Positions 1 to 64,000 of a stretch of DNA of 64,000 nucleotides are shown piece after piece (the first letter of the stretch is position 1; each line of letters begins with the position of its first letter). The translations under genes and the position numbers were made by a program. The DNA is taken from contig NZ_JAEPRJ010000001.1 of assembly GCF_016651435.1 (NCBI RefSeq), positions 310,001 to 374,000 of the forward strand, given 5' to 3'. The notes under the pieces were generated by a model. It saw nothing but the letters and a program-made list of their open reading frames with translations. It was not told the DNA's origin and made no database searches. Source of the stretch: Catonella massiliensis (GTDB taxonomy: Bacteria; Bacillota; Clostridia; Lachnospirales; Lachnospiraceae).

Positions 1-492
1 GTGGAAAAAGACTTTAAGGTAGAGAAAACTTCCTTACAGGCAATAACTGTAGCAGCGCTGAAGTTATACTCCAAACCACTGATACAGGCGGGAGGAAAGC
101 CGGTTATGGAAGGGCTTGATATTCCTGTTACAGCAGATATCAAGAGTTGTACTTTTATCATCGGGCAGCTGATTTCCAATGCAATTAAGTATCGAAAAGA
201 TGGACTGCAAATCACATTTACAGGTAGAGCTGAAAAAAACAGGGTGTTGCTTTTGGTCTCGGACAATGGAATTGGGATATCGGAAGCTGATCTACCTAGG
301 ATATTTGATAAGGGCTTTACAGGTGAAAATGGACGCCGCTATTCCAAGTCCACCGGCATTGGCTTATATCTTTGTAAAAAAATGTGTGAGAAAATGAATA
401 TCGGGCTTTCTGCTTCCAGTACGTCTGGGGGAGGGACTACCATAACGATGGATTTTCCTACTGAAAGCTACTTGAAAGAGGCGGGGGTGTAG
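1..492 (+). CDS. Sensor histidine kinase, C-terminal part (BceS-like), cut by window edge
   Basis: The frame is open from the first base, so the sensor and dimerisation regions lie outside the window. What remains is an ATP-binding HATPase_c domain: N-box with Asn near residue 60 (ISNAIKYR), G1 box DNGIGI near 88-93, F-box IFDKGFTG near 101-108 and G2 box STGIGL near 117-122. It would phosphorylate a response regulator at the membrane. The FtsX-type ABC transporter just downstream makes a BceS-like kinase of a peptide-antibiotic sensing system the best reading; that part is inferred from context. Confidence 0.85.
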   Translation: MEKDFKVEKTSLQAITVAALKLYSKPLIQAGGKPVMEGLDIPVTADIKSCTFIIGQLISNAIKYRKDGLQITFTGRAEKNRVLLLVSDNGIGISEADLPRIFDKGFTGENGRRYSKSTGIGLYLCKKMCEKMNIGLSASSTSGGGTTITMDFPTESYLKEAGV

Positions 493-520
493 ATTCCTGC
501 TTCTTTTATTATTATATCTT

Positions 521-553
521 TAGATTACATTTTTGTAAGGTAAATGTAATCTA
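521..553 (+). promoter_or_regulatory. 12-bp inverted repeat, probable response-regulator operator for the ABC genes
   Basis: TAGATTACATTT (521-532) and AAATGTAATCTA (542-553) are perfect inverted repeats separated by 9 bases, in the gap between the kinase and the ABC ATPase. In Bce-type systems the regulator binds a dyad upstream of the transporter genes. The dyad could also be a weak terminator for the kinase, but no U tract follows it. Confidence 0.55.
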
Positions 554-631
554 ACTTAATGGCATAGTCAGATGTATTAAAGTAGAATAAAGGTACAAAA
601 ATAAAGGGCCTTTGAGAAAGGAGTAAGACAA

Positions 632-1390
632 ATGGAAAATACAATATTACAGGTAGATGATATCCAAAAATTTTATGGCAACAAGGGAAATCTGACTAAG
701 GCTATTGACCACATTTCATTATCCGTGGAAAAGGGAGAATTCCTTGGGATTATGGGAGCCTCAGGCTCAGGTAAAACTACATTGCTAAACTGTATCTCTA
801 CGATAGACACGGTCACAAGCGGACATATTTACATAGAGGGAAAGGATATTACAGAACTTCATGGAGCCTCGCTTTCGGATTTTCGAGGGAAAAAGCTGGG
901 ATTTATATTTCAGGATTTTAATCTTTTGGATACGCTGACTGCTTATGAAAACATTTCACTTGCGCTGTCTATAGCGGGTATGAAGCCAGGGGACATTAAC
1001 GAGAGAGTATTACAGGTTGCAAAGGCACTGAATATTCAAGAAGTGTTAGAAAAGTATCCTTATCAGATGTCAGGAGGCCAGCAGCAGCGTGTAGCAGCGG
1101 CGAGGGCAATAGTGACAAATCCCGCTATAGTACTGGCAGATGAGCCGACAGGGGCACTGGATACGAACTCCTCAAGGATGTTGTTGACTATGTTAACAGA
1201 GCTTAACGAACAACTGGATGCGACCATTCTAATGGTAACTCATGACGCCTTTTCAGCGAGCTATTGTAAGCGCATACTTTTTATCAAGGACGGTAAGGTT
1301 TTTAATGAACTGCATCGTGGTGGGGATACCCGCAAAGAGTTTTTTGCAAAGATATTGGAAGTGGTGTCGGTACTGGGAGGTGAAAAATGA
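632..1390 (+). CDS. ABC transporter ATP-binding protein, BceA type
   Basis: This 252-aa cytoplasmic ATPase has every ABC signature: Walker A GASGSGKTT (42-50), Q-loop Gln near 94, signature SGGQQQR (147-153), Walker B IVLADEP (166-172) and the switch His in MVTHD near 204. The start is preceded by AAAGGAG. Its stop overlaps the start of the permease (ATGA), so the two are translationally coupled. Together they would form a BceAB-type transporter that protects against cell-wall-active peptides such as bacitracin or lantibiotics; the actual substrate cannot be read from the sequence. Confidence 0.93.
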   Translation: MENTILQVDDIQKFYGNKGNLTKAIDHISLSVEKGEFLGIMGASGSGKTTLLNCISTIDTVTSGHIYIEGKDITELHGASLSDFRGKKLGFIFQDFNLLDTLTAYENISLALSIAGMKPGDINERVLQVAKALNIQEVLEKYPYQMSGGQQQRVAAARAIVTNPAIVLADEPTGALDTNSSRMLLTMLTELNEQLDATILMVTHDAFSASYCKRILFIKDGKVFNELHRGGDTRKEFFAKILEVVSVLGGEK

Positions 1391-3384
1391 TTTCACTAAA
1401 GCTGATTTTTCGAAATGTTCACAAGAACATGAGAGAATATTTTATTTATTTTTTAACGCTGATGTTCTCGGTAAGCCTGTTTTACGCCTTTAACTCTATA
1501 TCGGCTCAGCCTGCACTTTCTAATCTTGGCACCACCAGAAAGGTATTATATGAACAGCTGGTTATACTGATATCGGCACTTTCGATTGTGATTGCTGTGG
1601 TGCTGGCGTTTTTAATTATTTATGCAAACCAATTCCTATTAAAACGGCGTAAAAAGGAATTAGGTATTTACATGTTGCTCGGGATGAAGAAGGGGCAGAT
1701 TTCAAGACTGTTTGCAGGCGAAACTCTATGCATTGGAAGTATTGCACTGGCAGTGGGATTGGTTTTGGGATTTGCCATCTCACAGGGAGTTTCACTGGCA
1801 GCGCTAAGGCTCTTTGCGGTAGAATTGAACAAATTTCAGGTTGTATTTTCTGCAAAGGCACTTTTTATGACTGCCTTATGCTTTGCAATTATCTTCCTGA
1901 TTGTACTGCTTTTTAATGTCTGGTCGGTTACAAATGTAGAGTTGATTGACCTGATAAGAGCAGACAGAAAAAATGAAATGATGAAGTCAGGAAAGCCGGT
2001 ACTTACAGCCTGTTTGTTTATACTTTCCATAATAGATATTGGAGCTTCTGCCATTTTGTTTAATAAGAATGGGATATTGCCGACGAAGGGGAATTTCTCT
2101 TTTCAAATAGCGGTCACAAGTTTAACTGTGGGAACCTTCCTTTTGTTTTTCACCTTGTCCACAGTTTTGATAAGGCTCTCAAAAGCTAATAGGGTATTTT
2201 ATCTGAGAGGCTTAAATACATTTCTTGTGCAGCAGATTGCAAGCAAAATCCGCACGAATTATCTGATTGTTACGATTGTCTGCGGACTTCTCACCGTTAC
2301 CATTTGCACAGTGTCAATCGGTGCAAGTACAGCGCTTACAATGAACCAGTTAGCCAAGGAAGCGGCTCCTTATGACCTAAACGTGGTTTCAAATATTTCT
2401 GTAGACGGAGATGGGGACATTGCAGCATATCTTGTAAAAAAAGGAGCAGGACTGGATAAATACGCCGAGAAGATGGAGCAGATTAGCTCGTATGAGACTG
2501 ACCTTACCTATGGAAAGTTTTTTGAAGGCCAGAGAGTTGAGCTTTGGCAAATTGATGAAGAGCTTCCCGAACAAAAGATTGATGCTTTTGCCTTATCGGA
2601 TGTCAACAGAGCTCTTAAAATGCAGGGGAAGAAGCCGCTCATGTTAAATGAAAATCAATATCTGATAAACTGCAATTACAAAGGAACTTATGCTTATATA
2701 GACACCGCACTAAAGATGCATCCGGAGGTCACGATAAATGGACAGGTCTTACATAGGGCTTCTGATGAAGTGATGCAGAATACATTTATCATGACTAGTA
2801 TTGGTAACAATGACAGGGGGACATTAATCGTTCCTGATAAGATTGCTAATGGCCTTAAGAAAGACATGAATGCACTTTTGGTACGGTATAAGACTAATGT
2901 AAACTCCAATGAAGTACTGAAAAAAATGATACCAATTGGACTGGATAAAACACACGGATATAGATATGCAGAAAAGAACATAATGTATGAAATGTATTAC
3001 GGAACAAATGCGTTGATGAGCTTCTTATGCTGCTATCTTGGTATAATCTTCCTTTTAATCTGCGCAGCTCTACTTGCATTAAAACAGCTTACAGAGACGA
3101 CCGACAATGTCAGCCGTTATGGGCTGTTGCAAAAGTTAGGAGCGGCAAAGGGAGATGTAAGTAGAGCCATTTTTGTACAAACAGCGGTATTTTTTGCCCT
3201 TCCTTTGATGGTTGCAGGCATCTACTCTGTTTTTCTTACGGAAAAGGCGATGGCTGTTGTAGAAAAATTTTTGAATATCCATATTTCAACCAATATAGGA
3301 TTAACTGTGATTATGTTCCTTATTATTTACGGAGGATATTTCCTTGCAACCTATCTGTCAGCTAAACGTATGGTGACAGAGTAA
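1387..3384 (+). CDS. ABC transporter permease, BceB/FtsX type
   Basis: A 665-aa integral membrane protein with hydrophobic segments near residues 17-40, 58-82, 112-140, 155-180, 205-225 and 235-260, a further pair after 285, a soluble region of roughly 200 residues (about 320-530), then three C-terminal segments. This is the 10-TM plan with a large extracytoplasmic domain between TM7 and TM8 that marks BceB permeases. KRRKKELGIYMLLGMKKGQI is the typical FtsX-domain region. It overlaps the ATPase gene by 4 bases and is their membrane partner. Confidence 0.92.
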   Translation: MISLKLIFRNVHKNMREYFIYFLTLMFSVSLFYAFNSISAQPALSNLGTTRKVLYEQLVILISALSIVIAVVLAFLIIYANQFLLKRRKKELGIYMLLGMKKGQISRLFAGETLCIGSIALAVGLVLGFAISQGVSLAALRLFAVELNKFQVVFSAKALFMTALCFAIIFLIVLLFNVWSVTNVELIDLIRADRKNEMMKSGKPVLTACLFILSIIDIGASAILFNKNGILPTKGNFSFQIAVTSLTVGTFLLFFTLSTVLIRLSKANRVFYLRGLNTFLVQQIASKIRTNYLIVTIVCGLLTVTICTVSIGASTALTMNQLAKEAAPYDLNVVSNISVDGDGDIAAYLVKKGAGLDKYAEKMEQISSYETDLTYGKFFEGQRVELWQIDEELPEQKIDAFALSDVNRALKMQGKKPLMLNENQYLINCNYKGTYAYIDTALKMHPEVTINGQVLHRASDEVMQNTFIMTSIGNNDRGTLIVPDKIANGLKKDMNALLVRYKTNVNSNEVLKKMIPIGLDKTHGYRYAEKNIMYEMYYGTNALMSFLCCYLGIIFLLICAALLALKQLTETTDNVSRYGLLQKLGAAKGDVSRAIFVQTAVFFALPLMVAGIYSVFLTEKAMAVVEKFLNIHISTNIGLTVIMFLIIYGGYFLATYLSAKRMVTE

Positions 3385-3403
3385 AAGAAACGGAGGTATA
3401 AAG

Positions 3404-3538
3404 ATGTTTGAAAATGTTAATATGAATGGTGTATTTCAGAGTATTGTTGATACCTGGCTGCCTGTAATCGGGGTAGTGGCTGCGGTGATTATAGTTATAA
3501 CAGTTGTCAGTGTGATACGTAAAAAGAAAAAACACTGA
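3404..3538 (+). CDS. 44-aa single-span membrane peptide downstream of bceAB-like genes
   Basis: An ATG at 3404 with a good ribosome site (CGGAGG at 3391-3396) opens a 44-codon frame, 19 bases after the permease stop. The product has a short polar N-terminus, a hydrophobic span near residues 18-38 (LPVIGVVAAVIIVITVVSVI) and a basic RKKKKH tail, the layout of a small membrane protein with its tail in the cytoplasm. I do not recognise a family. Position suggests cotranscription with the transporter and perhaps a modulatory role; that is inference. Confidence 0.72.
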   Translation: MFENVNMNGVFQSIVDTWLPVIGVVAAVIIVITVVSVIRKKKKH

Positions 3539-3618
3539 GAACAATTTAAGACTAAGTGTAAAATGTAGTACTGATTCAAAAACCTGTACTGTAAAGGTAA
3601 ATATATTTTTGTAAGCAA

Positions 3619-3643
3619 ACCTCCCATCTTTTAGGTGGGAGGT
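3619..3643 (+). terminator. Hairpin terminator after the ABC operon
   Basis: ACCTCCCA (3619-3626) pairs with TGGGAGGT (3636-3643) around a short loop. An almost identical hairpin ends the toxin-antitoxin pair at 5091, so the hairpin is part of a repeated unit adjoining the two non-coding repeats. The U tract here is weak. Confidence 0.6.
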
Positions 3644-3661
3644 ATTTATGAATGTTGCGAT

Positions 3662-4220
3662 ACAAATTCTAATTTGTTGGGCTAATGGGTTTGTTTGACA
3701 TGCTTAGTCACGCCTTCGCGGATAGAATACCAGCTAAGCAATTGCTAAAAATATAAGTGCATAATATTTCGATTAGCCAATAAAGTGACGCCTTCACTAA
3801 TAAATGTCCAGACTCGCTCCGGTTTTTCTGAACGAAGCTGTTTTAGAATAGTTCTGTTGACGAAAAACCTAATGCGCTCGCTTAGGCATTATTAGTTCCG
3901 GCTGTTGAACTGAAATCTAAGTGAATAGTCCTATTTATATAAGAGCTGTAAACAATTGATGAAATATGCAGTATTATCAGCTCCGGCTGTTTGATTAATA
4001 AGTCGGTACAAACAAACACATTAGCCACATGGGGGCTGGTGGGTTAGCTGTCTTTCATTTGGTATTCTAGTTATTATTTGTATAAATTTAAGGTGCCAGC
4101 TCCGAATGATAAATTCTAAGCGAGCGCATTAGGCGTAGCGAAGCGGATGCCGAGCGAGTCTGAAATGTTATCATTCGGAGCGTCACTTAGTTTAGATTAT
4201 AAAACTCGACAAATTAGAAC
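3662..4220. repeat. Non-coding repeat, copy A (inverted relative to copy B at 5135-5535)
   Basis: The roughly 900-base stretch 3539-4453 holds no gene but this structured repeat. It opens with the palindrome ACAAATTCTAATTTGT (3662-3677) and closes with ACAAATTAGAAC (4209-4220). Inside, in order, are blocks such as GACTCGCTCCGG (3811-3822), the palindrome-like CCTAATGCGCTCGCTTAGG (3868-3886), AGTTCCGGCTGTT, ACACATTAGCCACATGGGGG and CTAAGCGAGCGCATTAGGC. The reverse complement of copy B shows the same blocks in the same order; copy A has about 150 extra bases. A degenerate third piece (ACAGAAAAACC...GCGAGTCTGGA) continues at 4228-4255 in the opposite orientation. It looks like a MITE-like or palindromic intergenic element. 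Confidence 0.8.
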
Positions 4221-4453
4221 TTTACCTTACAGAAAAACCATAGCGAGTCTGGAGACTTATCGATGAATACATAACTTTGTCAGCTGAGCAAAATATATTC
4301 ATATATGGCTGATGTTTATATACGATATATAGACAACACTACTTGTCTATGTTATACTCAGCAGTATAATTTAAGAGAAATAAGCTAGGATGGTTTAATG
4401 AAAATTGAACTAGCCACTGGTGATTTTTATATTTTAAGATGGAGGTCTTGCTT

Positions 4454-4696
4454 ATGCTTACCTTAAACGGGTACTATGATGGCAGTACAGTACAGACAGC
4501 AGAAAAGATACCTGCGAAGAAAAATCAGAAGGTTATCATTACTGTTTTAGATGAATTTATTGAAGAAGTACCAATGAAAAAAAGAAGTACAGAGTCTGCG
4601 AGAGGTTCATTAGCTCAATATGCTAATCCCAGCTTATGGGAAAAGGAAGAAAAGGCTTGGGAGAAAGATGTAGGTGAGCGATATGGTAATGCTTGA
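4454..4696 (+). CDS. Antitoxin of a VapBC-like toxin-antitoxin pair
   Basis: An 80-aa protein beginning MLTLNGYYDG. An upstream in-frame ATG at 4439 overlaps the GGAGG ribosome site (4441-4445), so the ATG at 4454, 8 bases after it, is the start. The N-terminal 30 residues resemble the short swapped-hairpin domain of DUF2281/VapB-like antitoxins (STVQTAEKIPAKKNQKVIIT), and the charged C-terminus (GSLAQYANPSLWEKEEKAWE) is the expected toxin-binding tail. The gene overlaps the PIN-domain toxin. It should neutralise the toxin and repress its own promoter. The family is assigned by context and layout. Confidence 0.8.
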   Translation: MLTLNGYYDGSTVQTAEKIPAKKNQKVIITVLDEFIEEVPMKKRSTESARGSLAQYANPSLWEKEEKAWEKDVGERYGNA

Positions 4697-5048
4697 TGCT
4701 AATGCCGTGTTAAGATACGTTCTAAATGATAATGAGAAAATGGCTTTAGAAGTGACAGAGGTTGTTAAAAAGGGTTACAGTATAGTTACGATTGAGATTA
4801 TTGCTGAAGTCATTTATGTACTAAAAGGAGTGTATGGAGTTGATAAACAGCTAATTACAGATACAATTCTTGACTTCATTTCCGATATACAGGTAGTTGA
4901 GAAAGATGTTTTGAAACTTGGATTGGAAACATATGCTGAAAATAATTTAGATTTCGTAGATTGTATTTTATATGCATATAAAAGCCTAAAAAATTATGAT
5001 GTTTTGACTTTTGATAAAAAGCTAAAAAGGCTTTTAGACAATGTATAA
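4683..5048 (+). CDS. PIN-domain ribonuclease toxin, VapC-like
   Basis: A small PIN-fold protein with acidic residues in the expected places: Asp in MLDANAVLRY near the N-terminus, Glu in TIEIIAEVIYVL, Asp in NLDFVDCILYA and Asp in LTFDKKL near the C-terminus. These would bind Mg or Mn for cleavage of RNA. The ATG at 4683 follows TAGGTGAG closely; a GTG at 4674 is an alternative giving 124 aa. It overlaps the antitoxin gene, the usual arrangement for coupled translation of such pairs. Confidence 0.87.
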   Translation: MVMLDANAVLRYVLNDNEKMALEVTEVVKKGYSIVTIEIIAEVIYVLKGVYGVDKQLITDTILDFISDIQVVEKDVLKLGLETYAENNLDFVDCILYAYKSLKNYDVLTFDKKLKRLLDNV

Positions 5049-5090
5049 GGGTATGACGGGATATAAAACCTGATGTGCTGTTATGTAATC

Positions 5091-5122
5091 AAACCTTCCA
5101 TCTTTTAGGTGGGAGGTTTTTG
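5091..5122 (+). terminator. Terminator of the toxin-antitoxin operon
   Basis: AAACCTTCCA (5091-5100) pairs with TGGGAGGTTT (5110-5119), followed by TTTTG. It is nearly identical to the hairpin at 3619-3643 and could act in both directions. Confidence 0.75.
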
Positions 5123-5134
5123 TTGGCATGAGTT

Positions 5135-5535
5135 ACAAATTCTAATTTGTAGAGTTGTTATATAGACTAACCTAAGTGACGCTCCGAATGATAACATTTC
5201 AGACTCGCTCCGGCATCCGCTTCGCTCCGCCTAATGCGCTCGCTTAGAATTTATCATTCGTAGCTGGCACCGTAAATCTATACAAATAATAACTCGAATG
5301 CCAAATTAAAGACAGCCCCCCCACCTGCCCCTATGTGGCTGATGCATTTGTTTGTTATCATTCATCAATTAAACAGCCGGAACTAATAATGCCTAAGCGA
5401 GCGCATTAGGTTTTTCGTCAACGGAACTATTCTTAAGCAGCATCTTACAGAAAAACCGGAGCGAGTCTGGACATTTATTAGTGGAGGCGTAACTTAGTCA
5501 ACAAACAAACACATTAGCCCTACAAATTAGAATTT
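5135..5535. repeat. Non-coding repeat, copy B (inverted copy of 3662-4220)
   Basis: The gap 5049-5685 has no gene; it holds this repeat of about 400 bases. It starts with ACAAATTCTAATTTGT (5135-5150) and ends with ACAAATTAGAATTT (5522-5535). Read on the minus strand it matches copy A block by block, including GACTCGCTCCGG, CCTAATGCGCTCGCTTAGG and the AGCGAGCGCATTAGGCGGAG segment. The differences are scattered substitutions and a shorter middle, so the copies are not recent. Confidence 0.82.
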
Positions 5536-5611
5536 TAATGCACGTGGAGACGGCAGTATTGATGACCAAGAAGGACTAATGGCCCCCTAAAATGCTTGAA
5601 TTAAAATATAA

Positions 5612-5626
5612 TTGCGGAATCCGCAA
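5612..5626. other. Short perfect dyad TTGCGGAATCCGCAA
   Basis: Two 7-base arms (TTGCGGA/TCCGCAA) around a single A, followed by AAAATTTTT, lie about 60 bases before the gene at 5686. It could be an operator or a small terminator for transcripts leaving repeat B. Confidence 0.35.
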
Positions 5627-5685
5627 AAATTTTTCGATTTACTCTTGATAAAAAACTGAAATTAGCTTAAGGAGTATATGCAAAC

Positions 5686-6108
5686 ATGAAACCTAGAGAA
5701 TTATGTGAAAAGGCTTGGCAGGAAATAGCAGGGAATTTCCCTGATTTTAAAATAATAAGCAAAGGGCAGAGATTAAAGAAAACATCTAAAAACAAGGATT
5801 TGACCTATGAAATCTATTTTCAAGCCAATAGAAATAACGATAAGTGCAGTGTGGAATTCATGCCACACATCGCCATATATTCAAAAGAAATGAAAAAAGC
5901 TAATATCAATAATGGTTTTGTATATGGTGGTGAGCTTGGAAGACTCTTAGGCAGAACTCCTTGTAAATGGTGGCAGTTAGCAGGGGCAAGCTATAAATAC
6001 ACAGTAGGAGAGATTAGTACGCTTATTAGAGATTATATTATACCCATATTTGATAAATTTGAAGATACAGAAAAAAATATTGAAGATATCTTAACGGTCT
6101 TGAAATAA
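5686..6108 (+). CDS. Uncharacterised 140-aa protein, possibly DUF4304-like
   Basis: A soluble 140-aa protein with no signal peptide. It starts KPRELCEKAWQEIAGNF and has a mixed alpha/beta look, with EIYFQANRNN and VEFMPHIAIYSKEM as likely strands, a WWQLAG segment near residues 97-102 and an acidic helical end. The overall layout recalls DUF4304-type proteins but I cannot confirm this. GGAG lies 11 bases before the ATG. Next to a toxin-antitoxin island it may be accessory; no function is proposed. Confidence 0.7.
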   Translation: MKPRELCEKAWQEIAGNFPDFKIISKGQRLKKTSKNKDLTYEIYFQANRNNDKCSVEFMPHIAIYSKEMKKANINNGFVYGGELGRLLGRTPCKWWQLAGASYKYTVGEISTLIRDYIIPIFDKFEDTEKNIEDILTVLK

Positions 6109-6243
6109 AATGACACCATTGCGATTAAAGCTATAATCCGTTATAATGGTACAAAACTTTGAGTTGTCTTACTCTTGTCAAAGAAAAGTAGCAGACGATA
6201 GCTAATATAGGTTAAAATCAAAACCAGCAAAAGGAGAAATTTT

Positions 6244-6927
6244 ATGTATTGGTTTTATACAGACATTCCACTATTCATAGGCATAATTCTGACTATGCTT
6301 GCCTCTTTTTACTTAAAGAGCACATATAGGAAATACAGTCAGGTTTCAAACAGTAGGGGGATGACAGGGGCAGATTGTGCTATGATGATTCTACGTAATG
6401 CGGGGATAAATGATGTAAGTGTTCAATATATTCCGGGAAGCCTTACAGACCACTATTCCCCTACGGAGAAGGTTCTTAGACTTTCAGAGACTGTCTATGG
6501 CTCGACCTCAGTAGCTGCCCTTGGCGTTGCAGCTCACGAATGTGGCCATGCTATTCAAGACAAAGAGGGATATGCACCCCTTAAACTTAGGTCAGTATCA
6601 GTACCTGTAGCAAATATAGGCTCTATGCTCTCCTGGCCACTCATTTTAATAGGTCTTGCAATGGGCTATATGGGGCTTGCACAGATAGGTGTTATACTGT
6701 TTACCTTTGTAGTTTTGTTCCAGCTCATCACCCTCCCTGTTGAGTTTGACGCATCAAGAAGGGCAATGATTGCTCTTGAAGAACAGAATATATTAGCGGG
6801 CAGTGAGTTAAGTGCTGCAGGAAAGGTCTTAAGAGCGGCCGCCCTGACTTACGTTGCAGCACTGCTTTCATCCATTTTACAGTTATTAAGGCTTATAATG
6901 CTTACCAGAGGCGGAAGAAGGAGATAA
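6244..6927 (+). CDS. Membrane zinc metallopeptidase, YugP family
   Basis: A 227-aa membrane protein of the neutral zinc metallopeptidase family (Zn_peptidase_2). The zinc motif HECGH sits at residues 98-102 (GVAAHECGHAIQD) and a downstream glutamate in LPVEFDASRRA is the likely third ligand. Hydrophobic spans lie near residues 6-22, 120-165 and 200-220. AAAGGAG precedes the ATG. The substrate is unknown for the family. The gene stands alone, with its own promoter-like sequence in 6109-6243. Confidence 0.9.
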   Translation: MYWFYTDIPLFIGIILTMLASFYLKSTYRKYSQVSNSRGMTGADCAMMILRNAGINDVSVQYIPGSLTDHYSPTEKVLRLSETVYGSTSVAALGVAAHECGHAIQDKEGYAPLKLRSVSVPVANIGSMLSWPLILIGLAMGYMGLAQIGVILFTFVVLFQLITLPVEFDASRRAMIALEEQNILAGSELSAAGKVLRAAALTYVAALLSSILQLLRLIMLTRGGRRR

Positions 6928-7062
6928 TAGTTTGTGGATGAATAACGCAACGAAAAAAATATACACATCTTTGTAAAATTTTAAATACCCCTGTATTTAT
7001 TCATGAAAATTTGTTATTCTAATATATGGTAAACATTTATATAGTTGCTAGAGGAGAAACAA

Positions 7063-8835
7063 ATGACTATTTATTCCGTATTTTCGCTGTTAGGCGGGCT
7101 TGCGTTCTTCCTTTTTGGTATGAACGTGCTCTCGGGAAGCCTTGAAAAGGTGGCGGGAGGAAAGCTTGAGACAAGCCTTAGGAAGCTGACCTCAAACGTG
7201 TACATGAGTTTATTCTTAGGAGTTGCAATTACAGTTGCACTACAGTCATCATCAGCACTTACCGTTATGCTGGTCGGACTTGTAAACTCCGGAATCATAA
7301 CACTTTCACAGACCATCTTCGTTATATTTGGTGCGAATGTCGGCAAGACTGCTACATCCTGGCTGCTTTCACTAAACAGCATACAGACGGATAACTTTTT
7401 CATATCATTATTAAAGCCTGCTAACTTCTCGCCGATAATGGCGTTTGTTGGCGCATTTATGATGATGGCTTGCAAGTCGCAGAAAAAGAAAAACTTGGGC
7501 ACGGTTCTTATCGGCTTTGCCCTCCTTATGCATGGAATGGGCATGATGAGTGATTCCATGTCTCCTCTTGCGAAAATGCCGGAATTTACAAGTGTGCTTA
7601 CAGCATTTAACAACCCTATCATAGGAGTGTTAATCGGTGCTGTGTTTACGGGTATCATCCAGTCATCAGCGGCCTCAGTCGGCGTGCTTCAGGCACTTTC
7701 ACTTACAGGCTCCATTACTTTTGGTATGGCTATTCCTATTATCATGGGTGAAAATATCGGTACCTGTGTGACTTCACTTCTTTCATCCATCGGAGTAAAA
7801 AGAGATGCAAAAAGAGTTGCCATAGTCCATATAAGCTTTAATATAATCGGAACGGTAGTGTGTCTTGTGATATACTTCATGCTTAGATACTTTGTTCAAC
7901 TTACGATTTTTGACAAGCCGATTAGCATAATTGCAATAGCTATCTTCCATACAAGTTTTAATATATTTACAACCTGTATACTCTTGCCGTTTAATAAGGT
8001 GCTCCTAAAAATTGCCTATGCTGTGGTTAAGGATGAGGGCGCAGAGAAGGAAGCAGAGAAAGAAGTGCTTTTCGATGAAAGACTTTTACTTTCTCCCGGA
8101 CTTGCTATCTCACAGGCAAGAAGCAAGGTAAAGGAAATGAGCCGCCTTGCAAGTGCGAATATAAATAGAACACTTGAAAACTTTGAGAATTTTAGCAACA
8201 AGAAGAGCGAAGAAATCAAAAAGGCAGAGTCTACTCTTGATTATCTTGAAGACGAGATTGGTTCTTTCCTTATCAAGCTTTCTTCTAAGGAAGTCAATGA
8301 TGTGGAAGGTAATACTATATTTGAAATGCTCCACTGCATCAATGACTTTGAGAGAATAGGCGACCATGCCATAAACCTTAATAAGATAGCGAAGGAACTT
8401 AAAGAAAAAGAACTGAACTTCTCAGACTATGCTCTTGATGACTTTAAGGTGCTTCATGGGGCACTTTCGGAAATCCTTGATATGACAGTGGAATGTTTTG
8501 CAAAGGATGATGAGAATAAGGCGGGCGAGATAGAACCTCTTGAACAGGTCATTGACGGAATTACCAGAGAAATGAAAGACAGACATATCAAGAGACTTCA
8601 GGCAGGCAAATGCAGCGCTGAACTTGGTATATATCTTACTGATATAATCTCTAACTGCGAGAGGGTTTCAGACCACTGCTCCAATATTGCGGTTTGTATT
8701 ATTCAAAGTAAGACCTCTTCTTTTGAGACTCACGGCTACTTAAATGAGCTAAAGAGCAGCAAAAGTGAAGCATTTACAGCAAGATACGAGGCATACAACA
8801 ATAAATACAGACTTTCTGATGAATTTATGTCTTAA
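7063..8835 (+). CDS. Na+/phosphate symporter with C-terminal PhoU-like domain
   Basis: A 590-aa protein; the start ATG 7063 follows AGAGGAG, and an upstream TTG frame start at 7045 would include the ribosome site. The N-terminal half is a PF02690-type Na/Pi cotransporter with its repeated QSSS motif (QSSSALTVML at about 61-70 and QSSAASVGVL near 200). The C-terminal 220 residues form a PhoU-like helical bundle with paired ERIGDHAINL and ERVSDHCSNI segments. It would import phosphate with sodium at the membrane, with the PhoU-like part as regulator. Confidence 0.93.
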   Translation: MTIYSVFSLLGGLAFFLFGMNVLSGSLEKVAGGKLETSLRKLTSNVYMSLFLGVAITVALQSSSALTVMLVGLVNSGIITLSQTIFVIFGANVGKTATSWLLSLNSIQTDNFFISLLKPANFSPIMAFVGAFMMMACKSQKKKNLGTVLIGFALLMHGMGMMSDSMSPLAKMPEFTSVLTAFNNPIIGVLIGAVFTGIIQSSAASVGVLQALSLTGSITFGMAIPIIMGENIGTCVTSLLSSIGVKRDAKRVAIVHISFNIIGTVVCLVIYFMLRYFVQLTIFDKPISIIAIAIFHTSFNIFTTCILLPFNKVLLKIAYAVVKDEGAEKEAEKEVLFDERLLLSPGLAISQARSKVKEMSRLASANINRTLENFENFSNKKSEEIKKAESTLDYLEDEIGSFLIKLSSKEVNDVEGNTIFEMLHCINDFERIGDHAINLNKIAKELKEKELNFSDYALDDFKVLHGALSEILDMTVECFAKDDENKAGEIEPLEQVIDGITREMKDRHIKRLQAGKCSAELGIYLTDIISNCERVSDHCSNIAVCIIQSKTSSFETHGYLNELKSSKSEAFTARYEAYNNKYRLSDEFMS

Positions 8836-8915
8836 TGACTTGACTTTAATACTGAAAAGAGTATATTCTTAAAAGGTCGGTTAGAAATGGCTAATAATAG
8901 AACGAAGGTAGAGAA

Positions 8916-9794
8916 ATGTTTTTTGATAAAATAGGCAGGAATGATGATTGCTGGTGTGGGAGTGGCAATAAATATAAGCACTGTCATCAGTCATTTGATG
9001 AAAAGTTGGCTGAATTGAAGGCTGCCGGACGCAAGATACCTACACATAAGATGATTAAAAATACGGCTCAGATAGAAGGAATCAGAGAGGCGGGCAAGGT
9101 AAACAATGCCATACTTGATGAGGTTGCATCAAAAATCAAAATGGGAATGAGTACTGAAGAAATCAATTCTATAGTTGTAGAAGCAACTGCAAGGCTAGGT
9201 GGAATAGCGGCTCCTCTTAACTATGAGGGCTTCCCAAAGAGTGTATGTACCTCTATAAATGACCAGGTTTGCCACGGTATCCCTTCCGCAGAGGACATAT
9301 TGGAAGACGGAGACATAGTAAATGTAGATGTAACTACCATATATAAGGGTTATTACGCGGATGCTTCAAGGATGTTCCTTATAGGAGATGTCCTCCCTGA
9401 GGATAAAGAGCTGGTAAAGGTAGCAAGAGAGGCTATAGATGTAGGCCTGTCTGTGGTAAAGCCTTGGAACTGCCTGGGCGATGTGGGACAGGCAATCAAT
9501 GACTTTGCTAAGAAGCATGGCTATTCTGTAGTGCGTGAGATAGGCGGCCACGGTGTAGGACTGGAGTTCCATGAAGACCCTTGGGTAAGCTATGTAAGCA
9601 AGAAGAATACAGGCTATGTGCTTGCACCGGGCATGGTATTTACCATAGAACCGATGATAAATGAGGGCAGGGCTGATATATTTATAGATGAGTCAAACGA
9701 ATGGACTGTATATACTGAAGACGGCTCATACTCTGCGCAGTGGGAAGTAACAGTCGCCGTAACGGAAGATGGGTACGAAGTGTTGGCATCGTAG
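8916..9794 (+). CDS. map: Type I methionine aminopeptidase with N-terminal SEC-C motif
   Basis: The 292-aa enzyme removes the initiator methionine from new proteins. Residues 9-24 carry a SEC-C zinc motif (CWCGSGNKYKHCH), thought to help ribosome or protein binding. The catalytic domain has the five metal ligands Asp138, Asp149, His212, Glu245 and Glu277. This long form is common in Clostridia as a second MetAP besides the one in the ribosomal protein operon. It is monocistronic here. Confidence 0.95.
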   Translation: MFFDKIGRNDDCWCGSGNKYKHCHQSFDEKLAELKAAGRKIPTHKMIKNTAQIEGIREAGKVNNAILDEVASKIKMGMSTEEINSIVVEATARLGGIAAPLNYEGFPKSVCTSINDQVCHGIPSAEDILEDGDIVNVDVTTIYKGYYADASRMFLIGDVLPEDKELVKVAREAIDVGLSVVKPWNCLGDVGQAINDFAKKHGYSVVREIGGHGVGLEFHEDPWVSYVSKKNTGYVLAPGMVFTIEPMINEGRADIFIDESNEWTVYTEDGSYSAQWEVTVAVTEDGYEVLAS

Positions 9795-9937
9795 TTAATT
9801 GAATGGAGCTTGTTATGGACTTTATGATATAGCTGACAAATTATTAAGTTCTTTTGCAAGTGATGTTTGCAGCATACTATAAAATCAGGTTGATATATGA
9901 TGCTAAACCTTAGCATATTAGATTTAAGAGGTAGATA

Positions 9938-10690
9938 ATGAAGAATAAAATGATTAAAATGGCGGCCTTTGCCGCATTTTCAGTGATCGTATCCTTTACT
10001 GCCATACAGGGAGCAAAGGCAGAGACAATAAAAACTAATAACATAAAGGCTGTAATAGTAGCAGAAGCTACAGCAAGTGATGGTGCACTAGAGGCTGTGA
10101 GCCCTGAGGCTGTAAATGCTTCCTCGCCGGCCATAACCACAACCTCACCAGCGATTACGACAACTTCACCGGCGGTAACGACAACCCCTCCAGCAGTCAC
10201 TACACCAGGAGGGATAAACGAGGGAGACGATGAGAATACTACAGGAGTAGAAGTAGATGATGAATTCTCTGTTGGAGGTGTATTTTACACAGTTACAGAG
10301 ATAAAAAGCGGGAAAGTCTATGTAGGAGTCTCAGGAGTTGTAAATGACAGGGCAACAACAGTTTTCATACCTAAGAAGATAAAATACAAAGGTAATGAAA
10401 TGACAGTTACTTCCATAGAGGAGGATGGATTTTCCTATATGGAAAGGCTTAGGAAGGTTGTTATATATGCAGACATTGTTAAGATAGGCAATGATGCCTT
10501 TAAGGGTGCGGTTAAGTTTGACAGGTTTGTAATAAGAACAACTAAGCTTAAAAAAGCAGGAAAGAATATATTTAAGAATACAAGCAAAAAGATGATTATA
10601 GAAGTACCTAAAAAATCACTTTCCTCCTATAAGAAGCTGTTTAAGAACAAGGGAATCAAGGTTAAGGAAATTAGGGCGCTTAAGAAGTGA
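9938..10690 (+). CDS. Secreted protein: signal peptide, Thr/Pro repeat linker, BspA-like LRR end
   Basis: A 250-aa exported protein. Residues 1-29 form a signal peptide ending around QGAKAE. A linker near residues 62-92 is built from repeats of the type SPAITTT/SPAVTTT/PPAVTT. The C-terminal half (about 104-250) has the strand pattern and IEEDGFSYMERLRKVVIYAD segment of BspA-type leucine-rich repeats, one to two units long. No sortase or membrane anchor is visible, so it is probably released or wall-associated. The linker looks like a spacer of the kind that is often glycosylated. Confidence 0.78.
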   Translation: MKNKMIKMAAFAAFSVIVSFTAIQGAKAETIKTNNIKAVIVAEATASDGALEAVSPEAVNASSPAITTTSPAITTTSPAVTTTPPAVTTPGGINEGDDENTTGVEVDDEFSVGGVFYTVTEIKSGKVYVGVSGVVNDRATTVFIPKKIKYKGNEMTVTSIEEDGFSYMERLRKVVIYADIVKIGNDAFKGAVKFDRFVIRTTKLKKAGKNIFKNTSKKMIIEVPKKSLSSYKKLFKNKGIKVKEIRALKK

Positions 10691-10710
10691 TGCCTGGTTA
10701 GGAGATGATA

Positions 10711-11592
10711 GTGAACGATTTTATATTAAGCTGCTGTTCGACTGCTGATTTATCTGCATCTCACTATGAGAAGAGAAATATTAAAACGATTCCTTTTCAT
10801 TTTAGCCTTGATGGCATAGAGTATCTGGATGATGGAAGCATGCCTATAGATAAGTTTTATAGAGAAATGGCGGCAGGAAAGATGACATCTACCTCTCAGG
10901 TAAATGTTGAAGAATATGAGAATTATTTTGAGGAATTCCTAAAAGATGGCAAGGACATTTTGCACCTCACCCTATCTTCTGGCATCTCAGGTACTTATAA
11001 TTCTGCGATGCTTGCAAAGGATGAGCTAAGTGAAAAATATCCGGATAGAAAGATATTTATAGTGGACAGCCTCGCAGCAAGTTCAGGCTATGGACTGCTT
11101 ATGGACAAACTTGCAGACATAAGAGATGAGGGCAGGACTATTGAGGAAGTAAGGGACTTTGCCATAGAGAACAGGCTTAGGCTAAACCATTGGTTCTTCT
11201 CTACAGATCTCACCTACTATGTAAGAGGAGGAAGAATATCAAAGGCAGAAGGGTTTATTGGCAATATGCTAAGCATCTGTCCTCTGCTATATGTGAACAG
11301 AGAGGGTAAACTTAGGCCCTATGAGAAGGTAAGAACAAAAAAGAGAGTCTATCGCAGGATGGTTGAAATGATGGAAAAGCTTGCAGATGATGGGACAGAC
11401 TACTCTGACAAGTGCTATCTGTCAATGTCTGCCTGCATTGATGATGCACAGCAGGTGGCACTTCTTATTGAAGACAAATTTAAGAAAATCAAGGATAAAA
11501 TTCTCATTAACAACATAGGAACTACAATTGGCAGCCATACGGGACCCGGCACTGTTGCATTGTTTTTCTGGGGTAAAGAGAGGGGCGAGTAA
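10711..11592 (+). CDS. DegV family fatty-acid-binding protein
   Basis: A 293-aa DegV-fold protein: N-terminal STADLSASHYEKRNI, the T-S-Q-V motif (TSTSQVNVEEY), the LHLTLSSGISGTYNSA loop and a C-terminal GSHTGPGTVALFFWG segment. DegV/FakB proteins bind fatty acids and hand them to a FakA kinase. GGAG (10701-10704) touches the ATG at 10705, so I prefer the GTG at 10711, six bases after it. The stop lies inside a terminator hairpin. Confidence 0.92.
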   Translation: MNDFILSCCSTADLSASHYEKRNIKTIPFHFSLDGIEYLDDGSMPIDKFYREMAAGKMTSTSQVNVEEYENYFEEFLKDGKDILHLTLSSGISGTYNSAMLAKDELSEKYPDRKIFIVDSLAASSGYGLLMDKLADIRDEGRTIEEVRDFAIENRLRLNHWFFSTDLTYYVRGGRISKAEGFIGNMLSICPLLYVNREGKLRPYEKVRTKKRVYRRMVEMMEKLADDGTDYSDKCYLSMSACIDDAQQVALLIEDKFKKIKDKILINNIGTTIGSHTGPGTVALFFWGKERGE

Positions 11593-11617
11593 AAAAATAT
11601 TGACTACTCGCCTTTTC
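11584..11617 (+). terminator. degV terminator overlapping the ribosomal operon promoter
   Basis: GGCGAGT (11584-11590) pairs with ACTCGCC (11606-11612), followed by TTTT. The hairpin includes the degV stop codon and its loop contains the -35 box of the next promoter, an unusually tight packing. Confidence 0.75.
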
Positions 11618-11628
11618 TGTGCTATATT
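11600..11628 (+). promoter_or_regulatory. Sigma-A promoter of rpmG-secE-nusG-rplK-rplA
   Basis: TTGACT (11600-11605), a 17-base spacer and TATATT (11623-11628) form a near-consensus promoter about 70 bases before rpmG. Confidence 0.75.
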
Positions 11629-11700
11629 GGTATAGCGAGATGAAAGAGGTCTTTTTTTTATGCCTAAAAACAAGGTAATTTTAAAGCGGAGGTGAAATTA

Positions 11701-11850
11701 ATGCGAGTTAAAATCACACTGGCATGTACAGAGTGTAAACAGCGTAACTACAACACGATGAAGGAAAAGAAACTTCATCCTGAAAGAATGGAAACAAAGA
11801 AGTATTGCAGATTCTGCAAGAGACATACTTTACACAAAGAAACAAAGTAA
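11701..11850 (+). CDS. rpmG: 50S ribosomal protein L33
   Basis: A 49-aa frame with GGAGG nine bases upstream. It carries the zinc-ribbon cysteines Cys9/Cys12 and Cys36/Cys39, so it is the zinc-binding form of L33. Its place directly before secE-nusG is the standard order in Gram-positive bacteria. Confidence 0.96.
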
Positions 11851-11876
11851 TTGTGTCAGGTTGAAAGGAATGTAGA

Positions 11877-12086
11877 ATGGGAGACAAGGCGAATACGACA
11901 ACTGAGAGCGCGGTTAAGGCCGGTTTTACTCAGGAGGTCAAGTCGGAGTTTAAGAAGATAATCTGGCCAAGCAAAGAGTCCCTTACAAAAGAGTCAGTTG
12001 CTGTAATAGTAACTACTATTGTACTTGGAGGCGTGGTAGCCCTTTTGGACTTAGGCATCCAGTATTTAATTAATAGTGTTCTTTAA
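11877..12086 (+). CDS. secE: Preprotein translocase subunit SecE
   Basis: A 69-aa membrane protein with a short cytoplasmic amphipathic part (FTQEVKSEFKKIIWPSKESL, the signature of SecE) and one membrane span near residues 42-66. It clamps SecY in the SecYEG channel. It sits 26 bases after rpmG and 20 bases before nusG in a conserved operon. Confidence 0.96.
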   Translation: MGDKANTTTESAVKAGFTQEVKSEFKKIIWPSKESLTKESVAVIVTTIVLGGVVALLDLGIQYLINSVL

Positions 12087-12106
12087 TATTAAAAAAAGGT
12101 GATTAT

Positions 12107-12637
12107 ATGGCAGAAACTAATTGGTACGTGGTACATACTTACTCAGGATATGAGAATGCAGTCAAGGACGACATTGAAGCAACTATCAAAAGCAGAGAAT
12201 TACAGGACGAGATAAAAGAAGTTCTCGTGCCAACTGAAGAAGTTACCATCATTAGAAGTGGTAAGGACAGTAAGAAGGGCAAGCCTACACCAAGAAAGCT
12301 TTATCCCGGATATGTATTCATCAACATGGAAATGAATGATGAAACCTGGTATGTTATCAGGAATACAAGGGGTGTTACGGGCTTTGTTGGTCCGGGCTCT
12401 AAACCTGTTCCTCTTTCTGCTGAAGAAATGGATAAGATGTTAAATGGAATCCGTACTTCAGTTGAAGCAGATGTTGAGGTTGGAGACTGGGTTAGAATAG
12501 TTACAGGTTCATTCAAGGATCAGGAAGGCGAGGTTATCGAGGTTGATCTTGATGAGAGACTTGTGACCATAAACATTAACTCCATGGGAAGAGATATGCC
12601 GGTAGAGATTAGTTTCACAGATATCAAGAAGATTTAA
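12107..12637 (+). CDS. nusG: Transcription termination/antitermination factor NusG
   Basis: A 176-aa protein with an N-terminal NGN domain ([20 protein letters not shown]...) and a C-terminal KOW domain ([19 protein letters not shown]). It binds RNA polymerase and influences pausing and termination. It is preceded by AAAAAAAGGTG and followed within 13 bases by rplK. Confidence 0.97.
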
Positions 12638-12650
12638 CGGAGGTTATGAT

Positions 12651-13076
12651 ATGGCTAAGAAGGTCGAAGGTTATATAAAATTACAGATCCCTGCAGCGAA
12701 GGCTACACCAGCCCCTCCTGTAGGACCTGCACTTGGACAGCATGGTGTTAATATTGTCCAGTTTACAAAGGAGTTCAATGCACGTACAGCTAAGGATGAG
12801 GGTATGATTATCCCTGTAGTTATTACTGTATATGCTGACAGAAGTTTTAGTTTTGTTACAAAGACTCCTCCAGCGCCGGTTCTTTTAAAGAAAGCGGCAA
12901 AGATTGAGACTGCTTCAGGTGTACCTAACAAGAATAAGGTAGCTAAGATTCCTTCTTCTGAGGTAAGAAAGATTGCAGAGCTTAAGATGCCTGACCTTAA
13001 TGCATCAAGCATTGAGGCAGCTATGAGCATGATAGCCGGCACAGCTAGAAGTATGGGTATTGTTATAGAAGACTAA
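12651..13076 (+). CDS. rplK: 50S ribosomal protein L11
   Basis: A 141-aa protein with the L11 signature throughout: [20 protein letters not shown] at the N-terminus and the C-terminal rRNA-binding domain ending [15 protein letters not shown]. It forms the GTPase-associated centre of the 50S subunit with 23S rRNA. Length and operon place are standard. Confidence 0.97.
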
Positions 13077-13164
13077 TTATTAGTCGTGATTATTTGATTT
13101 TAGTGTGAGTGGGAGACTGCAAATGGCAGTCGAACAGTTAGATAACCACAGGAGGTTTTTAATA

Positions 13165-13860
13165 ATGAAAAGAGGAAAGAAATATCAGGACGCAGCGAAG
13201 CTTGTTGAAAAGACTAAGGCTTACGATACAGAAGAAGCAGTAGAACTTGCAAAGAAGACAGCTGTGGCTAAATTCGATGAAACCATCGAAGCACATATCA
13301 GACTCGGTGTAGACGGTCGTCACGCTGATCAGCAGATCCGTGGTGCTGTAGTGCTTCCTCACGGAACAGGTAAGACTGTTCGTGTGCTTGTATTCGCAAA
13401 GGGTACAAAGCTTGATGAGGCTCAGGCAGCAGGAGCAGATTTTGTTGGTGGCGAAGAACTCATTCCAAAGATTCAGAACGAAGGTTGGTTCGATTTTGAT
13501 GTAGTTGTAGCTACTCCTGACATGATGGGTGTTGTTGGTCGTCTTGGCCGTGTACTCGGACCTAAGGGACTTATGCCAAACCCTAAAGCAGGAACAGTAA
13601 CTATGGATGTTACTCAGGCCGTTAACGATATTAAGGCAGGTAAGATTGAATACCGTCTTGATAAGGCCAATATTGTACATGTACCGGTTGGAAAGGCATC
13701 TTTTACTAAAGAGCAGCTCGCAGACAATTTCACAGCACTTATGAGCGCTATAATAAAGGCAAAGCCGGCTTCAGCCAAGGGCCAGTATTTAAGAAGTGTA
13801 ACCATCGCTTCTACAATGGGCCCTGGTATCAAGATAAATACGTCTAAATTGGTAGGCTAA
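13165..13860 (+). CDS. rplA: 50S ribosomal protein L1
   Basis: A 231-aa L1 protein that builds the mobile L1 stalk. The ATG at 13165 follows AGGAGG by eight bases; an earlier in-frame start at 13105 only adds leader sequence. The hallmark segments [18 protein letters not shown] and [11 protein letters not shown] are present. Unlike most Firmicutes, rplJ and rplL do not follow; the operon ends at a terminator 60 bases on. Confidence 0.97.
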
Positions 13861-13921
13861 TTAGTAAAAAGTTGACATTTAGGCAGTAAGAAGCCCTTAT
13901 CCTTTACATCGCGCATATATG

Positions 13922-13949
13922 GCAGCCTGTTTGTATACAGGCTGCTTTT
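13922..13949 (+). terminator. Terminator of the rplKA operon
   Basis: GCAGCCTG (13922-13929) pairs with CAGGCTGC (13938-13945), followed by TTTT. Its right arm overlaps the left arm of a longer inverted repeat, so the two hairpins exclude each other. Confidence 0.8.
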
Positions 13950-13992
13950 GTTAGAGGGGAAGTCCTTATGACTTCCCCTCTAACAAAAGCAG
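13942..13992 (-). terminator. 22-bp perfect inverted repeat, terminator of the minus-strand RNA remnant
   Basis: The arms 13942-13963 and 13971-13992 are perfectly complementary over 22 bases around a 7-base loop. Read on the minus strand it directly follows the RNase P-like 3' end. It also faces the rplA terminator, as expected between convergent genes. Confidence 0.6.
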
Positions 13993-14042
13993 GACATATA
14001 AGCCGAATTTTGTCTGGCTAAACAGATTATTACTATCTAAAG
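13993..14042 (-). pseudogene. Probable 3'-end remnant of an RNase P RNA gene (rnpB)
   Basis: On the minus strand 14015-13998 reads AGACAAAATTCGGCTTAT, one base different from the conserved 3' strand of the RNase P catalytic core (AGACAGAATTCGGCTTAT type). Just before it, TTTAGATAGTAATAATCTG (14041-14023) aligns with the segment that precedes this motif in type A RNAs (CTAGATGAATGACTGTCC in E. coli). The remaining 300 or so bases of rnpB are absent because MATE coding sequence begins at 14100. The altered G in the conserved ACAGAA also speaks for a dead fragment. Confidence 0.5.
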
Positions 14043-14099
14043 ATGCAGGAGAGAAGTAGAATCGATTTAATAAAGATATAAGTAGAAACGGAGGCAGAC

Positions 14100-15521
14100 A
14101 TGGGAATTAAAGAGAGTTTATTTAAGAAACTTGGTGGCGCAAAAGACATGACCGAAGGCAGCCCATCAAAGAGACTTATAGAGTTTTCCATCCCTCTCCT
14201 AATCGGGAATTTTGCCCAACAGCTATACAGTACAGTTGATTCTGTTATAGTTGGAAAATACGTGGGTGATGGGGCATTGGCTGCAATAGGTGCCAGCGGA
14301 GCTCTTGTGTTTCTTCTTATGGTGTTATTCATAGGCATTTCTATGGGAGCCGGTATCCTTGTATCTCAGTACTATGGGGCTAAGGATAAAGAAATGCTCT
14401 CAAAGACCATTGGAAATGCAATCATCTTAAATGCCATCATCAGCATCCTCATAATGATTGCAGGAAGTCTCTATATAAGGCCTTTTCTAGAGCTTTTAGG
14501 GACGCCTCACCAAATACTTGATATGGCAGTAAGCTATACAATGATTAGCTGTCTAGGCATCATGGGTACAAGCTACTATAACATTTTATCAGGTCTTCTA
14601 AGGGGAATGGGCGACTCAGTCATGCCACTTATCTACCTCATAGTATGCACCGTAGTAAACATCATTCTCGATATCATCTTTGTAGGACCGCTAGGGATGG
14701 GAGTTGCAGGAGCAGCCTATGCCACCATCATTTCACAGATTATATCTGCCATTCTCTGCTACCTCAGAATGCTTAAGATGAAGGATGTGCTTACCCTTGA
14801 CAGACAGGCCTTTAAGCTAGATGGGACACTGTCAAGACATCTTATAAAGCTTGGACTTCCTGTTGGTATTACTCAGGCACTTTTTGCAATAGCCGCAATC
14901 TTTGTCCAGAATTTAACCAATACCTTCGGAACGGTATTTATAGCTGCATCTACAGTGGTAATGAGGGTAGACGGTTTTGCAATGCTTCCAAACTTCACCT
15001 TTGGTACTGCAATGACAACCTTTGTAGGACAGAATGTAGGAGCAATGAAGATAGACAGAGTTAGAAAAGGCACCAGGGATGGACTTAAAATCGGAGTGAC
15101 TACCTCTGTCGTTTTAGTAGGGCTGATACTTATATTTGGAAAGTTCCTGATGGGGCTCTTTACCAATACAGAAGAAGTTATCGAAGTGAGTTATGAAATG
15201 ATGTGTATACTTGGAATAGGCTATATAGGAGTCGCAATCAATCAGATACTTTCAGGAACCATCAGGGGAGCGGGAGATACGATGACTCCTATGTGGGTAG
15301 CACTTGCTACAACAACTGTTATAAGACTTCCAATTGCCTATGGAATGGCATATCTTACAAGAAGTGAGGCACTTCCAACGGGAGAACCAAGAAGCATATA
15401 TTATTCTCTTGTGATTTCATGGGTGATGGGAGCCATCATTACAGCAGTCATATACAAGATAGGACGCTGGGCAAAGAGAGCAAGAATAGGCGGAAAGATA
15501 GTAGATATATCGAATATGTAG
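14100..15521 (+). CDS. MATE family efflux transporter
   Basis: A 473-aa protein with twelve hydrophobic spans, built from two six-span halves. MATE hallmarks are the N-terminal SIPLLIGNFAQQLYSTVDSVIVG and the second-half GLPVGITQALFAIAAIFVQNL. Such antiporters use Na+ or H+ gradients to expel cationic compounds. GGAGG lies five bases before the start. It follows a fragment of rnpB rather than its usual partner, which suggests insertion of this gene at that site. Confidence 0.93.
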   Translation: MGIKESLFKKLGGAKDMTEGSPSKRLIEFSIPLLIGNFAQQLYSTVDSVIVGKYVGDGALAAIGASGALVFLLMVLFIGISMGAGILVSQYYGAKDKEMLSKTIGNAIILNAIISILIMIAGSLYIRPFLELLGTPHQILDMAVSYTMISCLGIMGTSYYNILSGLLRGMGDSVMPLIYLIVCTVVNIILDIIFVGPLGMGVAGAAYATIISQIISAILCYLRMLKMKDVLTLDRQAFKLDGTLSRHLIKLGLPVGITQALFAIAAIFVQNLTNTFGTVFIAASTVVMRVDGFAMLPNFTFGTAMTTFVGQNVGAMKIDRVRKGTRDGLKIGVTTSVVLVGLILIFGKFLMGLFTNTEEVIEVSYEMMCILGIGYIGVAINQILSGTIRGAGDTMTPMWVALATTTVIRLPIAYGMAYLTRSEALPTGEPRSIYYSLVISWVMGAIITAVIYKIGRWAKRARIGGKIVDISNM

Positions 15522-15575
15522 AAATTCTGTATTCTAATAAGACCTGGCAACCCGTAAAGATTCAATGAAAATAAA

Positions 15576-15606
15576 AACCGCACCTGGTTGAAGGGTGCGG
15601 TTTTTT
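15576..15606 (+). terminator. Terminator of the MATE gene
   Basis: CCGCACC (15578-15584) pairs with GGTGCGG (15594-15600) and is followed by six T residues. Confidence 0.85.
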
Positions 15607-15654
15607 GGTTGATAGATTTAACGAAATCTTTTGTTTAGGATTGCTCCTTATCAT

Positions 15655-15803
15655 GAGTATAATTAATAAATGAGTGCATTTCAAGGATTAATGCCTAACT
15701 TATAAAAGTTCTAGAAAAATTGCAAATTAATTGCTGTTTTATCTAGAAAAAATGAAAAAAGAGCTCTAACCGAGCTCTATATATAAGTGGCACCGCCACT
15801 TTA
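15655..15803. repeat. 149-bp direct repeat, left copy (target duplication of the IS1634 element)
   Basis: This segment is identical base for base with 17773-17921. It contains copies of the terminator hairpin AGAGCTC...GAGCTCT and of the hairpin AAGTGGC-ACC-GCCACTT that belong functionally to the 3' end of the arsS gene beside the right copy. Outside the two copies the flanks differ at once. Confidence 0.93.
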
Positions 15804-17772
15804 CGGGAGTTTGACACTTACTCATAACACCAAATTTAAATAATCCTTTATTTAAGCCAACTAAGGCTTATTTTTTTGTCAAATTTTTTCAAATTTTATG
15901 TGGCTATATGTGTCTATATATGATATAATGGGAGGTGGAGGTATGATACTATGAAACTTACAAAGTCTTCTTCAAAAAATTCAACTACATACTATGTTCA
16001 AAAGTCATATAGGATAGGTGATAAAACATCCACAAAGACAGTAGAACGCCTTGGCTCTATTGAAGAGCTAAAGGCTCGAGCGGGTGATAAGGATCCTATT
16101 GAATGGGCAAAGGAGTATGTTAAAAAACTTACCCTTTCTGAAAAAGAATCTAGGAAAGATATCACCGTTAAGTACTCCGGAAGCAGGCAGATTGATAAAA
16201 ATATCAGGAAATCTGTTAATGTGGGCTATCTTTTCCTAAAGAAGATTTACAACGAACTAAGGCTTCCTAAAGTAGTAGAGGAAATATCTGAGAAATATAA
16301 GATAACATATGACTTAGATGACATTTTTTCTTCCCTCCTTTATACAAGAATTCTTTCACCGTCTTCAAAGGAAGCTTCGTTCCACTATGCAGAAAATTTC
16401 CTGGAGAAGAGGAACTTTGACCTTCATCAGGTTTATCGTGCTCTTGAAGTTCTTGCAAAGGAAAATGACCTGATACAAAAAAAACTTTATGAAAACTCCA
16501 TGTCTGTTATAGAGAGAAATAAACATATCCTTTACTACGACTGTACTAACTTCTATTTTGAAACAGAGGAAGAAGATGGCTTTCGGAAATATGGCATCTC
16601 CAAAGAACACAGACCAAACCCTATTGTTCAGATGGGCTTGTTTATGGATGCTGACGGCATTCCACTTGCCTTCTCCATGTTTCCAGGCAACCAGAACGAA
16701 CAGCCGTCTCTTGCACCTTTAGAGAAGAAGATCATATCAGATTTCGGTATCGATAAACTTGTTGTATGTACTGACTCTGGTCTCTCGTCTGCACCAAACA
16801 GGAGATTCAATGATACAAAAAAGCGAAAGTTTATCACTACGCAGTCAATTAAAAAGTTAAAAGACTTCTTAAAAGAGTTCTGCCTTTCAGATGAGGGGTG
16901 GAGAAAGACAGGAAGTAAAAAAACTTACAGAATAAGTGAGCTTGATCCTGTAGAAGACTACCATACTACCTTCTATAAAGACAGGTGGATTAATGAAGAC
17001 GGCCTTGAACAGCATCTTATTATTACATTTTCTCTAAAATACCAGGCTTACCAGAGAAAAATACGAGGAAGACAGATTGAAAAAGCGAGCAGTTGTCTTG
17101 ACCACCCTTCAACCCTTACAAAAAGGTCCGCAAACGATTATAAACGCCTATTATCACAAGAGCATATCACAAGGCATGGGGAGATGGCAGAAAAATCCCT
17201 CATAAAGTTAGATATGAAGAAGATCGCTGAGGAAGAACTGTATGATGGCTTTTATGCTGTATGTACAAACCTTGAAGACAATGCAGAATCTATCGTTAGA
17301 ATCAACCACAAGCGCTGGGAAATCGAAGAGTGCTTTCGTATTATGAAAACCGAATTTAAGGCAAGGCCTGTTTACCTCTCAAGAGAAGACAGAATTAAGG
17401 CTCATTTCCTAACTTGTTATGCTTCCCTTGTACTATATCGGATTCTGGAGAAGAGGCTTACAGCGCAGTCCCCTGAAGTAAGCTTTTCATGTCATGAGAT
17501 CATACAAACACTTAGAAATATGAACATGCTGGTATCTCTGGGTGATGGATATATTCCCGTTTATGAAAGAACAGACCTTACAGATGCATTACATGAAATT
17601 TCAGGTTTCAGAACTGACTTAGAGATTGTGTCAAACAGAAATATGAAAAAAATTTTTACAAAGATGAAAAAAGAAGAAAAATAGCCACATTTTCTTGCAT
17701 ATATAAAGGCTCTAAAACCTAGATTATAAAATGGATTAGAGCCTTTTTGATTGTTACAAGTGTCAAAGATGG
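15804..17772. mobile_element. IS1634-family insertion sequence (about 1.97 kb)
   Basis: The element lies between the two 149-bp direct repeats. Its ends carry short imperfect inverted repeats: GGGAGTTTGACACTT at 15805-15819 and, on the minus strand at the right end, CCATCTTTGACACTT, sharing TTTGACACTT. One transposase gene fills it. The founding IS1634 is known for long target duplications of variable length, which matches what is seen. The exact ends are uncertain by a few bases. Confidence 0.85.
15951..17684 (+). CDS. IS1634-family transposase (DDE)
   Basis: A 577-aa intact transposase. The N-terminus (YYVQKSYRIGDKTSTKTVERLG) and the DDE core are typical: first Asp in YYDCTNFYFE near residue 200, second in VVCTDSGLSSAPN near 275, and the late Glu in RWEIEECFRIMKTEFKARPV near 470. 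It catalyses cut-and-paste of the element. GGAGG motifs precede the start. The gene is unbroken, so the element may still be active. Confidence 0.93.
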   Translation: MKLTKSSSKNSTTYYVQKSYRIGDKTSTKTVERLGSIEELKARAGDKDPIEWAKEYVKKLTLSEKESRKDITVKYSGSRQIDKNIRKSVNVGYLFLKKIYNELRLPKVVEEISEKYKITYDLDDIFSSLLYTRILSPSSKEASFHYAENFLEKRNFDLHQVYRALEVLAKENDLIQKKLYENSMSVIERNKHILYYDCTNFYFETEEEDGFRKYGISKEHRPNPIVQMGLFMDADGIPLAFSMFPGNQNEQPSLAPLEKKIISDFGIDKLVVCTDSGLSSAPNRRFNDTKKRKFITTQSIKKLKDFLKEFCLSDEGWRKTGSKKTYRISELDPVEDYHTTFYKDRWINEDGLEQHLIITFSLKYQAYQRKIRGRQIEKASSCLDHPSTLTKRSANDYKRLLSQEHITRHGEMAEKSLIKLDMKKIAEEELYDGFYAVCTNLEDNAESIVRINHKRWEIEECFRIMKTEFKARPVYLSREDRIKAHFLTCYASLVLYRILEKRLTAQSPEVSFSCHEIIQTLRNMNMLVSLGDGYIPVYERTDLTDALHEISGFRTDLEIVSNRNMKKIFTKMKKEEK

Positions 17773-17871
17773 GAGTATAATTAATAAATGAGTGCATTTC
17801 AAGGATTAATGCCTAACTTATAAAAGTTCTAGAAAAATTGCAAATTAATTGCTGTTTTATCTAGAAAAAAT

Positions 17872-17896
17872 GAAAAAAGAGCTCTAACCGAGCTCT
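17872..17896 (-). terminator. arsS terminator
   Basis: On the minus strand AGAGCTC-GGTTA-GAGCTCT is followed by a run of T. It stands just after the SECIS-like hairpin and is duplicated at 15754-15778. Confidence 0.8.
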
Positions 17897-17902
17897 ATAT
17901 AT

Positions 17903-17919
17903 AAGTGGCACCGCCACTT
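17903..17919 (-). promoter_or_regulatory. SECIS-like hairpin after the in-frame UGA of arsS
   Basis: In the arsS mRNA a 17-base hairpin AAGUGGC-GGU-GCCACUU begins 14 bases after the UGA at 17936-17934. A 7-bp stem with G in the first two loop positions, and about 21 bases between UGA and loop, fit the known pattern of bacterial SECIS elements. A simple terminator role is less likely because a separate terminator with a T run follows. Confidence 0.7.
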
Positions 17920-18899
17920 TAGAGTGAACCACCTCAGCTGGAGCCTGCTCCTGCAGTACAGGCATAGCAGTGCTTATCTACCAGGATGGTTCTCTTTTTA
18001 TAAGGCTTTCCAAGCAAATCAAATATTGTCTTTTCAGGCTGTAAGCAGGGAAGACCAGCAGCAAGATTAAAGTCACAGTCGTATACCTTTCCATCATAGT
18101 CTACAGATAGCTGAAAACGGCACATTATAGACTTAGCGGCTTCAGGGTTAAAGGCTTCATACAGCTTCTTAAGGTAGCTCTCAAGATTGTGTGTCCTTGC
18201 GAGAAAGGCACCAAAGCGTCCTAAAGGATTGTTGTAGAGAGTATACAGGGAATTGAAACTAATACCAAAGTCAGCATCAAGCCTCTCCTTATACTCCTTT
18301 TCCATGGCTGTCTGGTCAGGTGGGAAGAAGGCTCCTGCAGGATTGTAGACAAGATTAAGCACAAGTCTTTCATCCCTTCCGTAACCAAGTTCATTGAGAC
18401 GCCTGAGAACAGTTATAGCCCTTTCAAATGCCATATCTCCCCTTACCCTATTCATCTCTGCAGCGCGGTAATAAGGGAGGGAACAGACTATTTCAACACA
18501 GTTTTTGGCAAAAAATTCAGGCAGGTCAGTATATCCCTCCTCCAAAAGTATCACAAGATTAGTGCGGACTATTACTTTTTTAGCAAATTTCGCAGCCTCT
18601 TCTACAAGATAGCGAAGATTAGGATTCATTTCAGGAGCACCACCGGTAATATCTATAGTAGATATATTCTGTTCTTTAGCATAGGTAAGGGCAGCATCCA
18701 TAACCTCCTTTGACATTTCCTCTGTCCTTGCAGGACTGCTTAGAACGTGGCAATGCTTACAGGCAAGATTGCACCTTCTTCCTATATTCATCTGAAGTAC
18801 ATCCAGCGAATCAGCTGTATGGAGACAGGATCTGTCTACGGTTTCTTTGAAATCAGGTACAGAAGTAATATCTGCAAAACTACGGATAATATCGTCCAT
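17919..18899 (-). CDS. arsS: ArsS-type radical SAM protein, probable selenoprotein (UGA recoded)
   Basis: A radical SAM enzyme with the cluster motif Cys43-x3-Cys47-x2-Cys50 (RRCNLACKHC) and a Cys-rich C-terminal region (MCRFQ, YDCDF, HCYACTAGAGSS). The plain frame stops at UGA (17936-17934) after 321 residues. The family normally continues there with Cys-Gly-Gly; here the codons after UGA read Gly-Gly-Ser-Leu and then UAA, giving 326 residues with selenocysteine at 322. A SECIS-like hairpin follows. ArsS acts in arsenosugar synthesis, and some members are known selenoproteins. AAAGGAG precedes the ATG. No selenium-insertion genes are in the window. Confidence 0.82.
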
Positions 18900-18934
18900 T
18901 GGTATCTCCTTTAATTGATGCTATATAAAAAGAA

Positions 18935-18967
18935 CTGTCATAACAGGCCCTTGGCTTATTATGACAG
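18935..18967 (-). terminator. Intercistronic hairpin upstream of arsS
   Basis: CTGTCATAA and TTATGACAG are 9-bp perfect arms; on the minus strand a TTCTTTTT run follows. It lies between the AhpD-like gene and arsS and would stop or attenuate transcripts entering arsS. Confidence 0.6.
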
Positions 18968-19095
18968 AACTATGATTACATATTAAAGCTAAAACGTCAT
19001 AAGAGAGCAAACGCATTTAACATAATAACAAAAATGTCTGTGATTTGCAAATCTTCTAAGAAAACCTTTGCTTAAGCTCGGAGCATAATACATAA

Positions 19096-19434
19096 TTAGA
19101 ACTCGAGCTTCTCAACGATATTCTTAGCCTGTACACCATGTACAAGGGAAGCGCCGCCTCTTATAGCAGCTGCTACATGGATAGCTTCCATAATCTGCTC
19201 TTTATTCACACCTTTATTGAGGCAGTCATTGGTGTAAGCGTCTATGCAGTATGGACACTGAACTGTATGTGCTACTGCAAGTGCGATAAGAGACTTTTCT
19301 CTTGCGGTAAGAGCACCTTCTGCAAATACAGCATTGTAGTACTCGAAGAACTTCTCTCCTGCGTGAGTTGTAGGTGTTTCACCTGCTACCGAACCAAACT
19401 TTGCTAAATCTTCCGGATTGTAATAAGTTTCCAT
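19096..19434 (-). CDS. AhpD/carboxymuconolactone decarboxylase-like peroxidase, ArsS-associated type
   Basis: A 112-aa AhpD-fold protein with the redox motif Cys60-Pro-Tyr-Cys63 inside HTVQCPYCIDAYTNDCLNKG. The start is the ATG at 19434, five bases after GAGGAGG; an upstream in-frame ATG gives 11 extra residues that include the ribosome site. A subgroup of AhpD-like proteins is regularly found beside ArsS radical SAM genes, so it probably works in the same arsenic or redox chemistry. In this copy both positions are Cys, not Sec. Confidence 0.88.
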   Translation of the reverse strand: METYYNPEDLAKFGSVAGETPTTHAGEKFFEYYNAVFAEGALTAREKSLIALAVAHTVQCPYCIDAYTNDCLNKGVNKEQIMEAIHVAAAIRGGASLVHGVQAKNIVEKLEF

Positions 19435-19535
19435 AATAACCTCCTCATAATAATTTGATCGCATCATTTACTAAATATCAAGCCCTCTTAAATATGGCAA
19501 ATAAGAGGTCTATATACTATTGTGAATGATAGATT

Positions 19536-19973
19536 TTAGTTTTCCATCTCGTCTAAGATGTCTAGGGCAGTCCTAACAAAGCGGGGACAGGCTTCAAAGA
19601 GAATTCCGCTTTCAAATATCTTAGGAACATCCTCTGGCTTTGAGAAGTCTAAGCCTAGCAATTCTCTGCAAGAGCAATGGCTATGAGCCTTTTTGAACTT
19701 CTCTAAGAACTCAGCCCTCTTAGCGTTAAGTATATCCTTTTGTTCCTGTTGGTTCTCACCGGTATTGCCGTACTTCATACCAAGTACCAGCATTCCACCT
19801 ATAATTGCACCACAGGTTTCGCCCACACCAAGTCCTCCGCCAAAGGCTGAAGAGACTTTTATGGCATCTTCCTTTGACATACCAAGTCTGTCTGCCCACT
19901 CTCCCATAATAATCTGGGAACAGTCAACTCCGTTAATAAAGGAATTAGCTATCATTTCTTTGGTTAACTCCAT
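19536..19973 (-). CDS. C_GCAxxG_C_C family redox-type protein
   Basis: A 145-aa protein of the C_GCAxxG_C_C family. Conserved landmarks are DCSQ near residue 17-20, AFGGGLGVGETCGAIIGGMLVLG near 43-66, CSCRELLG near 100-107 and CPRFV near 129-133. These cysteines suggest a metal or disulfide role; the function is not established. The usual GCA before the first cysteine is not present. AAGGAGGG precedes the start. It lies on the same strand and 101 bases upstream of the AhpD-like gene, possibly in one unit with arsS. Confidence 0.87.
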   Translation of the reverse strand: MELTKEMIANSFINGVDCSQIIMGEWADRLGMSKEDAIKVSSAFGGGLGVGETCGAIIGGMLVLGMKYGNTGENQQEQKDILNAKRAEFLEKFKKAHSHCSCRELLGLDFSKPEDVPKIFESGILFEACPRFVRTALDILDEMEN

Positions 19974-20084
19974 ATTCCCTCCTTAAAGATGAGTTTGTAA
20001 TATTGTATCATAATATTTGAATTAAGTCTGTTACTATAAACAAACACAATAAATAGGCGGATTTATAATGTAAATAAATATATA

Positions 20085-20372
20085 TTAGTATCTTCTTTTA
20101 GGATTTTTTGGAAACCAACCTTTTTTAACCCTATCCTCCTGCTCAAAGAGTTCTCTTATACTCCATAGACAGGAAATACCAAAGACTGCAATCAGGGAAC
20201 TGATGACAGGACTACTTATAAATAATGAGATGAAGAGAGAAGCAATTCCTGTAGCTAAGAACAGAGGCCAGATTTTCTTTGAAAAATAATACTCCCCCTT
20301 TACTACAATGACGTGAAAAACTCCAATGAGCAAAAAAGTAGCTACACCGAGAATTAGACCTGAATAATTCAT
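20085..20372 (-). CDS. DUF4491 small membrane protein
   Basis: A 95-aa protein with three hydrophobic spans and the well-conserved end CLWSIRELFEQEDRVKKGWF, diagnostic for DUF4491. The ATG at 20372 follows TGGAGGA; the frame is open four codons further up. Function unknown. It may head the minus-strand unit leading to arsS. Confidence 0.87.
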   Translation of the reverse strand: MNYSGLILGVATFLLIGVFHVIVVKGEYYFSKKIWPLFLATGIASLFISLFISSPVISSLIAVFGISCLWSIRELFEQEDRVKKGWFPKNPKRRY

Positions 20373-20621
20373 GTTATCCTCCATAAACTAAGTTTACATA
20401 TATTGATGGCTCGACTTCGCTAAGTGCTTAGATATCACTCGCACTAAACTAACACTTCACCTGACGTCTCGTATTCATTAAGTGCTCAAATTATATCATA
20501 ATAACCCATAAATTAACAGTATGTTTATTTGGTGATGTTTTGTCAAGAATATTATTATATGGAAAAATATAACACAGAAAGCGTAGATTAGAATAGAACA
20601 CATAAAAGACGAAAAAAAGAC

Positions 20622-20650
20622 TTGCATTTAAGTGATGATGGGTGTATAGT
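20622..20650 (+). promoter_or_regulatory. Possible sigma-A promoter of the surface-protein gene
   Basis: TTGCAT (20622-20627), spacer 17, TATAGT (20645-20650). If used it gives a leader of about 330 bases before the start at 20984. A second -10-like TATAGT at 20826-20831 lacks a good -35. Confidence 0.45.
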
Positions 20651-20873
20651 ATAGTTGTGGTTACAAAATACATAGGGACATCAATTAAGTCATTCAATTT
20701 GAAACCAACAAATTTAAATGCACACAAGACTTTAGCACTCTTTATTAAGAAGCGCCCGAGAGGGGTTATTTAGAAAAATAAAAAAAGTTTCAAAAAGGTG
20801 TTAAGTTTTTTATCTCCCGTTCCGATATAGTATGTGTAAGTCAAAAAAACTATAAACTACGTTATACGGATTA

Positions 20874-20948
20874 TCTTAGCGTACATAGGATATGATGTTA
20901 ACCAGCCAGGGATGGCGACTAGGGAGACTGTCTTAGCGTACATAGGAT
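20874..20948 (+). repeat. 18-bp direct repeat in the 5' leader
   Basis: TCTTAGCGTACATAGGAT occurs at 20874-20891 and 20931-20948, 57 bases apart, just before the ribosome site AAGGAGG. The spacing and identity suggest a recent local duplication or a protein- or RNA-binding site. Confidence 0.7.
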
Positions 20949-20983
20949 GAGGTCCCGACAATAATAAGGAGGTTATTAGAATT

Positions 20984-22702
20984 ATGAATTTCAAGAAAAC
21001 AATCGCAAAGTCACTCGTTGTAGCAATGGCATTAGGTATGGTGCCTGTAGCTAACTTACAGACAGCTAAGGCTGCTGCTACTTTTACTTTCAAAGGTACT
21101 GAAGGAACCGCAACTGTTAATGGTGCGAAGTTCTGGGGTATTGCTAAGGAAGATAAGAAAGGCGGCAAGGACAGCGTAGAAATCGGTGGCAAGAAATATA
21201 AGATAACAAATGTACAGGATATCGCTGGTATGATAGATGTATATGCTGCCCTTAAGGGTAAGGCTGGTATTATAGCAGCTGGTGATACACCTACTCCTGA
21301 CAGCAACTGGAATGTACTTTCACTTGATGCAGCTGATAACACTTTCAAGGTGCAGTTTGTAGCTAGTACAAGTGCTGTAAAGGGTACAAAACCAGCAAAT
21401 GCATTAGGTGGTGAATTTGGATATCTTTTTGCTACTAAGGGTAAGAAAGGTGCTGAGGAAGAAGTTAACTTAAAGACTGATGCTGAAAAAGTTGAAGTTA
21501 AGTTGAATGATGGTAACTGGCAGACATTTAAGGCATTTATTGGAGGAGAGCCATCTGCGGACACTGTAAATACAAAGCTTAGGGCTCTTGGTCAGAGTGG
21601 TTCTTCACTTTCTTTCAGAATAATGGGAACAAATACTGCTTGGGCTAGTAAAGAGTCTAAGTTAAAAATTGCTACACAGGGCAATGCTCCTGCTGCAAAG
21701 GTAGATGTAACCAAAGAGACTACAAGCATTAAAAACGGTGTAGAATGGCAGGTAGTTGAGGCAGGTGCAGCTGCTGATGCAACTAAGTGGAAGTTATCTA
21801 CAAGCAAGAAGGGACTTACCTTAGATGAACTTAAATTAGATGCAACTAAGGATCAGGATTTACTTGTAAGAACTGGCGCTACTGCTAAGAAGATTGCTTC
21901 TAAGGTTGGCAGAGTGACTCTTAAGAAACCTGAGAGTGCTTTAACTGTTGGTACAAGTAACGAGATAACAGGAACGGGTGCTGCTATCAATGTTGGTGGG
22001 AAGACTGGTGTTATCGTTAGCTCAACTCTTGCTTATGACATTACAAAGGGTCTTTTACTTCAGAACGTAAGCAACAAGGACATTGAGTATGCTTTAGTTC
22101 CTTCAACAGGTGACACATCTAAGTTTAAGTGGAGCGTACTTAAGGCTTCTAAGGATCCTGTAAAGAAACCTACCAAGGCTAACCTTAAGTATTCAAAGGA
22201 TGAGAAGGCTAATACCTGGACAGAAGGAAAGACTAAGCTCTTCTTAAGACTTTCAGGCGTTAAGCAGGATAAGAATGGTGTTGCAACCAGATCTGGTGTT
22301 TCTGCAGGTGCTATCATAAAGATTGCTAACATCGCACAGAATGTTACATTTGAGAGCGGAAGCTCAAGTGATACAGTTAAGTCTACAATCAACGCTTCTG
22401 CTACAACAGCAGCTATTCAGATTGCTACAGGAACTGCTGCAACCTTCACTATCAATGCTAAGGTTGATAAGGTTGTAAATCCTAAGGGTGGTTCACCTAA
22501 GGTTAAGGTTGTTAAGGCTTTACCAAAGGGCGTTACTTACAAAGTAGGTAAGGTTGACGGAGCTACAGGTAAGTTCACAATCACTGTAAACGTATCTAAT
22601 AAGGCATTTACAGGCGCTGAGATAAGTGCAGATGCTGAGTATGGTCTTACATATGAAGGCGCTAACAGCGGATTCAAGATTACCTTCGCTAAGAAGAACT
22701 AA
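20984..22702 (+). CDS. Probable abundant secreted or cell-surface (S-layer-like) protein
   Basis: A 572-aa protein with a classical signal peptide (about 1-31, cleavage after LQTAKA). The mature part is rich in Ala, Thr, Lys and Gly, almost cysteine-free, and made of beta-type segments with lysine repeats, for example DATKWKLSTSKKGLTLDELK and the C-terminal VKVVKALPKGVTYKVGKVDG. No SLH, sortase or other anchor is recognised. The strong ribosome site, biased codons, long leader and its own terminator suggest high expression. The S-layer idea is inference; the family is unknown to me. Confidence 0.75.
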   Translation: MNFKKTIAKSLVVAMALGMVPVANLQTAKAAATFTFKGTEGTATVNGAKFWGIAKEDKKGGKDSVEIGGKKYKITNVQDIAGMIDVYAALKGKAGIIAAGDTPTPDSNWNVLSLDAADNTFKVQFVASTSAVKGTKPANALGGEFGYLFATKGKKGAEEEVNLKTDAEKVEVKLNDGNWQTFKAFIGGEPSADTVNTKLRALGQSGSSLSFRIMGTNTAWASKESKLKIATQGNAPAAKVDVTKETTSIKNGVEWQVVEAGAAADATKWKLSTSKKGLTLDELKLDATKDQDLLVRTGATAKKIASKVGRVTLKKPESALTVGTSNEITGTGAAINVGGKTGVIVSSTLAYDITKGLLLQNVSNKDIEYALVPSTGDTSKFKWSVLKASKDPVKKPTKANLKYSKDEKANTWTEGKTKLFLRLSGVKQDKNGVATRSGVSAGAIIKIANIAQNVTFESGSSSDTVKSTINASATTAAIQIATGTAATFTINAKVDKVVNPKGGSPKVKVVKALPKGVTYKVGKVDGATGKFTITVNVSNKAFTGAEISADAEYGLTYEGANSGFKITFAKKN

Positions 22703-22740
22703 TTTGATTCCCAATCAAAAAACTAAATTATAATAATTTG

Positions 22741-22772
22741 CCCCAACCGGAGTTGACGGTTGGGGTTTTTTT
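22741..22772 (+). terminator. Terminator of the surface-protein gene
   Basis: CCCCAACC (22741-22748) pairs with GGTTGGGG (22758-22765), followed by seven T residues. Confidence 0.9.
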
Positions 22773-22843
22773 AGACCTTTTATAAATCCTAAAAGCATGA
22801 TATACTATAAATGACTATTCCAAGGTTCGCTAAGAATCAACAT

Positions 22844-23242
22844 ATGAACAACAAAGACAAAGCAGAAAAACTGCTAGAGGACTACAATGATGTATTTGCA
22901 GATATTGTAAATACCTTACTTTTTGATGGAGTAAATGTGATTAAAGAGGACTCGCTTGAGGATATTATAGAAAAAATTACAACAAAAAATGGAAGTGAGG
23001 TGAAAACTATGACGGGAGGACCACTTAGCCAGTTGTACCATAAGGGTGTAAGAGAAGGTAGAGAAGAAGGCAGAGAAGAAGGTATGGAACAAGGTGTCAA
23101 CGAGACTCTGCTAAAGGTCTACATTAACTGCCGTAAAAAAGGCATGTCTATTGAAGAGAGCGAAGACATAGTTCACTTTGCAGACAGAGAAAGCCTTGAC
23201 AAGGCAGAAGAGGAATTTCAGAGAATGAATTCTGAAAATTAA
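22844..23242 (+). pseudogene. Internally deleted Rpn/PD-(D/E)XK transposase-like gene
   Basis: The frame from ATG 22844 encodes the typical first 40 residues of Rpn-type proteins (LEDYNDVFADIVNTLLFDG) and the typical C-terminal tail with a Glu/Gly-rich coil (REGREEGREEGMEQG) and IEESEDIVHF. The 150-200 residues between, which hold the PD-(D/E)XK nuclease core, are missing. It is a small relic of a recombination-promoting nuclease gene; whether the short product is made is unknown. Confidence 0.72.
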
Positions 23243-23262
23243 ATAAGCAAAGAGGAATTTAG

Positions 23263-23340
23263 AAGGGGCTGTCACAATAGGGATGAAACCATACTGCAAA
23301 TTATGTTTGTAATCGGTTCAATCCTTTGTAGCAGCCCCTT
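23263..23340. terminator. Shared terminator between convergent genes
   Basis: AAGGGGCTG (23263-23271) and CAGCCCCTT (23332-23340) pair over a 60-base loop that may hold further structure. It sits between the Rpn relic and nudC, which end toward each other. Confidence 0.55.
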
Positions 23341-23344
23341 TATG

Positions 23345-24340
23345 TTAATTTTTATACCATCTTTCATCCAGCTTCCTATCTGCAAAATGATTTATCATTT
23401 CTTCTGTAAGACTTACGCCTTCATGCATCTGCACTATATCCTCAGGATAAAACCAGGTGCCTTCTTTAAGCTCTTCAGTCTCAAGTATAACCTCGTCACT
23501 TCCATCAACCTCTGCGAAAAATCCTGCAAGTAGTGAAGAAGAAGCCGACCAGGGCTGGCTTTTGTAAAAGGTTATATTCTTAAGTCTAAGACCAACCTCT
23601 TCGTATGCTTCCCTTGCAGCACTTTCTTCAAGGGTTTCCCCTATTTCTGTAAAACCGGCTACCAGAGCGTAGCGGTCATAACCCTTGTTAGCATACTTTG
23701 TAAGTAAAATCCTGCCCTTATGAATAATGCCTACTATTACTCCGGGGCAGATTTTAGGGTATATCATATTGCCACAATCAGGGCACTTAAGCATTCTCTC
23801 CTTGCTATCGTGTATAGTAAGTGCGCCACACCTGCCACAATGTCTGTTATCTCTGTACCAGCTATATAGCTGCCAGGCTGTTATGACAGCAAAGGAGGTA
23901 GAAAGAGGTATAAGGGAGCGAAACTTAGAGGCAGGTATATAGTAAAGTCCATCTGTACTATAATCATCTGACTCACTATTACCGGAATTCTCCCTATCTT
24001 TGATACTTGAATAAGCCAGACCTGTTCCTTTAAGTAATGAAGCATCGACAAGAAGGAAAAACTCACGGTTTTCGCCATCAATATCCATCTTAAAAAGATA
24101 TATTAGCTTATTCTCTGCGACGCTAAGAGTCTTTCTGATTTCCTTAAAGGTAAGAAGCTTCCATACCACCTCTTCACTTCCTGCCTTGCCGGGGATAGCA
24201 CTTTCAAGACTTGCAACGTTTCCTTCGGCGTGGCAAAGAAGTTCATTATTATGAAAATGCAGTATAAAACTATCGTCAGAAGGTTTAGCCTCTGCCCTGT
24301 AACTGTTGTCATAGCTATTATTTAAGTAATCCTGTATCAT
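23345..24340 (-). CDS. nudC: NAD(+) diphosphatase (NADH pyrophosphatase)
   Basis: A 331-aa Nudix hydrolase that splits NAD(H) into NMN(H) and AMP and may decap NAD-RNA. The zinc ribbon CGRCG...CPDCG sits in the middle, followed by the Nudix box GFTEIGETLEESAAREAYEEVG and the NudC-specific SQPWSASSSLL motif. The ATG at 24346 abuts the GAGG, so the second ATG at 24340 is preferred. It stands alone. Confidence 0.93.
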   Translation of the reverse strand: MIQDYLNNSYDNSYRAEAKPSDDSFILHFHNNELLCHAEGNVASLESAIPGKAGSEEVVWKLLTFKEIRKTLSVAENKLIYLFKMDIDGENREFFLLVDASLLKGTGLAYSSIKDRENSGNSESDDYSTDGLYYIPASKFRSLIPLSTSFAVITAWQLYSWYRDNRHCGRCGALTIHDSKERMLKCPDCGNMIYPKICPGVIVGIIHKGRILLTKYANKGYDRYALVAGFTEIGETLEESAAREAYEEVGLRLKNITFYKSQPWSASSSLLAGFFAEVDGSDEVILETEELKEGTWFYPEDIVQMHEGVSLTEEMINHFADRKLDERWYKN

Positions 24341-24474
24341 ATTCATCCTCTTTCAAGAGTGTCTAATACTTTTGACACCCACATCATACATTGTAGCACT
24401 AAAACAAAGAGATACAAGTGCTATAAGTATTTAAATTTTCTACATAGATACTTGAAGAGATAATTCTTAATCTG

Positions 24475-24555
24475 ATTAAAATATATCAATAAAATAGTTA
24501 AAATATTACCTTGCCGATTAAGGCGAAAATATGTTATATTAAAATATATCAATAA
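24475..24555 (+). promoter_or_regulatory. Pair of 18-bp direct repeats upstream of the leuA-araC fusion
   Basis: ATTAAAATATATCAATAA occurs exactly at 24475-24492 and 24538-24555, 63 bases apart or six helical turns. The region 24341-24651 is otherwise empty and AT-rich. Since the next gene carries an AraC-type DNA-binding domain, these are candidate operators for autoregulation. AT-richness makes chance a possibility, though an 18-base identity is long. Confidence 0.5.
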
Positions 24556-24651
24556 GATTGAGCTGAATAGTTTGTGATTGAAGCCGCCTTTTTATGAGTA
24601 TAAGTGAAGTTACAGACTATCTAATAAATAAATTGCACACATGGAGAGAAT

Positions 24652-26646
24652 ATGAAAAACTACAATAAGTATCAGAGAAACTATTTTATGCCTAAACATC
24701 CTACCTATGACTGGGTGAAGAAAGAGTATATAGAAAAGCCGCCAATTTGGTGCTCGGTTGACCTAAGAGATGGTAATCAGGCTCTCATTGAGCCTATGGA
24801 TCTTGAAGAAAAGCTGGAATTTTTCAAACTCTTGGTGGATATCGGGTTTAAGGAGATAGAGGTTGGCTTTCCTGCCGCATCTGAGACAGAGTATAATTTT
24901 ATGCGAGCCCTTATAGAAAGAAACCTTATTCCGGAAGATGTGACGGTTCAGGTGCTTACACAGGCGAGGGAGCATATTATCAAAAGAACATTTGAGGCGG
25001 TAAAGGGTGCTCCTCACGCAGTCATCCATGTGTACAATTCTACATCTGTAGCACAGAGAGAGCAGGTATTTGCAAAGGATAAGGAAGAGGTTAAGCAGAT
25101 AGCTATTAAGGGGGCTAAGTTACTTAAAAAGCTTGCAGCAGAAACAGAGGGAGATTTTTCATTTGAATATTCTCCTGAAAGCTTTACAGGTACTGAGGTA
25201 GAGTATGCCCTTGAGGTGGTAAATGCAGTTATAGATGTGTGGGAGCCTGACGTGAATAACAAGGTCATCATTAACATTCCTGCTACGGTTGAACTTTCTC
25301 TTCCACATGTATTTGCAACACAGGTAGAATATATTCACAAGCATCTAAACTGCAGAGAAGGGGTGATATTGAGCCTTCATCCACATAATGACAGAGGAAC
25401 GGGAGTTGCCATAGCAGAGCTTGGCATACTTGCCGGTGCAGATAGAATAGAAGGTACACTATTTGGCAATGGTGAGCGTACCGGCAATGTGGATATCATC
25501 ACTCTCGCGATGAATATATATTCACACGGAGTAGACCCGGGTCTTGATTTTTCAAAGTTAAACTTTATTAAAGAGGAATATGAGAAACTTACAAGAATGC
25601 AGGTTTCTCCAAGGCACCCTTATGCGGGAGAGCTTGTATTTACAGCATTTTCAGGTTCACATCAGGATGCTATATCTAAAGGCTTCGCTTATAGAGAAAA
25701 ACACAAAAAAGATAAGTGGACAGTGCCATATCTTCCTATTGATCCTAAGGATATAAATAGGAGCTATGATGCAGACGTTATCCGCATCAACAGCCAGTCG
25801 GGCAAGGGTGGAGTAAGCTATATATTAAAGACAAATTATGGTATAGAAGTACCTAAGAATATGCAGGAAGAGCTTGGTTATACAGTTAAGTCGGTATCTG
25901 ACCACGAACATGCCGAGCTTTCTGCTGATAGAATTTATAGTATTTTCTATAACAAATATGTAAATAACCACGAAGTATTTAGTGTAACTGATGCCGAGTT
26001 TGTTCAGGGAGGCGGATTCCTTGCAACCATTAATATAAGCCATGGTGGAAGGGAGCATGTGGTAAAGGCGAACGGCAATGGCCGACTCGATGCAGTGGCC
26101 AATGCCTTAAGACAGTATTTTGGCATAGAGTATGAGCTTACAGATTATGAAGAACACGCGCTTACAGGTAGTTCCGCATCTAAGGCCGTGACCTTTGTAG
26201 GCATAGTCTGTGGTGATAAAAAGTATTGGGGAGTCGGTATAGACGAAGATATTATTAAAGCTTCAATAGACGCACTTGTATCCGCACTTAACCAGTCTGA
26301 ACAGCTAAAATATGTGGAAGAGAGGGAAGAGAGATTAACGGATATCCTCAACATTATTCAAGAAAATTATAAGGAGGTTACACTTGACTATATAGCAAAG
26401 AAGACCTTCCTTTCAAAACCTTATCTCTCAAAATATATAAGGACAAAGGCAGGTATGCCTTTTGGAGATATTGTACGACTTACCAGGCTTAAGAAAGCAA
26501 AGGCATTCTTACTGGGAGGCAATATGAAGATTGAAACAATTTCAGAGGCAATCGGATACCCTAATGTGGAGCATTTTATAAGGCTGTTTAAGAGGGAGTA
26601 TGGAAAGACACCTGCCCAGTTTAGAAATGAAGCAAATAAAAAATAA
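24652..26646 (+). CDS. leuA: 2-isopropylmalate synthase fused to an AraC-type DNA-binding domain
   Basis: A 664-aa protein. Residues 1-390 are the DRE-TIM catalytic barrel of type II isopropylmalate synthase (WCSVDLRDGNQALIEPMD; metal-binding LHPHNDRG; GNGERTGNVDIITLAMN). Residues about 425-545 are the LeuA dimerisation/allosteric domain. Residues about 560-664 are a complete AraC-family double helix-turn-helix (LDYIAKKTFLSKPYLSKYI and IETISEAIGYPNVEHFIRLF, ending YGKTPAQFRN). The enzyme starts leucine synthesis from 2-ketoisovalerate and acetyl-CoA; usual length is about 560. The frame is unbroken across the joint. No other leu genes are adjacent. Confidence 0.92.
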   Translation: MKNYNKYQRNYFMPKHPTYDWVKKEYIEKPPIWCSVDLRDGNQALIEPMDLEEKLEFFKLLVDIGFKEIEVGFPAASETEYNFMRALIERNLIPEDVTVQVLTQAREHIIKRTFEAVKGAPHAVIHVYNSTSVAQREQVFAKDKEEVKQIAIKGAKLLKKLAAETEGDFSFEYSPESFTGTEVEYALEVVNAVIDVWEPDVNNKVIINIPATVELSLPHVFATQVEYIHKHLNCREGVILSLHPHNDRGTGVAIAELGILAGADRIEGTLFGNGERTGNVDIITLAMNIYSHGVDPGLDFSKLNFIKEEYEKLTRMQVSPRHPYAGELVFTAFSGSHQDAISKGFAYREKHKKDKWTVPYLPIDPKDINRSYDADVIRINSQSGKGGVSYILKTNYGIEVPKNMQEELGYTVKSVSDHEHAELSADRIYSIFYNKYVNNHEVFSVTDAEFVQGGGFLATINISHGGREHVVKANGNGRLDAVANALRQYFGIEYELTDYEEHALTGSSASKAVTFVGIVCGDKKYWGVGIDEDIIKASIDALVSALNQSEQLKYVEEREERLTDILNIIQENYKEVTLDYIAKKTFLSKPYLSKYIRTKAGMPFGDIVRLTRLKKAKAFLLGGNMKIETISEAIGYPNVEHFIRLFKREYGKTPAQFRNEANKK

Positions 26647-26663
26647 AACAGCAAACAAATTCA

Positions 26664-26708
26664 AAAACTGCCCTTAGAAGACCTTTTTGGTATTCCAGGG
26701 GCAGTTTT
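26664..26708 (+). terminator. Terminator of the leuA fusion gene
   Basis: AAAACTGCCC (26664-26673) pairs with GGGCAGTTTT (26698-26707). The long arms and flanking T and A runs suit termination from both sides. Confidence 0.7.
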
Positions 26709-26773
26709 ACATGAAAACACCTTTTAGAAATCTAACACAATTATTGCTGTTTTTACATAGATTTAAGGCTTAA

Positions 26774-27244
26774 TTATCGCGTGAGGAAAGACAGTGCACC
26801 AAGGCTTACCACCATCATGATTATGCCTGCAAGAAGTACTCCGGCAAGTACGGCTATAGTCCCCTTTTTAATGTTTATACCTAAGAGGCTCGCTGCAAGA
26901 CTGCCTGTCCACGCACCTGTGCCCGGTATCGGGATGCCCACAAAGAGCGTGAGGGCAATAAAAAGTCCAAAGCCTGCTTTGTTTTCAAGCTTCTCCCCTG
27001 CTCTATAGCCTTTTTCAAGGAAAAAATGACACATTTTCCCTATGTATGCCTTATCCTTTCCCCAATGTAAGAACTTGCTTGCAAAGAGGAAGATTAAGGG
27101 AACAGGAACCATGTTTCCGATTATGGAAATGACATAGGCTGTTAGAGGAGGAACGCCTATTGCGGTTGCAAAGGGAATCGCTCCTCTTAGCTCGATTATA
27201 GGAAGCATTGATATAAAAAATACCTGTAAATATTTAATAAGCAT
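26774..27244 (-). CDS. Putative small multidrug export protein (COG2426)
   Basis: A 156-aa membrane protein with four or five hydrophobic spans. The N-terminal SMLPIIELRGAIPFA and the central GIPIPGTGAWTGSLAASLLG are the conserved landmarks of the PF06695 family. The function assigned to the family is not well tested. The ribosome site is weak (GAAAGCGAG). Monocistronic. Confidence 0.88.
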   Translation of the reverse strand: MLIKYLQVFFISMLPIIELRGAIPFATAIGVPPLTAYVISIIGNMVPVPLIFLFASKFLHWGKDKAYIGKMCHFFLEKGYRAGEKLENKAGFGLFIALTLFVGIPIPGTGAWTGSLAASLLGINIKKGTIAVLAGVLLAGIIMMVVSLGALSFLTR

Positions 27245-27614
27245 GGCCGCTCGCTTTCTTTTTTTATAATGTTTTTAGATTATAACATCTAATCATATTA
27301 GTGTCAAAAGAATAAAAAGTAAGAGCAGATTTGCCTGCCGGAGAAGTCATTATCTTTATAATAATTTCCTCTTTAAAAAGGGAAAATAAGGTTGAAGATG
27401 TCGATAATGATAGCTATTATCAAAATTATTCAATAATTATTGAGAAATTACATCAATTAACACAAATTGCACAATAAAAATACATGATTTGGCTTTACAT
27501 AATTAAACTTAAATAGTAGAATTAAAGATATGTAATAAAGCTTGAAACAAATACTTCGTTATTACGGATTGTTTTTGTTGTCATCAATAATATTTATTAT
27601 TTAAGGAGGCTACT
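27245..27614. other. Divergent intergenic region upstream of PFOR
   Basis: 370 AT-rich bases without a gene. A perfect palindrome CAATAATTATTG (27429-27440) and a TGTCAAAAG motif (27302-27310) are visible. A Rex-type redox operator would be plausible before a PFOR gene, but no clear match is seen. AAGGAGG lies eight bases before the PFOR start. Confidence 0.5.
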
Positions 27615-30600
27615 ATGGCTAGATCAATGAAAACTATGGATGGAAATACCGCAGCCGCTCACGTATCCTATGCGTTTACCGATGTGGCAGCTATCTATCC
27701 TATCACCCCTTCTTCACCTATGGCAGACTACACAGACCAGTGGGCTACCCAGGGAAGAAAGAATATCTTCGGACACGAAGTAATCATGTCTGAGATGCAG
27801 TCTGAAGGTGGTGCTGCCGGTGCTGTGCATGGTTCTTTGCAGGCAGGTGCGTTAACCACAACCTATACAGCTTCTCAGGGACTTTTACTTATGCTCCCTA
27901 ATATGTACAAGATTGCAGGTGAGTTACTTCCTGCAGTATTCCATGTATCAGCCCGTGCGCTTGCAAGCCACGCACTTTCTATATTTGGAGATCATTCGGA
28001 TGTTTACGCCTGTCGTCAGTCAGGCTTTGCAATGCTTTGCTCAAACAGTGTACAGGAAGTTATGGACCTTGGTGCGGTAGCACATCTTAGTACTATCGAG
28101 AGCCGTGTTCCATTCCTTCACTTCTTCGATGGTTTTAGAACATCACACGAGATTCAAAAGATTGAAACCTGGGATTATGATGACCTTAAGGATATGTGTA
28201 ATATGGATGCAGTTGCTGCATTTAGAAATAAGTCACTCAATCCTAACCGTCCTCAGCAGAGAGGTACAGCTCAGAACCCTGACATCTTCTTCCAGGCAAG
28301 AGAGGCTTCTAACCGTTTCTATGATGTAGTACCTGAAGTTGTTCAGAACTACATGGACAAGGTTAACGCTAAGATTGGTACTAACTACAAGCTTTTCAAC
28401 TACTATGGTGCAGAAGATGCAGACAGAGTAATCATCGCTATGGGTTCTGTTTGTGAGACTATAGACGAGACTATCGATTATATGAACGCTAACGGACATA
28501 AGGTTGGTGTTGTTAAGGTACGCCTTTACAGACCTTTCTCAGCTAAGCACCTTATCGCTGCTATCCCTGAGACAGTTAAGCACATCATCGTTCTTGACCG
28601 TACAAAGGAGCCTGGTTCTCTTGGTGAGCCACTTTACCTTGATGTTGTGGCATCTCTTCGTGGAACTAAGTTTGAGTCTTGTCTTGTTACCACAGGCCGT
28701 TACGGTCTTGGTTCAAAGGATACTACTCCTGCTCAGATTATCGCAGCTTACAAGAATACTGAAAAGCCAAGATTTACCATAGGTATCAAGGATGATGTAA
28801 CCAATCTCTCACTTGAGATCACCGAGAATCCATCTACTGCTCCTGAAGGAACAACCTCTTGTAAGTTCTGGGGACTTGGTGCAGACGGTACTGTTGGTGC
28901 TAATAAGAACTCAGTTAAGATTATCGGTGACCACACGGATAAATATGCTCAGGCTTACTTTGATTATGATTCAAAGAAGTCAGGTGGTGTAACCATTTCT
29001 CACCTTCGTTTCGGTGATAAGAAGATTAACTCTACCTACCTTATCAACAAGGCAGACTTCGTTGCCTGTCATAATCCTTCATACGTGCGTAAGTACGATA
29101 TGGTTCAGGATATTAAGGATGGCGGAACCTTCCTTCTTAACTGCCCATGGGATGTAAATGAGCTTTCAGAGCGTCTTCCGGGACAGGCTAAGAAATACAT
29201 CGCTGATCACAATATTAAGCTTTATACAATTGACGGTATCAAGATTGGTAAGGAAATCGGTCTTGGTGGACGTATCAATACAGTACTTCAGGCAGCTTTC
29301 TTTAAGCTTGCTAACATCATTCCTATCGAGGATGCTGTTGAGTATATGAAGGCAGCAGCAAAGGCTTCTTACCAGAAGAAGGGTGACGATGTAGTGCAGA
29401 TGAACTACAATGCTATTGATGCCGGTGTTGCAGGCGTAGTTGAGGTTAAGGTTCCTGAGGACTGGAAGAATGCGGTAGCCGAGGATATCTCAGAGAAGGC
29501 TGATGCAGGTCTTGAGAACGTTGTTCACTATGTAAATACAATTCAGAATAAGGTAAATGCACAGGCAGGTAACACACTTCCTGTATCTGCTTTTGTAGAG
29601 TATGCTGATGGTACTACACCTTTAGGCTCAGCTGCTTACGAGAAGAGAGGTATAGCAGTAGAAGTTCCTGTATGGAATAAGGATTCCTGTTTACAGTGTA
29701 ACCTCTGTTCTTATGTATGTCCTCACGCAGCAATACGTCCTGCAGTAATGGACGAGGAAGAAGCGGCAAAGGCCCCTGAATCTATGAAGATGGTAGACAT
29801 GAAGGGTATGCCTGGCAAGAAGTTTGCAGTTACAGTTTCTGTACTTGACTGTACAGGCTGCGGTTCTTGTGTAAATGTCTGCCCAGAGGTTAAGGGACAT
29901 AAGACACTTTCACTTTCAGCTCTTGATACACAGCTTGTAGAGCAGAAGAGCTTTGACTATGGCAGGACTCTTGAGCTCCATGAAGATGTACTTGAGAAAT
30001 TCAATGCAGTTACACCAAAGGGAAGCCAGTTCAGACAGCCTTACCTTGAGTTCTCAGGTGCTTGTGCAGGCTGCGGCGAGACTCCTTACGCTAAACTCGT
30101 TACACAGATGTTCGGTGACAGAATGTTAATCGCCAATGCAACAGGTTGTTCTTCAATCTGGGGCGGTTCTTCACCTGCTAACCCATATACAGTTGATAAG
30201 AGAGGCAGAGGTCCTGCTTGGGCTAACTCACTCTTCGAGGATAATGCTGAGTATGGTTACGGTATGGCACTCGGTTCAGAGGCTCTTAGAATGAGAGTTA
30301 TCGACAATGCTGAGAAGCTTATGGACAAGGTAGATGGAGATACAAAGGAATTAATTCAGAAGTATCTTGATACAAGAGATAATTCAGGTGAGAACAGCGT
30401 AGCAGCAAGAAGAATGATTCAGGCTCTTACAGCTTGTAACGTAGAAGCAGAAGAGAAGGATTATATCTTAGACAATGCTGATTATGCAGGCAAGAAGAGC
30501 CAGTGGATCTTCGGTGGAGACGGCTGGGCTTACGATATCGGTTACGGCGGTCTTGACCACGTACTCGCATCAAACAGAGATGTGAACGTATTCGTATTCG

Positions 30601-31154
30601 ATACTGAGGTTTACTCAAATACAGGTGGACAGGCTTCTAAGGCTACTCCTACAGGTGCTGTTGCACAGTTTGCAGCAGGTGGTAAGGAAGTAAGAAAGAA
30701 GAACCTTGCTGAGATAGCTATGGGTTATGGTTACATCTATGTAGCCATGGTAGCCATGGGTGCTGATTACAACCAGTGTGTAAAGGCTATTGCAGAGGCT
30801 GAGGCATATCCTGGTCCATCACTTATCATTGGTTATGCTCCTTGTATAAGCCACGGTATCAAGGGCGGTATGAGAGTTTCTATGACTCAGGAGAAGAGAG
30901 CCGTTCAGTCAGGTTACTGGAGCCTCTTCCGTTACAACCCACTTCTTGCAGAAGAAGGAAAGAACCCATTCACAATGGATTCAAAAGAGCCTACATTAAG
31001 CTATAGAGAGTTCATTGAGACAGAGGTTCGTTACAACAGACTTCTTAGAAGCAATCCTGAGAAGGCAGAAGAGTTATTCAAGCGTTCTGAGAAAGAAGCT
31101 AAGTTCAGACTTGAGACATTCAAGAGAAGAACTACCTGGAATGTAGAGGAATAA
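27615..31154 (+). CDS. nifJ: Pyruvate:ferredoxin (flavodoxin) oxidoreductase, single chain
   Basis: An 1179-aa homodimeric PFOR that oxidises pyruvate to acetyl-CoA and CO2 and reduces ferredoxin. Domains follow the standard order: pyrimidine-binding domain at the start (AAHVSYAFTDVAAIYPITPSSP), a middle CoA region, two [4Fe-4S] motifs (CLQCNLCSYVCP near 692 and CTGCGSCVNVCP near 746), proximal-cluster cysteines in CAGCGETPY near 820, and the thiamine-pyrophosphate site GDGWAYDIGYGGLDHVLA near 967. Codon choice looks highly biased, fitting high expression. It is a central enzyme of an anaerobe. Confidence 0.97.
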   Translation: MARSMKTMDGNTAAAHVSYAFTDVAAIYPITPSSPMADYTDQWATQGRKNIFGHEVIMSEMQSEGGAAGAVHGSLQAGALTTTYTASQGLLLMLPNMYKIAGELLPAVFHVSARALASHALSIFGDHSDVYACRQSGFAMLCSNSVQEVMDLGAVAHLSTIESRVPFLHFFDGFRTSHEIQKIETWDYDDLKDMCNMDAVAAFRNKSLNPNRPQQRGTAQNPDIFFQAREASNRFYDVVPEVVQNYMDKVNAKIGTNYKLFNYYGAEDADRVIIAMGSVCETIDETIDYMNANGHKVGVVKVRLYRPFSAKHLIAAIPETVKHIIVLDRTKEPGSLGEPLYLDVVASLRGTKFESCLVTTGRYGLGSKDTTPAQIIAAYKNTEKPRFTIGIKDDVTNLSLEITENPSTAPEGTTSCKFWGLGADGTVGANKNSVKIIGDHTDKYAQAYFDYDSKKSGGVTISHLRFGDKKINSTYLINKADFVACHNPSYVRKYDMVQDIKDGGTFLLNCPWDVNELSERLPGQAKKYIADHNIKLYTIDGIKIGKEIGLGGRINTVLQAAFFKLANIIPIEDAVEYMKAAAKASYQKKGDDVVQMNYNAIDAGVAGVVEVKVPEDWKNAVAEDISEKADAGLENVVHYVNTIQNKVNAQAGNTLPVSAFVEYADGTTPLGSAAYEKRGIAVEVPVWNKDSCLQCNLCSYVCPHAAIRPAVMDEEEAAKAPESMKMVDMKGMPGKKFAVTVSVLDCTGCGSCVNVCPEVKGHKTLSLSALDTQLVEQKSFDYGRTLELHEDVLEKFNAVTPKGSQFRQPYLEFSGACAGCGETPYAKLVTQMFGDRMLIANATGCSSIWGGSSPANPYTVDKRGRGPAWANSLFEDNAEYGYGMALGSEALRMRVIDNAEKLMDKVDGDTKELIQKYLDTRDNSGENSVAARRMIQALTACNVEAEEKDYILDNADYAGKKSQWIFGGDGWAYDIGYGGLDHVLASNRDVNVFVFDTEVYSNTGGQASKATPTGAVAQFAAGGKEVRKKNLAEIAMGYGYIYVAMVAMGADYNQCVKAIAEAEAYPGPSLIIGYAPCISHGIKGGMRVSMTQEKRAVQSGYWSLFRYNPLLAEEGKNPFTMDSKEPTLSYREFIETEVRYNRLLRSNPEKAEELFKRSEKEAKFRLETFKRRTTWNVEE

Positions 31155-31193
31155 TCTCGAAATACTCAGATAAATCTGTCTTTGACAGTTACG

Positions 31194-31232
31194 GCGTAAG
31201 CCCCGAATTTGAGGGGCTTACGCTGATTTTTT
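31194..31232 (+). terminator. Terminator of the PFOR gene
   Basis: GCGTAAGCCCC (31194-31204) pairs perfectly with GGGGCTTACGC (31213-31223), followed by TGATTTTTT. Confidence 0.9.
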
Positions 31233-31359
31233 ATATAAAATACCGCCATATTATTAGAATAAAGTATAAATAAAATCATATATATTCATTTTACTAATAA
31301 ATAACCTCGTGCTATAATGAAGGAAACTAAACCTAAACTTATAAGCAAGGAGTGGGACT

Positions 31360-34300
31360 ATGGGAAATATTAGAAGGGTATATGTTGAAAAAAAGAAAGA
31401 CTATGCTGTTAGGGCAAAGGAGCTAAAAGAAGAATTTGCCGACTATCTTTCACTTAAAACGATTGAAAATGTAAGGGTACTCATCAGATATGATATAGAG
31501 AATCTGGACGAGGCTACCTACAAGAAGTCACTTGGCATAGTATTTTCCGAGCCACCTGTGGACTTGCTTTATGAGGAGAACTTCCCTCTTCTTTCTGATG
31601 AAAGGGAGTTTTCAGTAGAATATCTTCCCGGTCAGTTTGACCAGAGGGCTGATAGTGCCATTCAGTGCGTTAAGCTCTTAAATAAAGAGGCTGAGCCTGT
31701 TATCCAGTCTGCTACTACATATGTAGTAAAGGGTCAGCTCACAGACAAAGAATTTGAAGAAATCAAGGCTTATCTTATTAACCCTGTGGATTCAAGGGAA
31801 GCAGCCAAGAGTAAGCCAGAGACCATAGTTCAGACCTTTCCTGAGCCGGAGGATGTAAAAATCTTTGAAGGCTTTATAACCATGCCTGAAGATGAGCTTA
31901 ATGATCTTTATTCATCGCTTAATCTTGCAATGACATTTAAGGACTTCTTATTTATAAGAAAATATTTTTCAGAAGAAGAAAAACGTAATCCAAGCGTGAC
32001 AGAAATAAGGATGCTTGATACCTACTGGTCAGACCACTGCCGCCACACCACCTTCCTTACTGAGCTTACAGAGGTGAGTTTTGAAGAAGGCAAGTATACC
32101 ACACCTTTGGTGAACAGCTTCAATGACTATAAAGAGAACTTTGCCTCACTTTACAAGGATAGAGATGACAAATACATCTGCCTTATGGACATTGCCCTCA
32201 TGGGAATGAAGAAGCTAAGGGAAATGGGCAAGCTTACAGATATGGAAGTTTCTGATGAGATAAATGCCTGCTCAATTGTAGTTCCTGTAGAAGAAATTCT
32301 TGCAGATGGCACTAAACATACAGAAGAATGGCTCATTTTCTTTAAGAATGAAACACATAACCATCCTACGGAAATAGAGCCTTTTGGAGGTGCTGCTACC
32401 TGCCTTGGTGGTGCAATCAGAGATCCGCTTTCAGGAAGAGGATATGTATATCAGGCCATGCGTGTGACAGGAGCAGCAGATCCTACCCTTCCTTTGTCTG
32501 AGACACTTAGTGGCAAGCTTCCACAGAGAAAGATAGTGACAGGAGCGGCGGCAGGCTACAGTTCTTATGGCAATCAGATAGGACTTGCTACCGGTCTTGT
32601 AGATGAGATATATCATCCTGACTATGTGGCAAAGCGTCTTGAGATTGGCGCAGTTATGGGAGCTGCAAGAAGGAAAAATGTAATAAGAGAGAATTCAGAT
32701 CCGGGAGACCAGATTATACTACTTGGCGGGCGCACAGGGCGAGATGGTATAGGTGGTGCTACAGGCTCGTCAAAGTCACATACAACCAAGTCCATAGATA
32801 CCTGTGGAGCAGAAGTTCAAAAGGGAAATGCGCCTACAGAGCGCAAGATTCAGAGATTTTTCAGAAGACCTGAGATAACAAGGCTCATAAAGAAGTGTAA
32901 TGACTTTGGAGCAGGCGGCGTATCTGTAGCTATAGGAGAGCTTGCGGCGGGTCTACATATTAACCTTGATAAGGTACCAAAGAAGTACGCAGGACTTGAC
33001 GGCACTGAGATAGCCATATCAGAGTCACAGGAGAGAATGGCAATAGTGGTTGACAGTAAAGATGTAGCTGCCATGCTTAAGTTTGCAGACGAAGAGAACC
33101 TTGAAGCTGTAGTTGTTGCAGAAGTAACCAAGGAGCCTCGTCTTGTTATGGAGTGGCGTGGCAAGGAAATAGTGAATATCAGTAGGGAATTCATTGATAC
33201 AAACGGAGCAAGAAGTGAGGCAAAGGCTAGGGTTAAGGCGCCTGCCCCTGACAGATTCTATGAGAACCACGATAGGGAATTTGAAGGAAAGAGTCTTAAA
33301 GAGGCTTGGCTTTCAGTGCTTAACGACTTAAATGCCTGCGGCAAGAAGGGACTTGTTGAGAGATTTGACAGCTCTATCGGAGCCGCTACAGTTACCATGC
33401 CGTTTGGTGGAAAGTACCAGTTAAGCCCTATTCAGACTATGACAGCTAAGCTTCCAAATGATTTGGGAGAAAGTGATGTGGTAACACTTATGAGCTATGG
33501 CTTTGATCCTTATATATCAAAGGAGAGCCCTTACCATGGAGCTGTCTATGCTGTTATCAACTCTGTAGCAAAGATAGTTGCGGCAGGTGGTGACATGGGT
33601 AAGATTCACTTCACCTTTCAGGAGTATTTTAAGAGGCTTGGTGATAAGGCAGAGCGCTGGGGAGAGCCGCTTGCAGCCCTGCTTGGTGCGTACGAGGCAC
33701 AGATGAAGCTTGGACTTGCTTCAATAGGTGGCAAGGACAGTATGTCAGGAAGCTTCAATGACATAGATGTACCACCAACTCTTGTAAGCTTTGCTGTAGA
33801 TACAGGAAATGCTAACGATATTATCAGTCCTGAGCTTAAGAAGGCAGGTAACATCCTTGTTAAATTCGAAATAGAAGAAAATGAGTATAGACTGCCTGTA
33901 TTTAAAAAGTTGATTGAGGACTATAACAAGATAACAAACCTCATACATAAAAAGTGCATAGTTTCAGCCTATGCCCTTGGCAGATACGGAGTCTCTGAGG
34001 CTGTGAGCAAGATGGCTTTTGGTAACAAGCTCGGAGTAAAGTTTGATGAAAGTATTACCGAGAGGGACTGCTTTAAGCCTGACTTTAGCTCTATAGTAGC
34101 TGAAGTAAGTGCAGGAAGCCTTGATGAGGTAATGAAGTCAGGACTTAATGTAACAATTCTTGGTGAAGTTACTGACAGTGGCAAATTCCAGTTTGCAAAT
34201 ACAAGTATAGACATAGAGGAAATGCTTAATAGCTGGCAGGAAAGACTGGAAAAGGTATATCCTACAAAGACAGAAGAAAAGGCTGCAAAGCCTGATGAGA

Positions 34301-35178
34301 ATATCTATGATATAAGAAAAGAGGCTGGTTTTGCTCCTGCATCTGAGAACAAGCTTTATGTAGCAAAGAATAAGGTGGCAAGGCCTAAGGTCTTCATCCC
34401 TGTATTCCCTGGTACAAACTGTGAGTATGACCTTACTAAGGCATTCACAAAGGCAGGTGCAGAGGTCGAGACAGTTGTATTTAAGAACCTTAATGCGGAA
34501 AATATCAAGGACTCTGTGGAAGAATATGTAAAGGCTATAAAGAACTCTCAGATAATAATGTTCCCTGGCGGTTTCTCAGCCGGAGATGAGCCTGACGGTT
34601 CAGCTAAGTTCATAGCTTCAGTATTTAGAAATCCTCAGATAGCAGAGGAGACAAATAAACTCCTTAAAGAGAGAGACGGACTAATCCTCGGTATCTGTAA
34701 CGGTTTCCAGGCCCTTATCAAGCTGGGTCTTGTACCATACGGAGAAATCACCGAGATAAAGGAGGATTCTCCAACTCTTACAACCAACAAGATAGGCAGA
34801 CATATATCTCAGTCAGTATACACTAAGGCAGTTACCAACAAGTCTCCTTGGCTTATGAATGTAAGGCTTGGGGAGGTATACTCCATTCCTGCCTCACATG
34901 GGGAGGGAAGATTTGTGGCAAATGAGGAGTGGCTTAAGAGACTATACGCAAATGGACAGATTGCTTTCCAGTATGCGGATGTAGAAGGCAATGTGACCAT
35001 GGATTGTGCTTTCAATCCAAACGGCTCTTACAATGCAGTTGAAGGTATCATCAGCCCTGACGGCAGGGTGCTTGGCAAGATGTGCCACTCTGAGAGAATT
35101 GGTAAAAATGTTGCTATCAACATAGTCGGAGAAAAAGATCAGGGCATATTTGAAAGCGGAGTAGAGTACTTCAGATAG
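31360..35178 (+). CDS. purL: Phosphoribosylformylglycinamidine synthase, single-chain form
   Basis: A 1272-aa enzyme of the fourth purine step, making FGAM from FGAR, glutamine and ATP. The synthetase half shows the LDTYWSDHCRHTTF segment and FFKNETHNHPTEIEPFGGAA with its metal-binding residues. The C-terminal 270 residues are a class I glutamine amidotransferase with PGGFSAGDEPDG and the nucleophile Cys near 1113 in GICNGFQAL. Many Firmicutes split this enzyme into PurS, PurQ and PurL; many Clostridia have the fused form. AAGGAG precedes the start and no other pur gene is adjacent. Confidence 0.96.
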   Translation: MGNIRRVYVEKKKDYAVRAKELKEEFADYLSLKTIENVRVLIRYDIENLDEATYKKSLGIVFSEPPVDLLYEENFPLLSDEREFSVEYLPGQFDQRADSAIQCVKLLNKEAEPVIQSATTYVVKGQLTDKEFEEIKAYLINPVDSREAAKSKPETIVQTFPEPEDVKIFEGFITMPEDELNDLYSSLNLAMTFKDFLFIRKYFSEEEKRNPSVTEIRMLDTYWSDHCRHTTFLTELTEVSFEEGKYTTPLVNSFNDYKENFASLYKDRDDKYICLMDIALMGMKKLREMGKLTDMEVSDEINACSIVVPVEEILADGTKHTEEWLIFFKNETHNHPTEIEPFGGAATCLGGAIRDPLSGRGYVYQAMRVTGAADPTLPLSETLSGKLPQRKIVTGAAAGYSSYGNQIGLATGLVDEIYHPDYVAKRLEIGAVMGAARRKNVIRENSDPGDQIILLGGRTGRDGIGGATGSSKSHTTKSIDTCGAEVQKGNAPTERKIQRFFRRPEITRLIKKCNDFGAGGVSVAIGELAAGLHINLDKVPKKYAGLDGTEIAISESQERMAIVVDSKDVAAMLKFADEENLEAVVVAEVTKEPRLVMEWRGKEIVNISREFIDTNGARSEAKARVKAPAPDRFYENHDREFEGKSLKEAWLSVLNDLNACGKKGLVERFDSSIGAATVTMPFGGKYQLSPIQTMTAKLPNDLGESDVVTLMSYGFDPYISKESPYHGAVYAVINSVAKIVAAGGDMGKIHFTFQEYFKRLGDKAERWGEPLAALLGAYEAQMKLGLASIGGKDSMSGSFNDIDVPPTLVSFAVDTGNANDIISPELKKAGNILVKFEIEENEYRLPVFKKLIEDYNKITNLIHKKCIVSAYALGRYGVSEAVSKMAFGNKLGVKFDESITERDCFKPDFSSIVAEVSAGSLDEVMKSGLNVTILGEVTDSGKFQFANTSIDIEEMLNSWQERLEKVYPTKTEEKAAKPDENIYDIRKEAGFAPASENKLYVAKNKVARPKVFIPVFPGTNCEYDLTKAFTKAGAEVETVVFKNLNAENIKDSVEEYVKAIKNSQIIMFPGGFSAGDEPDGSAKFIASVFRNPQIAEETNKLLKERDGLILGICNGFQALIKLGLVPYGEITEIKEDSPTLTTNKIGRHISQSVYTKAVTNKSPWLMNVRLGEVYSIPASHGEGRFVANEEWLKRLYANGQIAFQYADVEGNVTMDCAFNPNGSYNAVEGIISPDGRVLGKMCHSERIGKNVAINIVGEKDQGIFESGVEYFR

Positions 35179-35228
35179 ATACTTATTATATGATGTGGAT
35201 GTCAAAAGTATTTGGCACCCAATGATAC

Positions 35229-35259
35229 AGGATTGCTACAGCGTAGCTTTAGCAATCCT
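35229..35259 (+). other. Hairpin in the purL 3' region
   Basis: AGGATTGCT (35229-35237) pairs with AGCAATCCT (35251-35259). It is one of several repeats in 35179-35406, which also has three TGTCAAAAG motifs and an AATGATACAG/CTGTATCATT pair. No gene is seen there. Confidence 0.5.
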
Positions 35260-35406
35260 TGCAAAAATATTCGTAATTTGCTCATTTTTTGCAAAAAATG
35301 GCTGCTTACTCATATTTTTTGCGTGTCAAAAGATAATAAATTCTCTTACAAGCAAGCCCCTCTCGAATTTTTATACTTTTGACACTGTATCATTATATTA
35401 TTAAAG

Positions 35407-35444
35407 GGAGTTTAGCACTAAAAATGGTGCTAAACTCCTTTTTT
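35407..35444 (+). terminator. Terminator between purL and the convergent polyamine operon
   Basis: GGAGTTTAGCAC (35407-35418) pairs perfectly with GTGCTAAACTCC (35427-35438), followed by six T residues. Confidence 0.85.
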
Positions 35445-35530
35445 AAAATCGGCTCGTTAAAAGCCCTGTTACCGTTTAAGATTATTTGTTGTTATCCTGT
35501 AAGCTTCCTGAGAGCGTATATCTGACTGAT

Positions 35531-36709
35531 TTATGACAGTCTTTTCTTAAAGTCCTGATATCCGAAGCTTTTGATATTCTCCACATTACCATCCTTTTTA
35601 AGTACGGCAAGGTCTGGAAGAGGCATGCCATTAAAGGTATTGTTTTTGACAAATGAATAAATGGCCATATCTCCAAATATGAGCATATCTCCAATGTTTT
35701 TTTCCTCATCAAAGGAGAAGTCGCCGATTATATCACCTGCCAGACAGGTACAGCTACCAAGCCTATAGGTATATTTCTTTTCGCCCGCTTCTCCTGAGGT
35801 AAAAAGAGGTGGTCTGTAAGGCATCTCAATCACATCAGGCATATGGCAGGCAGCACTGATATCAAGGATTAGATTGGTGGTGTCGCCTGAGGTGGTCTTA
35901 TCAAGGATAGTTGTTACTGAATAGCCTGCATTTAGAGCGACTGCCTCACCCGGCTCAAGATAGACTTCCACATCAAACAGGGACTTAGCCTCATTTATAC
36001 ACTTAATAAGGAGTTCTCTGTTGTAGTCATCCCTTGTTATATGGTGACCGCCGCCAAAGTTCAGCCATTTCATATTTTTAAGATATTTTCCAAAATTCTT
36101 ATACACAACCTCCAATGTATTCCTTAAAGGCTCTGCCCCCTGTTCACAAAGGGTGTGAAAATGAAGTCCGTCAACACCACTAAGTAGTGAAGCATCTTCT
36201 TTAAGAGCATTTTCAAGGGTACTTAGAGTGATGCCAAGCCTGCTTCCACTGGCACAGGGATCGTAGATCTCATGGTCTTCTTGCGTGGAAAATTCAGGAT
36301 TTATTCTAATACCAATGCTGACACCCTTGTCTAAGCAGTAACTCTTATATTTCTTAAGCTGATTTACAGAGTTAAATATAATGTGGTCGCAGATTCTTGT
36401 AATTTCCTCCATGTCCTCGTCCTTATAAGCAGGAGAGAAGATATGATTCTCCTTTTTCATTTCCTCGGCACCAAGCCTAGCCTCAAAAAGTCCGCTGGCT
36501 GTAGCGCCTGTAAGATATTCGCCTATGAGGGGATAGAAATAAAAGCCAGAAAATGCCTTTTGTGCAAGTAGAATCTTTGCTTTCGTCTCATCCATTACAG
36601 ACTTAAGAATCTTGCAGTTCTCCTCTATCTTGGCCTCATCGATGACATAGCAGGGAGTTTTAAGCCCTTCAAATGCCCTTTTTAACTCTTGATAGTTATT
36701 TGAAATCAA
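35531..36709 (-). CDS. nspC: Carboxynorspermidine/carboxyspermidine decarboxylase
   Basis: A PLP-dependent fold-III decarboxylase of about 392 aa, related to diaminopimelate decarboxylase. The PLP lysine is in ILLAQKAFSGF near residue 51; GLHFHTLCEQG, LNFGGGHHI and the phosphate-binding LEPGEAVALNAG are present, as is the CTCLAGDIIGD motif with its substrate-site Cys. It turns carboxyspermidine into spermidine. The start is TTG 36709, six bases after AAGGAG; a GTG at 36736 would place the ribosome site inside the gene. It is the last gene of the operon. Confidence 0.92.
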   Translation of the reverse strand: MISNNYQELKRAFEGLKTPCYVIDEAKIEENCKILKSVMDETKAKILLAQKAFSGFYFYPLIGEYLTGATASGLFEARLGAEEMKKENHIFSPAYKDEDMEEITRICDHIIFNSVNQLKKYKSYCLDKGVSIGIRINPEFSTQEDHEIYDPCASGSRLGITLSTLENALKEDASLLSGVDGLHFHTLCEQGAEPLRNTLEVVYKNFGKYLKNMKWLNFGGGHHITRDDYNRELLIKCINEAKSLFDVEVYLEPGEAVALNAGYSVTTILDKTTSGDTTNLILDISAACHMPDVIEMPYRPPLFTSGEAGEKKYTYRLGSCTCLAGDIIGDFSFDEEKNIGDMLIFGDMAIYSFVKNNTFNGMPLPDLAVLKKDGNVENIKSFGYQDFKKRLS

Positions 36710-36731
36710 GTTAAACTCCTTTATATTCAAA

Positions 36732-36759
36732 GACACAGAGAGGTTTAATTCTCTGTGTC
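36732..36759 (-). other. Intercistronic hairpin before nspC
   Basis: GACACAGAG (36732-36740) and CTCTGTGTC (36751-36759) form a perfect 9-bp stem in the gap between the dehydrogenase and nspC. There is no T run, so it may tune mRNA stability rather than stop transcription. Confidence 0.55.
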
Positions 36760-36772
36760 TGATGTAACCCTC

Positions 36773-38032
36773 TTATGGTACGAGTACAGGATTCTCCTCA
36801 ACCTGCCAAGGGAGTCCCCATTTATTAAGAGCTTCCATATATGGATCAGGATCAAATTCATCTGTGGTATATACACCAGGTTTTCTCCAAAGTCCGTTTA
36901 ATACAAGCATGGAGCCTATCATAGCAGGAACACCTGTAGTATAGCTTACAGCCTGACTTCCTACCTCTTTGTAGCAGGCTTCGTGGTCACAGATGTTGTA
37001 GATGTAGATGCTCTTTTCCTTGCCGTCCTTAACACCTGTGAAGATGCAGCCGATGTTGGTCTTTCCCTTTGTACGAGGACCAAGTGAAGCAGGATCAGGA
37101 AGGAGAGCCTTAAGGAACTGGATAGGCACTATCTCCTTGCCTTCATAGTTGATAGGGGTTGTAGAGAGCATACCTACATTCTCAAGGCAGTTCATATGTG
37201 TGAGATAGCTCTGCCCAAATGTCATAAAGAAGCGGATACGCTTAACCTCAGGCATATTTCTGCCAAGAGCCTCAAGCTCCTCGTGGTGAAGAAGGTACAT
37301 GTCTTTCTGTCCAACTTCTTTAAAGTTATACTCACGCTTTATGCTCATTGCAGGGATTTCAACCCACTTACCATTTTCAAGGTAGCTGCCAGGTGCAGAT
37401 ACTTCACGAAGGTTAATCTCAGGGTTGAAGTTGGTAGCAAATGGATAGCCATGGTCTCCACCGTTGCAGTCAAGGATATCTATGGTATCTATCCTGTCAA
37501 AATAATGCTTCTTCGCATAAGCAGCAAATACGCTGGTTACACCCGGATCAAAGCCTGTTCCAAGAAGTGCTGTAAGTCCTGCTTTTTCGTATTTCTCAGC
37601 ATAAGCCCACTGATAAGAGTAGTCAAAAAGTGCTGAAAATCCTTTTTCTTTGCAACGCTTCTCGTAAGCAGCCTTCCATTCAGGCTCTTCTGTATCCTCA
37701 GGCTCATAGTTAGCTGTATCGATGTAATGTACATTTGCAAGAAGGCAGGCATCCATAATAGCAAGATCCTGATAAGGAAGTGCAACATTAAGCACTGCAT
37801 CAGGCTTGTAGCTCTTAATAAGCTCTACTGTCTTAGCTACATCCATAGCATCTATCTCTGCAGTAGTAATAACGGTCTTTGTCTTGCCCTCAAGCTCAGC
37901 CTTAATAGCATCGCATTTTGACTTTGTTTTACTTGCTATACAAATCTCTGTGAAAACTTCGCTGTTCTGACAGCATTTGTGGATTGCAACCTGTGCAACT
38001 CCGCCGCAACCGATAATAAGTAATCTTGACAT
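36773..38032 (-). CDS. Carboxynorspermidine (carboxyspermidine) dehydrogenase, saccharopine dehydrogenase family
   Basis: A 419-aa NADPH-dependent enzyme with an N-terminal Rossmann motif (LLIIGCGGVAQVAIHKC) and the family's LGTGFDPGVTSVFAAY and YTTGVPAMIGSMLVL segments. It condenses aspartate semialdehyde with putrescine or diaminopropane to carboxyspermidine or carboxynorspermidine. Its start overlaps the speE stop by one base, and nspC follows. Saccharopine dehydrogenase itself is a poorer reading given these partners. An agmatine-based substrate (carboxyaminopropylagmatine) is also possible. Confidence 0.9.
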   Translation of the reverse strand: MSRLLIIGCGGVAQVAIHKCCQNSEVFTEICIASKTKSKCDAIKAELEGKTKTVITTAEIDAMDVAKTVELIKSYKPDAVLNVALPYQDLAIMDACLLANVHYIDTANYEPEDTEEPEWKAAYEKRCKEKGFSALFDYSYQWAYAEKYEKAGLTALLGTGFDPGVTSVFAAYAKKHYFDRIDTIDILDCNGGDHGYPFATNFNPEINLREVSAPGSYLENGKWVEIPAMSIKREYNFKEVGQKDMYLLHHEELEALGRNMPEVKRIRFFMTFGQSYLTHMNCLENVGMLSTTPINYEGKEIVPIQFLKALLPDPASLGPRTKGKTNIGCIFTGVKDGKEKSIYIYNICDHEACYKEVGSQAVSYTTGVPAMIGSMLVLNGLWRKPGVYTTDEFDPDPYMEALNKWGLPWQVEENPVLVP

Positions 38033-38910
38033 TATTTTTCTCCTTTATTTTCTTCTTCTTCCAATATATCTTCAACATATTTAGGTAACATAAATGCGCC
38101 TACATGGAGGTTGCTTGTATAATACCAGGTTTTGATATTTCTCTTTTTCCACTCGTCAGGCTTGAAGTCTGTGATAGGGTGGTATTTCTTGCTGGCAAAG
38201 CCAAACATCCAGTAGCCAGAAGGACAGGTAGGGATATGTGCCTGATATACACGGCTTATAGGAAAGCTGGTATACACCTTTCTATGCATTGCCCTAAAGG
38301 CTTCTTCATCTTCGTCAAAGAAGGGGCTTCCATGCTGGTAAACCATAATTCCATCGTCTTTAAGAGCCTTGTAGCAGCTGCCGTAGAATTCTTTGGTAAA
38401 CAGTCCTTCAGTATGGCCAAAGGGATCTGTAGAGTCATTTATAATGAGGTCGTATTCAGCTCTTCTGCCTCTAAGGAAGCGAAGTCCGTCCTGATGGGTT
38501 ATATGAACCCTCTCATCATCAAACCCCTTTACGGCATCGGGGAAAAACTCCCTACAAACCTCAACCATTTGCTCGTCAGGCTCTACAACTTCTATTCGCT
38601 CGATCTCGGGATATGCAGTCAGCTCTCTGGCTACACCTCCGTCACCTCCGCCTATTATAAGCACACTCTTTACATTTGGGTGTACCGACATAGGTACGTG
38701 GGCAACCATTTCGTTGTATACAAATTCGTCTGCTTCTGAGAAGATTATATCTCCGTCAAGCATCAGGAACCTGCCGAATTCGCGTGACTGAAATACCTCT
38801 ATTTTCTGGAATTCGCTTTCGGCACTGTATAGCTGCCTTTCGACACCTATGTCCATACTCACGTTGTCGGTAAATTCTTCAAAAACGTGGATGTTTGTAT
38901 AATCGGACAT
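38032..38910 (-). CDS. speE: Spermidine synthase (aminopropyltransferase)
   Basis: A 292-aa enzyme with the SpeE nucleotide motif VLIIGGGDGGVARELT (84-99), the catalytic Asp in YDLIINDSTDPFGHTEGLF and the LYSAESEFQKIEVFQ segment. It moves an aminopropyl group from decarboxylated S-adenosylmethionine to putrescine. AAGGAGG precedes the ATG. No speD, which supplies its cosubstrate, is found in this window. Confidence 0.94.
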   Translation of the reverse strand: MSDYTNIHVFEEFTDNVSMDIGVERQLYSAESEFQKIEVFQSREFGRFLMLDGDIIFSEADEFVYNEMVAHVPMSVHPNVKSVLIIGGGDGGVARELTAYPEIERIEVVEPDEQMVEVCREFFPDAVKGFDDERVHITHQDGLRFLRGRRAEYDLIINDSTDPFGHTEGLFTKEFYGSCYKALKDDGIMVYQHGSPFFDEDEEAFRAMHRKVYTSFPISRVYQAHIPTCPSGYWMFGFASKKYHPITDFKPDEWKKRNIKTWYYTSNLHVGAFMLPKYVEDILEEEENKGEK

Positions 38911-38961
38911 CTTTCCTCCTTTCTTTCAGTGGCAAGTGTCAATGGTAAAAAATATTTCAAG

Positions 38962-40413
38962 TTACTTTATCAGCACCTCTAAGCTTTTAACCTCAGGATC
39001 GGCTGTACCCTGCAAGCTACAGCCCTTTTCTTTTGCATACAGGATGTGGTCAACAATATCCTTTGTAATGAGCTCTCCCGGAGCAAGTATAGGAATGCCC
39101 GGTGGATAAGCCATAACTGATTCGCCAGCGACCCTGCCATATGCTTCCTTTATAGGCACAGACTCCTTTTCGGCGTAAAATGAATACTGTGGACTTGAAA
39201 CTACCTTTGGAATAACCGCATCCACAAAGGCAAGACCGCTTTTCTCTCTGGCATACAGCCTCTTGATATCCTCAAGAGCACCAACAAGCCTTTCTATATC
39301 CTGAAGCCTGTCGCCTATTGAGATATAAGCCATAATATTGCCGATATCGCCGAATTCTATTTGTATATCGTATTCATCACGAAGTAAATCGTAAATCTCA
39401 ATTCCTGTAAGCCCAATGTCTTTGGTGTACACACAAAGCTTGGTTACATCAAAGTCATAGACATTCTTTCCGTCTATGAGCTCTTTCCCATAGGCATAGT
39501 AACCGCCTATGCTGTTTATCTCGTTTCTGGCGTACTCTGCCATAGTTATAACCTTTGCAAAGCTCTCCATGCCTCTAAGTGCAAGGTTTCTTCTTGAAAG
39601 GTCAAGACTTGAAAGCAGGAGATAGTTAGCAGAGGTAGTCTGGGTAAGTCCTATTATCTGTCTCACATGACCTACATTCATATTTTTACCTGTTAGTAGG
39701 ATGGAGCTCTGAGTAAGACTGCCACCTGACTTGTGCATAGAAATAGCTGCCATGTCAGCACCTGCACGCATTCCCGCCATAGGAAGATTAGAACCGAAAT
39801 AAAGCTGGGTTCCGTGTGCCTCATCTACAAGGACTTTGAGCCCTTTTTCGTGGGCGTAGTCAGTAATGCTCTTAAGGTCGGAACAGATACCGTAGTAGGT
39901 TGGATTATTTACAAGTACAGCTACCGCATCAGGATTACTGTCTATGGTCTCTTTGACCGCATCTATCTCCATACCGAGAGCCACACCTATCACGGGATGA
40001 ATCTCAGGCTTTACATAGACAGGGATGGCACCACAGAGAATGAGTGCATTGATTACACTCTTATGCACATTTCTTGGGAGAATAATCTTGTCGCCTGCCT
40101 TGCAGACAGAAAGTACCATAGCCTGTACTGAAGCAGTGGTTCCGCCTACCATAAGAAAGGCATGAGCGGCACCAAAAGCCTCAGCCATAAGGTCTTCAGC
40201 CTCTGAAATGACGGAAACAGGGTTGGAGAGGTTGTCAAGGGGCTTCATACTGTTTACATCAAGGGAAACACATTGTGCACCAAGAAGTCTTACAAGCTCA
40301 GGGTTTCCGCGTCCTCTTTTATGTCCCGGTACGTCAAAAGGCACAACTCTTTTTTTCTTAAATGTTTCAAGAGCCTCGCAAATCGGAGCTCTCTGCTGTC
40401 TGCTAATGTCCAT
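38962..40413 (-). CDS. speA: Arg/Lys/Orn decarboxylase, PLP fold I (SpeA-like)
   Basis: A 483-aa PLP enzyme. The N-terminal VPFDVPGHKRGRGNPEL, the GGTTASVQAMVLS phosphate-binding loop (90-102), DEAHG (198-202) and the PLP lysine Lys228 in SMHKSGGSLTQ are visible. Length and sequence fit the Gram-positive short SpeA/YaaO group, which decarboxylates arginine to agmatine or sometimes lysine; the exact substrate cannot be read here. It is the first gene of the polyamine operon. TGAGGA lies eight bases before the start. Confidence 0.92.
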   Translation of the reverse strand: MDISRQQRAPICEALETFKKKRVVPFDVPGHKRGRGNPELVRLLGAQCVSLDVNSMKPLDNLSNPVSVISEAEDLMAEAFGAAHAFLMVGGTTASVQAMVLSVCKAGDKIILPRNVHKSVINALILCGAIPVYVKPEIHPVIGVALGMEIDAVKETIDSNPDAVAVLVNNPTYYGICSDLKSITDYAHEKGLKVLVDEAHGTQLYFGSNLPMAGMRAGADMAAISMHKSGGSLTQSSILLTGKNMNVGHVRQIIGLTQTTSANYLLLSSLDLSRRNLALRGMESFAKVITMAEYARNEINSIGGYYAYGKELIDGKNVYDFDVTKLCVYTKDIGLTGIEIYDLLRDEYDIQIEFGDIGNIMAYISIGDRLQDIERLVGALEDIKRLYAREKSGLAFVDAVIPKVVSSPQYSFYAEKESVPIKEAYGRVAGESVMAYPPGIPILAPGELITKDIVDHILYAKEKGCSLQGTADPEVKSLEVLIK

Positions 40414-40487
40414 CTCATTTTCCTCATATCTATATTATATATCCTGCATATAGGATTGATAAAGCAGCTCTTCCTAATTTTATGCAA

Positions 40488-40517
40488 TAAAAAAGCAGCT
40501 CAATCATCTTGAGCTGC
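40488..40517 (-). terminator. Intrinsic terminator of the ncRNA
   Basis: On the minus strand GCAGCTCAA-GATGA-TTGAGCTGC is followed by TTTTTTATT. It lies 75 bases before speA, so it either ends an independent RNA or serves as an attenuator for the polyamine operon. Confidence 0.9.
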
Positions 40518-40760
40518 ACGTAGTTTTCCTAAGAACAGAATAAGTGCGTTAACTTCATTCAGAGTAGTCCAGCAAATATCAGGTTGCTGCTCTTATTGAC
40601 GTTTCACAAGATGATAATGATTGTAGAGTAATCAACTTATAAAATCCGGGCTTCAAACCCTATCAATAATGTGGAATAACCACTACGGCAAGTGACCGCC
40701 TGTCCGTAAGGCAAAAACAAATTTGGTCTGATATTTGCATGATGAATCACGCAACTATGT
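40489..40760 (-). ncRNA. Structured non-coding RNA gene of unknown family (about 270 nt)
   Basis: A consensus promoter (40795-40767) and a strong intrinsic terminator (40517-40488) frame a stretch with no open frame. The two ends pair over long distance: TGCGT/ACGCA (40753-40749 with 40549-40545), ATTCA/TGAAT (40747-40743 with 40561-40557) and 11 perfect pairs GCAAATATCAG/CTGATATTTGC (40738-40728 with 40582-40572). Inside are small hairpins GCCT-AGGC, GTGG-TTATT-CCAC and GGG-CCC, and TACGG/CCGTA that could form a pseudoknot. The paired core is about 209 nt. I could not match it to 6S, SRP, tmRNA or RNase P. Confidence 0.72.
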
Positions 40761-40766
40761 AGAATA

Positions 40767-40795
40767 ATCATAACATCAAAGGGACTTAGTGTCAA
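40767..40795 (-). promoter_or_regulatory. Promoter of the ncRNA gene
   Basis: On the minus strand TTGACA (40795-40790), 17 bases, TATGAT (40772-40767). The ISLre2 element is inserted only eight bases upstream of the -35 box side target copy, leaving the promoter intact. Confidence 0.8.
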
Positions 40796-40812
40796 TAGGA
40801 AGCCCAAATTTA

Positions 40813-42493
40813 GTTTGTGTCAAGTACTCGTTGGCAAATTTCCTTACCTTTTTCTTTTATCATTGTTTTTTTATTTTTTTGTATCACAAACAAGCCCAGA
40901 TTATGCACTGAACAGATATTTTTTCTTTAGTTGCCAAGTATAAAATTTCTTAATGCCTTTCTACCTGCTGTTAATGGTGTACCGGTTAGTGGAAGACTTC
41001 CTCTGCCTACTTCCATATATGGAAGCCCTTTACCGTCTCGTAACGGTGATTTTGAAGCGCTGAGAGGCTCTTTTATCTCGCTCTGGCTCTCATCAAATAT
41101 CAATTCCCCAGAGTAACGTTCGACTGTCTCTATCAGGTCTTTGTTTTCTTTCCTGCACAGAAGCTTCGCAAGGTTATCAGCTCCTGATTCTGACCATCTC
41201 ATGCGCCTGTGCTTCATTCTCAGCGTTATCAGTGTACAGTTTTGTGTTTCCTGTATACCCATGTTTTTATAAATGATGCCTTCTACAGGTTCTGGGAGTT
41301 TTATTCCCCGCTTGTAGTACGGTAGCAGCCCTTCTCTGTTATTGTGAAGGTAGGCGTACAGCTCCTCGGCTTTTTTACTGGTTTTATCGCTTTCATCTTC
41401 GCTTTTACTTACTCTTATATACTCCCGTATATAATCAAACATTTCTTCAATCTTCTCTGAATCAAAGAGCCTTCGTATATCCTTTTGTACAGCTTTACTG
41501 CTTATTTTCCTTAAAATTTCCTGATAAATGTGGTATCTGTCAAGCTGAAACACCGCCTCGTCATCATAAGGCTCTTTTATCCAGCTTCCACCATCTCCAT
41601 TTAAGATACGCCTGCCTATTTCGTCAGGGTTATATTTCTTCTGTATCACGGCCTCTCTTTTATTGTGGAATCCACTGCTTCCATCCATGCCTGCAAACAC
41701 CACTTTCTCCACTAGAGTGCTGCGCCCTTCCTTTTCCTTCTCCGCATCCCAGCCTTCATACATGGTAAAGACCTTCATCTCCTTTTTACCCATGCGTTTA
41801 TGCCCTCTGCCCTGCATCGAAAGCCATACTCCATCCATTTCCTCAAAAAGAACTCCGATTTCCCTTTTCCCATCAGGTCTGCCTGCCTTCATCTTCTTCA
41901 CATCAAGGTCTTCCTCTGATGTTATCCTCTGGCCAAGCTTCTGGGCTATATTCCACACGCCTCCCGCACTTATGGTCTGTCCTGTAGAAGAGCTTAACAT
42001 CTCAGCAGATGCCCTGTACGGGAGTTCCGTAACTGAATTGGCGATCTTCTCTGCAAGATTAGTAGATATTAAGCCTATCTTCTCCATACCCATTTGTTCA
42101 TCAAGAAGATAAACATGGGCTTTCGTTCCATCTCTAAGCCTTGTCTGGTACACCCTTCTTTCATACTCGACATCTCCATATACGGTTCTTATCGAAGTCT
42201 TTCTCTTTCCTTTATTCCTATATTTAGAAGTATCCCTCTCTTTTGAAAGAATATCATCATAGTTTTCAAGTATGATTTTAGTGTGTTCCCTGGCAAGCTT
42301 GCAGGCCTCTTCAAAAATTTTCTTCTCTAAGGTCTTGAATGAAATCTTTTTTTCTTTTACAATAGCATTAGTCATACAGTTTTTTTCCTTTATGTTATTT
42401 TTTTCTCAAATCAATAATAAAATAAAACTGTATGATTGGGAAGGGGGCAACCCCTTCTTTTTTTGCTATTGCCAATTATAATTATACACTAAC
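40813..42493. mobile_element. ISLre2-family insertion sequence (1,681 bp)
   Basis: The element is bounded by imperfect 25-bp inverted ends: GTTTGTGTCAAG... at the left and GTTAGTGTATAATT... on the minus strand at the right, 17 of 25 matching with TTGGCAA shared. The flanks carry a 9-bp direct repeat CCAAATTTA at 40804-40812 and 42494-42502. It holds one intact transposase gene. Confidence 0.85.
40927..42375 (-). CDS. ISLre2-family transposase
   Basis: A 482-aa protein of the UPF0236/ISLre2 transposase family. Landmarks are FKTLEKKIFEEACKLAREHT at the N-terminus, the RTVYGDVEYERRVYQ zinc-less core, VLFEEMDGVWLSMQGRG and FQLDRYHIYQEILRKI, with a conserved ending that includes RMKHRRMRWSESGADNLAKL. 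The frame is full length, so the element could still move. It points away from the riboswitch and toward the ncRNA gene. Confidence 0.93.
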   Translation of the reverse strand: MTNAIVKEKKISFKTLEKKIFEEACKLAREHTKIILENYDDILSKERDTSKYRNKGKRKTSIRTVYGDVEYERRVYQTRLRDGTKAHVYLLDEQMGMEKIGLISTNLAEKIANSVTELPYRASAEMLSSSTGQTISAGGVWNIAQKLGQRITSEEDLDVKKMKAGRPDGKREIGVLFEEMDGVWLSMQGRGHKRMGKKEMKVFTMYEGWDAEKEKEGRSTLVEKVVFAGMDGSSGFHNKREAVIQKKYNPDEIGRRILNGDGGSWIKEPYDDEAVFQLDRYHIYQEILRKISSKAVQKDIRRLFDSEKIEEMFDYIREYIRVSKSEDESDKTSKKAEELYAYLHNNREGLLPYYKRGIKLPEPVEGIIYKNMGIQETQNCTLITLRMKHRRMRWSESGADNLAKLLCRKENKDLIETVERYSGELIFDESQSEIKEPLSASKSPLRDGKGLPYMEVGRGSLPLTGTPLTAGRKALRNFILGN

Positions 42494-42611
42494 CCAAATT
42501 TATGTACTAGAGAATACATAAAATGCTCAGCGAAAATTTTGTAAAAAATTTGAGGTGATAAGCCTAAGAAACATAGAAAGTTTGAAAAAATTAAAAAGCT
42601 CAAAAATCTTC

Positions 42612-42640
42612 TTGACAATGGAATAAGTTTGGACTAACAT
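42612..42640 (+). promoter_or_regulatory. Promoter of the FMN riboswitch-ribU unit
   Basis: TTGACA (42612-42617), 17-base spacer, TAACAT (42635-42640), ending about 24 bases before the aptamer. Confidence 0.75.
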
Positions 42641-42663
42641 AGGCATATAAAAATTATATAGCA

Positions 42664-42774
42664 TTCTTCAGGGCAGGGTGTAATTCCTGACCGGCGGTAA
42701 AGTCCGCGAGCATTTGCAGAATCGGTGAGCCTCGGCAATTCCGATACCGACAGTAAAGTCTGGATGAAAGAAGA
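42664..42774 (+). ncRNA. FMN riboswitch (RFN element)
   Basis: The hallmark RFN strings appear in order: TTCTTCAGGGCAGGGTG, TAATTCCTGACCGGCGGTAA, AGTCCGCGAGC, GGTGAG, TTCCGATACCGACAGTA and AGTCTGGATGAAAGAAGAA. FMN binding would favour the terminator at 42819 and shut off ribU. Confidence 0.96.
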
Positions 42775-42818
42775 AATAATAGGATATTAACTTATCCTAT
42801 GTTTTAGCAGCGTAATCA

Positions 42819-42846
42819 GCCCTGGCCAATCGGTCAGGGCTTTTTT
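42819..42846 (+). terminator. Riboswitch-controlled terminator
   Basis: GCCCTGGCC-AATC-GGTCAGGGC followed by six T residues, 30 bases before ribU. AGGATA...TATCCT at 42781-42799 may be part of the antiterminator switch. Confidence 0.88.
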
Positions 42847-42874
42847 CCTTAAAGAATGCGGAAAAGAGGAAAAA

Positions 42875-43603
42875 ATGATTTTATTAGGTGGTTTGAAAGA
42901 CGCAGCAGTTAAAAACTGGGGCATGGTTGTCATCACCCTGGCAGTGGTGGCTTTGCTTCTTGCACTGGCATTTGTTGCAGAAAGGGTCTTAAAGAAAGAT
43001 GAGGCTGGCGGGTCGTTTAAGGTAAGGAAACTTGCAATGGTAGCAATGTTCTCAGCTATCTCAGCAGTGCTTATGTTGTTTGAGTTTCCTATTCCCTTCA
43101 TTGCACCGGGATTTTACAAGATTGACCTCAGCGAGGTACCTGTGATTATCGGTGCTTTTGCTTTGGGGCCTGTGGCAGGTATTGTTATAGAATTTGTGAA
43201 GATATTGCTTAATTTATTTATAAACGGCACATCATCTGCCTTTGTGGGAGAATTCGGCAATTTCGTGGTAGGTGCTGCCTTTGTTATACCTGCATCTATC
43301 CTGTATTTTGCAAAAAAAACCAAGAAAAGGGCTATAATGGGGCTTGTAGCAGGGGTCATTACTACAACTGTAATAGGCTGTCTTGTAAATGCCTTTGTGC
43401 TTCTTCCTTTCTATGGAGCGGCCTTTGGCGGAATAGATAAGATTATAGCAGCCGGAACAGCGGTAAACCCTGCGGTTAACAGTGTATTTGTCTTTTGTCT
43501 CATCATAGTAGCTCCATTTAATATCATTAAATTTAGCATTGTATCTGTAATAACTGTGCTTATTTATCATAAGATTAGTTATTTGCTCAAGATGGGGAAA
43601 TAA
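42875..43603 (+). CDS. ribU: Riboflavin ECF transporter S component RibU
   Basis: A 242-aa membrane protein that binds riboflavin for an energy-coupling factor transporter. The S-component core starts at about residue 48 (RKLAMVAMFSAISAVLMLFEFPIPF) and includes the family loop FYKIDLSEVPVIIGAFALGP. The usual length is about 190; here an additional N-terminal membrane span (residues 15-38) precedes the core. The FMN riboswitch directly upstream supports the assignment strongly. Confidence 0.94.
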   Translation: MILLGGLKDAAVKNWGMVVITLAVVALLLALAFVAERVLKKDEAGGSFKVRKLAMVAMFSAISAVLMLFEFPIPFIAPGFYKIDLSEVPVIIGAFALGPVAGIVIEFVKILLNLFINGTSSAFVGEFGNFVVGAAFVIPASILYFAKKTKKRAIMGLVAGVITTTVIGCLVNAFVLLPFYGAAFGGIDKIIAAGTAVNPAVNSVFVFCLIIVAPFNIIKFSIVSVITVLIYHKISYLLKMGK

Positions 43604-43633
43604 TTGATGAAGGGCGCTAGAATGTGTTGATTC

Positions 43634-43669
43634 TTGACTTATACATATATTATAATTATAATACATGTA
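43634..43669 (+). promoter_or_regulatory. Promoter with overlapping 28-bp palindromic operator of the brnA-like gene
   Basis: TTGACT (43634-43639), 17 bases, TATAAT (43657-43662). A near-perfect 28-bp palindrome (43642-43669; half-sites TACATATATTATAA and TACATGTATTATAA, 13 of 14) covers the -10 region. This is the expected layout for an antitoxin that represses its own promoter. Confidence 0.75.
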
Positions 43670-43687
43670 CAAAAGGAAGGTGAATAT

Positions 43688-43726
43688 TTGCTGGAATTCG
43701 AATGGGATGAAGGACTGGAGGCATAG
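43688..43726 (+). pseudogene. 12-codon relic of a BrnT toxin gene
   Basis: After the ribosome site AAGGAAGG an in-frame TTG opens LLEFEWDEGLEA and then TAG. The start matches the BrnT N-terminus (type MEFEWDE), but the roughly 80 following residues, including the RNase core, are gone. The brnA-like gene starts two bases after the stop and its GGAGG lies within the relic. Confidence 0.65.
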
Positions 43727-43728
43727 AT

Positions 43729-43944
43729 ATGAGGGAAGAATACGAAATTGAAAAACTAAATCCGAGAAAAAATCCTTACGCTAAGTTGTTAAAAAAGCAA
43801 GTGACAATTAATATCGATGAAGATACTATATCATATTTTAAAAAAGAATCCGAAAGTGAGGGTATTCCGTATCAAACATTGATAAATCTATATCTAAGAG
43901 ATTGTGTTGCTAAAAAGCGCCATTTAGAAATTTCTTGGACATAA
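43729..43944 (+). CDS. BrnA-like ribbon-helix-helix antitoxin without its toxin
   Basis: A 71-aa protein with a BrnA-type C-terminal ribbon-helix-helix: strand QVTINIDEDTISYFKKES followed by EGIPYQTLINLYLRDCV. The N-terminal NPRKNPYAKLL segment is the usual toxin-contact part. BrnA proteins neutralise the BrnT ribonuclease and repress the operon. Here the toxin is reduced to a 12-codon relic, so the protein may act only as a DNA-binding regulator or defend against a BrnT encoded elsewhere. Confidence 0.85.
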   Translation: MREEYEIEKLNPRKNPYAKLLKKQVTINIDEDTISYFKKESESEGIPYQTLINLYLRDCVAKKRHLEISWT

Positions 43945-44016
43945 AATTAAAATGCTTTTAATTCTGTTTTGACCTAAGTAATAATTGTCAGCAGAAATTT
44001 TAAATTTCACTTAGTC

Positions 44017-44045
44017 TTGAATTCTATCTGAAATTGTGGTAGAAT
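44017..44045 (+). promoter_or_regulatory. Promoter of secG
   Basis: TTGAAT (44017-44022), spacer 17, TAGAAT (44040-44045). Confidence 0.7.
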
Positions 44046-44079
44046 GCTGAAAGATATGTTTTGAAAGGAAGAGATGGTT

Positions 44080-44316
44080 ATGTCTACATTAAGAATTGTT
44101 GTTACAGTTATTTATTGCATTATATGCATTGCACTTGCGGCTATAGTACTTTTACAGGAAGGTAAGCAGCAGGGGCTTGGAAGCATCGGCGGTATGGCTG
44201 ATACCTACTGGGGCAAGAATAAGAGCCGTTCAATGGAAGGTAATCTTAACAAGGCTACCACAGTTGTTGCCCTCGGCTTTATAGTGCTTTCTTTTGTACT
44301 TAATATGAAGTGGTAA
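44080..44316 (+). CDS. secG: Preprotein translocase subunit SecG
   Basis: A 78-aa protein with two membrane spans (about 4-24 and 58-75) and the polar loop LLQEGKQQGLGSIGG typical of SecG. It assists the SecYEG channel. An in-frame ATG six bases upstream (44074) is too close to AAAGGAAG, so 44080 is preferred. The order secG-rnr-smpB is conserved in Firmicutes. Confidence 0.95.
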   Translation: MSTLRIVVTVIYCIICIALAAIVLLQEGKQQGLGSIGGMADTYWGKNKSRSMEGNLNKATTVVALGFIVLSFVLNMKW

Positions 44317-44444
44317 TTAAGTAGAACAAGAAAATTTTAACTGTTGCATAGTATGTTGTTTCAGGTCTTATCCTGCCTACACACTTTGTAGCAGTTTTTC
44401 TTTTTTTCGCTATAATTATATTAGATAGACAAGGGGTGATAGAG

Positions 44445-46631
44445 GTGGCTAAAGAATATACAAAGAAGATGAGAGAAAGAAAAGAGGCACTTTTGGAATT
44501 CTTTGAAAGGAAGGACTATGTCCCTATGAAGTTTAGGGATATTGCGTCCCTGTTTCAAGTGCCTAAGGCTGAAAGAGGGGATTTGCAGATTATTTTAAAT
44601 GATATTATAAAAGATGGAAAGCTCATTGAAATGGGGGATGGAAGGTATTCAAAGCCTGATGCAGACCTCGTCACAGGAATATTTATGTCTACTGCGAAGG
44701 GCTTTGCCTTTCTTAGAACTGCGGAGGATGAGGAAGATGTGTTCATTCCTGCCTCAGAAGTTAGCAATGCCTTTGATGGGGATACTGTTACCGTCAAGCT
44801 TTCAGCCAAAAGCAGGGGAAAGAGCAGAGAAGGTAAGGTAGTTAAGGTAATTGAGCGAGCATTTACTACTGTTGTAGGCACATTTGAAAAAAGCAGGAAC
44901 TTTGGCTTTGTAGTACCAGACAACACTAAGATTACTTGTGATATTTACATACCTAAGAATGCCTGCAAAGATGTGCCTAAGGGAGTTAAGGTGGTTGTAG
45001 AACTTACAAGCTATGGAGATGCTAAGTTTAGTCCTGAGGGTAAGATAATAGAGATTCTTGGCTTTGAAAATGATAAGGGTGTTGATATTCTCTCTATCGC
45101 CAAGGCTTACGGCATAGAGGATGAATTCCCGAAGGAAGTGTGTAAAGAAGTGAAAAAGGTACCTGCGAAGGTCATTAAGACTTCGATTAAGAACAGACTT
45201 GACCTTAGAGAAATGAAGATAGTTACAATAGACGGCGAGGATGCAAAAGACCTTGATGATGCTGTGTCTGTGACTAAGGAAGTTAAGGCTGATGGAGAGG
45301 TTATCTACCATTTGGGAGTGCACATTGCTGATGTTACCAATTATGTGAAGGAGGGCTCAGCCCTTGATAAGGAAGCCATTAAGCGTGGTACAAGTGCATA
45401 CCTTGTAAATAAGGTAATACCTATGCTTCCTAAGGAGCTTTCAAACGGCATCTGTTCTCTAAATGAAAATGTGGACAGACTCACCCTTTCCTGTCTTATG
45501 GATATAAATGAGAAGGGAGAAGTAATCTCCCACGAAATAGCAGAAACAGTTATTAGGACTGCACATAGGATGAATTATTCTGATGTAAATGTGCTTATTA
45601 CAGGTGAGAGCGAGAGATTTAATGAATTAAAAGAAAAGTATGAAGATGTGTACGAAATGCTTATAAATGCAGAAGAGCTTGCGCTAATCCTTAGAAAATG
45701 CAGGCATGAGAGAGGCTCGATTGACTTTGATTTCCCTGAGGCTAAGATTATAGTTGATGACAAAGGAAGAGTTACTGATATTAAAGCATACGATAGGAAT
45801 GAGGCTACCAGGCTGATTGAGGATTTTATGCTGATTGCCAATGAAACAGTGGCGGAAGACAGCTTCTGGCAGGAACTTCCTTTTATATATAGAACTCATG
45901 AAAACCCTGACGAAGAAAAAATTAGGGAATTAAGTATATTTATTAATAATTTTGGGTATAATATAGGTAAAGGCGGAAAGAAAAAGACAAAGACGGAAAT
46001 TCATCCAAAGGATATTCAGAAGCTTTTAAGCAAGATAGAGGGGACTCCTGAAGAGATGCTTATTAACAGGATGACACTAAGAAGTTTAAAGAGGGCTAAG
46101 TACACGACCTCCTGCGATGGACATTTTGGACTTGCCGCTAAGTACTATTGCCATTTTACCTCACCTATAAGGAGATATCCTGATTTGCAGATACACAGGA
46201 TAATAAAGGAGAACTTAAACGGCAGGCTTACAGACAAGAGGGCAACGCATTATAAGGCGGTTCTTTACGATATAGCGCTTCGCTCAAGTATGATGGAGCG
46301 AAGGGCTGATGAGGCAGAGAGAGAAGCGGATAAGATGAAGGCTGCTGAGTTTATGTCCCATAAAATCGGCGAAGAATTTGACGGTGTAATCTCGGGTGTA
46401 ACAAGCTGGGGTATATATGTAGAACTTCCAAACACTGTTGAGGGCATGGTTAAAATCAGCAGTATAAGAGGGGATTACTATGAATTTAATGCTGAAAGAA
46501 TGGAAATTGTAGGGGAACATACCAAGAAGAAATTTAGTCTGGGACAGCAGGTTAGAGTAAAAGTAGTAGAGGCAAGTAAGCAGATGAGAACCATAGATTT
46601 TAGGATAGTAGAAGGAGAGAAGGATGTCTAA
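44445..46631 (+). CDS. rnr: Ribonuclease R
   Basis: A processive 3'-5' exoribonuclease of about 728 aa. In order it has an N-terminal winged-helix region, cold-shock-like RNA-binding domains ([18 protein letters not shown] and FGFVVPDN), the RNB catalytic domain with [16 protein letters not shown] holding the metal-binding aspartates, and a C-terminal S1 domain ([20 protein letters not shown]). The GTG at 44445 lies eight bases after AAGGGG; a GTG at 44436 overlaps that site. It degrades structured RNA and works with tmRNA/SmpB, whose gene overlaps its end. Confidence 0.95.
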
Positions 46632-47094
46632 GGACAATTATAAAGTAGTGGCGCAGAATAAGAAAGCTAGTTTTGATTATTTCATAGAAGAGAGATACGA
46701 AACAGGTATTACCCTTGCAGGTACTGAAGTTAAGTCAGTTAGAATGGGCAAGGTCAGTATTAAGGAGTCATACGTACAGATAGATAAAAACGGCGAGGTT
46801 ATCATTATAGGTATGCACATCAGCCCTTATGAGAAGGGGAATATTTTCAACAAAGATCCCCTTAGAACCAGAAAGCTCCTTATGCACAGGGCTGAGATAA
46901 ATAAGCTTGTGGGCAAGGTAAAGACAGCGGGCTACACCCTGGTGCCTATTAAGGTTTACCTTAAAGGCAGTCTTGTCAAGGTTGAAATAGGCCTTGCAAG
47001 AGGTAAGAAAAACTATGATAAGCGTCAGGATATACAGAAAAAAGACCAGAGAAGAGAAGCAGAGAGAGATTATAAGGTGAGGAATCTGTATTAA
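46624..47094 (+). CDS. smpB: SsrA-binding protein SmpB
   Basis: A 156-aa partner of tmRNA in rescue of stalled ribosomes. The N-terminal [20 protein letters not shown] and [17 protein letters not shown] segments and the basic tail [18 protein letters not shown] are diagnostic. It overlaps rnr by eight bases and has GGAG upstream. No tmRNA gene is seen in the window, although ssrA often follows smpB. Confidence 0.97.
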
Positions 47095-47113
47095 AGCTAA
47101 AGGAGAGGCTGTT

Positions 47114-47440
47114 ATGAATGGTGAAATTTTAGAGGAATTATCAAATGGTATAGTTGAAATAATAAATAGTAATATTGAAAAAGTAATACTATATGGTTCA
47201 TTTGCAAGAGGGACAAATGATAAGGATTCTGATGTAGATATAATGGTTATAGTAAAAAATGAGCTGGATAAATTTACTGAAGATAAATTATCGGATTTTA
47301 TCGTTGACATGAATTTGAAATATGATAAAGTGTTTTCTGTCATTGATGTAAATGTACATGAATTTATAAAATGGGCTGACACTTTGCCGTTTTATAAAAA
47401 TGTAAACAGAGAGGGAATTGTGTTATGGACAGCAGCTTAA
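47114..47440 (+). CDS. Minimal nucleotidyltransferase (MNT/MntA-like) antitoxin
   Basis: A 108-aa protein with the MNT signature GSFARGTNDKDSDVDIMV (28-45): Gly28-Ser29 and the metal-binding pair Asp40, Asp42. Such proteins pair with HEPN ribonucleases and block them by adding AMP groups near the active site. AAAGGAG precedes the ATG. The HEPN gene overlaps its end by 16 bases. Confidence 0.88.
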   Translation: MNGEILEELSNGIVEIINSNIEKVILYGSFARGTNDKDSDVDIMVIVKNELDKFTEDKLSDFIVDMNLKYDKVFSVIDVNVHEFIKWADTLPFYKNVNREGIVLWTAA

Positions 47441-47826
47441 TTGAGCTTTCAAAGTATCGCTTTCAGCGCTCCAAAGAGATAATAGGAGACGCAAAATTAT
47501 TGATTAGTGATAAGAGCTTTTCATCATCTGTAAATCGCTCATATTATGCAATTTTTCATGCATTAAGAGCAATTACAGCGCTTGACGGTTTTGATTCAAG
47601 TAAGCATTCTGGAATAATTGCATATATAAATAGAGAGTATGTAAAGAACGGTATTTTTGATAAGTCGTTATCTAAGATATTGGATACGTCATTTAGACTT
47701 AGAGAAAAGGCGGATTATGATGATTTTTTTATAGTTTCGAAAGACACAGCAATAGAACAGTTAGAAAAGGCTGAGGTAGTATTAAACACTGTAGAAAAAT
47801 ATTTAGTGACACGCTGGAAACAGTGA
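47425..47826 (+). CDS. HEPN-domain ribonuclease toxin
   Basis: A 133-aa helical protein of the HEPN family. The catalytic Rx4-6H motif is Arg38-SYYAIF-His45 (NRSYYAIFHALRAI), followed by SKHSGIIAYINREYVKNG. HEPN toxins cleave RNA and are kept silent by the MNT partner encoded just before. The start lies inside the MNT gene, coupling translation. The pair sits between smpB and an unrelated transporter, a likely insertion point. Confidence 0.88.
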   Translation: MDSSLIELSKYRFQRSKEIIGDAKLLISDKSFSSSVNRSYYAIFHALRAITALDGFDSSKHSGIIAYINREYVKNGIFDKSLSKILDTSFRLREKADYDDFFIVSKDTAIEQLEKAEVVLNTVEKYLVTRWKQ

Positions 47827-47859
47827 TGAATTTGTGTTTAGCTATAGAAAGGTTGATAT

Positions 47860-49131
47860 ATGAATTTTTACAAGGATAAGGTTAATAAAAAGTATTTAGA
47901 AATCTCAATGTATGTGATTTTTACCTGCATAGTTATCTTTCTATTAAGCAGGGTTACGGACCAGCTTCCTACCCTTGCAAAGACTGCGGGGCAGGTTGTG
48001 TCTTGGGTGGGGGCGATACTTAAGCCGGTAATCATAGGCTTTGTTATTGCTTATCTCCTGTTTCCAATGCTTGAAAAAATAGAAAGCCTGCTTCAAAAGA
48101 TAAAACCTCTTAAAAAGAAGAAAAGCGTTAGAGGTCTTGCGGTAGCTCTCCAGGGAGTCGTTATTCTGATTGGCTTGTTTTTGTTGGTTTCACTGCTTGT
48201 TTCAATTATTACCAAACAGGCAAGGGCGGCTAATTCAGAGGACATAATTGAAGGTATTAAGACCTATGCAAACTCTATAAATTCGCTGTACTGGGAGCTT
48301 ATGGACAGACTTGACAAGCTAAATATTAACTCAGCTGAGATAAAATCCAGTGTAGATACATTTATGAACAACATAGGTACTTACCTGCTTAATCTGTCAA
48401 GCCAGGTGGGCAATATAGCAGGTAACTTGAAAGATGGTGTTGCTACAGCGTTCTTCGCTCTTATATTTAGCATATACTTTCTGCTCGATATGCCTAAGCT
48501 TAAAACATACTGGGGCAGGGTGCTTACCATCATTCTGCCAAAGAGAGTAAAGTCTACAATGGACACCATGATTAGCGATGCAGACAGGGTATTTTCGGGC
48601 TACATAAGAGGTCAGGCCTTTGATGCTTTTATGATAGGAGTCGTTGTAAGTATAGTATTTTCAATAATCGGAATACAGTATGCCATTGTAATAGGACTTC
48701 TTATTGGCCTTGGCAATCTTATCCCTTATATGGGACCGATAGTTGGCTACACCTCAATAGCAATTGTAGGAATAGCTACAGGTGATTATAAAAGCATGAT
48801 AATAGCGGCGATTGCCCTGCTTATTATACAGGCAATAGATGGAAACCTCATCTACCCTAAGCTTTTAAGCTCAAGTGTCAATATTCATCCTATGATAGTC
48901 ATCATCTCTCTTACGGTAGGTGCAAGTATAGGCGGTCTTGTAGGAATGATAGTTGCAGTACCATCAGGAGCACTGGCGAAGGTATGGTTTGAGAGGCTTA
49001 TTAGCTTAAAGGAGAAGAGAAATGAAGCTAAAGAAATGAAAGAAGCTAACGAAGCCGGCGAAAATAACGAAAATAAAGAGAATAAAGAAAACAAAGATAA
49101 TAAAGTAAATAAAGAAAACAAAGGTGAATAA
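47860..49131 (+). CDS. AI-2E family transporter (PF01594)
   Basis: A 423-aa membrane protein with about eight spans and the family's conserved FDAFMIGVVVSIVFSIIGI, IGLGNLIPYMGPIVG and IVIISLTVGASIGGLVGM segments. The family is linked to export of small molecules or ions; despite its name a role with autoinducer-2 cannot be assumed. The last 40 residues form a low-complexity tail of Glu, Asn and Lys (repeats of NKENKE). One base overlap with the mscS gene. Confidence 0.9.
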   Translation: MNFYKDKVNKKYLEISMYVIFTCIVIFLLSRVTDQLPTLAKTAGQVVSWVGAILKPVIIGFVIAYLLFPMLEKIESLLQKIKPLKKKKSVRGLAVALQGVVILIGLFLLVSLLVSIITKQARAANSEDIIEGIKTYANSINSLYWELMDRLDKLNINSAEIKSSVDTFMNNIGTYLLNLSSQVGNIAGNLKDGVATAFFALIFSIYFLLDMPKLKTYWGRVLTIILPKRVKSTMDTMISDADRVFSGYIRGQAFDAFMIGVVVSIVFSIIGIQYAIVIGLLIGLGNLIPYMGPIVGYTSIAIVGIATGDYKSMIIAAIALLIIQAIDGNLIYPKLLSSSVNIHPMIVIISLTVGASIGGLVGMIVAVPSGALAKVWFERLISLKEKRNEAKEMKEANEAGENNENKENKENKDNKVNKENKGE

Positions 49132-49949
49132 TGGAAAAGTTCGAGAAAATCTTTAATATGAGCTTTGAACAGGCTATGCTCTATGTAGCAAAGCCTGTTA
49201 TTATACTAATATTATGTAAGATAGTAGTAACCATAGTGCTTAGGATATTAGACCGAATTTTTATTACCTCCAAGTTAGATAAAGGTATGCAGGGCTTTTT
49301 TAAGCAGATTGCAAGAGTCGTGCTCTACATAATAGGTATTATTATGGCGGCGCAGTCTGTCGGAATAAATACATCATCCATTGTAACTCTTCTAGGTGTT
49401 GTCTCCCTTGCTTTTTCACTTTCCTTGCAAAATATCCTTACCAATGTATTTTCAGGAATAATGCTCCTTATCACAAAGCCATTTGCTATAGGTGACTTTA
49501 TAGAGGTATCAGGAGTGATGGGGACAGTCACAAGCATCACTCTTATGCGTACCAGAATATGTACTCCAGACAATAAGGTAGAACTCATACCCAATTCTGA
49601 TGTTGCTTCACAGAGGATATCAAACTACTCGGGAGAGGCTAAAAGGAGAGTGGATATAGAGATATCTGCTGATTATAAGGCAGCTACAAAGGATGTTATT
49701 TCCGCAATAAAAAGTGTAGTTGATAAAGACGAGCGTATAGCTAAAGACGGAGTATATACACCTACAATAAGGCTGTTAAGATTCAATGCAAGCGATATTA
49801 CGTATGCAGTAAGGGTCTGGTGTGAAACCCCTGTTTACTTGGATGTTTATTTTGATTTGATGGAGAATGTAAGAGAATCCTTTAAGGAAAATGGGATTGA
49901 GTTCAGTTATCCTCAAAGGGTGGTTCATATTGATTCAAAAAATAGCTAA
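49131..49949 (+). CDS. Small-conductance mechanosensitive channel, MscS family
   Basis: A 272-aa channel that opens on membrane tension. Three N-terminal spans lie near residues 18-40, 58-78 and 82-105; TM3 and the pore region (SIVTLLGVVSLAFSLSLQNI) lead into the MscS beta domain (TKPFAIGDFIEVSGVMGTV) and the C-terminal cytoplasmic domain. It overlaps the upstream permease gene by one base, so the two are cotranscribed. Confidence 0.93.
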   Translation: MEKFEKIFNMSFEQAMLYVAKPVIILILCKIVVTIVLRILDRIFITSKLDKGMQGFFKQIARVVLYIIGIIMAAQSVGINTSSIVTLLGVVSLAFSLSLQNILTNVFSGIMLLITKPFAIGDFIEVSGVMGTVTSITLMRTRICTPDNKVELIPNSDVASQRISNYSGEAKRRVDIEISADYKAATKDVISAIKSVVDKDERIAKDGVYTPTIRLLRFNASDITYAVRVWCETPVYLDVYFDLMENVRESFKENGIEFSYPQRVVHIDSKNS

Positions 49950-49978
49950 TTTTACCTATAGACAAACTAGGTAAAATT
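49948..49978 (+). terminator. Terminator-like hairpin after mscS
   Basis: AATTTTACCT (49948-49957) pairs perfectly with AGGTAAAATT (49969-49978). AT-rich and without a clean T run, so moderate support. Confidence 0.5.
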
Positions 49979-50082
49979 GTGTACAATATAATCTCATAAA
50001 ATATTTGGTCATTTATAAGTATGATGCAAGTGTCAAAAGTATCAAAATAAATATAACTGACCATCATCATTACGGAGGAAAA

Positions 50083-50787
50083 ATGAAAAGAAAATTATTA
50101 GGACTAATATTAGCTTCAACTTTAGTAGTATCAGCTTGTCAGGGTAACTCCGGCAACTCTTCTTCTGCAAAGAGCGGCCAAGCTTCCACATCAGGAAGTG
50201 CTGCAGTGACTGAGAGTAAGACATCATCAGCCGGCAGCCAGACATCAGCAACTGACAGCAAGACATCATCAGCTAGCAGCCAATCATCCGCTTCTTCTGC
50301 AAAAGAAGGAAGCACTGCTTCAGCAGGCACAGAGGCAGGCAAGGAGAAATTCCCTTCATTTGAAACAACTGACACCAAGGGAAATAAGATAACAGAGAAA
50401 ATCTTTGCTGACAAAGACATAACCATGGTAAATGTATGGGGAACCTTCTGCGGGCCTTGTATCAATGAAATGCCTGAGCTTCAGAAGATATATGAAAGCC
50501 TTCCTAAAAATGCCAATCTGATTGGTATTGTAGCAGATGTTCCTGAAGGAATGAAGGATGGAGTTGACAATGCAAACTATATCGAAAAGCAGACCGGTGT
50601 AAAGTATACCAACCTTACACTCAGTGATTCACTTAGCAGCTTTGCGAAGAGATTCTATGCAGTTCCATCCACAATCTTCGTAGACAAGAACGGAAACATC
50701 ATCGGTGAACTTGTAATGGGTGCCGATATTGATGCTTATGTGAGAAACTTACAGAATGTGCTTACAGATTGGAAATATGAGTCGTAA
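50083..50787 (+). CDS. TlpA/ResA-like thioredoxin-fold lipoprotein
   Basis: A 234-aa lipoprotein with a lipobox at VSAC19. A Ser/Thr/Ala-rich linker (about 21-85) with repeats such as SKTSSAGSQTSATDSK leads to a thioredoxin-like domain with active site WGTFCGPC (Cys123, Cys126) and the cis-Pro region FYAVPSTIFVDKNG. It would reduce or oxidise disulfides outside the membrane. The start at 50083 follows GGAGGAA; an upstream open extension lacks a ribosome site. No CcdA-type partner is adjacent. Confidence 0.92.
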   Translation: MKRKLLGLILASTLVVSACQGNSGNSSSAKSGQASTSGSAAVTESKTSSAGSQTSATDSKTSSASSQSSASSAKEGSTASAGTEAGKEKFPSFETTDTKGNKITEKIFADKDITMVNVWGTFCGPCINEMPELQKIYESLPKNANLIGIVADVPEGMKDGVDNANYIEKQTGVKYTNLTLSDSLSSFAKRFYAVPSTIFVDKNGNIIGELVMGADIDAYVRNLQNVLTDWKYES

Positions 50788-50961
50788 AAACATAACATAG
50801 ATATAGAGCGAGAAGCGTATGGCGGCTGTATCGCTGATATCAGGAAAATGGATACCGGTGATTTCTACAGTATAAACGAGATACACAAAGCCCTTGCCTG
50901 CCTTGACAAAATCTGTTAATGACAGTAAACTTCTGTATATGACGTAGATTTTGGAGGGATT

Positions 50962-51369
50962 ATGGCAAAGGAATATAATTCCAAGGGTAAAAATGAAGTT
51001 ATAATGTATCTGAAGGCTCATAATGAGCATAGGCTCACAGTTGTAGAGATTCTTGATGGACTAAAGGAAGAGGGTATCAGTATCAACCGCTCAACCATAT
51101 ACAGGAACCTTGATAAGCTAGTGGAAAGTGGCGATATACTGGCTTTTAAGGGAAAGGATAATGAGTCCGCATTTTACCAGTATTCGGGAGAGCACAAGGA
51201 ATGCAATGCCCATCTTCATTTGCAGTGCGATTCCTGTGGGAAGATTTTTCATCTTGAACATGGCTTTGTGGATGACTTTATGGATAAGCTTCGTAAAGAC
51301 CTAAAGGTGGAGCTTGATGTATCAAAGACCATGCTTGTAGGAACCTGTGAGAAATGTTTGGGAAAATAA
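50962..51369 (+). CDS. Fur family transcriptional regulator
   Basis: A 135-aa metal-responsive repressor: winged helix with ISINRSTIYRNLDKLVESGD as recognition helix, the His-rich metal site HKECNAHLHLQCDSCGKIFH and a structural zinc site (CDSC...CEKC). The motif set points to a Zur-like or general Fur-type protein; the metal cannot be decided by eye. GGAGGG precedes the ATG. The 174 bases before it hold no clear gene. Confidence 0.92.
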   Translation: MAKEYNSKGKNEVIMYLKAHNEHRLTVVEILDGLKEEGISINRSTIYRNLDKLVESGDILAFKGKDNESAFYQYSGEHKECNAHLHLQCDSCGKIFHLEHGFVDDFMDKLRKDLKVELDVSKTMLVGTCEKCLGK

Positions 51370-51383
51370 ATTGATATGTAAAT

Positions 51384-51460
51384 AAGGCATAGCCTTTTGC
51401 GTGGCCAAAGTTGGACTTAGTATCTGATGTTTGGAAAGTGGCGCAGGGCTGTGCCTTTTT
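51384..51460 (+). terminator. Terminator of the fur-type gene
   Basis: AAGGCATAGCC (51384-51394) pairs with GGCTGTGCCTT (51447-51457) with one G-U pair, followed by T residues. The large loop probably has inner structure. Confidence 0.65.
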
Positions 51461-51603
51461 GTTATGTATATTTCTCGTGATTTATGGTTTTAAAACTTGG
51501 TGAACTATGTTATAATTAAAAGATATAACGGGCAAGATGATTATAAACTTGATAAAAGATGATGAACTTAAATAAATGGAATATACACGAGAGGGAGTAA
51601 CCT

Positions 51604-52503
51604 ATGACTTTACAACAGTTAAGATATGTAATAGAAGTAGCCAAGACAGGCTCTATGAATGTAGCTGCAAAACAGCTCTTTGTGAGCCAGCCGAGTCTGT
51701 CAATGGCTATTAGGGAGCTTGAAAATGATGTGCATATATCTATATTTGAAAGAACTACCAAGGGAGTGGTAATCACCGCTGAAGGTGAGGAATTCCTAGG
51801 CTATGCCAGGCAGATTATCAATCAGGTGGAACTCTTAGAGGACAAATACATAGAGGCAGGACAGATAAAGAAGAAGTTCGGTGTATCTGCACAGCATTAC
51901 TCATTTGCCGTAAAAGCTTTTGTGGAGATGGTAAAGGGCTTTGATATGGACAAGTACGAATTTGCCATAAGAGAGGCAAGAACACACGATGTCATCCACG
52001 ATGTGGTTACAGGAAAGAGTGAGATAGGAATCCTTTATACCAATGATTTTAATGAAAAGGTGTTAAACAAGATATTTAAGGATAATCAGCTTGAGTTCGT
52101 TCATCTTTTCACCTGTGAGGGTTACGCCTATCTTTGGAAGAATCATCCACTTGCGGGAAAGAAGGTCATAGCCCTTGAGGAACTTCAGGACTATCCTTGC
52201 CTTTCGTTTGAGCAGGGAGATAACAATTCGTTTTATTTTGCGGAGGAAATACTTAGTACCTACGATTTTAAGAAGACTATTAAGTCAAATGACAGGGCTA
52301 CCAATTTGAACCTTATGGTGGGGCTAAATGCCTTTACTCTATGTTCGGGTATCATCTGCGAGGAGCTAAATGGCAGTGATTATATTGCGGTTAAGCTTGC
52401 TAAGGAGGTGACTATGGATATTGGGTATATCAAGAGGGCTCATATGAATATGAGTGAGATAGGGGAGCTCTACATTGAAGAAATCAAGAAGTATGTGGGC
52501 TAA
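51604..52503 (+). CDS. LysR family transcriptional regulator
   Basis: A 299-aa protein. The N-terminal winged helix-turn-helix TLQQLRYVIEVAKTGSMNVA-AKQLFVSQPSLSMAIRELE is classical LysR; the rest is a periplasmic-binding-fold effector domain. It resembles cysteine or sulfur-type regulators in sequence style, but the effector is unknown. GAGGGAG precedes the start. It lies 28 bases before rfbC on the same strand, though it need not regulate it. Confidence 0.92.
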   Translation: MTLQQLRYVIEVAKTGSMNVAAKQLFVSQPSLSMAIRELENDVHISIFERTTKGVVITAEGEEFLGYARQIINQVELLEDKYIEAGQIKKKFGVSAQHYSFAVKAFVEMVKGFDMDKYEFAIREARTHDVIHDVVTGKSEIGILYTNDFNEKVLNKIFKDNQLEFVHLFTCEGYAYLWKNHPLAGKKVIALEELQDYPCLSFEQGDNNSFYFAEEILSTYDFKKTIKSNDRATNLNLMVGLNAFTLCSGIICEELNGSDYIAVKLAKEVTMDIGYIKRAHMNMSEIGELYIEEIKKYVG

Positions 52504-52531
52504 ATAACAATTTAACAGGAGAACTTATTTG

Positions 52532-53101
52532 ATGAAAAGGATAGAAACCGGAATTGATGGGCTTTTTGTGGTGGAGCCAGAGGTTTTTGGAGACCATAGG
52601 GGCTGGTTCATGGAGAGCTGGTCAAAGAGGAAATTTGAGGAAATCGGGATTGACTGCGAGTTTGTACAGGACAATCATTCATTTTCAGAGAAAAAGGGCA
52701 CTCTTAGAGGACTGCATTTCCAAAAGGGAGAATATGCTCAGGCTAAGCTTGTAAGGGTACTAAGAGGCAGAGTTTATGATGTGGCTGTGGATCTTAGGAA
52801 GGATTCGGAGACCTTCCTCAAATGGTATGGTATAGAACTAAGTGAAGAGAATAAAAAAGAGTTTTTTATTCCAAGGGGCTTTGCACATGGATTTTTAACT
52901 CTTACTGACAATGTGGAATTTGCCTACAAGGCAGATAATTATTATAACAAGGAGTCTGAGGGAGCAATCATCTACAATGATGAAAGGGTTGCTGTGGACT
53001 GGAGGTTCACTAAACTAGGAATAGACGAGGTTATTATATCTGATAAGGATAAGATAGCGCCGGTACTTGCAGAATTGGATGAGAGTTACTTTTTTGATTA
53101 A
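52532..53101 (+). CDS. rfbC: dTDP-4-dehydrorhamnose 3,5-epimerase
   Basis: A 189-aa cupin epimerase, third step of dTDP-L-rhamnose synthesis. Landmarks: FVQDNHSFSEKKGTLRGLHF with the catalytic His in LRGLHF, VYDVAVDLRKDSETF and FFIPRGFAHGFLTL. AGGAG lies ten bases before the ATG; a TTG one codon up is possible. Confidence 0.96.
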   Translation: MKRIETGIDGLFVVEPEVFGDHRGWFMESWSKRKFEEIGIDCEFVQDNHSFSEKKGTLRGLHFQKGEYAQAKLVRVLRGRVYDVAVDLRKDSETFLKWYGIELSEENKKEFFIPRGFAHGFLTLTDNVEFAYKADNYYNKESEGAIIYNDERVAVDWRFTKLGIDEVIISDKDKIAPVLAELDESYFFD

Positions 53102-53264
53102 GAAATTTACAATTCAATCAGAAAATCAGTACCAAAGATTTTATATATGGATGAATATCCGATAAGAGGTAAATTTGTTAAACAGATAGTCTGAGGTTTA
53201 AAACAGACTTCTTAGATGTAAATATAGTAAAATTATTCTACTGAAGTAGAAAGAAGGGTATAAA

Positions 53265-54302
53265 ATGAAAGTAATAGTAACAGGTGGCGCAGGCTTTATT
53301 GGAAGTAATTTTTTATATTATGTACTTAAAAAACATCCTGAAAATGAGTATATTTGTTTGGATAAGCTCACTTATGCGGGCAATCTTTCAAACCTTGAAG
53401 AAGCACTTAAGAATCCAAAGCTTAGGTTCATAAAGGGAGATATTGCTGACAGGGACTTTGTTTATAAGTTATTTGAAGAAGAAAAGCCTGATCAGGTGGT
53501 AAACTTCGCCGCAGAAAGTCATGTAGACCGCTCAGTTCTCTTTCCTGATGAGTTCTTAAGAACCAATATTACAGGGGTGGGAGTACTTCTGGATGCCTGC
53601 AGAAAGTATGGCATCAAGCGTTTTCATCAGGTATCGACAGATGAGGTTTACGGTGACTTGCCACTTGATAGAGAAGATTTATTCTTTACTGAGGATACTC
53701 CGCTTAATCCCTCAAGCCCTTATTCATCCTCGAAGGCATCTGCAGACCTGATAGCTCTAGCTTATCACAGAACCTATGGACTGCCTGTGACCATATCAAG
53801 ATGCTCCAACAACTACGGCGCTTATCAGTTCCCTGAGAAACTGATTCCTCTTATGATATACAATGCTAAGCACGATAAGGAACTGCCTGTATACGGCGAG
53901 GGTATCAATGTAAGGGACTGGCTCTATGTAGAAGACCATTGTATAGCCATTGATATGATACTTGAAAAGGGCAAGGTCGGAGAAGTCTACAATGTAGGCG
54001 GCCATAACGAGAAGAAGAATATAGAGGTGGTTAAGGCCATCCTTAAGGCTACGGACAAGCCTGAGAGCCTCATTAAATACGTAACAGACAGACCTGGGCA
54101 TGACCTAAGATACGCCATAGACCCAAAGAAGATAGGAAAGGAGCTTGGCTGGAAGCCGCTTACTCCATTTGAAAAGGGTATTGAATATACCATAAAATGG
54201 TATCTTGATAATGCGAAGTGGATGGAAGATGTGATGAGTGGGGACTATGAAAAATACTACAAAAAGGTGTATAACAACCGCGAAGAAAAATTTGGCAGGT
54301 AA
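53265..54302 (+). CDS. rfbB: dTDP-glucose 4,6-dehydratase
   Basis: A 345-aa extended SDR enzyme, second step of dTDP-rhamnose synthesis. NAD motif VTGGAGFIGSNFL (5-17), the STDEVYGDL segment, and Tyr/Lys in PYSSSKASADL near 160. It has a 163-base gap from rfbC with no visible gene and a gap of only two bases to rfbD. Confidence 0.96.
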   Translation: MKVIVTGGAGFIGSNFLYYVLKKHPENEYICLDKLTYAGNLSNLEEALKNPKLRFIKGDIADRDFVYKLFEEEKPDQVVNFAAESHVDRSVLFPDEFLRTNITGVGVLLDACRKYGIKRFHQVSTDEVYGDLPLDREDLFFTEDTPLNPSSPYSSSKASADLIALAYHRTYGLPVTISRCSNNYGAYQFPEKLIPLMIYNAKHDKELPVYGEGINVRDWLYVEDHCIAIDMILEKGKVGEVYNVGGHNEKKNIEVVKAILKATDKPESLIKYVTDRPGHDLRYAIDPKKIGKELGWKPLTPFEKGIEYTIKWYLDNAKWMEDVMSGDYEKYYKKVYNNREEKFGR

Positions 54303-54304
54303 AA

Positions 54305-55231
54305 ATGAGAATACTGGTAACCGGTGCAAAAGGACAGCTGGGTATAGCTGTTATGAGAGAATTATTAGGGAAAAAACAGGACTTTGACTTTAGGCTTATG
54401 CTTACGGTATCAAATGATGCCTCTTGGAATTCCCTGTACAACCTAATGAAAGAAGACGGACTTTTAGATGAAAGAGCGGAGATTACAACTCTTGATATAA
54501 GAGATTATTATGCGGTTAAGGCAGCTCTTTTTGGATTCTTGCCTGATGTTATTATCAACTGCTCTGCATACACCGCTGTGGATGACTGTGAGGACCACGA
54601 AGAAGAGGCAAGGGCTGTGAATGAAACAGGAGTGAAGAACCTCGCTCTTGTGGCAAAGGAGATAGACGCAGTGTTGGTACACATTTCAACAGACTATGTG
54701 TTTGACGGAAGTGGAGCTGTGCCTTATACAGAGGGTGACAAGCCAAACCCTGTAAGTGCCTACGGAAGAAGTAAGGCTCTTGGTGAAAAAGCAGTTACTG
54801 ATACCCTTGATAGATATTTTATTATAAGAACTGCCTGGCTCTACGGAGAAGGAAAGAACTTTGTAAAGACTATGATTTCACTATCAGAAAAAAATAAGAC
54901 TCTTCGTGTGGTTTCTGACCAGATTGGTTCTCCTACCTCTGCAGTGGAGCTTGCAAGATTTATAGTCTATCTCATCCAGACTGATAAATATGGAATCTGG
55001 CATGGGGTATGTGACGGAAGTACAAGCTGGTATGAGCTTACCAAGGAGATAATGAGGCTTATGGGAAAAGAAGAGGTAGAGGTCCTGCCTATAACTACTG
55101 AGGAATATCCTACAAAGGCTAAACGGCCACATTTTTCAGTGCTTTCCAATGAAAAGCTTCATAGTGAAACGGATTTTAAGATTAAATCCTGGAAAGAGGC
55201 GCTTAAGGAATATATTTCAAACCTATCTTAG
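54305..55231 (+). CDS. rfbD: dTDP-4-dehydrorhamnose reductase
   Basis: A 308-aa SDR reductase that completes dTDP-L-rhamnose. It has VTGAKGQLGIAVMREL at the N-terminus, INCSAYTAVDDCEDHEEEA, HISTDYVFDGSG and YGRSKALGEKAV with the catalytic Tyr/Lys. rfbA, the thymidylyltransferase, is not in the window, so the pathway is completed elsewhere. Confidence 0.96.
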   Translation: MRILVTGAKGQLGIAVMRELLGKKQDFDFRLMLTVSNDASWNSLYNLMKEDGLLDERAEITTLDIRDYYAVKAALFGFLPDVIINCSAYTAVDDCEDHEEEARAVNETGVKNLALVAKEIDAVLVHISTDYVFDGSGAVPYTEGDKPNPVSAYGRSKALGEKAVTDTLDRYFIIRTAWLYGEGKNFVKTMISLSEKNKTLRVVSDQIGSPTSAVELARFIVYLIQTDKYGIWHGVCDGSTSWYELTKEIMRLMGKEEVEVLPITTEEYPTKAKRPHFSVLSNEKLHSETDFKIKSWKEALKEYISNLS

Positions 55232-55372
55232 AAAGAAAAACAGATTGGCTTATAGTGAGTATTCTTAAGATTTGCTTACAAGGCGCGTTAAATGACCTCT
55301 TTAGGTTGATTTTTGTGGGAATTATATGGTATAAAAATAGTCATAATATTACTATGAAAGAGAGGATAAGAA

Positions 55373-56503
55373 TTGAACAACGAGAATGAAAATATGGAGA
55401 CAGTAGGGCAGCTTGAAGAGACAGCGAGGAAACTTGAGGATGTGACTACTAAGCTTGAGAATCTGGCGGAAAAGATGGAAGGTATAGAAAATGAGGCTAA
55501 AAAGGAAGAGAGCCTTTTTAATAAAATACTTGCAAAGAAGACCTTTGGCATCTTAGGCTGGGGCTTTTTTGCCTTTGTTATAGTGTCGCTAATCGCACAG
55601 GAAATAGGAGTAACATTGGTCAGGATGTTACACTCAGGCGGAGGGCAGATACCTTCGATTATGACCTACATTGTGTCATTTTTCCCATTGTACCTTGTAG
55701 CCTTTCCTGTGCTCTTACTTATTATCAGGAAACTACCTAATGATGGCAGACAAAAGGAGGGCATCGGCTTTTTCACCCTCTTAAAATGTTTTTGTATGTG
55801 CATTACCATTATGTATATTGGTAATCTCATAGGAACAGGGCTTTCGGGGGTTATCGGAGGCTTTTTTGGCAAGACTTCAACCAACAATCTTGCTGAACTT
55901 ATTACCAATGCTGATATGACAGGTACAATCATCTTTGTTGTTATCTTAGGACCGATCATGGAGGAGATAGTATTTAGAAAGATACTTATCGACAAGACTG
56001 TGAAGTTCGGAGAAAGAAACGCAATGATGCTTTCTGCACTTATGTTTGGACTTTTCCATATGAACCTTTTCCAGTTCTTTTATGCCTTTGGTATAGGTCT
56101 CATCTTTGCTTATGTTTACATAAAGAGCAGAAAGATAGGGTATTCAATAGCCTTCCATATGATTATCAACTTTATGGGATCTGTTTTGGCCGTGTTCGTC
56201 TCTAAAAACTATACCGAAGACGTGATAAATAAGCTCCAGAGCGGCAATCCTGAACTAGTATCACAGGCTCTAACACCGGGGGTAATTATGTCTGCGGTAT
56301 ATTCGATTGCGGTTATCGTAATCTTTTTTGTGGGACTTGTTTTACTGATTATCGGAAGAAAGAATATGCGTCTTGATGTAAACGGCGCACCATTTACTAG
56401 AAGGGAAGAGAAAGGTCTTGTCTACGGAAACTTTGGAATGGCATTTTTTATAGCTGCCTGCATTGCAATGATGGGACTCACTACACTTGCACAGCTAAGT
56501 TAG
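55373..56503 (+). CDS. CPBP family intramembrane metalloprotease
   Basis: A 376-aa membrane protein. The first 45 residues are a Glu-rich coiled-coil (ETARKLEDVTTKLENLAEKM). The CPBP/ABI core follows with EExxxR in MEEIVFRKILIDK, FGLFHMN and the HMIINFMGS motif that together supply the active site. Such proteins process or protect against peptides, or modify prenylated-type substrates in eukaryotes; the target here is unknown. TTG start seven bases after GAGG. Confidence 0.9.
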   Translation: MNNENENMETVGQLEETARKLEDVTTKLENLAEKMEGIENEAKKEESLFNKILAKKTFGILGWGFFAFVIVSLIAQEIGVTLVRMLHSGGGQIPSIMTYIVSFFPLYLVAFPVLLLIIRKLPNDGRQKEGIGFFTLLKCFCMCITIMYIGNLIGTGLSGVIGGFFGKTSTNNLAELITNADMTGTIIFVVILGPIMEEIVFRKILIDKTVKFGERNAMMLSALMFGLFHMNLFQFFYAFGIGLIFAYVYIKSRKIGYSIAFHMIINFMGSVLAVFVSKNYTEDVINKLQSGNPELVSQALTPGVIMSAVYSIAVIVIFFVGLVLLIIGRKNMRLDVNGAPFTRREEKGLVYGNFGMAFFIAACIAMMGLTTLAQLS

Positions 56504-56509
56504 GAGAAT

Positions 56510-58159
56510 ATGAAAGAAGAAAAGATAGTTTATGTAATAGGACATAAGAACCCGGACACCGATTCAATTTGTTCTGCTATCTCTTATGCAGAGCTTAAGA
56601 ATCTGACGTCAAGAGGAATTAAATATGTTCCAAAGAGGGCAGGCCAGATAAATGAAGAGACGGAATATGTCCTAAAGAGGATTGGAATAGAGCCTCCGGG
56701 CTATATGCCTGATGCGGGTACACAGGTAAAGGATATGGAGATTCACAAGACTCCATTTGCTGACTCAAGCCTCACAATTAATGAGGCCTGGGAGCTTATG
56801 AAAGAGGCTAGGGCTGCATCCCTTCCTATTACCGATAGTGAGGGAAGGCTTGAAGGTATAATAGCTATAGGAGATATTGCGAAGTACTTTATGGGAAATG
56901 CTGATGAGACTATACTTGCTAAGGCCAGAACCCAGTACAAGAGAATGGCGGATACACTAAATGGAAGGCTTGCGCTTGGTAATGAACACGGCTACTTCAT
57001 AAAGGGAAGGGTTATCATTGGCACTGATGACCCTAAGCTTCTTGCGTCCAATATGGCTGCAGATGACCTGGTTGTGCTTGGCAACAGAAAAGATACCCAG
57101 CTTGCGGCCATCAAGGCAGATGCCAGCTGTATAGTGATAAGTGGCGGACACACAGCAGATGAAGACGTCATAGCTGCGGCGAAGAAGAAGAGCTGCGTAA
57201 TCATAGAGAGTCCTATGGATACCTATACCATAGCAACTTTTATAAGCCATAGTATACCTGTTAGATATCTTATGAAATGTGAGGGCATAGTAACCTTCCA
57301 TTCGAATGATTTTACAGATGCAATCAAGGAAACTATGGGTAAGTACCGCTACCGTGACTTCCCTGTAATAGATGCAGATGGACGCTGTCTTGGCACCATT
57401 TCCAGAAGAAACCTCATCAATGTAAGGAAAAAGCAGCTCATTCTTGTCGATCACAACGAGCGTACTCAGACCGTTGACAACATAGAAGAGACAGAAATCC
57501 TTGAGATAATTGACCACCATAGAATAGGCTCTCTTGAGACCATGGGACCTGTCATGTTTAGAAATCAGCCTGTAGGCTGTACTGCAACCATTATATACCA
57601 GATGTATAATGAAAGAGGAGTAGAGATACCTAAGAAGATAGCGGGGCTCCTCCTTGCGGCTATTCTCTCTGACACCCTTATGTTCCGCTCACCTACCTGT
57701 ACCAAGTTTGACCAGGAGGCTGTTACCGTGCTTGCGGGGATTGCAGGCATTAACATAGAGGACTTTGCAAATGATATGTTCATGGCGGGCAGCAACCTCT
57801 CAGAAAAGGCTCCTGAGGAGATATTCTATCAGGATTTTAAGAAGTTTATGGCAGGCGAAACATCCTTTGGAGTGGGACAGATTAACTCTATGGACTCCAA
57901 GTCTCTTGCAAATGCTGAAGAGAAGATAAGGCCTATATTGCAGAGTGAATGTGGTAAAAACGGTATGTCAATGGTATTCTTTATGCTTACTAACATAGTC
58001 GAGGAATCCACAAAACTTCTTTGTTTTGGTGACGGAAGCGAAAGAATTGTAGAAAAGGCCTTTGATGTGAAAGTCTATAAGGATGCCGCTACCCTAAAGG
58101 GTATAGTTTCCAGAAAGAAGCAGCTAATACCTGCTATCATGGGCGTATTCAATGCTTAG
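56510..58159 (+). CDS. Manganese-dependent inorganic pyrophosphatase with CBS and DRTGG domains
   Basis: A 549-aa class II pyrophosphatase. The DHH part begins the protein (GHKNPDTDSICSAIS), is interrupted by a CBS-DRTGG-CBS block (about residues 65-300), and resumes with VDHNERTQTV, the EIIDHHRIG motif and a DHHA2 domain. CBS inserts of this kind are known to sense adenine nucleotides, with DRTGG forms binding diadenosine polyphosphates. It hydrolyses diphosphate to phosphate. AGGAG precedes the ATG, six bases after the CPBP gene. Confidence 0.95.
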   Translation: MKEEKIVYVIGHKNPDTDSICSAISYAELKNLTSRGIKYVPKRAGQINEETEYVLKRIGIEPPGYMPDAGTQVKDMEIHKTPFADSSLTINEAWELMKEARAASLPITDSEGRLEGIIAIGDIAKYFMGNADETILAKARTQYKRMADTLNGRLALGNEHGYFIKGRVIIGTDDPKLLASNMAADDLVVLGNRKDTQLAAIKADASCIVISGGHTADEDVIAAAKKKSCVIIESPMDTYTIATFISHSIPVRYLMKCEGIVTFHSNDFTDAIKETMGKYRYRDFPVIDADGRCLGTISRRNLINVRKKQLILVDHNERTQTVDNIEETEILEIIDHHRIGSLETMGPVMFRNQPVGCTATIIYQMYNERGVEIPKKIAGLLLAAILSDTLMFRSPTCTKFDQEAVTVLAGIAGINIEDFANDMFMAGSNLSEKAPEEIFYQDFKKFMAGETSFGVGQINSMDSKSLANAEEKIRPILQSECGKNGMSMVFFMLTNIVEESTKLLCFGDGSERIVEKAFDVKVYKDAATLKGIVSRKKQLIPAIMGVFNA

Positions 58160-58174
58160 CATTATACTTTTTAC

Positions 58175-58202
58175 TTGAAATATGATAATGTAATGGTATA
58201 AT
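58175..58202 (+). promoter_or_regulatory. Promoter of pepV
   Basis: TTGAAA (58175-58180), spacer 16, TATAAT (58197-58202). Confidence 0.7.
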
Positions 58203-58259
58203 TCTCAGTAAGAAATTTTCCTATCGGGTGAAGAATAATTGTAAATATGGAGGTATAAA

Positions 58260-59669
58260 ATGGCTTACGAAAAAGAAATAAGTGACTACATTGAGAGTCA
58301 TAAGGAAGAGATGTTAAACGACCTTATGGACCTCATAAGGATTAATAGTGAAAAAGGCGAAGAAAAGCCTGGTATGCCTTATGGAGAGGGCCCTTACAAG
58401 GCTCTTGAGGCTGCAAGTAAGCTTCTCACAGGCTACGGCTTTAAGGTAAATAACTATGACAACAGAGTAATTACTGCTGACTCTTATGATTTACCTACCA
58501 GACTTGATATCTTGGCGCACCTGGATGTAGTGCCTGCGGGAGATGACTGGACAGTTACAGAGCCTTACAATCCTGTGATTAAAGACGGGCTCCTCTACGG
58601 CAGGGGAAGCTGTGATGACAAGGGACCTGCAGTTGCAGCCCTCTATGCAATTAGAGCAGTCAAAGAGCTAAATATACCACTTAAACACAATGTCCGCCTC
58701 ATCCTTGGTTCAGACGAGGAATGTGGCAGCAGTGATGTAGAATACTACTACACCAAAGAAAAGGCTGCACCTATGACAATTACTCCTGATGCGTCCTGGC
58801 CTCTTATCAATATAGAAAAGGGCGGAATCAGCAATGAGTTTACCGCCGAATACGAAAAGACTGACAAGACTCCAAGTCTTGTGTCCTTAAAGGGCGGTAT
58901 CAAGATAAATGTGGTTCCAGGCAAGGCTACAGCAGTAGTAAAGGGGCTTAAAGAGGCAGATGTTAAGGAGATAACCAAGAAATTTGAGGAAGAAACCGGA
59001 CTTAAGTTTGTATTTGAGGAAGACGGGGATAACCTTAATATCAAGGCTATAGGTGTGAATGCACACGCTTCCCTACCACATATGGGTAAGAACGCCATCC
59101 AGGGACTTGTTACCCTCTTATCTAAGTTCCCTCTTGCAGATGCTCCTGTAAACAACTATGTGAAAGCTCTTAACAACATCTTCCCTTATGGCGACTACAA
59201 TGGTAAAACGATGGGCGTAGACCTTAAGGATGATGTCTCAGGAGAGACCACAGTCAGCTTTGACATCCTTGAAATCACCGAAACACATTTTAAGGGTGCT
59301 TATGACTGTCGTGCAAGCATTGTAGCTAACGATGAGAACACAGGCAGGGTAATGGAGCAAAAAATCCGTGAACAGGGATTTACCATACCTGAAAAGCCTA
59401 TGTTTGAGCCTCATGTAGTAGACGGTGATTCAGAGCTTGTAAAAACCCTGCTTAAATGTTATGAGAAGGGCTTTGGAGTTACAAATGCCAAGCCAATAGC
59501 CATAGGTGGAGGTACCTATGTACACCATGTTGAAAACGGAGTAGCCTTTGGCTGTGAAGATCCTGAAATTGACAACCATATGCATGGTGCTGATGAGTTC
59601 ATGGTAGTTGACATGATAGTTAAGAGTGCGAAAGTATTTGCAGATGCAATAGTGGAGTTATGCAAGTAA
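58260..59669 (+). CDS. pepV: Dipeptidase PepV (Sapep family, M20)
   Basis: A 469-aa dinuclear-zinc peptidase. Metal-site motifs are LAHLDVVPAG near 85, GRGSCDDKGPAVA near 118, SDEECGSSD near 152 and a late His in AIGGGTYVHHVENGVAFG. It cleaves dipeptides in the cytoplasm. GGAGG lies seven bases before the ATG. The next gene starts on the base after its stop. Confidence 0.94.
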   Translation: MAYEKEISDYIESHKEEMLNDLMDLIRINSEKGEEKPGMPYGEGPYKALEAASKLLTGYGFKVNNYDNRVITADSYDLPTRLDILAHLDVVPAGDDWTVTEPYNPVIKDGLLYGRGSCDDKGPAVAALYAIRAVKELNIPLKHNVRLILGSDEECGSSDVEYYYTKEKAAPMTITPDASWPLINIEKGGISNEFTAEYEKTDKTPSLVSLKGGIKINVVPGKATAVVKGLKEADVKEITKKFEEETGLKFVFEEDGDNLNIKAIGVNAHASLPHMGKNAIQGLVTLLSKFPLADAPVNNYVKALNNIFPYGDYNGKTMGVDLKDDVSGETTVSFDILEITETHFKGAYDCRASIVANDENTGRVMEQKIREQGFTIPEKPMFEPHVVDGDSELVKTLLKCYEKGFGVTNAKPIAIGGGTYVHHVENGVAFGCEDPEIDNHMHGADEFMVVDMIVKSAKVFADAIVELCK

Positions 59670-62129
59670 ATGAAAATTATTAAAAAGATTTATAGGATAT
59701 ACAAAAAATATAACCCTGACGAATCCATGTTAGGGTACTTAAAAAGGCATATTGGGCAGGTTATACTTGCCCTTATGCTTTCTCTGTTTGTTGTAGGTGT
59801 TTTCTGCTTTGACGCGAGTCTCACACAGTTTAACAAAAACGGCAAGGACTTTGAGAAGCTGTTTTATACAGATGATTTTGATAATTTAATATGGGGAATG
59901 GTTCTTATTTTAATCCCTGTATTTTTATGTATATACTCTATCTTTCGCTTTGCGGGTGCGCCAAAGGAGAAAAAGCTTATTAAAAGAGGAGAGAATTCTA
60001 TCTTTACCCAGATAATCATACTCATTTCTCTTGGAGCAGCAGGCGGAATATTAAGATATGAGCATAAAGATATTTACGGTCTTGTAAATAAATTCATAAT
60101 AAACAATGATGGTATAGCTTATCTTAAATTCATAGGTGTAATACTGTTGGTTACCTTAGGCGCAATCTGGGAAAAGCTCATATTATGGCTGAGGTCAGGA
60201 GGCGCCTACAAGCATCCCTGGTTTATCAAATGCTTTATGGCGGGGCTTACAGGGCTTATGGGCTTTTATCTGGTTGAAATGCAGATGGGTACCCCTCCGA
60301 ATGTCATCGTAAAAATGATGTTCTTTAACATGATGTACTGGATTATCCTCTATACCTTTTTATATGCGGTATTTAGAGGGATTAAGATACCTGCCTTTAT
60401 CTGCATCGTCCTTGCATACCTGGTGGGAGTTGCGAACTACACAGTACTTCAGTTTAGAGGCAACTACATTATGTTCGGAGACCTTACAGTTATAGGAACT
60501 GCGATGGAAGTAGCAGGCAGGTATAAGCTTCACCCTGATACTCCATTCTTTGTAGCTGTGGGCATATTTGTGGTCTTTCTCATCATACTGATACTGATAC
60601 CAAGGCTTAGGAAGAATAAAATAAATCCTGTTAGAAGGATAATTACCACACTGATAGCAATTGGCTGCTTATCTGTAGCTTGTATTTGGTCTTTTCAGGA
60701 TGGACTACTTTACAACTATATCTTCGGCCTTTCATGGAACTATAATGAAAATGTAAATGATGAGGGCTACCTTGCATATTTTTTCAGCAATATGCACGCA
60801 ACAAGCGGTGTAAAAGTCGAGGGCTACAGTCCTAAGGTGGCTAGGGAAGCTGTAAAAGAGGTGCTTGATTCACCTGATAATATAATGAAAGATTATAAGG
60901 ACGGTGTACGCTATCCTACCATCTTAGTCATTCAAAATGAAACCTTTGCAGACCTTTCGGTTCTTGCGGACATTAAGACAGATAAGCCTGTTATGCCTTA
61001 TATAAAGAGCCTCAAGAAGAATACAATTAAAGGCTATGTAAATATGAGTGTAACAGGAGGGCCTACAGCCAATACTGAATTTGAATTCCTCACAAGAAGC
61101 TCGATGGCATATATGCCGACAGGCTCAGTGCCGTATACCCAGTATCTTAAGCAGAATGTACCATCGGTGGTAGAGGTGCTTAAGAATCAGAAAAAGCCTT
61201 ACAAGACAACTGCTTTCCATCCTTACTATTCATCAGGATATAACAGGAAGAGTGTGTATCAGTATATAGGCTTTGAAGATGCTGTATTTTACGAGGAATT
61301 TAATGATAAGGAGCTGCTTAGGGGGCTAATTACCGATAAGAATGACTACAAAGACCTCATAGAAATGTACGAAAAAAATAAAAAAGCTAACAAGGATCAA
61401 CCACAATTTTTCTTTAATGTAACTATGCAAAACCATGGTGGCTTTTCAAATAACAAGGTGCGATTTGATGAGCCTGTCAAGATAACCAACTTCAAGGCGG
61501 TTCAGGCACTTGATAACTATGTTTCGCTTATGAGGACAAGTGATACTGCACTTAAAGATTTGATTGGGTATTTTAAGAAGGTGGATGAGCCTGTGATTAT
61601 ACTTTTTTACGGGGACCACCAGCCTTCATTTTCGGATGATGCTACAAAGCAGTTAAATGATCATAGCCTTTATAAAAGTGATAATGACAAGAGACTGTCA
61701 AAGTTCGTAGTTCCTTATTTTATTTGGGCTAATTATGACATTCCTGAGTATGACGGCATGCATGACGGAGGACTTACAGGTGAATATAACACTGTTTCAG
61801 TTAACTATCTGGCATCAATCCTGTTAAAGTATTCAGGGGTTGAGCTTTCTGATTATGATAAATACCTGCTAAACCTCCATCAGTACATACCTGCAATGTC
61901 AGCTCTTGGCTACTGGGACGGTAATGGCAAAAGACTTTTCTCCACTCACCTTACTAAGCCGCAGGCTTCTGAATTTGGAGCGGCCACAAGGCATAAGCAA
62001 AAGAAGGTGGACGAGAAGAAGGCTGAGAAGCTAAAAAGAGGCTATGAAAATGTGCAGTACAATCTGATATTTGATGCCAAAGACAAGTTATGGGATATAT
62101 TTTTACCAAGAAAAGAAGATAACAAATGA
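59670..62129 (+). CDS. LTA synthase-like membrane sulfatase
   Basis: An 819-aa protein with N-terminal membrane spans (about ten hydrophobic segments to residue 345) and an extracellular sulfatase-fold domain. Key sites: VIQNETFADLS with a metal-binding Glu, GGPTANTEFEFLTRSSM with a candidate nucleophile Thr, NVTMQNHGGFSNN and ILFYGDHQPSF. It is longer than classical LtaS (about 650) and may transfer phosphoglycerol or a similar group to a cell-envelope polymer. It overlaps the next gene by four bases. Confidence 0.9.
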   Translation: MKIIKKIYRIYKKYNPDESMLGYLKRHIGQVILALMLSLFVVGVFCFDASLTQFNKNGKDFEKLFYTDDFDNLIWGMVLILIPVFLCIYSIFRFAGAPKEKKLIKRGENSIFTQIIILISLGAAGGILRYEHKDIYGLVNKFIINNDGIAYLKFIGVILLVTLGAIWEKLILWLRSGGAYKHPWFIKCFMAGLTGLMGFYLVEMQMGTPPNVIVKMMFFNMMYWIILYTFLYAVFRGIKIPAFICIVLAYLVGVANYTVLQFRGNYIMFGDLTVIGTAMEVAGRYKLHPDTPFFVAVGIFVVFLIILILIPRLRKNKINPVRRIITTLIAIGCLSVACIWSFQDGLLYNYIFGLSWNYNENVNDEGYLAYFFSNMHATSGVKVEGYSPKVAREAVKEVLDSPDNIMKDYKDGVRYPTILVIQNETFADLSVLADIKTDKPVMPYIKSLKKNTIKGYVNMSVTGGPTANTEFEFLTRSSMAYMPTGSVPYTQYLKQNVPSVVEVLKNQKKPYKTTAFHPYYSSGYNRKSVYQYIGFEDAVFYEEFNDKELLRGLITDKNDYKDLIEMYEKNKKANKDQPQFFFNVTMQNHGGFSNNKVRFDEPVKITNFKAVQALDNYVSLMRTSDTALKDLIGYFKKVDEPVIILFYGDHQPSFSDDATKQLNDHSLYKSDNDKRLSKFVVPYFIWANYDIPEYDGMHDGGLTGEYNTVSVNYLASILLKYSGVELSDYDKYLLNLHQYIPAMSALGYWDGNGKRLFSTHLTKPQASEFGAATRHKQKKVDEKKAEKLKRGYENVQYNLIFDAKDKLWDIFLPRKEDNK

Positions 62130-63304
62130 AAACAAAGAAGATAGTTAGTTTATTAAGTGTGATAATATTTATGGTCCTTACCTATGTGGGGCTTACCATA
62201 AAGACACAGGCCGCTGAGAGTAAGGATGTAGTAGTAGAGGGGGGATATAGATTCTTGCTCTACTATACTCAGGCCATTCAAAGCTATGCCGTTGATGGCA
62301 ATGACATATACATTCAACAGGCATACAGTGAAAATGAGTTTGATGAATTCGATGATTACAAGACCGGAAGAGTTGAAAATCTCGTGCTCATAAGCAGATG
62401 TCAGTATTCAGCTGAGTATGATGCTTATAAACCTGTAGACCATATGGTAATAAGGGGAGCCGGGCATGGACAGACCTTAGAGGTGTATAGTTACAATGGG
62501 AAGAAGTACCTTTTAGTTTCCTGTGGAAGTAAAAAGACCTATAACCGTACACTTTGGTGGTCAACTCAGATTGGACGCATTGAATACAAACCAGGTGCAT
62601 TTATAAATAACAGTCAGGTAAAAAGGCTTACATATCTGAATTATTCCAATAAAAAGTCTAAACGCTTTGGCACTACAATGAGGGTTGATGCAGCATTGAC
62701 ACCTGATAAAAGTACCCTGGTCATATGGAAACTAAATGAAAAAGGTAAATCCGAGTATTCCGCATACAAATTCTCCGTAGTAAATAAGGAATTTGACAGG
62801 GCGAAAAATAACGAAGTAAATGTAAAGAAAAATAAGAGAATTAAAAAGGCTCTTGTATTTTCAACAAAACAGTACAAGCTTAAATCAAGGTCAATTCAGG
62901 GCTTTGCCATAAGCAATAAAACAAATGGTAGGTACAATCTATATGTGTCATCAGGAGATGAAAGATATTACAAACTAAACGGGATTTCCATTTATAAATA
63001 TGAGATTAAGAATGGAAAGGTCAGACACAGGTCTACGGCCAGATTAAATGCAGACTATGTATGGAGTTCTTTTCCGCCCGATTCAGAGGATGATGGCAGC
63101 GGTGATGAGAAAGAAAGCGAAGAGAGCAATGACGAGGAAGAAGATTATACCGATGATGACTACACTGATGAAGATGATGAGGATGTAACATTTGCCGAGG
63201 TTGAGGACTTAAAGATAGTTGGAGGCGACCTTCAGTTTGTGGTAAGAAATACAGGGGACGCGAATCAGCAGCTTATCTGTACCATACCTCAAAGTGAGTT
63301 TTAA
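62126..63304 (+). CDS. Uncharacterised exported protein with a strongly acidic segment
   Basis: A 392-aa protein with a signal peptide (about 1-31, ending TQAAES). The body looks like a beta-rich repeat fold (QSYAVDGNDIYIQQAYSE; VLISRCQYS; DHMVIRGAGHGQTLEVYS), perhaps a beta-propeller. Around residues 315-365 there is a stretch of Asp, Glu and Ser (DEEEDYTDDDYTDEDDEDV) that might bind calcium. It is translationally coupled to the LTA-synthase-like gene, so it may help the same envelope polymer step. Family not recognised. Confidence 0.78.
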   Translation: MKTKKIVSLLSVIIFMVLTYVGLTIKTQAAESKDVVVEGGYRFLLYYTQAIQSYAVDGNDIYIQQAYSENEFDEFDDYKTGRVENLVLISRCQYSAEYDAYKPVDHMVIRGAGHGQTLEVYSYNGKKYLLVSCGSKKTYNRTLWWSTQIGRIEYKPGAFINNSQVKRLTYLNYSNKKSKRFGTTMRVDAALTPDKSTLVIWKLNEKGKSEYSAYKFSVVNKEFDRAKNNEVNVKKNKRIKKALVFSTKQYKLKSRSIQGFAISNKTNGRYNLYVSSGDERYYKLNGISIYKYEIKNGKVRHRSTARLNADYVWSSFPPDSEDDGSGDEKESEESNDEEEDYTDDDYTDEDDEDVTFAEVEDLKIVGGDLQFVVRNTGDANQQLICTIPQSEF

Positions 63305-63335
63305 TAAAGGTAAAAAAAGATTTTGACTATAAATC

Positions 63336-63374
63336 AAAGAAGAGCTGTTATGTGATTTGCAATAGCTCTTCTTT
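63336..63374 (+). terminator. Hairpin terminator after the acidic-protein gene
   Basis: AAAGAAGAGCT (63336-63346) pairs perfectly with AGCTCTTCTTT (63364-63374). Confidence 0.75.
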
Positions 63375-63384
63375 GGATATTTAT

Positions 63385-63413
63385 TTGAAAAATACAGTTT
63401 AACATGATAAAAT
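63385..63413 (+). promoter_or_regulatory. Promoter of the YfhO-like gene
   Basis: TTGAAA (63385-63390), spacer 17, TAAAAT (63408-63413). Confidence 0.7.
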
Positions 63414-63448
63414 CTAGATAGCAAGTGTGATTAAATAGGAGGAATTTG

Positions 63449-64000
63449 ATGGGTGGTAGTGATTTAAAGAGTAAAATAAACAGACTTACGCATGACATTG
63501 AAACTAAAAAACATCTTTATATAACTATTTATACATTTTTATTTCTGCTTGTTTTTAGTTTTATGTTTATAACTTTCATTTTAGAAGGGCGTAGTTTTGT
63601 ATGGGAGTCAGATGGCTATACCCAACATTTAAAAGCCCTTATGTACATTAGAAAATACTATTCTGAAGCTGTTACATCAGGTAGCTTTCCAAGCTATGAT
63701 TTTAATTTGGGATTTGGTGGAAATGTTTTTACAACTTTGACCTACTACGGTTTTTTTGATCCCATTAACCAGCTATCCATACTTGTACCTTTCAAGTACA
63801 CAGATTATTTATATAGCTTTTTAGTTGCCTTAAGAGTCTATCTTTCAGGGCTTAGCTTTATTTTTATGTGCAGTTATTTTGGAAAAAGAAGATTATATTC
63901 TATAATCGGTGCTTTGGTATATATTAGTACATCTTATGTGTTTTTTTGGGGAATTAAGCACCCTTTTTTCTTAAATCCCATAATTTATCTTCCTGTTTTA
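63449..64000 (+). CDS. YfhO family membrane protein, N-terminal part (cut by window end)
   Basis: The ATG at 63449 follows AGGAGG by six bases and the frame stays open for 184 codons to the window edge. After a basic N-terminus come a membrane span (about 27-48), then the YfhO-type segment FVWESDGYTQHLKALMYIRK and DFNLGFGGNVFTTLTYYGFF, then more spans. YfhO proteins are GT-C-like membrane enzymes that add sugars to wall teichoic or lipoteichoic acids in Gram-positive bacteria. That suits the nearby LTA-synthase-like gene. Confidence 0.85.
   Translation, partial: MGGSDLKSKINRLTHDIETKKHLYITIYTFLFLLVFSFMFITFILEGRSFVWESDGYTQHLKALMYIRKYYSEAVTSGSFPSYDFNLGFGGNVFTTLTYYGFFDPINQLSILVPFKYTDYLYSFLVALRVYLSGLSFIFMCSYFGKRRLYSIIGALVYISTSYVFFWGIKHPFFLNPIIYLPVL

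Follow-up and report, generated by a model that had tools for sequence, protein, structure and literature searches.

Radical SAM proteins of the ArsS family are described by the model TIGR04167 (rSAM_SeCys, 'arsenosugar biosynthesis radical SAM (seleno)protein ArsS') and combine a CX3CX2C motif and a DUF3641 region with a tail of the form CTAGxGSS-C/U-G, in which either cysteine or selenocysteine (Sec) stands close to the C-terminus. The family appears in one list of bacterial selenoproteins as 'Radical SAM domain protein, GxxU', with AAR34688.1 as example and with reference to Zhang and Gladyshev 2005 (PMC13188914), and TIGR04167 is among the selenoprotein families listed in a second source (PMC9312934). 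ArsS is therefore already listed as a selenoprotein family, and the novelty of the Catonella case described here is modest. In Synechocystis, ArsS and ArsM are reported to act together in the initial steps by which arsenosugars are made (PMC8552651), and arsenic adenosylation by a radical SAM enzyme has been described (PMC12159101).

The gene studied here lies in a stretch of 64,000 nucleotides from Catonella massiliensis, which we call the window. It shares the motifs given above, with a predicted Sec at the same C-terminal position, and is accompanied by the following features:

17919..18899, minus strand: ArsS-family radical SAM gene, predicted to be read through its UGA, 326 codons plus UAA
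18750..18773, minus strand: CX3CX2C (C43, C47, C50), codons 43-50, predicted site of the SAM-cleaving cluster, invariant in 25 sequences
18075..18122, minus strand: C-X9-G-X4-C, codons 260-275, predicted auxiliary-cluster ligands; C260, G270 and C275 invariant in 25 sequences
17958..17969, minus strand: C-X2-C, codons 311-314, predicted auxiliary-cluster ligands; C311 and C314 invariant in 25 sequences
17934..17936, minus strand: in-frame UGA, codon 322, predicted Sec, aligned with the Cys and TGA codons of the family
17903..17919, minus strand: predicted SECIS hairpin of 7 bp with a GGU loop, from folding, chance control and covariation
17878..17896, minus strand: separate hairpin with a T run, resembling an intrinsic terminator, from folding
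19096..19467, minus strand: AhpD-like 'arsenosugar biosynthesis-associated peroxidase-like' gene with CPYC and no UGA (TIGR04169, 180.8 bits, cut-off 120)
19536..19973, minus strand: C-GCAxxG-C-C family gene (TIGR01909, 67.8 bits, cut-off 47.4)

Under translation table 11 the frame starts with ATG at 18899 and runs to 17934 (321 codons). Read directly from the letters, it ends in HCYACTAGAGSS, followed by TGA at 17936-17934 and by GGT GGT TCA CTC TAA at 17933-17919, which confirms the in-frame UGA and the Gly-Gly-Ser-Leu tail that the earlier note had described; the UGA sits five codons ahead of the UAA stop. The assignment to ArsS made in that note is borne out by the match of the 321-residue frame to TIGR04167 (413.4 bits, cut-off 300), which stops at model position 298 of 303, and in a profile search of the whole genome the match runs across the TGA to position 303, at 419.7 bits. 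We put at roughly 93% the probability that the UGA at codon 322 is translated as selenocysteine to give a protein of 326 residues. This reading, which adds five residues and was also that of the earlier note, draws its support from the sel genes of the genome, the alignment of codon 322 with Cys and TGA codons and the hairpin, all of them sequence evidence.

Radical SAM enzymes of the Twitch/SPASM type bind clusters with a characteristic set of cysteines, CX(9-15)GX4C plus CX2C. In the 321-residue frame, Pfam domains PF04055 and, at the C-terminal end, PF12345/DUF3641 are found, and fold comparison gives Twitch/SPASM-like matches (SkfB 6efn, BlsE 7vob, BtrN 4m7t) at only 12-20% identity; a sequence search found no solved structure of ArsS itself. 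The SAM-cleaving cluster would be held by C43, C47 and C50, and the DUF3641 part would form a Twitch-like domain, in which C260, C275, C311 and C314 would hold one auxiliary [4Fe-4S] cluster. ArsS differs from the Twitch/SPASM enzymes named above in the extra Cys/Sec on a C-terminal tail that is predicted to be flexible. The selenolate of Sec322, carried on this glycine-rich tail, may bind the substrate or reset the redox state of the enzyme; the substrate would be a trivalent arsenical if the family name holds here. The ArsS gene comes after the AhpD-like and the C_GCAxxG_C_C genes, and the AhpD-like protein would probably act together with Sec322. An AhpD-like gene was found near ArsS in 63 of 82 family loci (62 with CPYC and one partial) and a C_GCAxxG_C_C gene in 30 of 82, in a set in which two loci (L049 and L051) belong to one genome and some loci are incomplete. 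One database protein of 406 residues (P0034) has a C_GCAxxG_C_C domain fused to ArsS domains and, unless this is an artefact of gene calling, would argue for a functional tie between these two neighbours.

As regards function, we give even odds to an enzyme that, like the named ArsS enzymes, forms adenosylated arsenicals, here out of methylarsenicals acquired from neighbouring cells; such uptake is proposed because the source genome shows no convincing ArsM. This function would be in line with the equivalog-level match to TIGR04167 and with the Synechocystis and adenosylation reports cited above, and 27 of the 52 ArsS-bearing genomes searched for ArsM carry it, including 11 of the 15 with the Sec form; in one Lachnospiraceae genome (G009) it adjoins the AhpD-like gene and ArsS. 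Against it stands the absence of ArsM at E <= 1e-30 from both the source genome and Catonella morbi, where the best ArsM-type matches (1.0e-10 and 2.0e-10, respectively) are far under the cut-off, and its presence in only 3 of 17 ArsS-bearing Lachnospiraceae genomes (G009, G216 and G414). The Catonella genome thus departs from the described ArsS family in having no convincing ArsM, so that 'arsenosugar biosynthesis' is unproven there: the role is plausible for the ArsS family and unproven for the Catonella enzyme. A missing ArsM was also considered as a general rule for Sec forms and rejected, given the 11 of 15 Sec-form genomes that have it; judging from these genomes, the absence is a feature of the Lachnospiraceae and not of Sec forms. 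When neighbourhoods were counted, ArsM lay near ArsS in 15 of 83 sequences, a lower bound, as the seven ArsM seeds included one or two badly selected frames. That most ArsS-bearing genomes of the Lachnospiraceae (14 of 17) are without ArsM makes the assigned enzyme function directly testable. In several ArsS-bearing genomes, ArsM-family matches with one internal TGA were observed (L132, L133, L135, L136, L138, L143-L146), which agrees with a review that counts arsenite methyltransferase among the selenoprotein families.

The source genome (3.12 Mb in 3 contigs, 97.4% complete) was searched for the selenocysteine machinery, as the earlier note had proposed, and selA, selB, selD and tRNA-Sec are all present. 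In the profile search selB scores 363.7 bits (cut-off 242.25), and selA (600.1 bits) and selD (361.9 bits) both adjoin it; the tRNA-Sec scores 60.8 bits (cut-off 47) and has the anticodon TCA according to ARAGORN, which assigns a second locus above the Rfam tRNA-Sec cut-off to tRNA-Ser. By its gene content, the genome can make selenoproteins. Its own selD has an in-frame TGA followed at 32 nt by a hairpin with a GGUUA loop, and a gene of the glycine/betaine/sarcosine reductase selenoprotein-B type has a TGA followed at 18 nt by CGUUGC-GGU-GCAACG, which shares with the ArsS hairpin a GGU loop closed by a C-G pair. A selenium island of about 28 kb (C1:1738000-1766000; L047, L048) holds selB, selA, selD, reductase-complex genes, YedF and tRNA-Sec, and a cysteine-desulfurase-family gene also lies inside it.

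Codon 322 was then compared across 82 family members, comprising the window, G009 and 80 loci kept from 438 found in genome contigs, with some rows identical or near-identical. It is TGA in 16 members and Cys in 66 (TGC in 40, TGT in 26); neither TAA, TAG nor any other residue was found there among the 82, and no homologue in this alignment ends at that point without the conserved Cys. Neither of the two findings that the earlier note had named as refuting its reading, homologues of that kind and a genome without selB/selC, was thus obtained. A hairpin with a G[GU] loop at or below -4 kcal/mol follows the codon in 13 of the 16 TGA members versus 15 of the 66 Cys members, with median energies of -8.45 and -0.05 kcal/mol, respectively, a comparison whose test values are overstated since the rows are related. 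The presence of selB was also tried as a discriminator and hardly separates the two forms: it is above cut-off in 14 of 14 other TGA-form genomes versus 30 of 35 Cys-form genomes, the latter representing 35 of the 65 Cys loci.

The hairpin itself, AAGTGGC-GGT-GCCACTT, has its stem start 14 nt and its loop 21 nt from the TGA, and it shares one A with the TAA stop, the final letter of that codon being the first of the hairpin. The 17-nt element with G at the loop start and the separate terminator, here placed at 17896-17878, are as the earlier note had described them, and since that terminator comes after the hairpin, the idea that the hairpin is itself a transcription terminator was rejected. 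Bacterial SECIS elements are expected to have a loop of 3-9 nt with G in its first two positions, a stem of 4-16 bp, a distance of 16-37 nt from the UGA to the loop and an MFE <= -7.5 kcal/mol, according to PMC13188914. The ArsS hairpin lies within these limits (3-nt GGU loop, 7 bp, 21 nt, -8.1 to -9.1 kcal/mol); this check had also been suggested in the earlier note, and an Rfam scan of the hairpin region at E <= 1 gave no match. The MFE structure of 38 nt from the TGA onward includes the hairpin (-11.8 kcal/mol, z -2.28, a value reached by 7 of 200 shuffles), and in a 77-nt fold it stands beside the separate terminator (-22.9 kcal/mol, z -2.66, 4 of 200 shuffles as good). A 52-nt fold keeps the hairpin, but with a z of only -0.93 (31 of 200 shuffles), and a 39-nt fold beginning directly after the TGA favours a different pairing, at -9.7 kcal/mol. 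The folds that include the TGA (38, 52 and 77 nt) all retain the hairpin, and the competing bases would be covered by the ribosome at the UGA. As a chance control, every TGA triplet of the window was considered, 2345 over the two strands: 17 are followed by a perfect-stem hairpin within the SECIS limits at <= -7.5 kcal/mol and 12 at <= -8.1 kcal/mol, and 4 of these 12, the ArsS hairpin counted among them, have a G(G)U loop at no more than 24 nt. Ten frames in the window end in TGA and span 150 codons or more between stops, and the ArsS frame is the only one of them to qualify. A MAFFT alignment of the hairpin stretches left the loops unaligned and was set aside.

Two alternatives keep a 321-residue product. 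In the first, the UGA would be decoded in two ways as a regulated switch, with Sec inserted when selenium is plentiful and the short form made when it is scarce. The position of the UGA, only five codons from the natural end, leaves both predicted cluster sites in the short form, which could be stable for this reason; some termination at Sec codons is however expected even without regulation, and we consider such a switch improbable. In the second, which we regard as very improbable, translation simply stops at the UGA, the protein lacks its final Cys/Sec, and the hairpin either is incidental or serves mRNA stability. The weakness of the corresponding hairpins in C. morbi and in G283 (another Lachnospiraceae genome), the other folds available to the naked RNA and the empty Rfam scan would agree with an ordinary stop, as would the database gene calls that stop at the UGA, though these are expected under either reading. 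They are opposed by the restriction of codon 322 to TGA or Cys, by the complete Sec machinery of the source genome, by the separate terminator after the hairpin, and by C. morbi and G283, which keep the TGA and preserve the hairpin loops on changed stems. That the UGA codes for some other amino acid was rejected, the family residue at codon 322 being Cys.

On the reading of the UGA as Sec, SelB with Sec-tRNA would bind the GGU-loop hairpin and deliver Sec to the UGA. The earlier note had also foreseen that automatic gene calls would truncate the protein, and the pattern of the database entries agrees: among the best 120 of 7996 database proteins, 118 stop, by pattern match, exactly at ...GSS, before residue 322; three of the 120 have no stated source and could be the protein of the window itself or a near copy of it. 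Of the other two, one stops at this point but with an altered Cys, and one has a different tail; one of the best 120, from Dorea amylophila, carries the NCBI name '(seleno)protein ArsS'. The window adds a well-supported selenoprotein gene where database entries end one residue before the likely catalytic residue.

A close relative is the ArsS of C. morbi ATCC 51271 (L051, L049/G003), which is 84% identical, has TGA at the same codon and a GGU-loop hairpin after it, and lies in the same order, after the AhpD-like and C_GCAxxG_C_C genes. Its tail is GGAL in place of GGSL, and its hairpin is weaker, with both partners replaced in 3 of the 7 stem pairs and a further pair disrupted. In G283 the TGA is followed by UAAGCA-GGC-UGCUUA; the hairpins of C. 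morbi and G283 have energies of -3.5 and -4.4 kcal/mol, and neither is the MFE fold of the naked RNA. Within the genus, ArsS was found in 2 of 5 species genomes, both with the TGA form, and in 12 of 299 genomes drawn from the Lachnospiraceae, 2 of these 12 with TGA; a second query gave 14 of 397 Lachnospiraceae genomes.

In trees of 44 and 37 chosen rows, the window, C. morbi, G283 and the proteins ending in ...GSS form a clade (support 100/98), in which the ...GSS rows (14 and 8 in the two trees) were labelled Sec from their protein ends alone. The clade sits inside a set of Cys forms, of which that of G009 is its sister, and fits one switch from Cys to Sec in these Lachnospiraceae, a direction that rests on the nesting, the root of the trees being unproven. 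In the tree of all 82 rows the fewest Cys/Sec changes are 7, of which at least 6 are forced by well-supported branches; an isolated event in the Catonella pair, suggested by that tree, was widened after more proteins ending in ...GSS joined the clade. A broader scenario, in which Catonella and its relatives changed once from Cys to Sec, acquired a new SECIS across the stop codon and, having no arsenite methyltransferase, act on a substrate other than methylated arsenic, is possible but in our judgement doubtful. The Sec clade beside its Cys sister G009 offers a tractable case for studying the origin of a SECIS hairpin.

Upstream of the ArsS gene group lie the gene of a 572-residue protein without a Pfam match (20984-22702) and that of a DUF4491 protein (20085-20384). 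On the other side, an IS1634-family transposase gene (15951-17684, plus strand; 374.6 bits, cut-off 100) runs towards ArsS, its end lying about 200 bases from the ArsS terminator; no clear terminal inverted repeats were found around it. A strong stem-loop is present between the AhpD-like gene and ArsS (18935-18967, minus strand; 56-nt fold, z -4.68, 0 of 200 shuffles), and a similar stem occurs at the equivalent place in C. morbi (L051, 4929-4962). Each of the two genomes contains a single copy of the 15-nt arm of this stem, and the element is possibly an attenuator or an mRNA-stability element.
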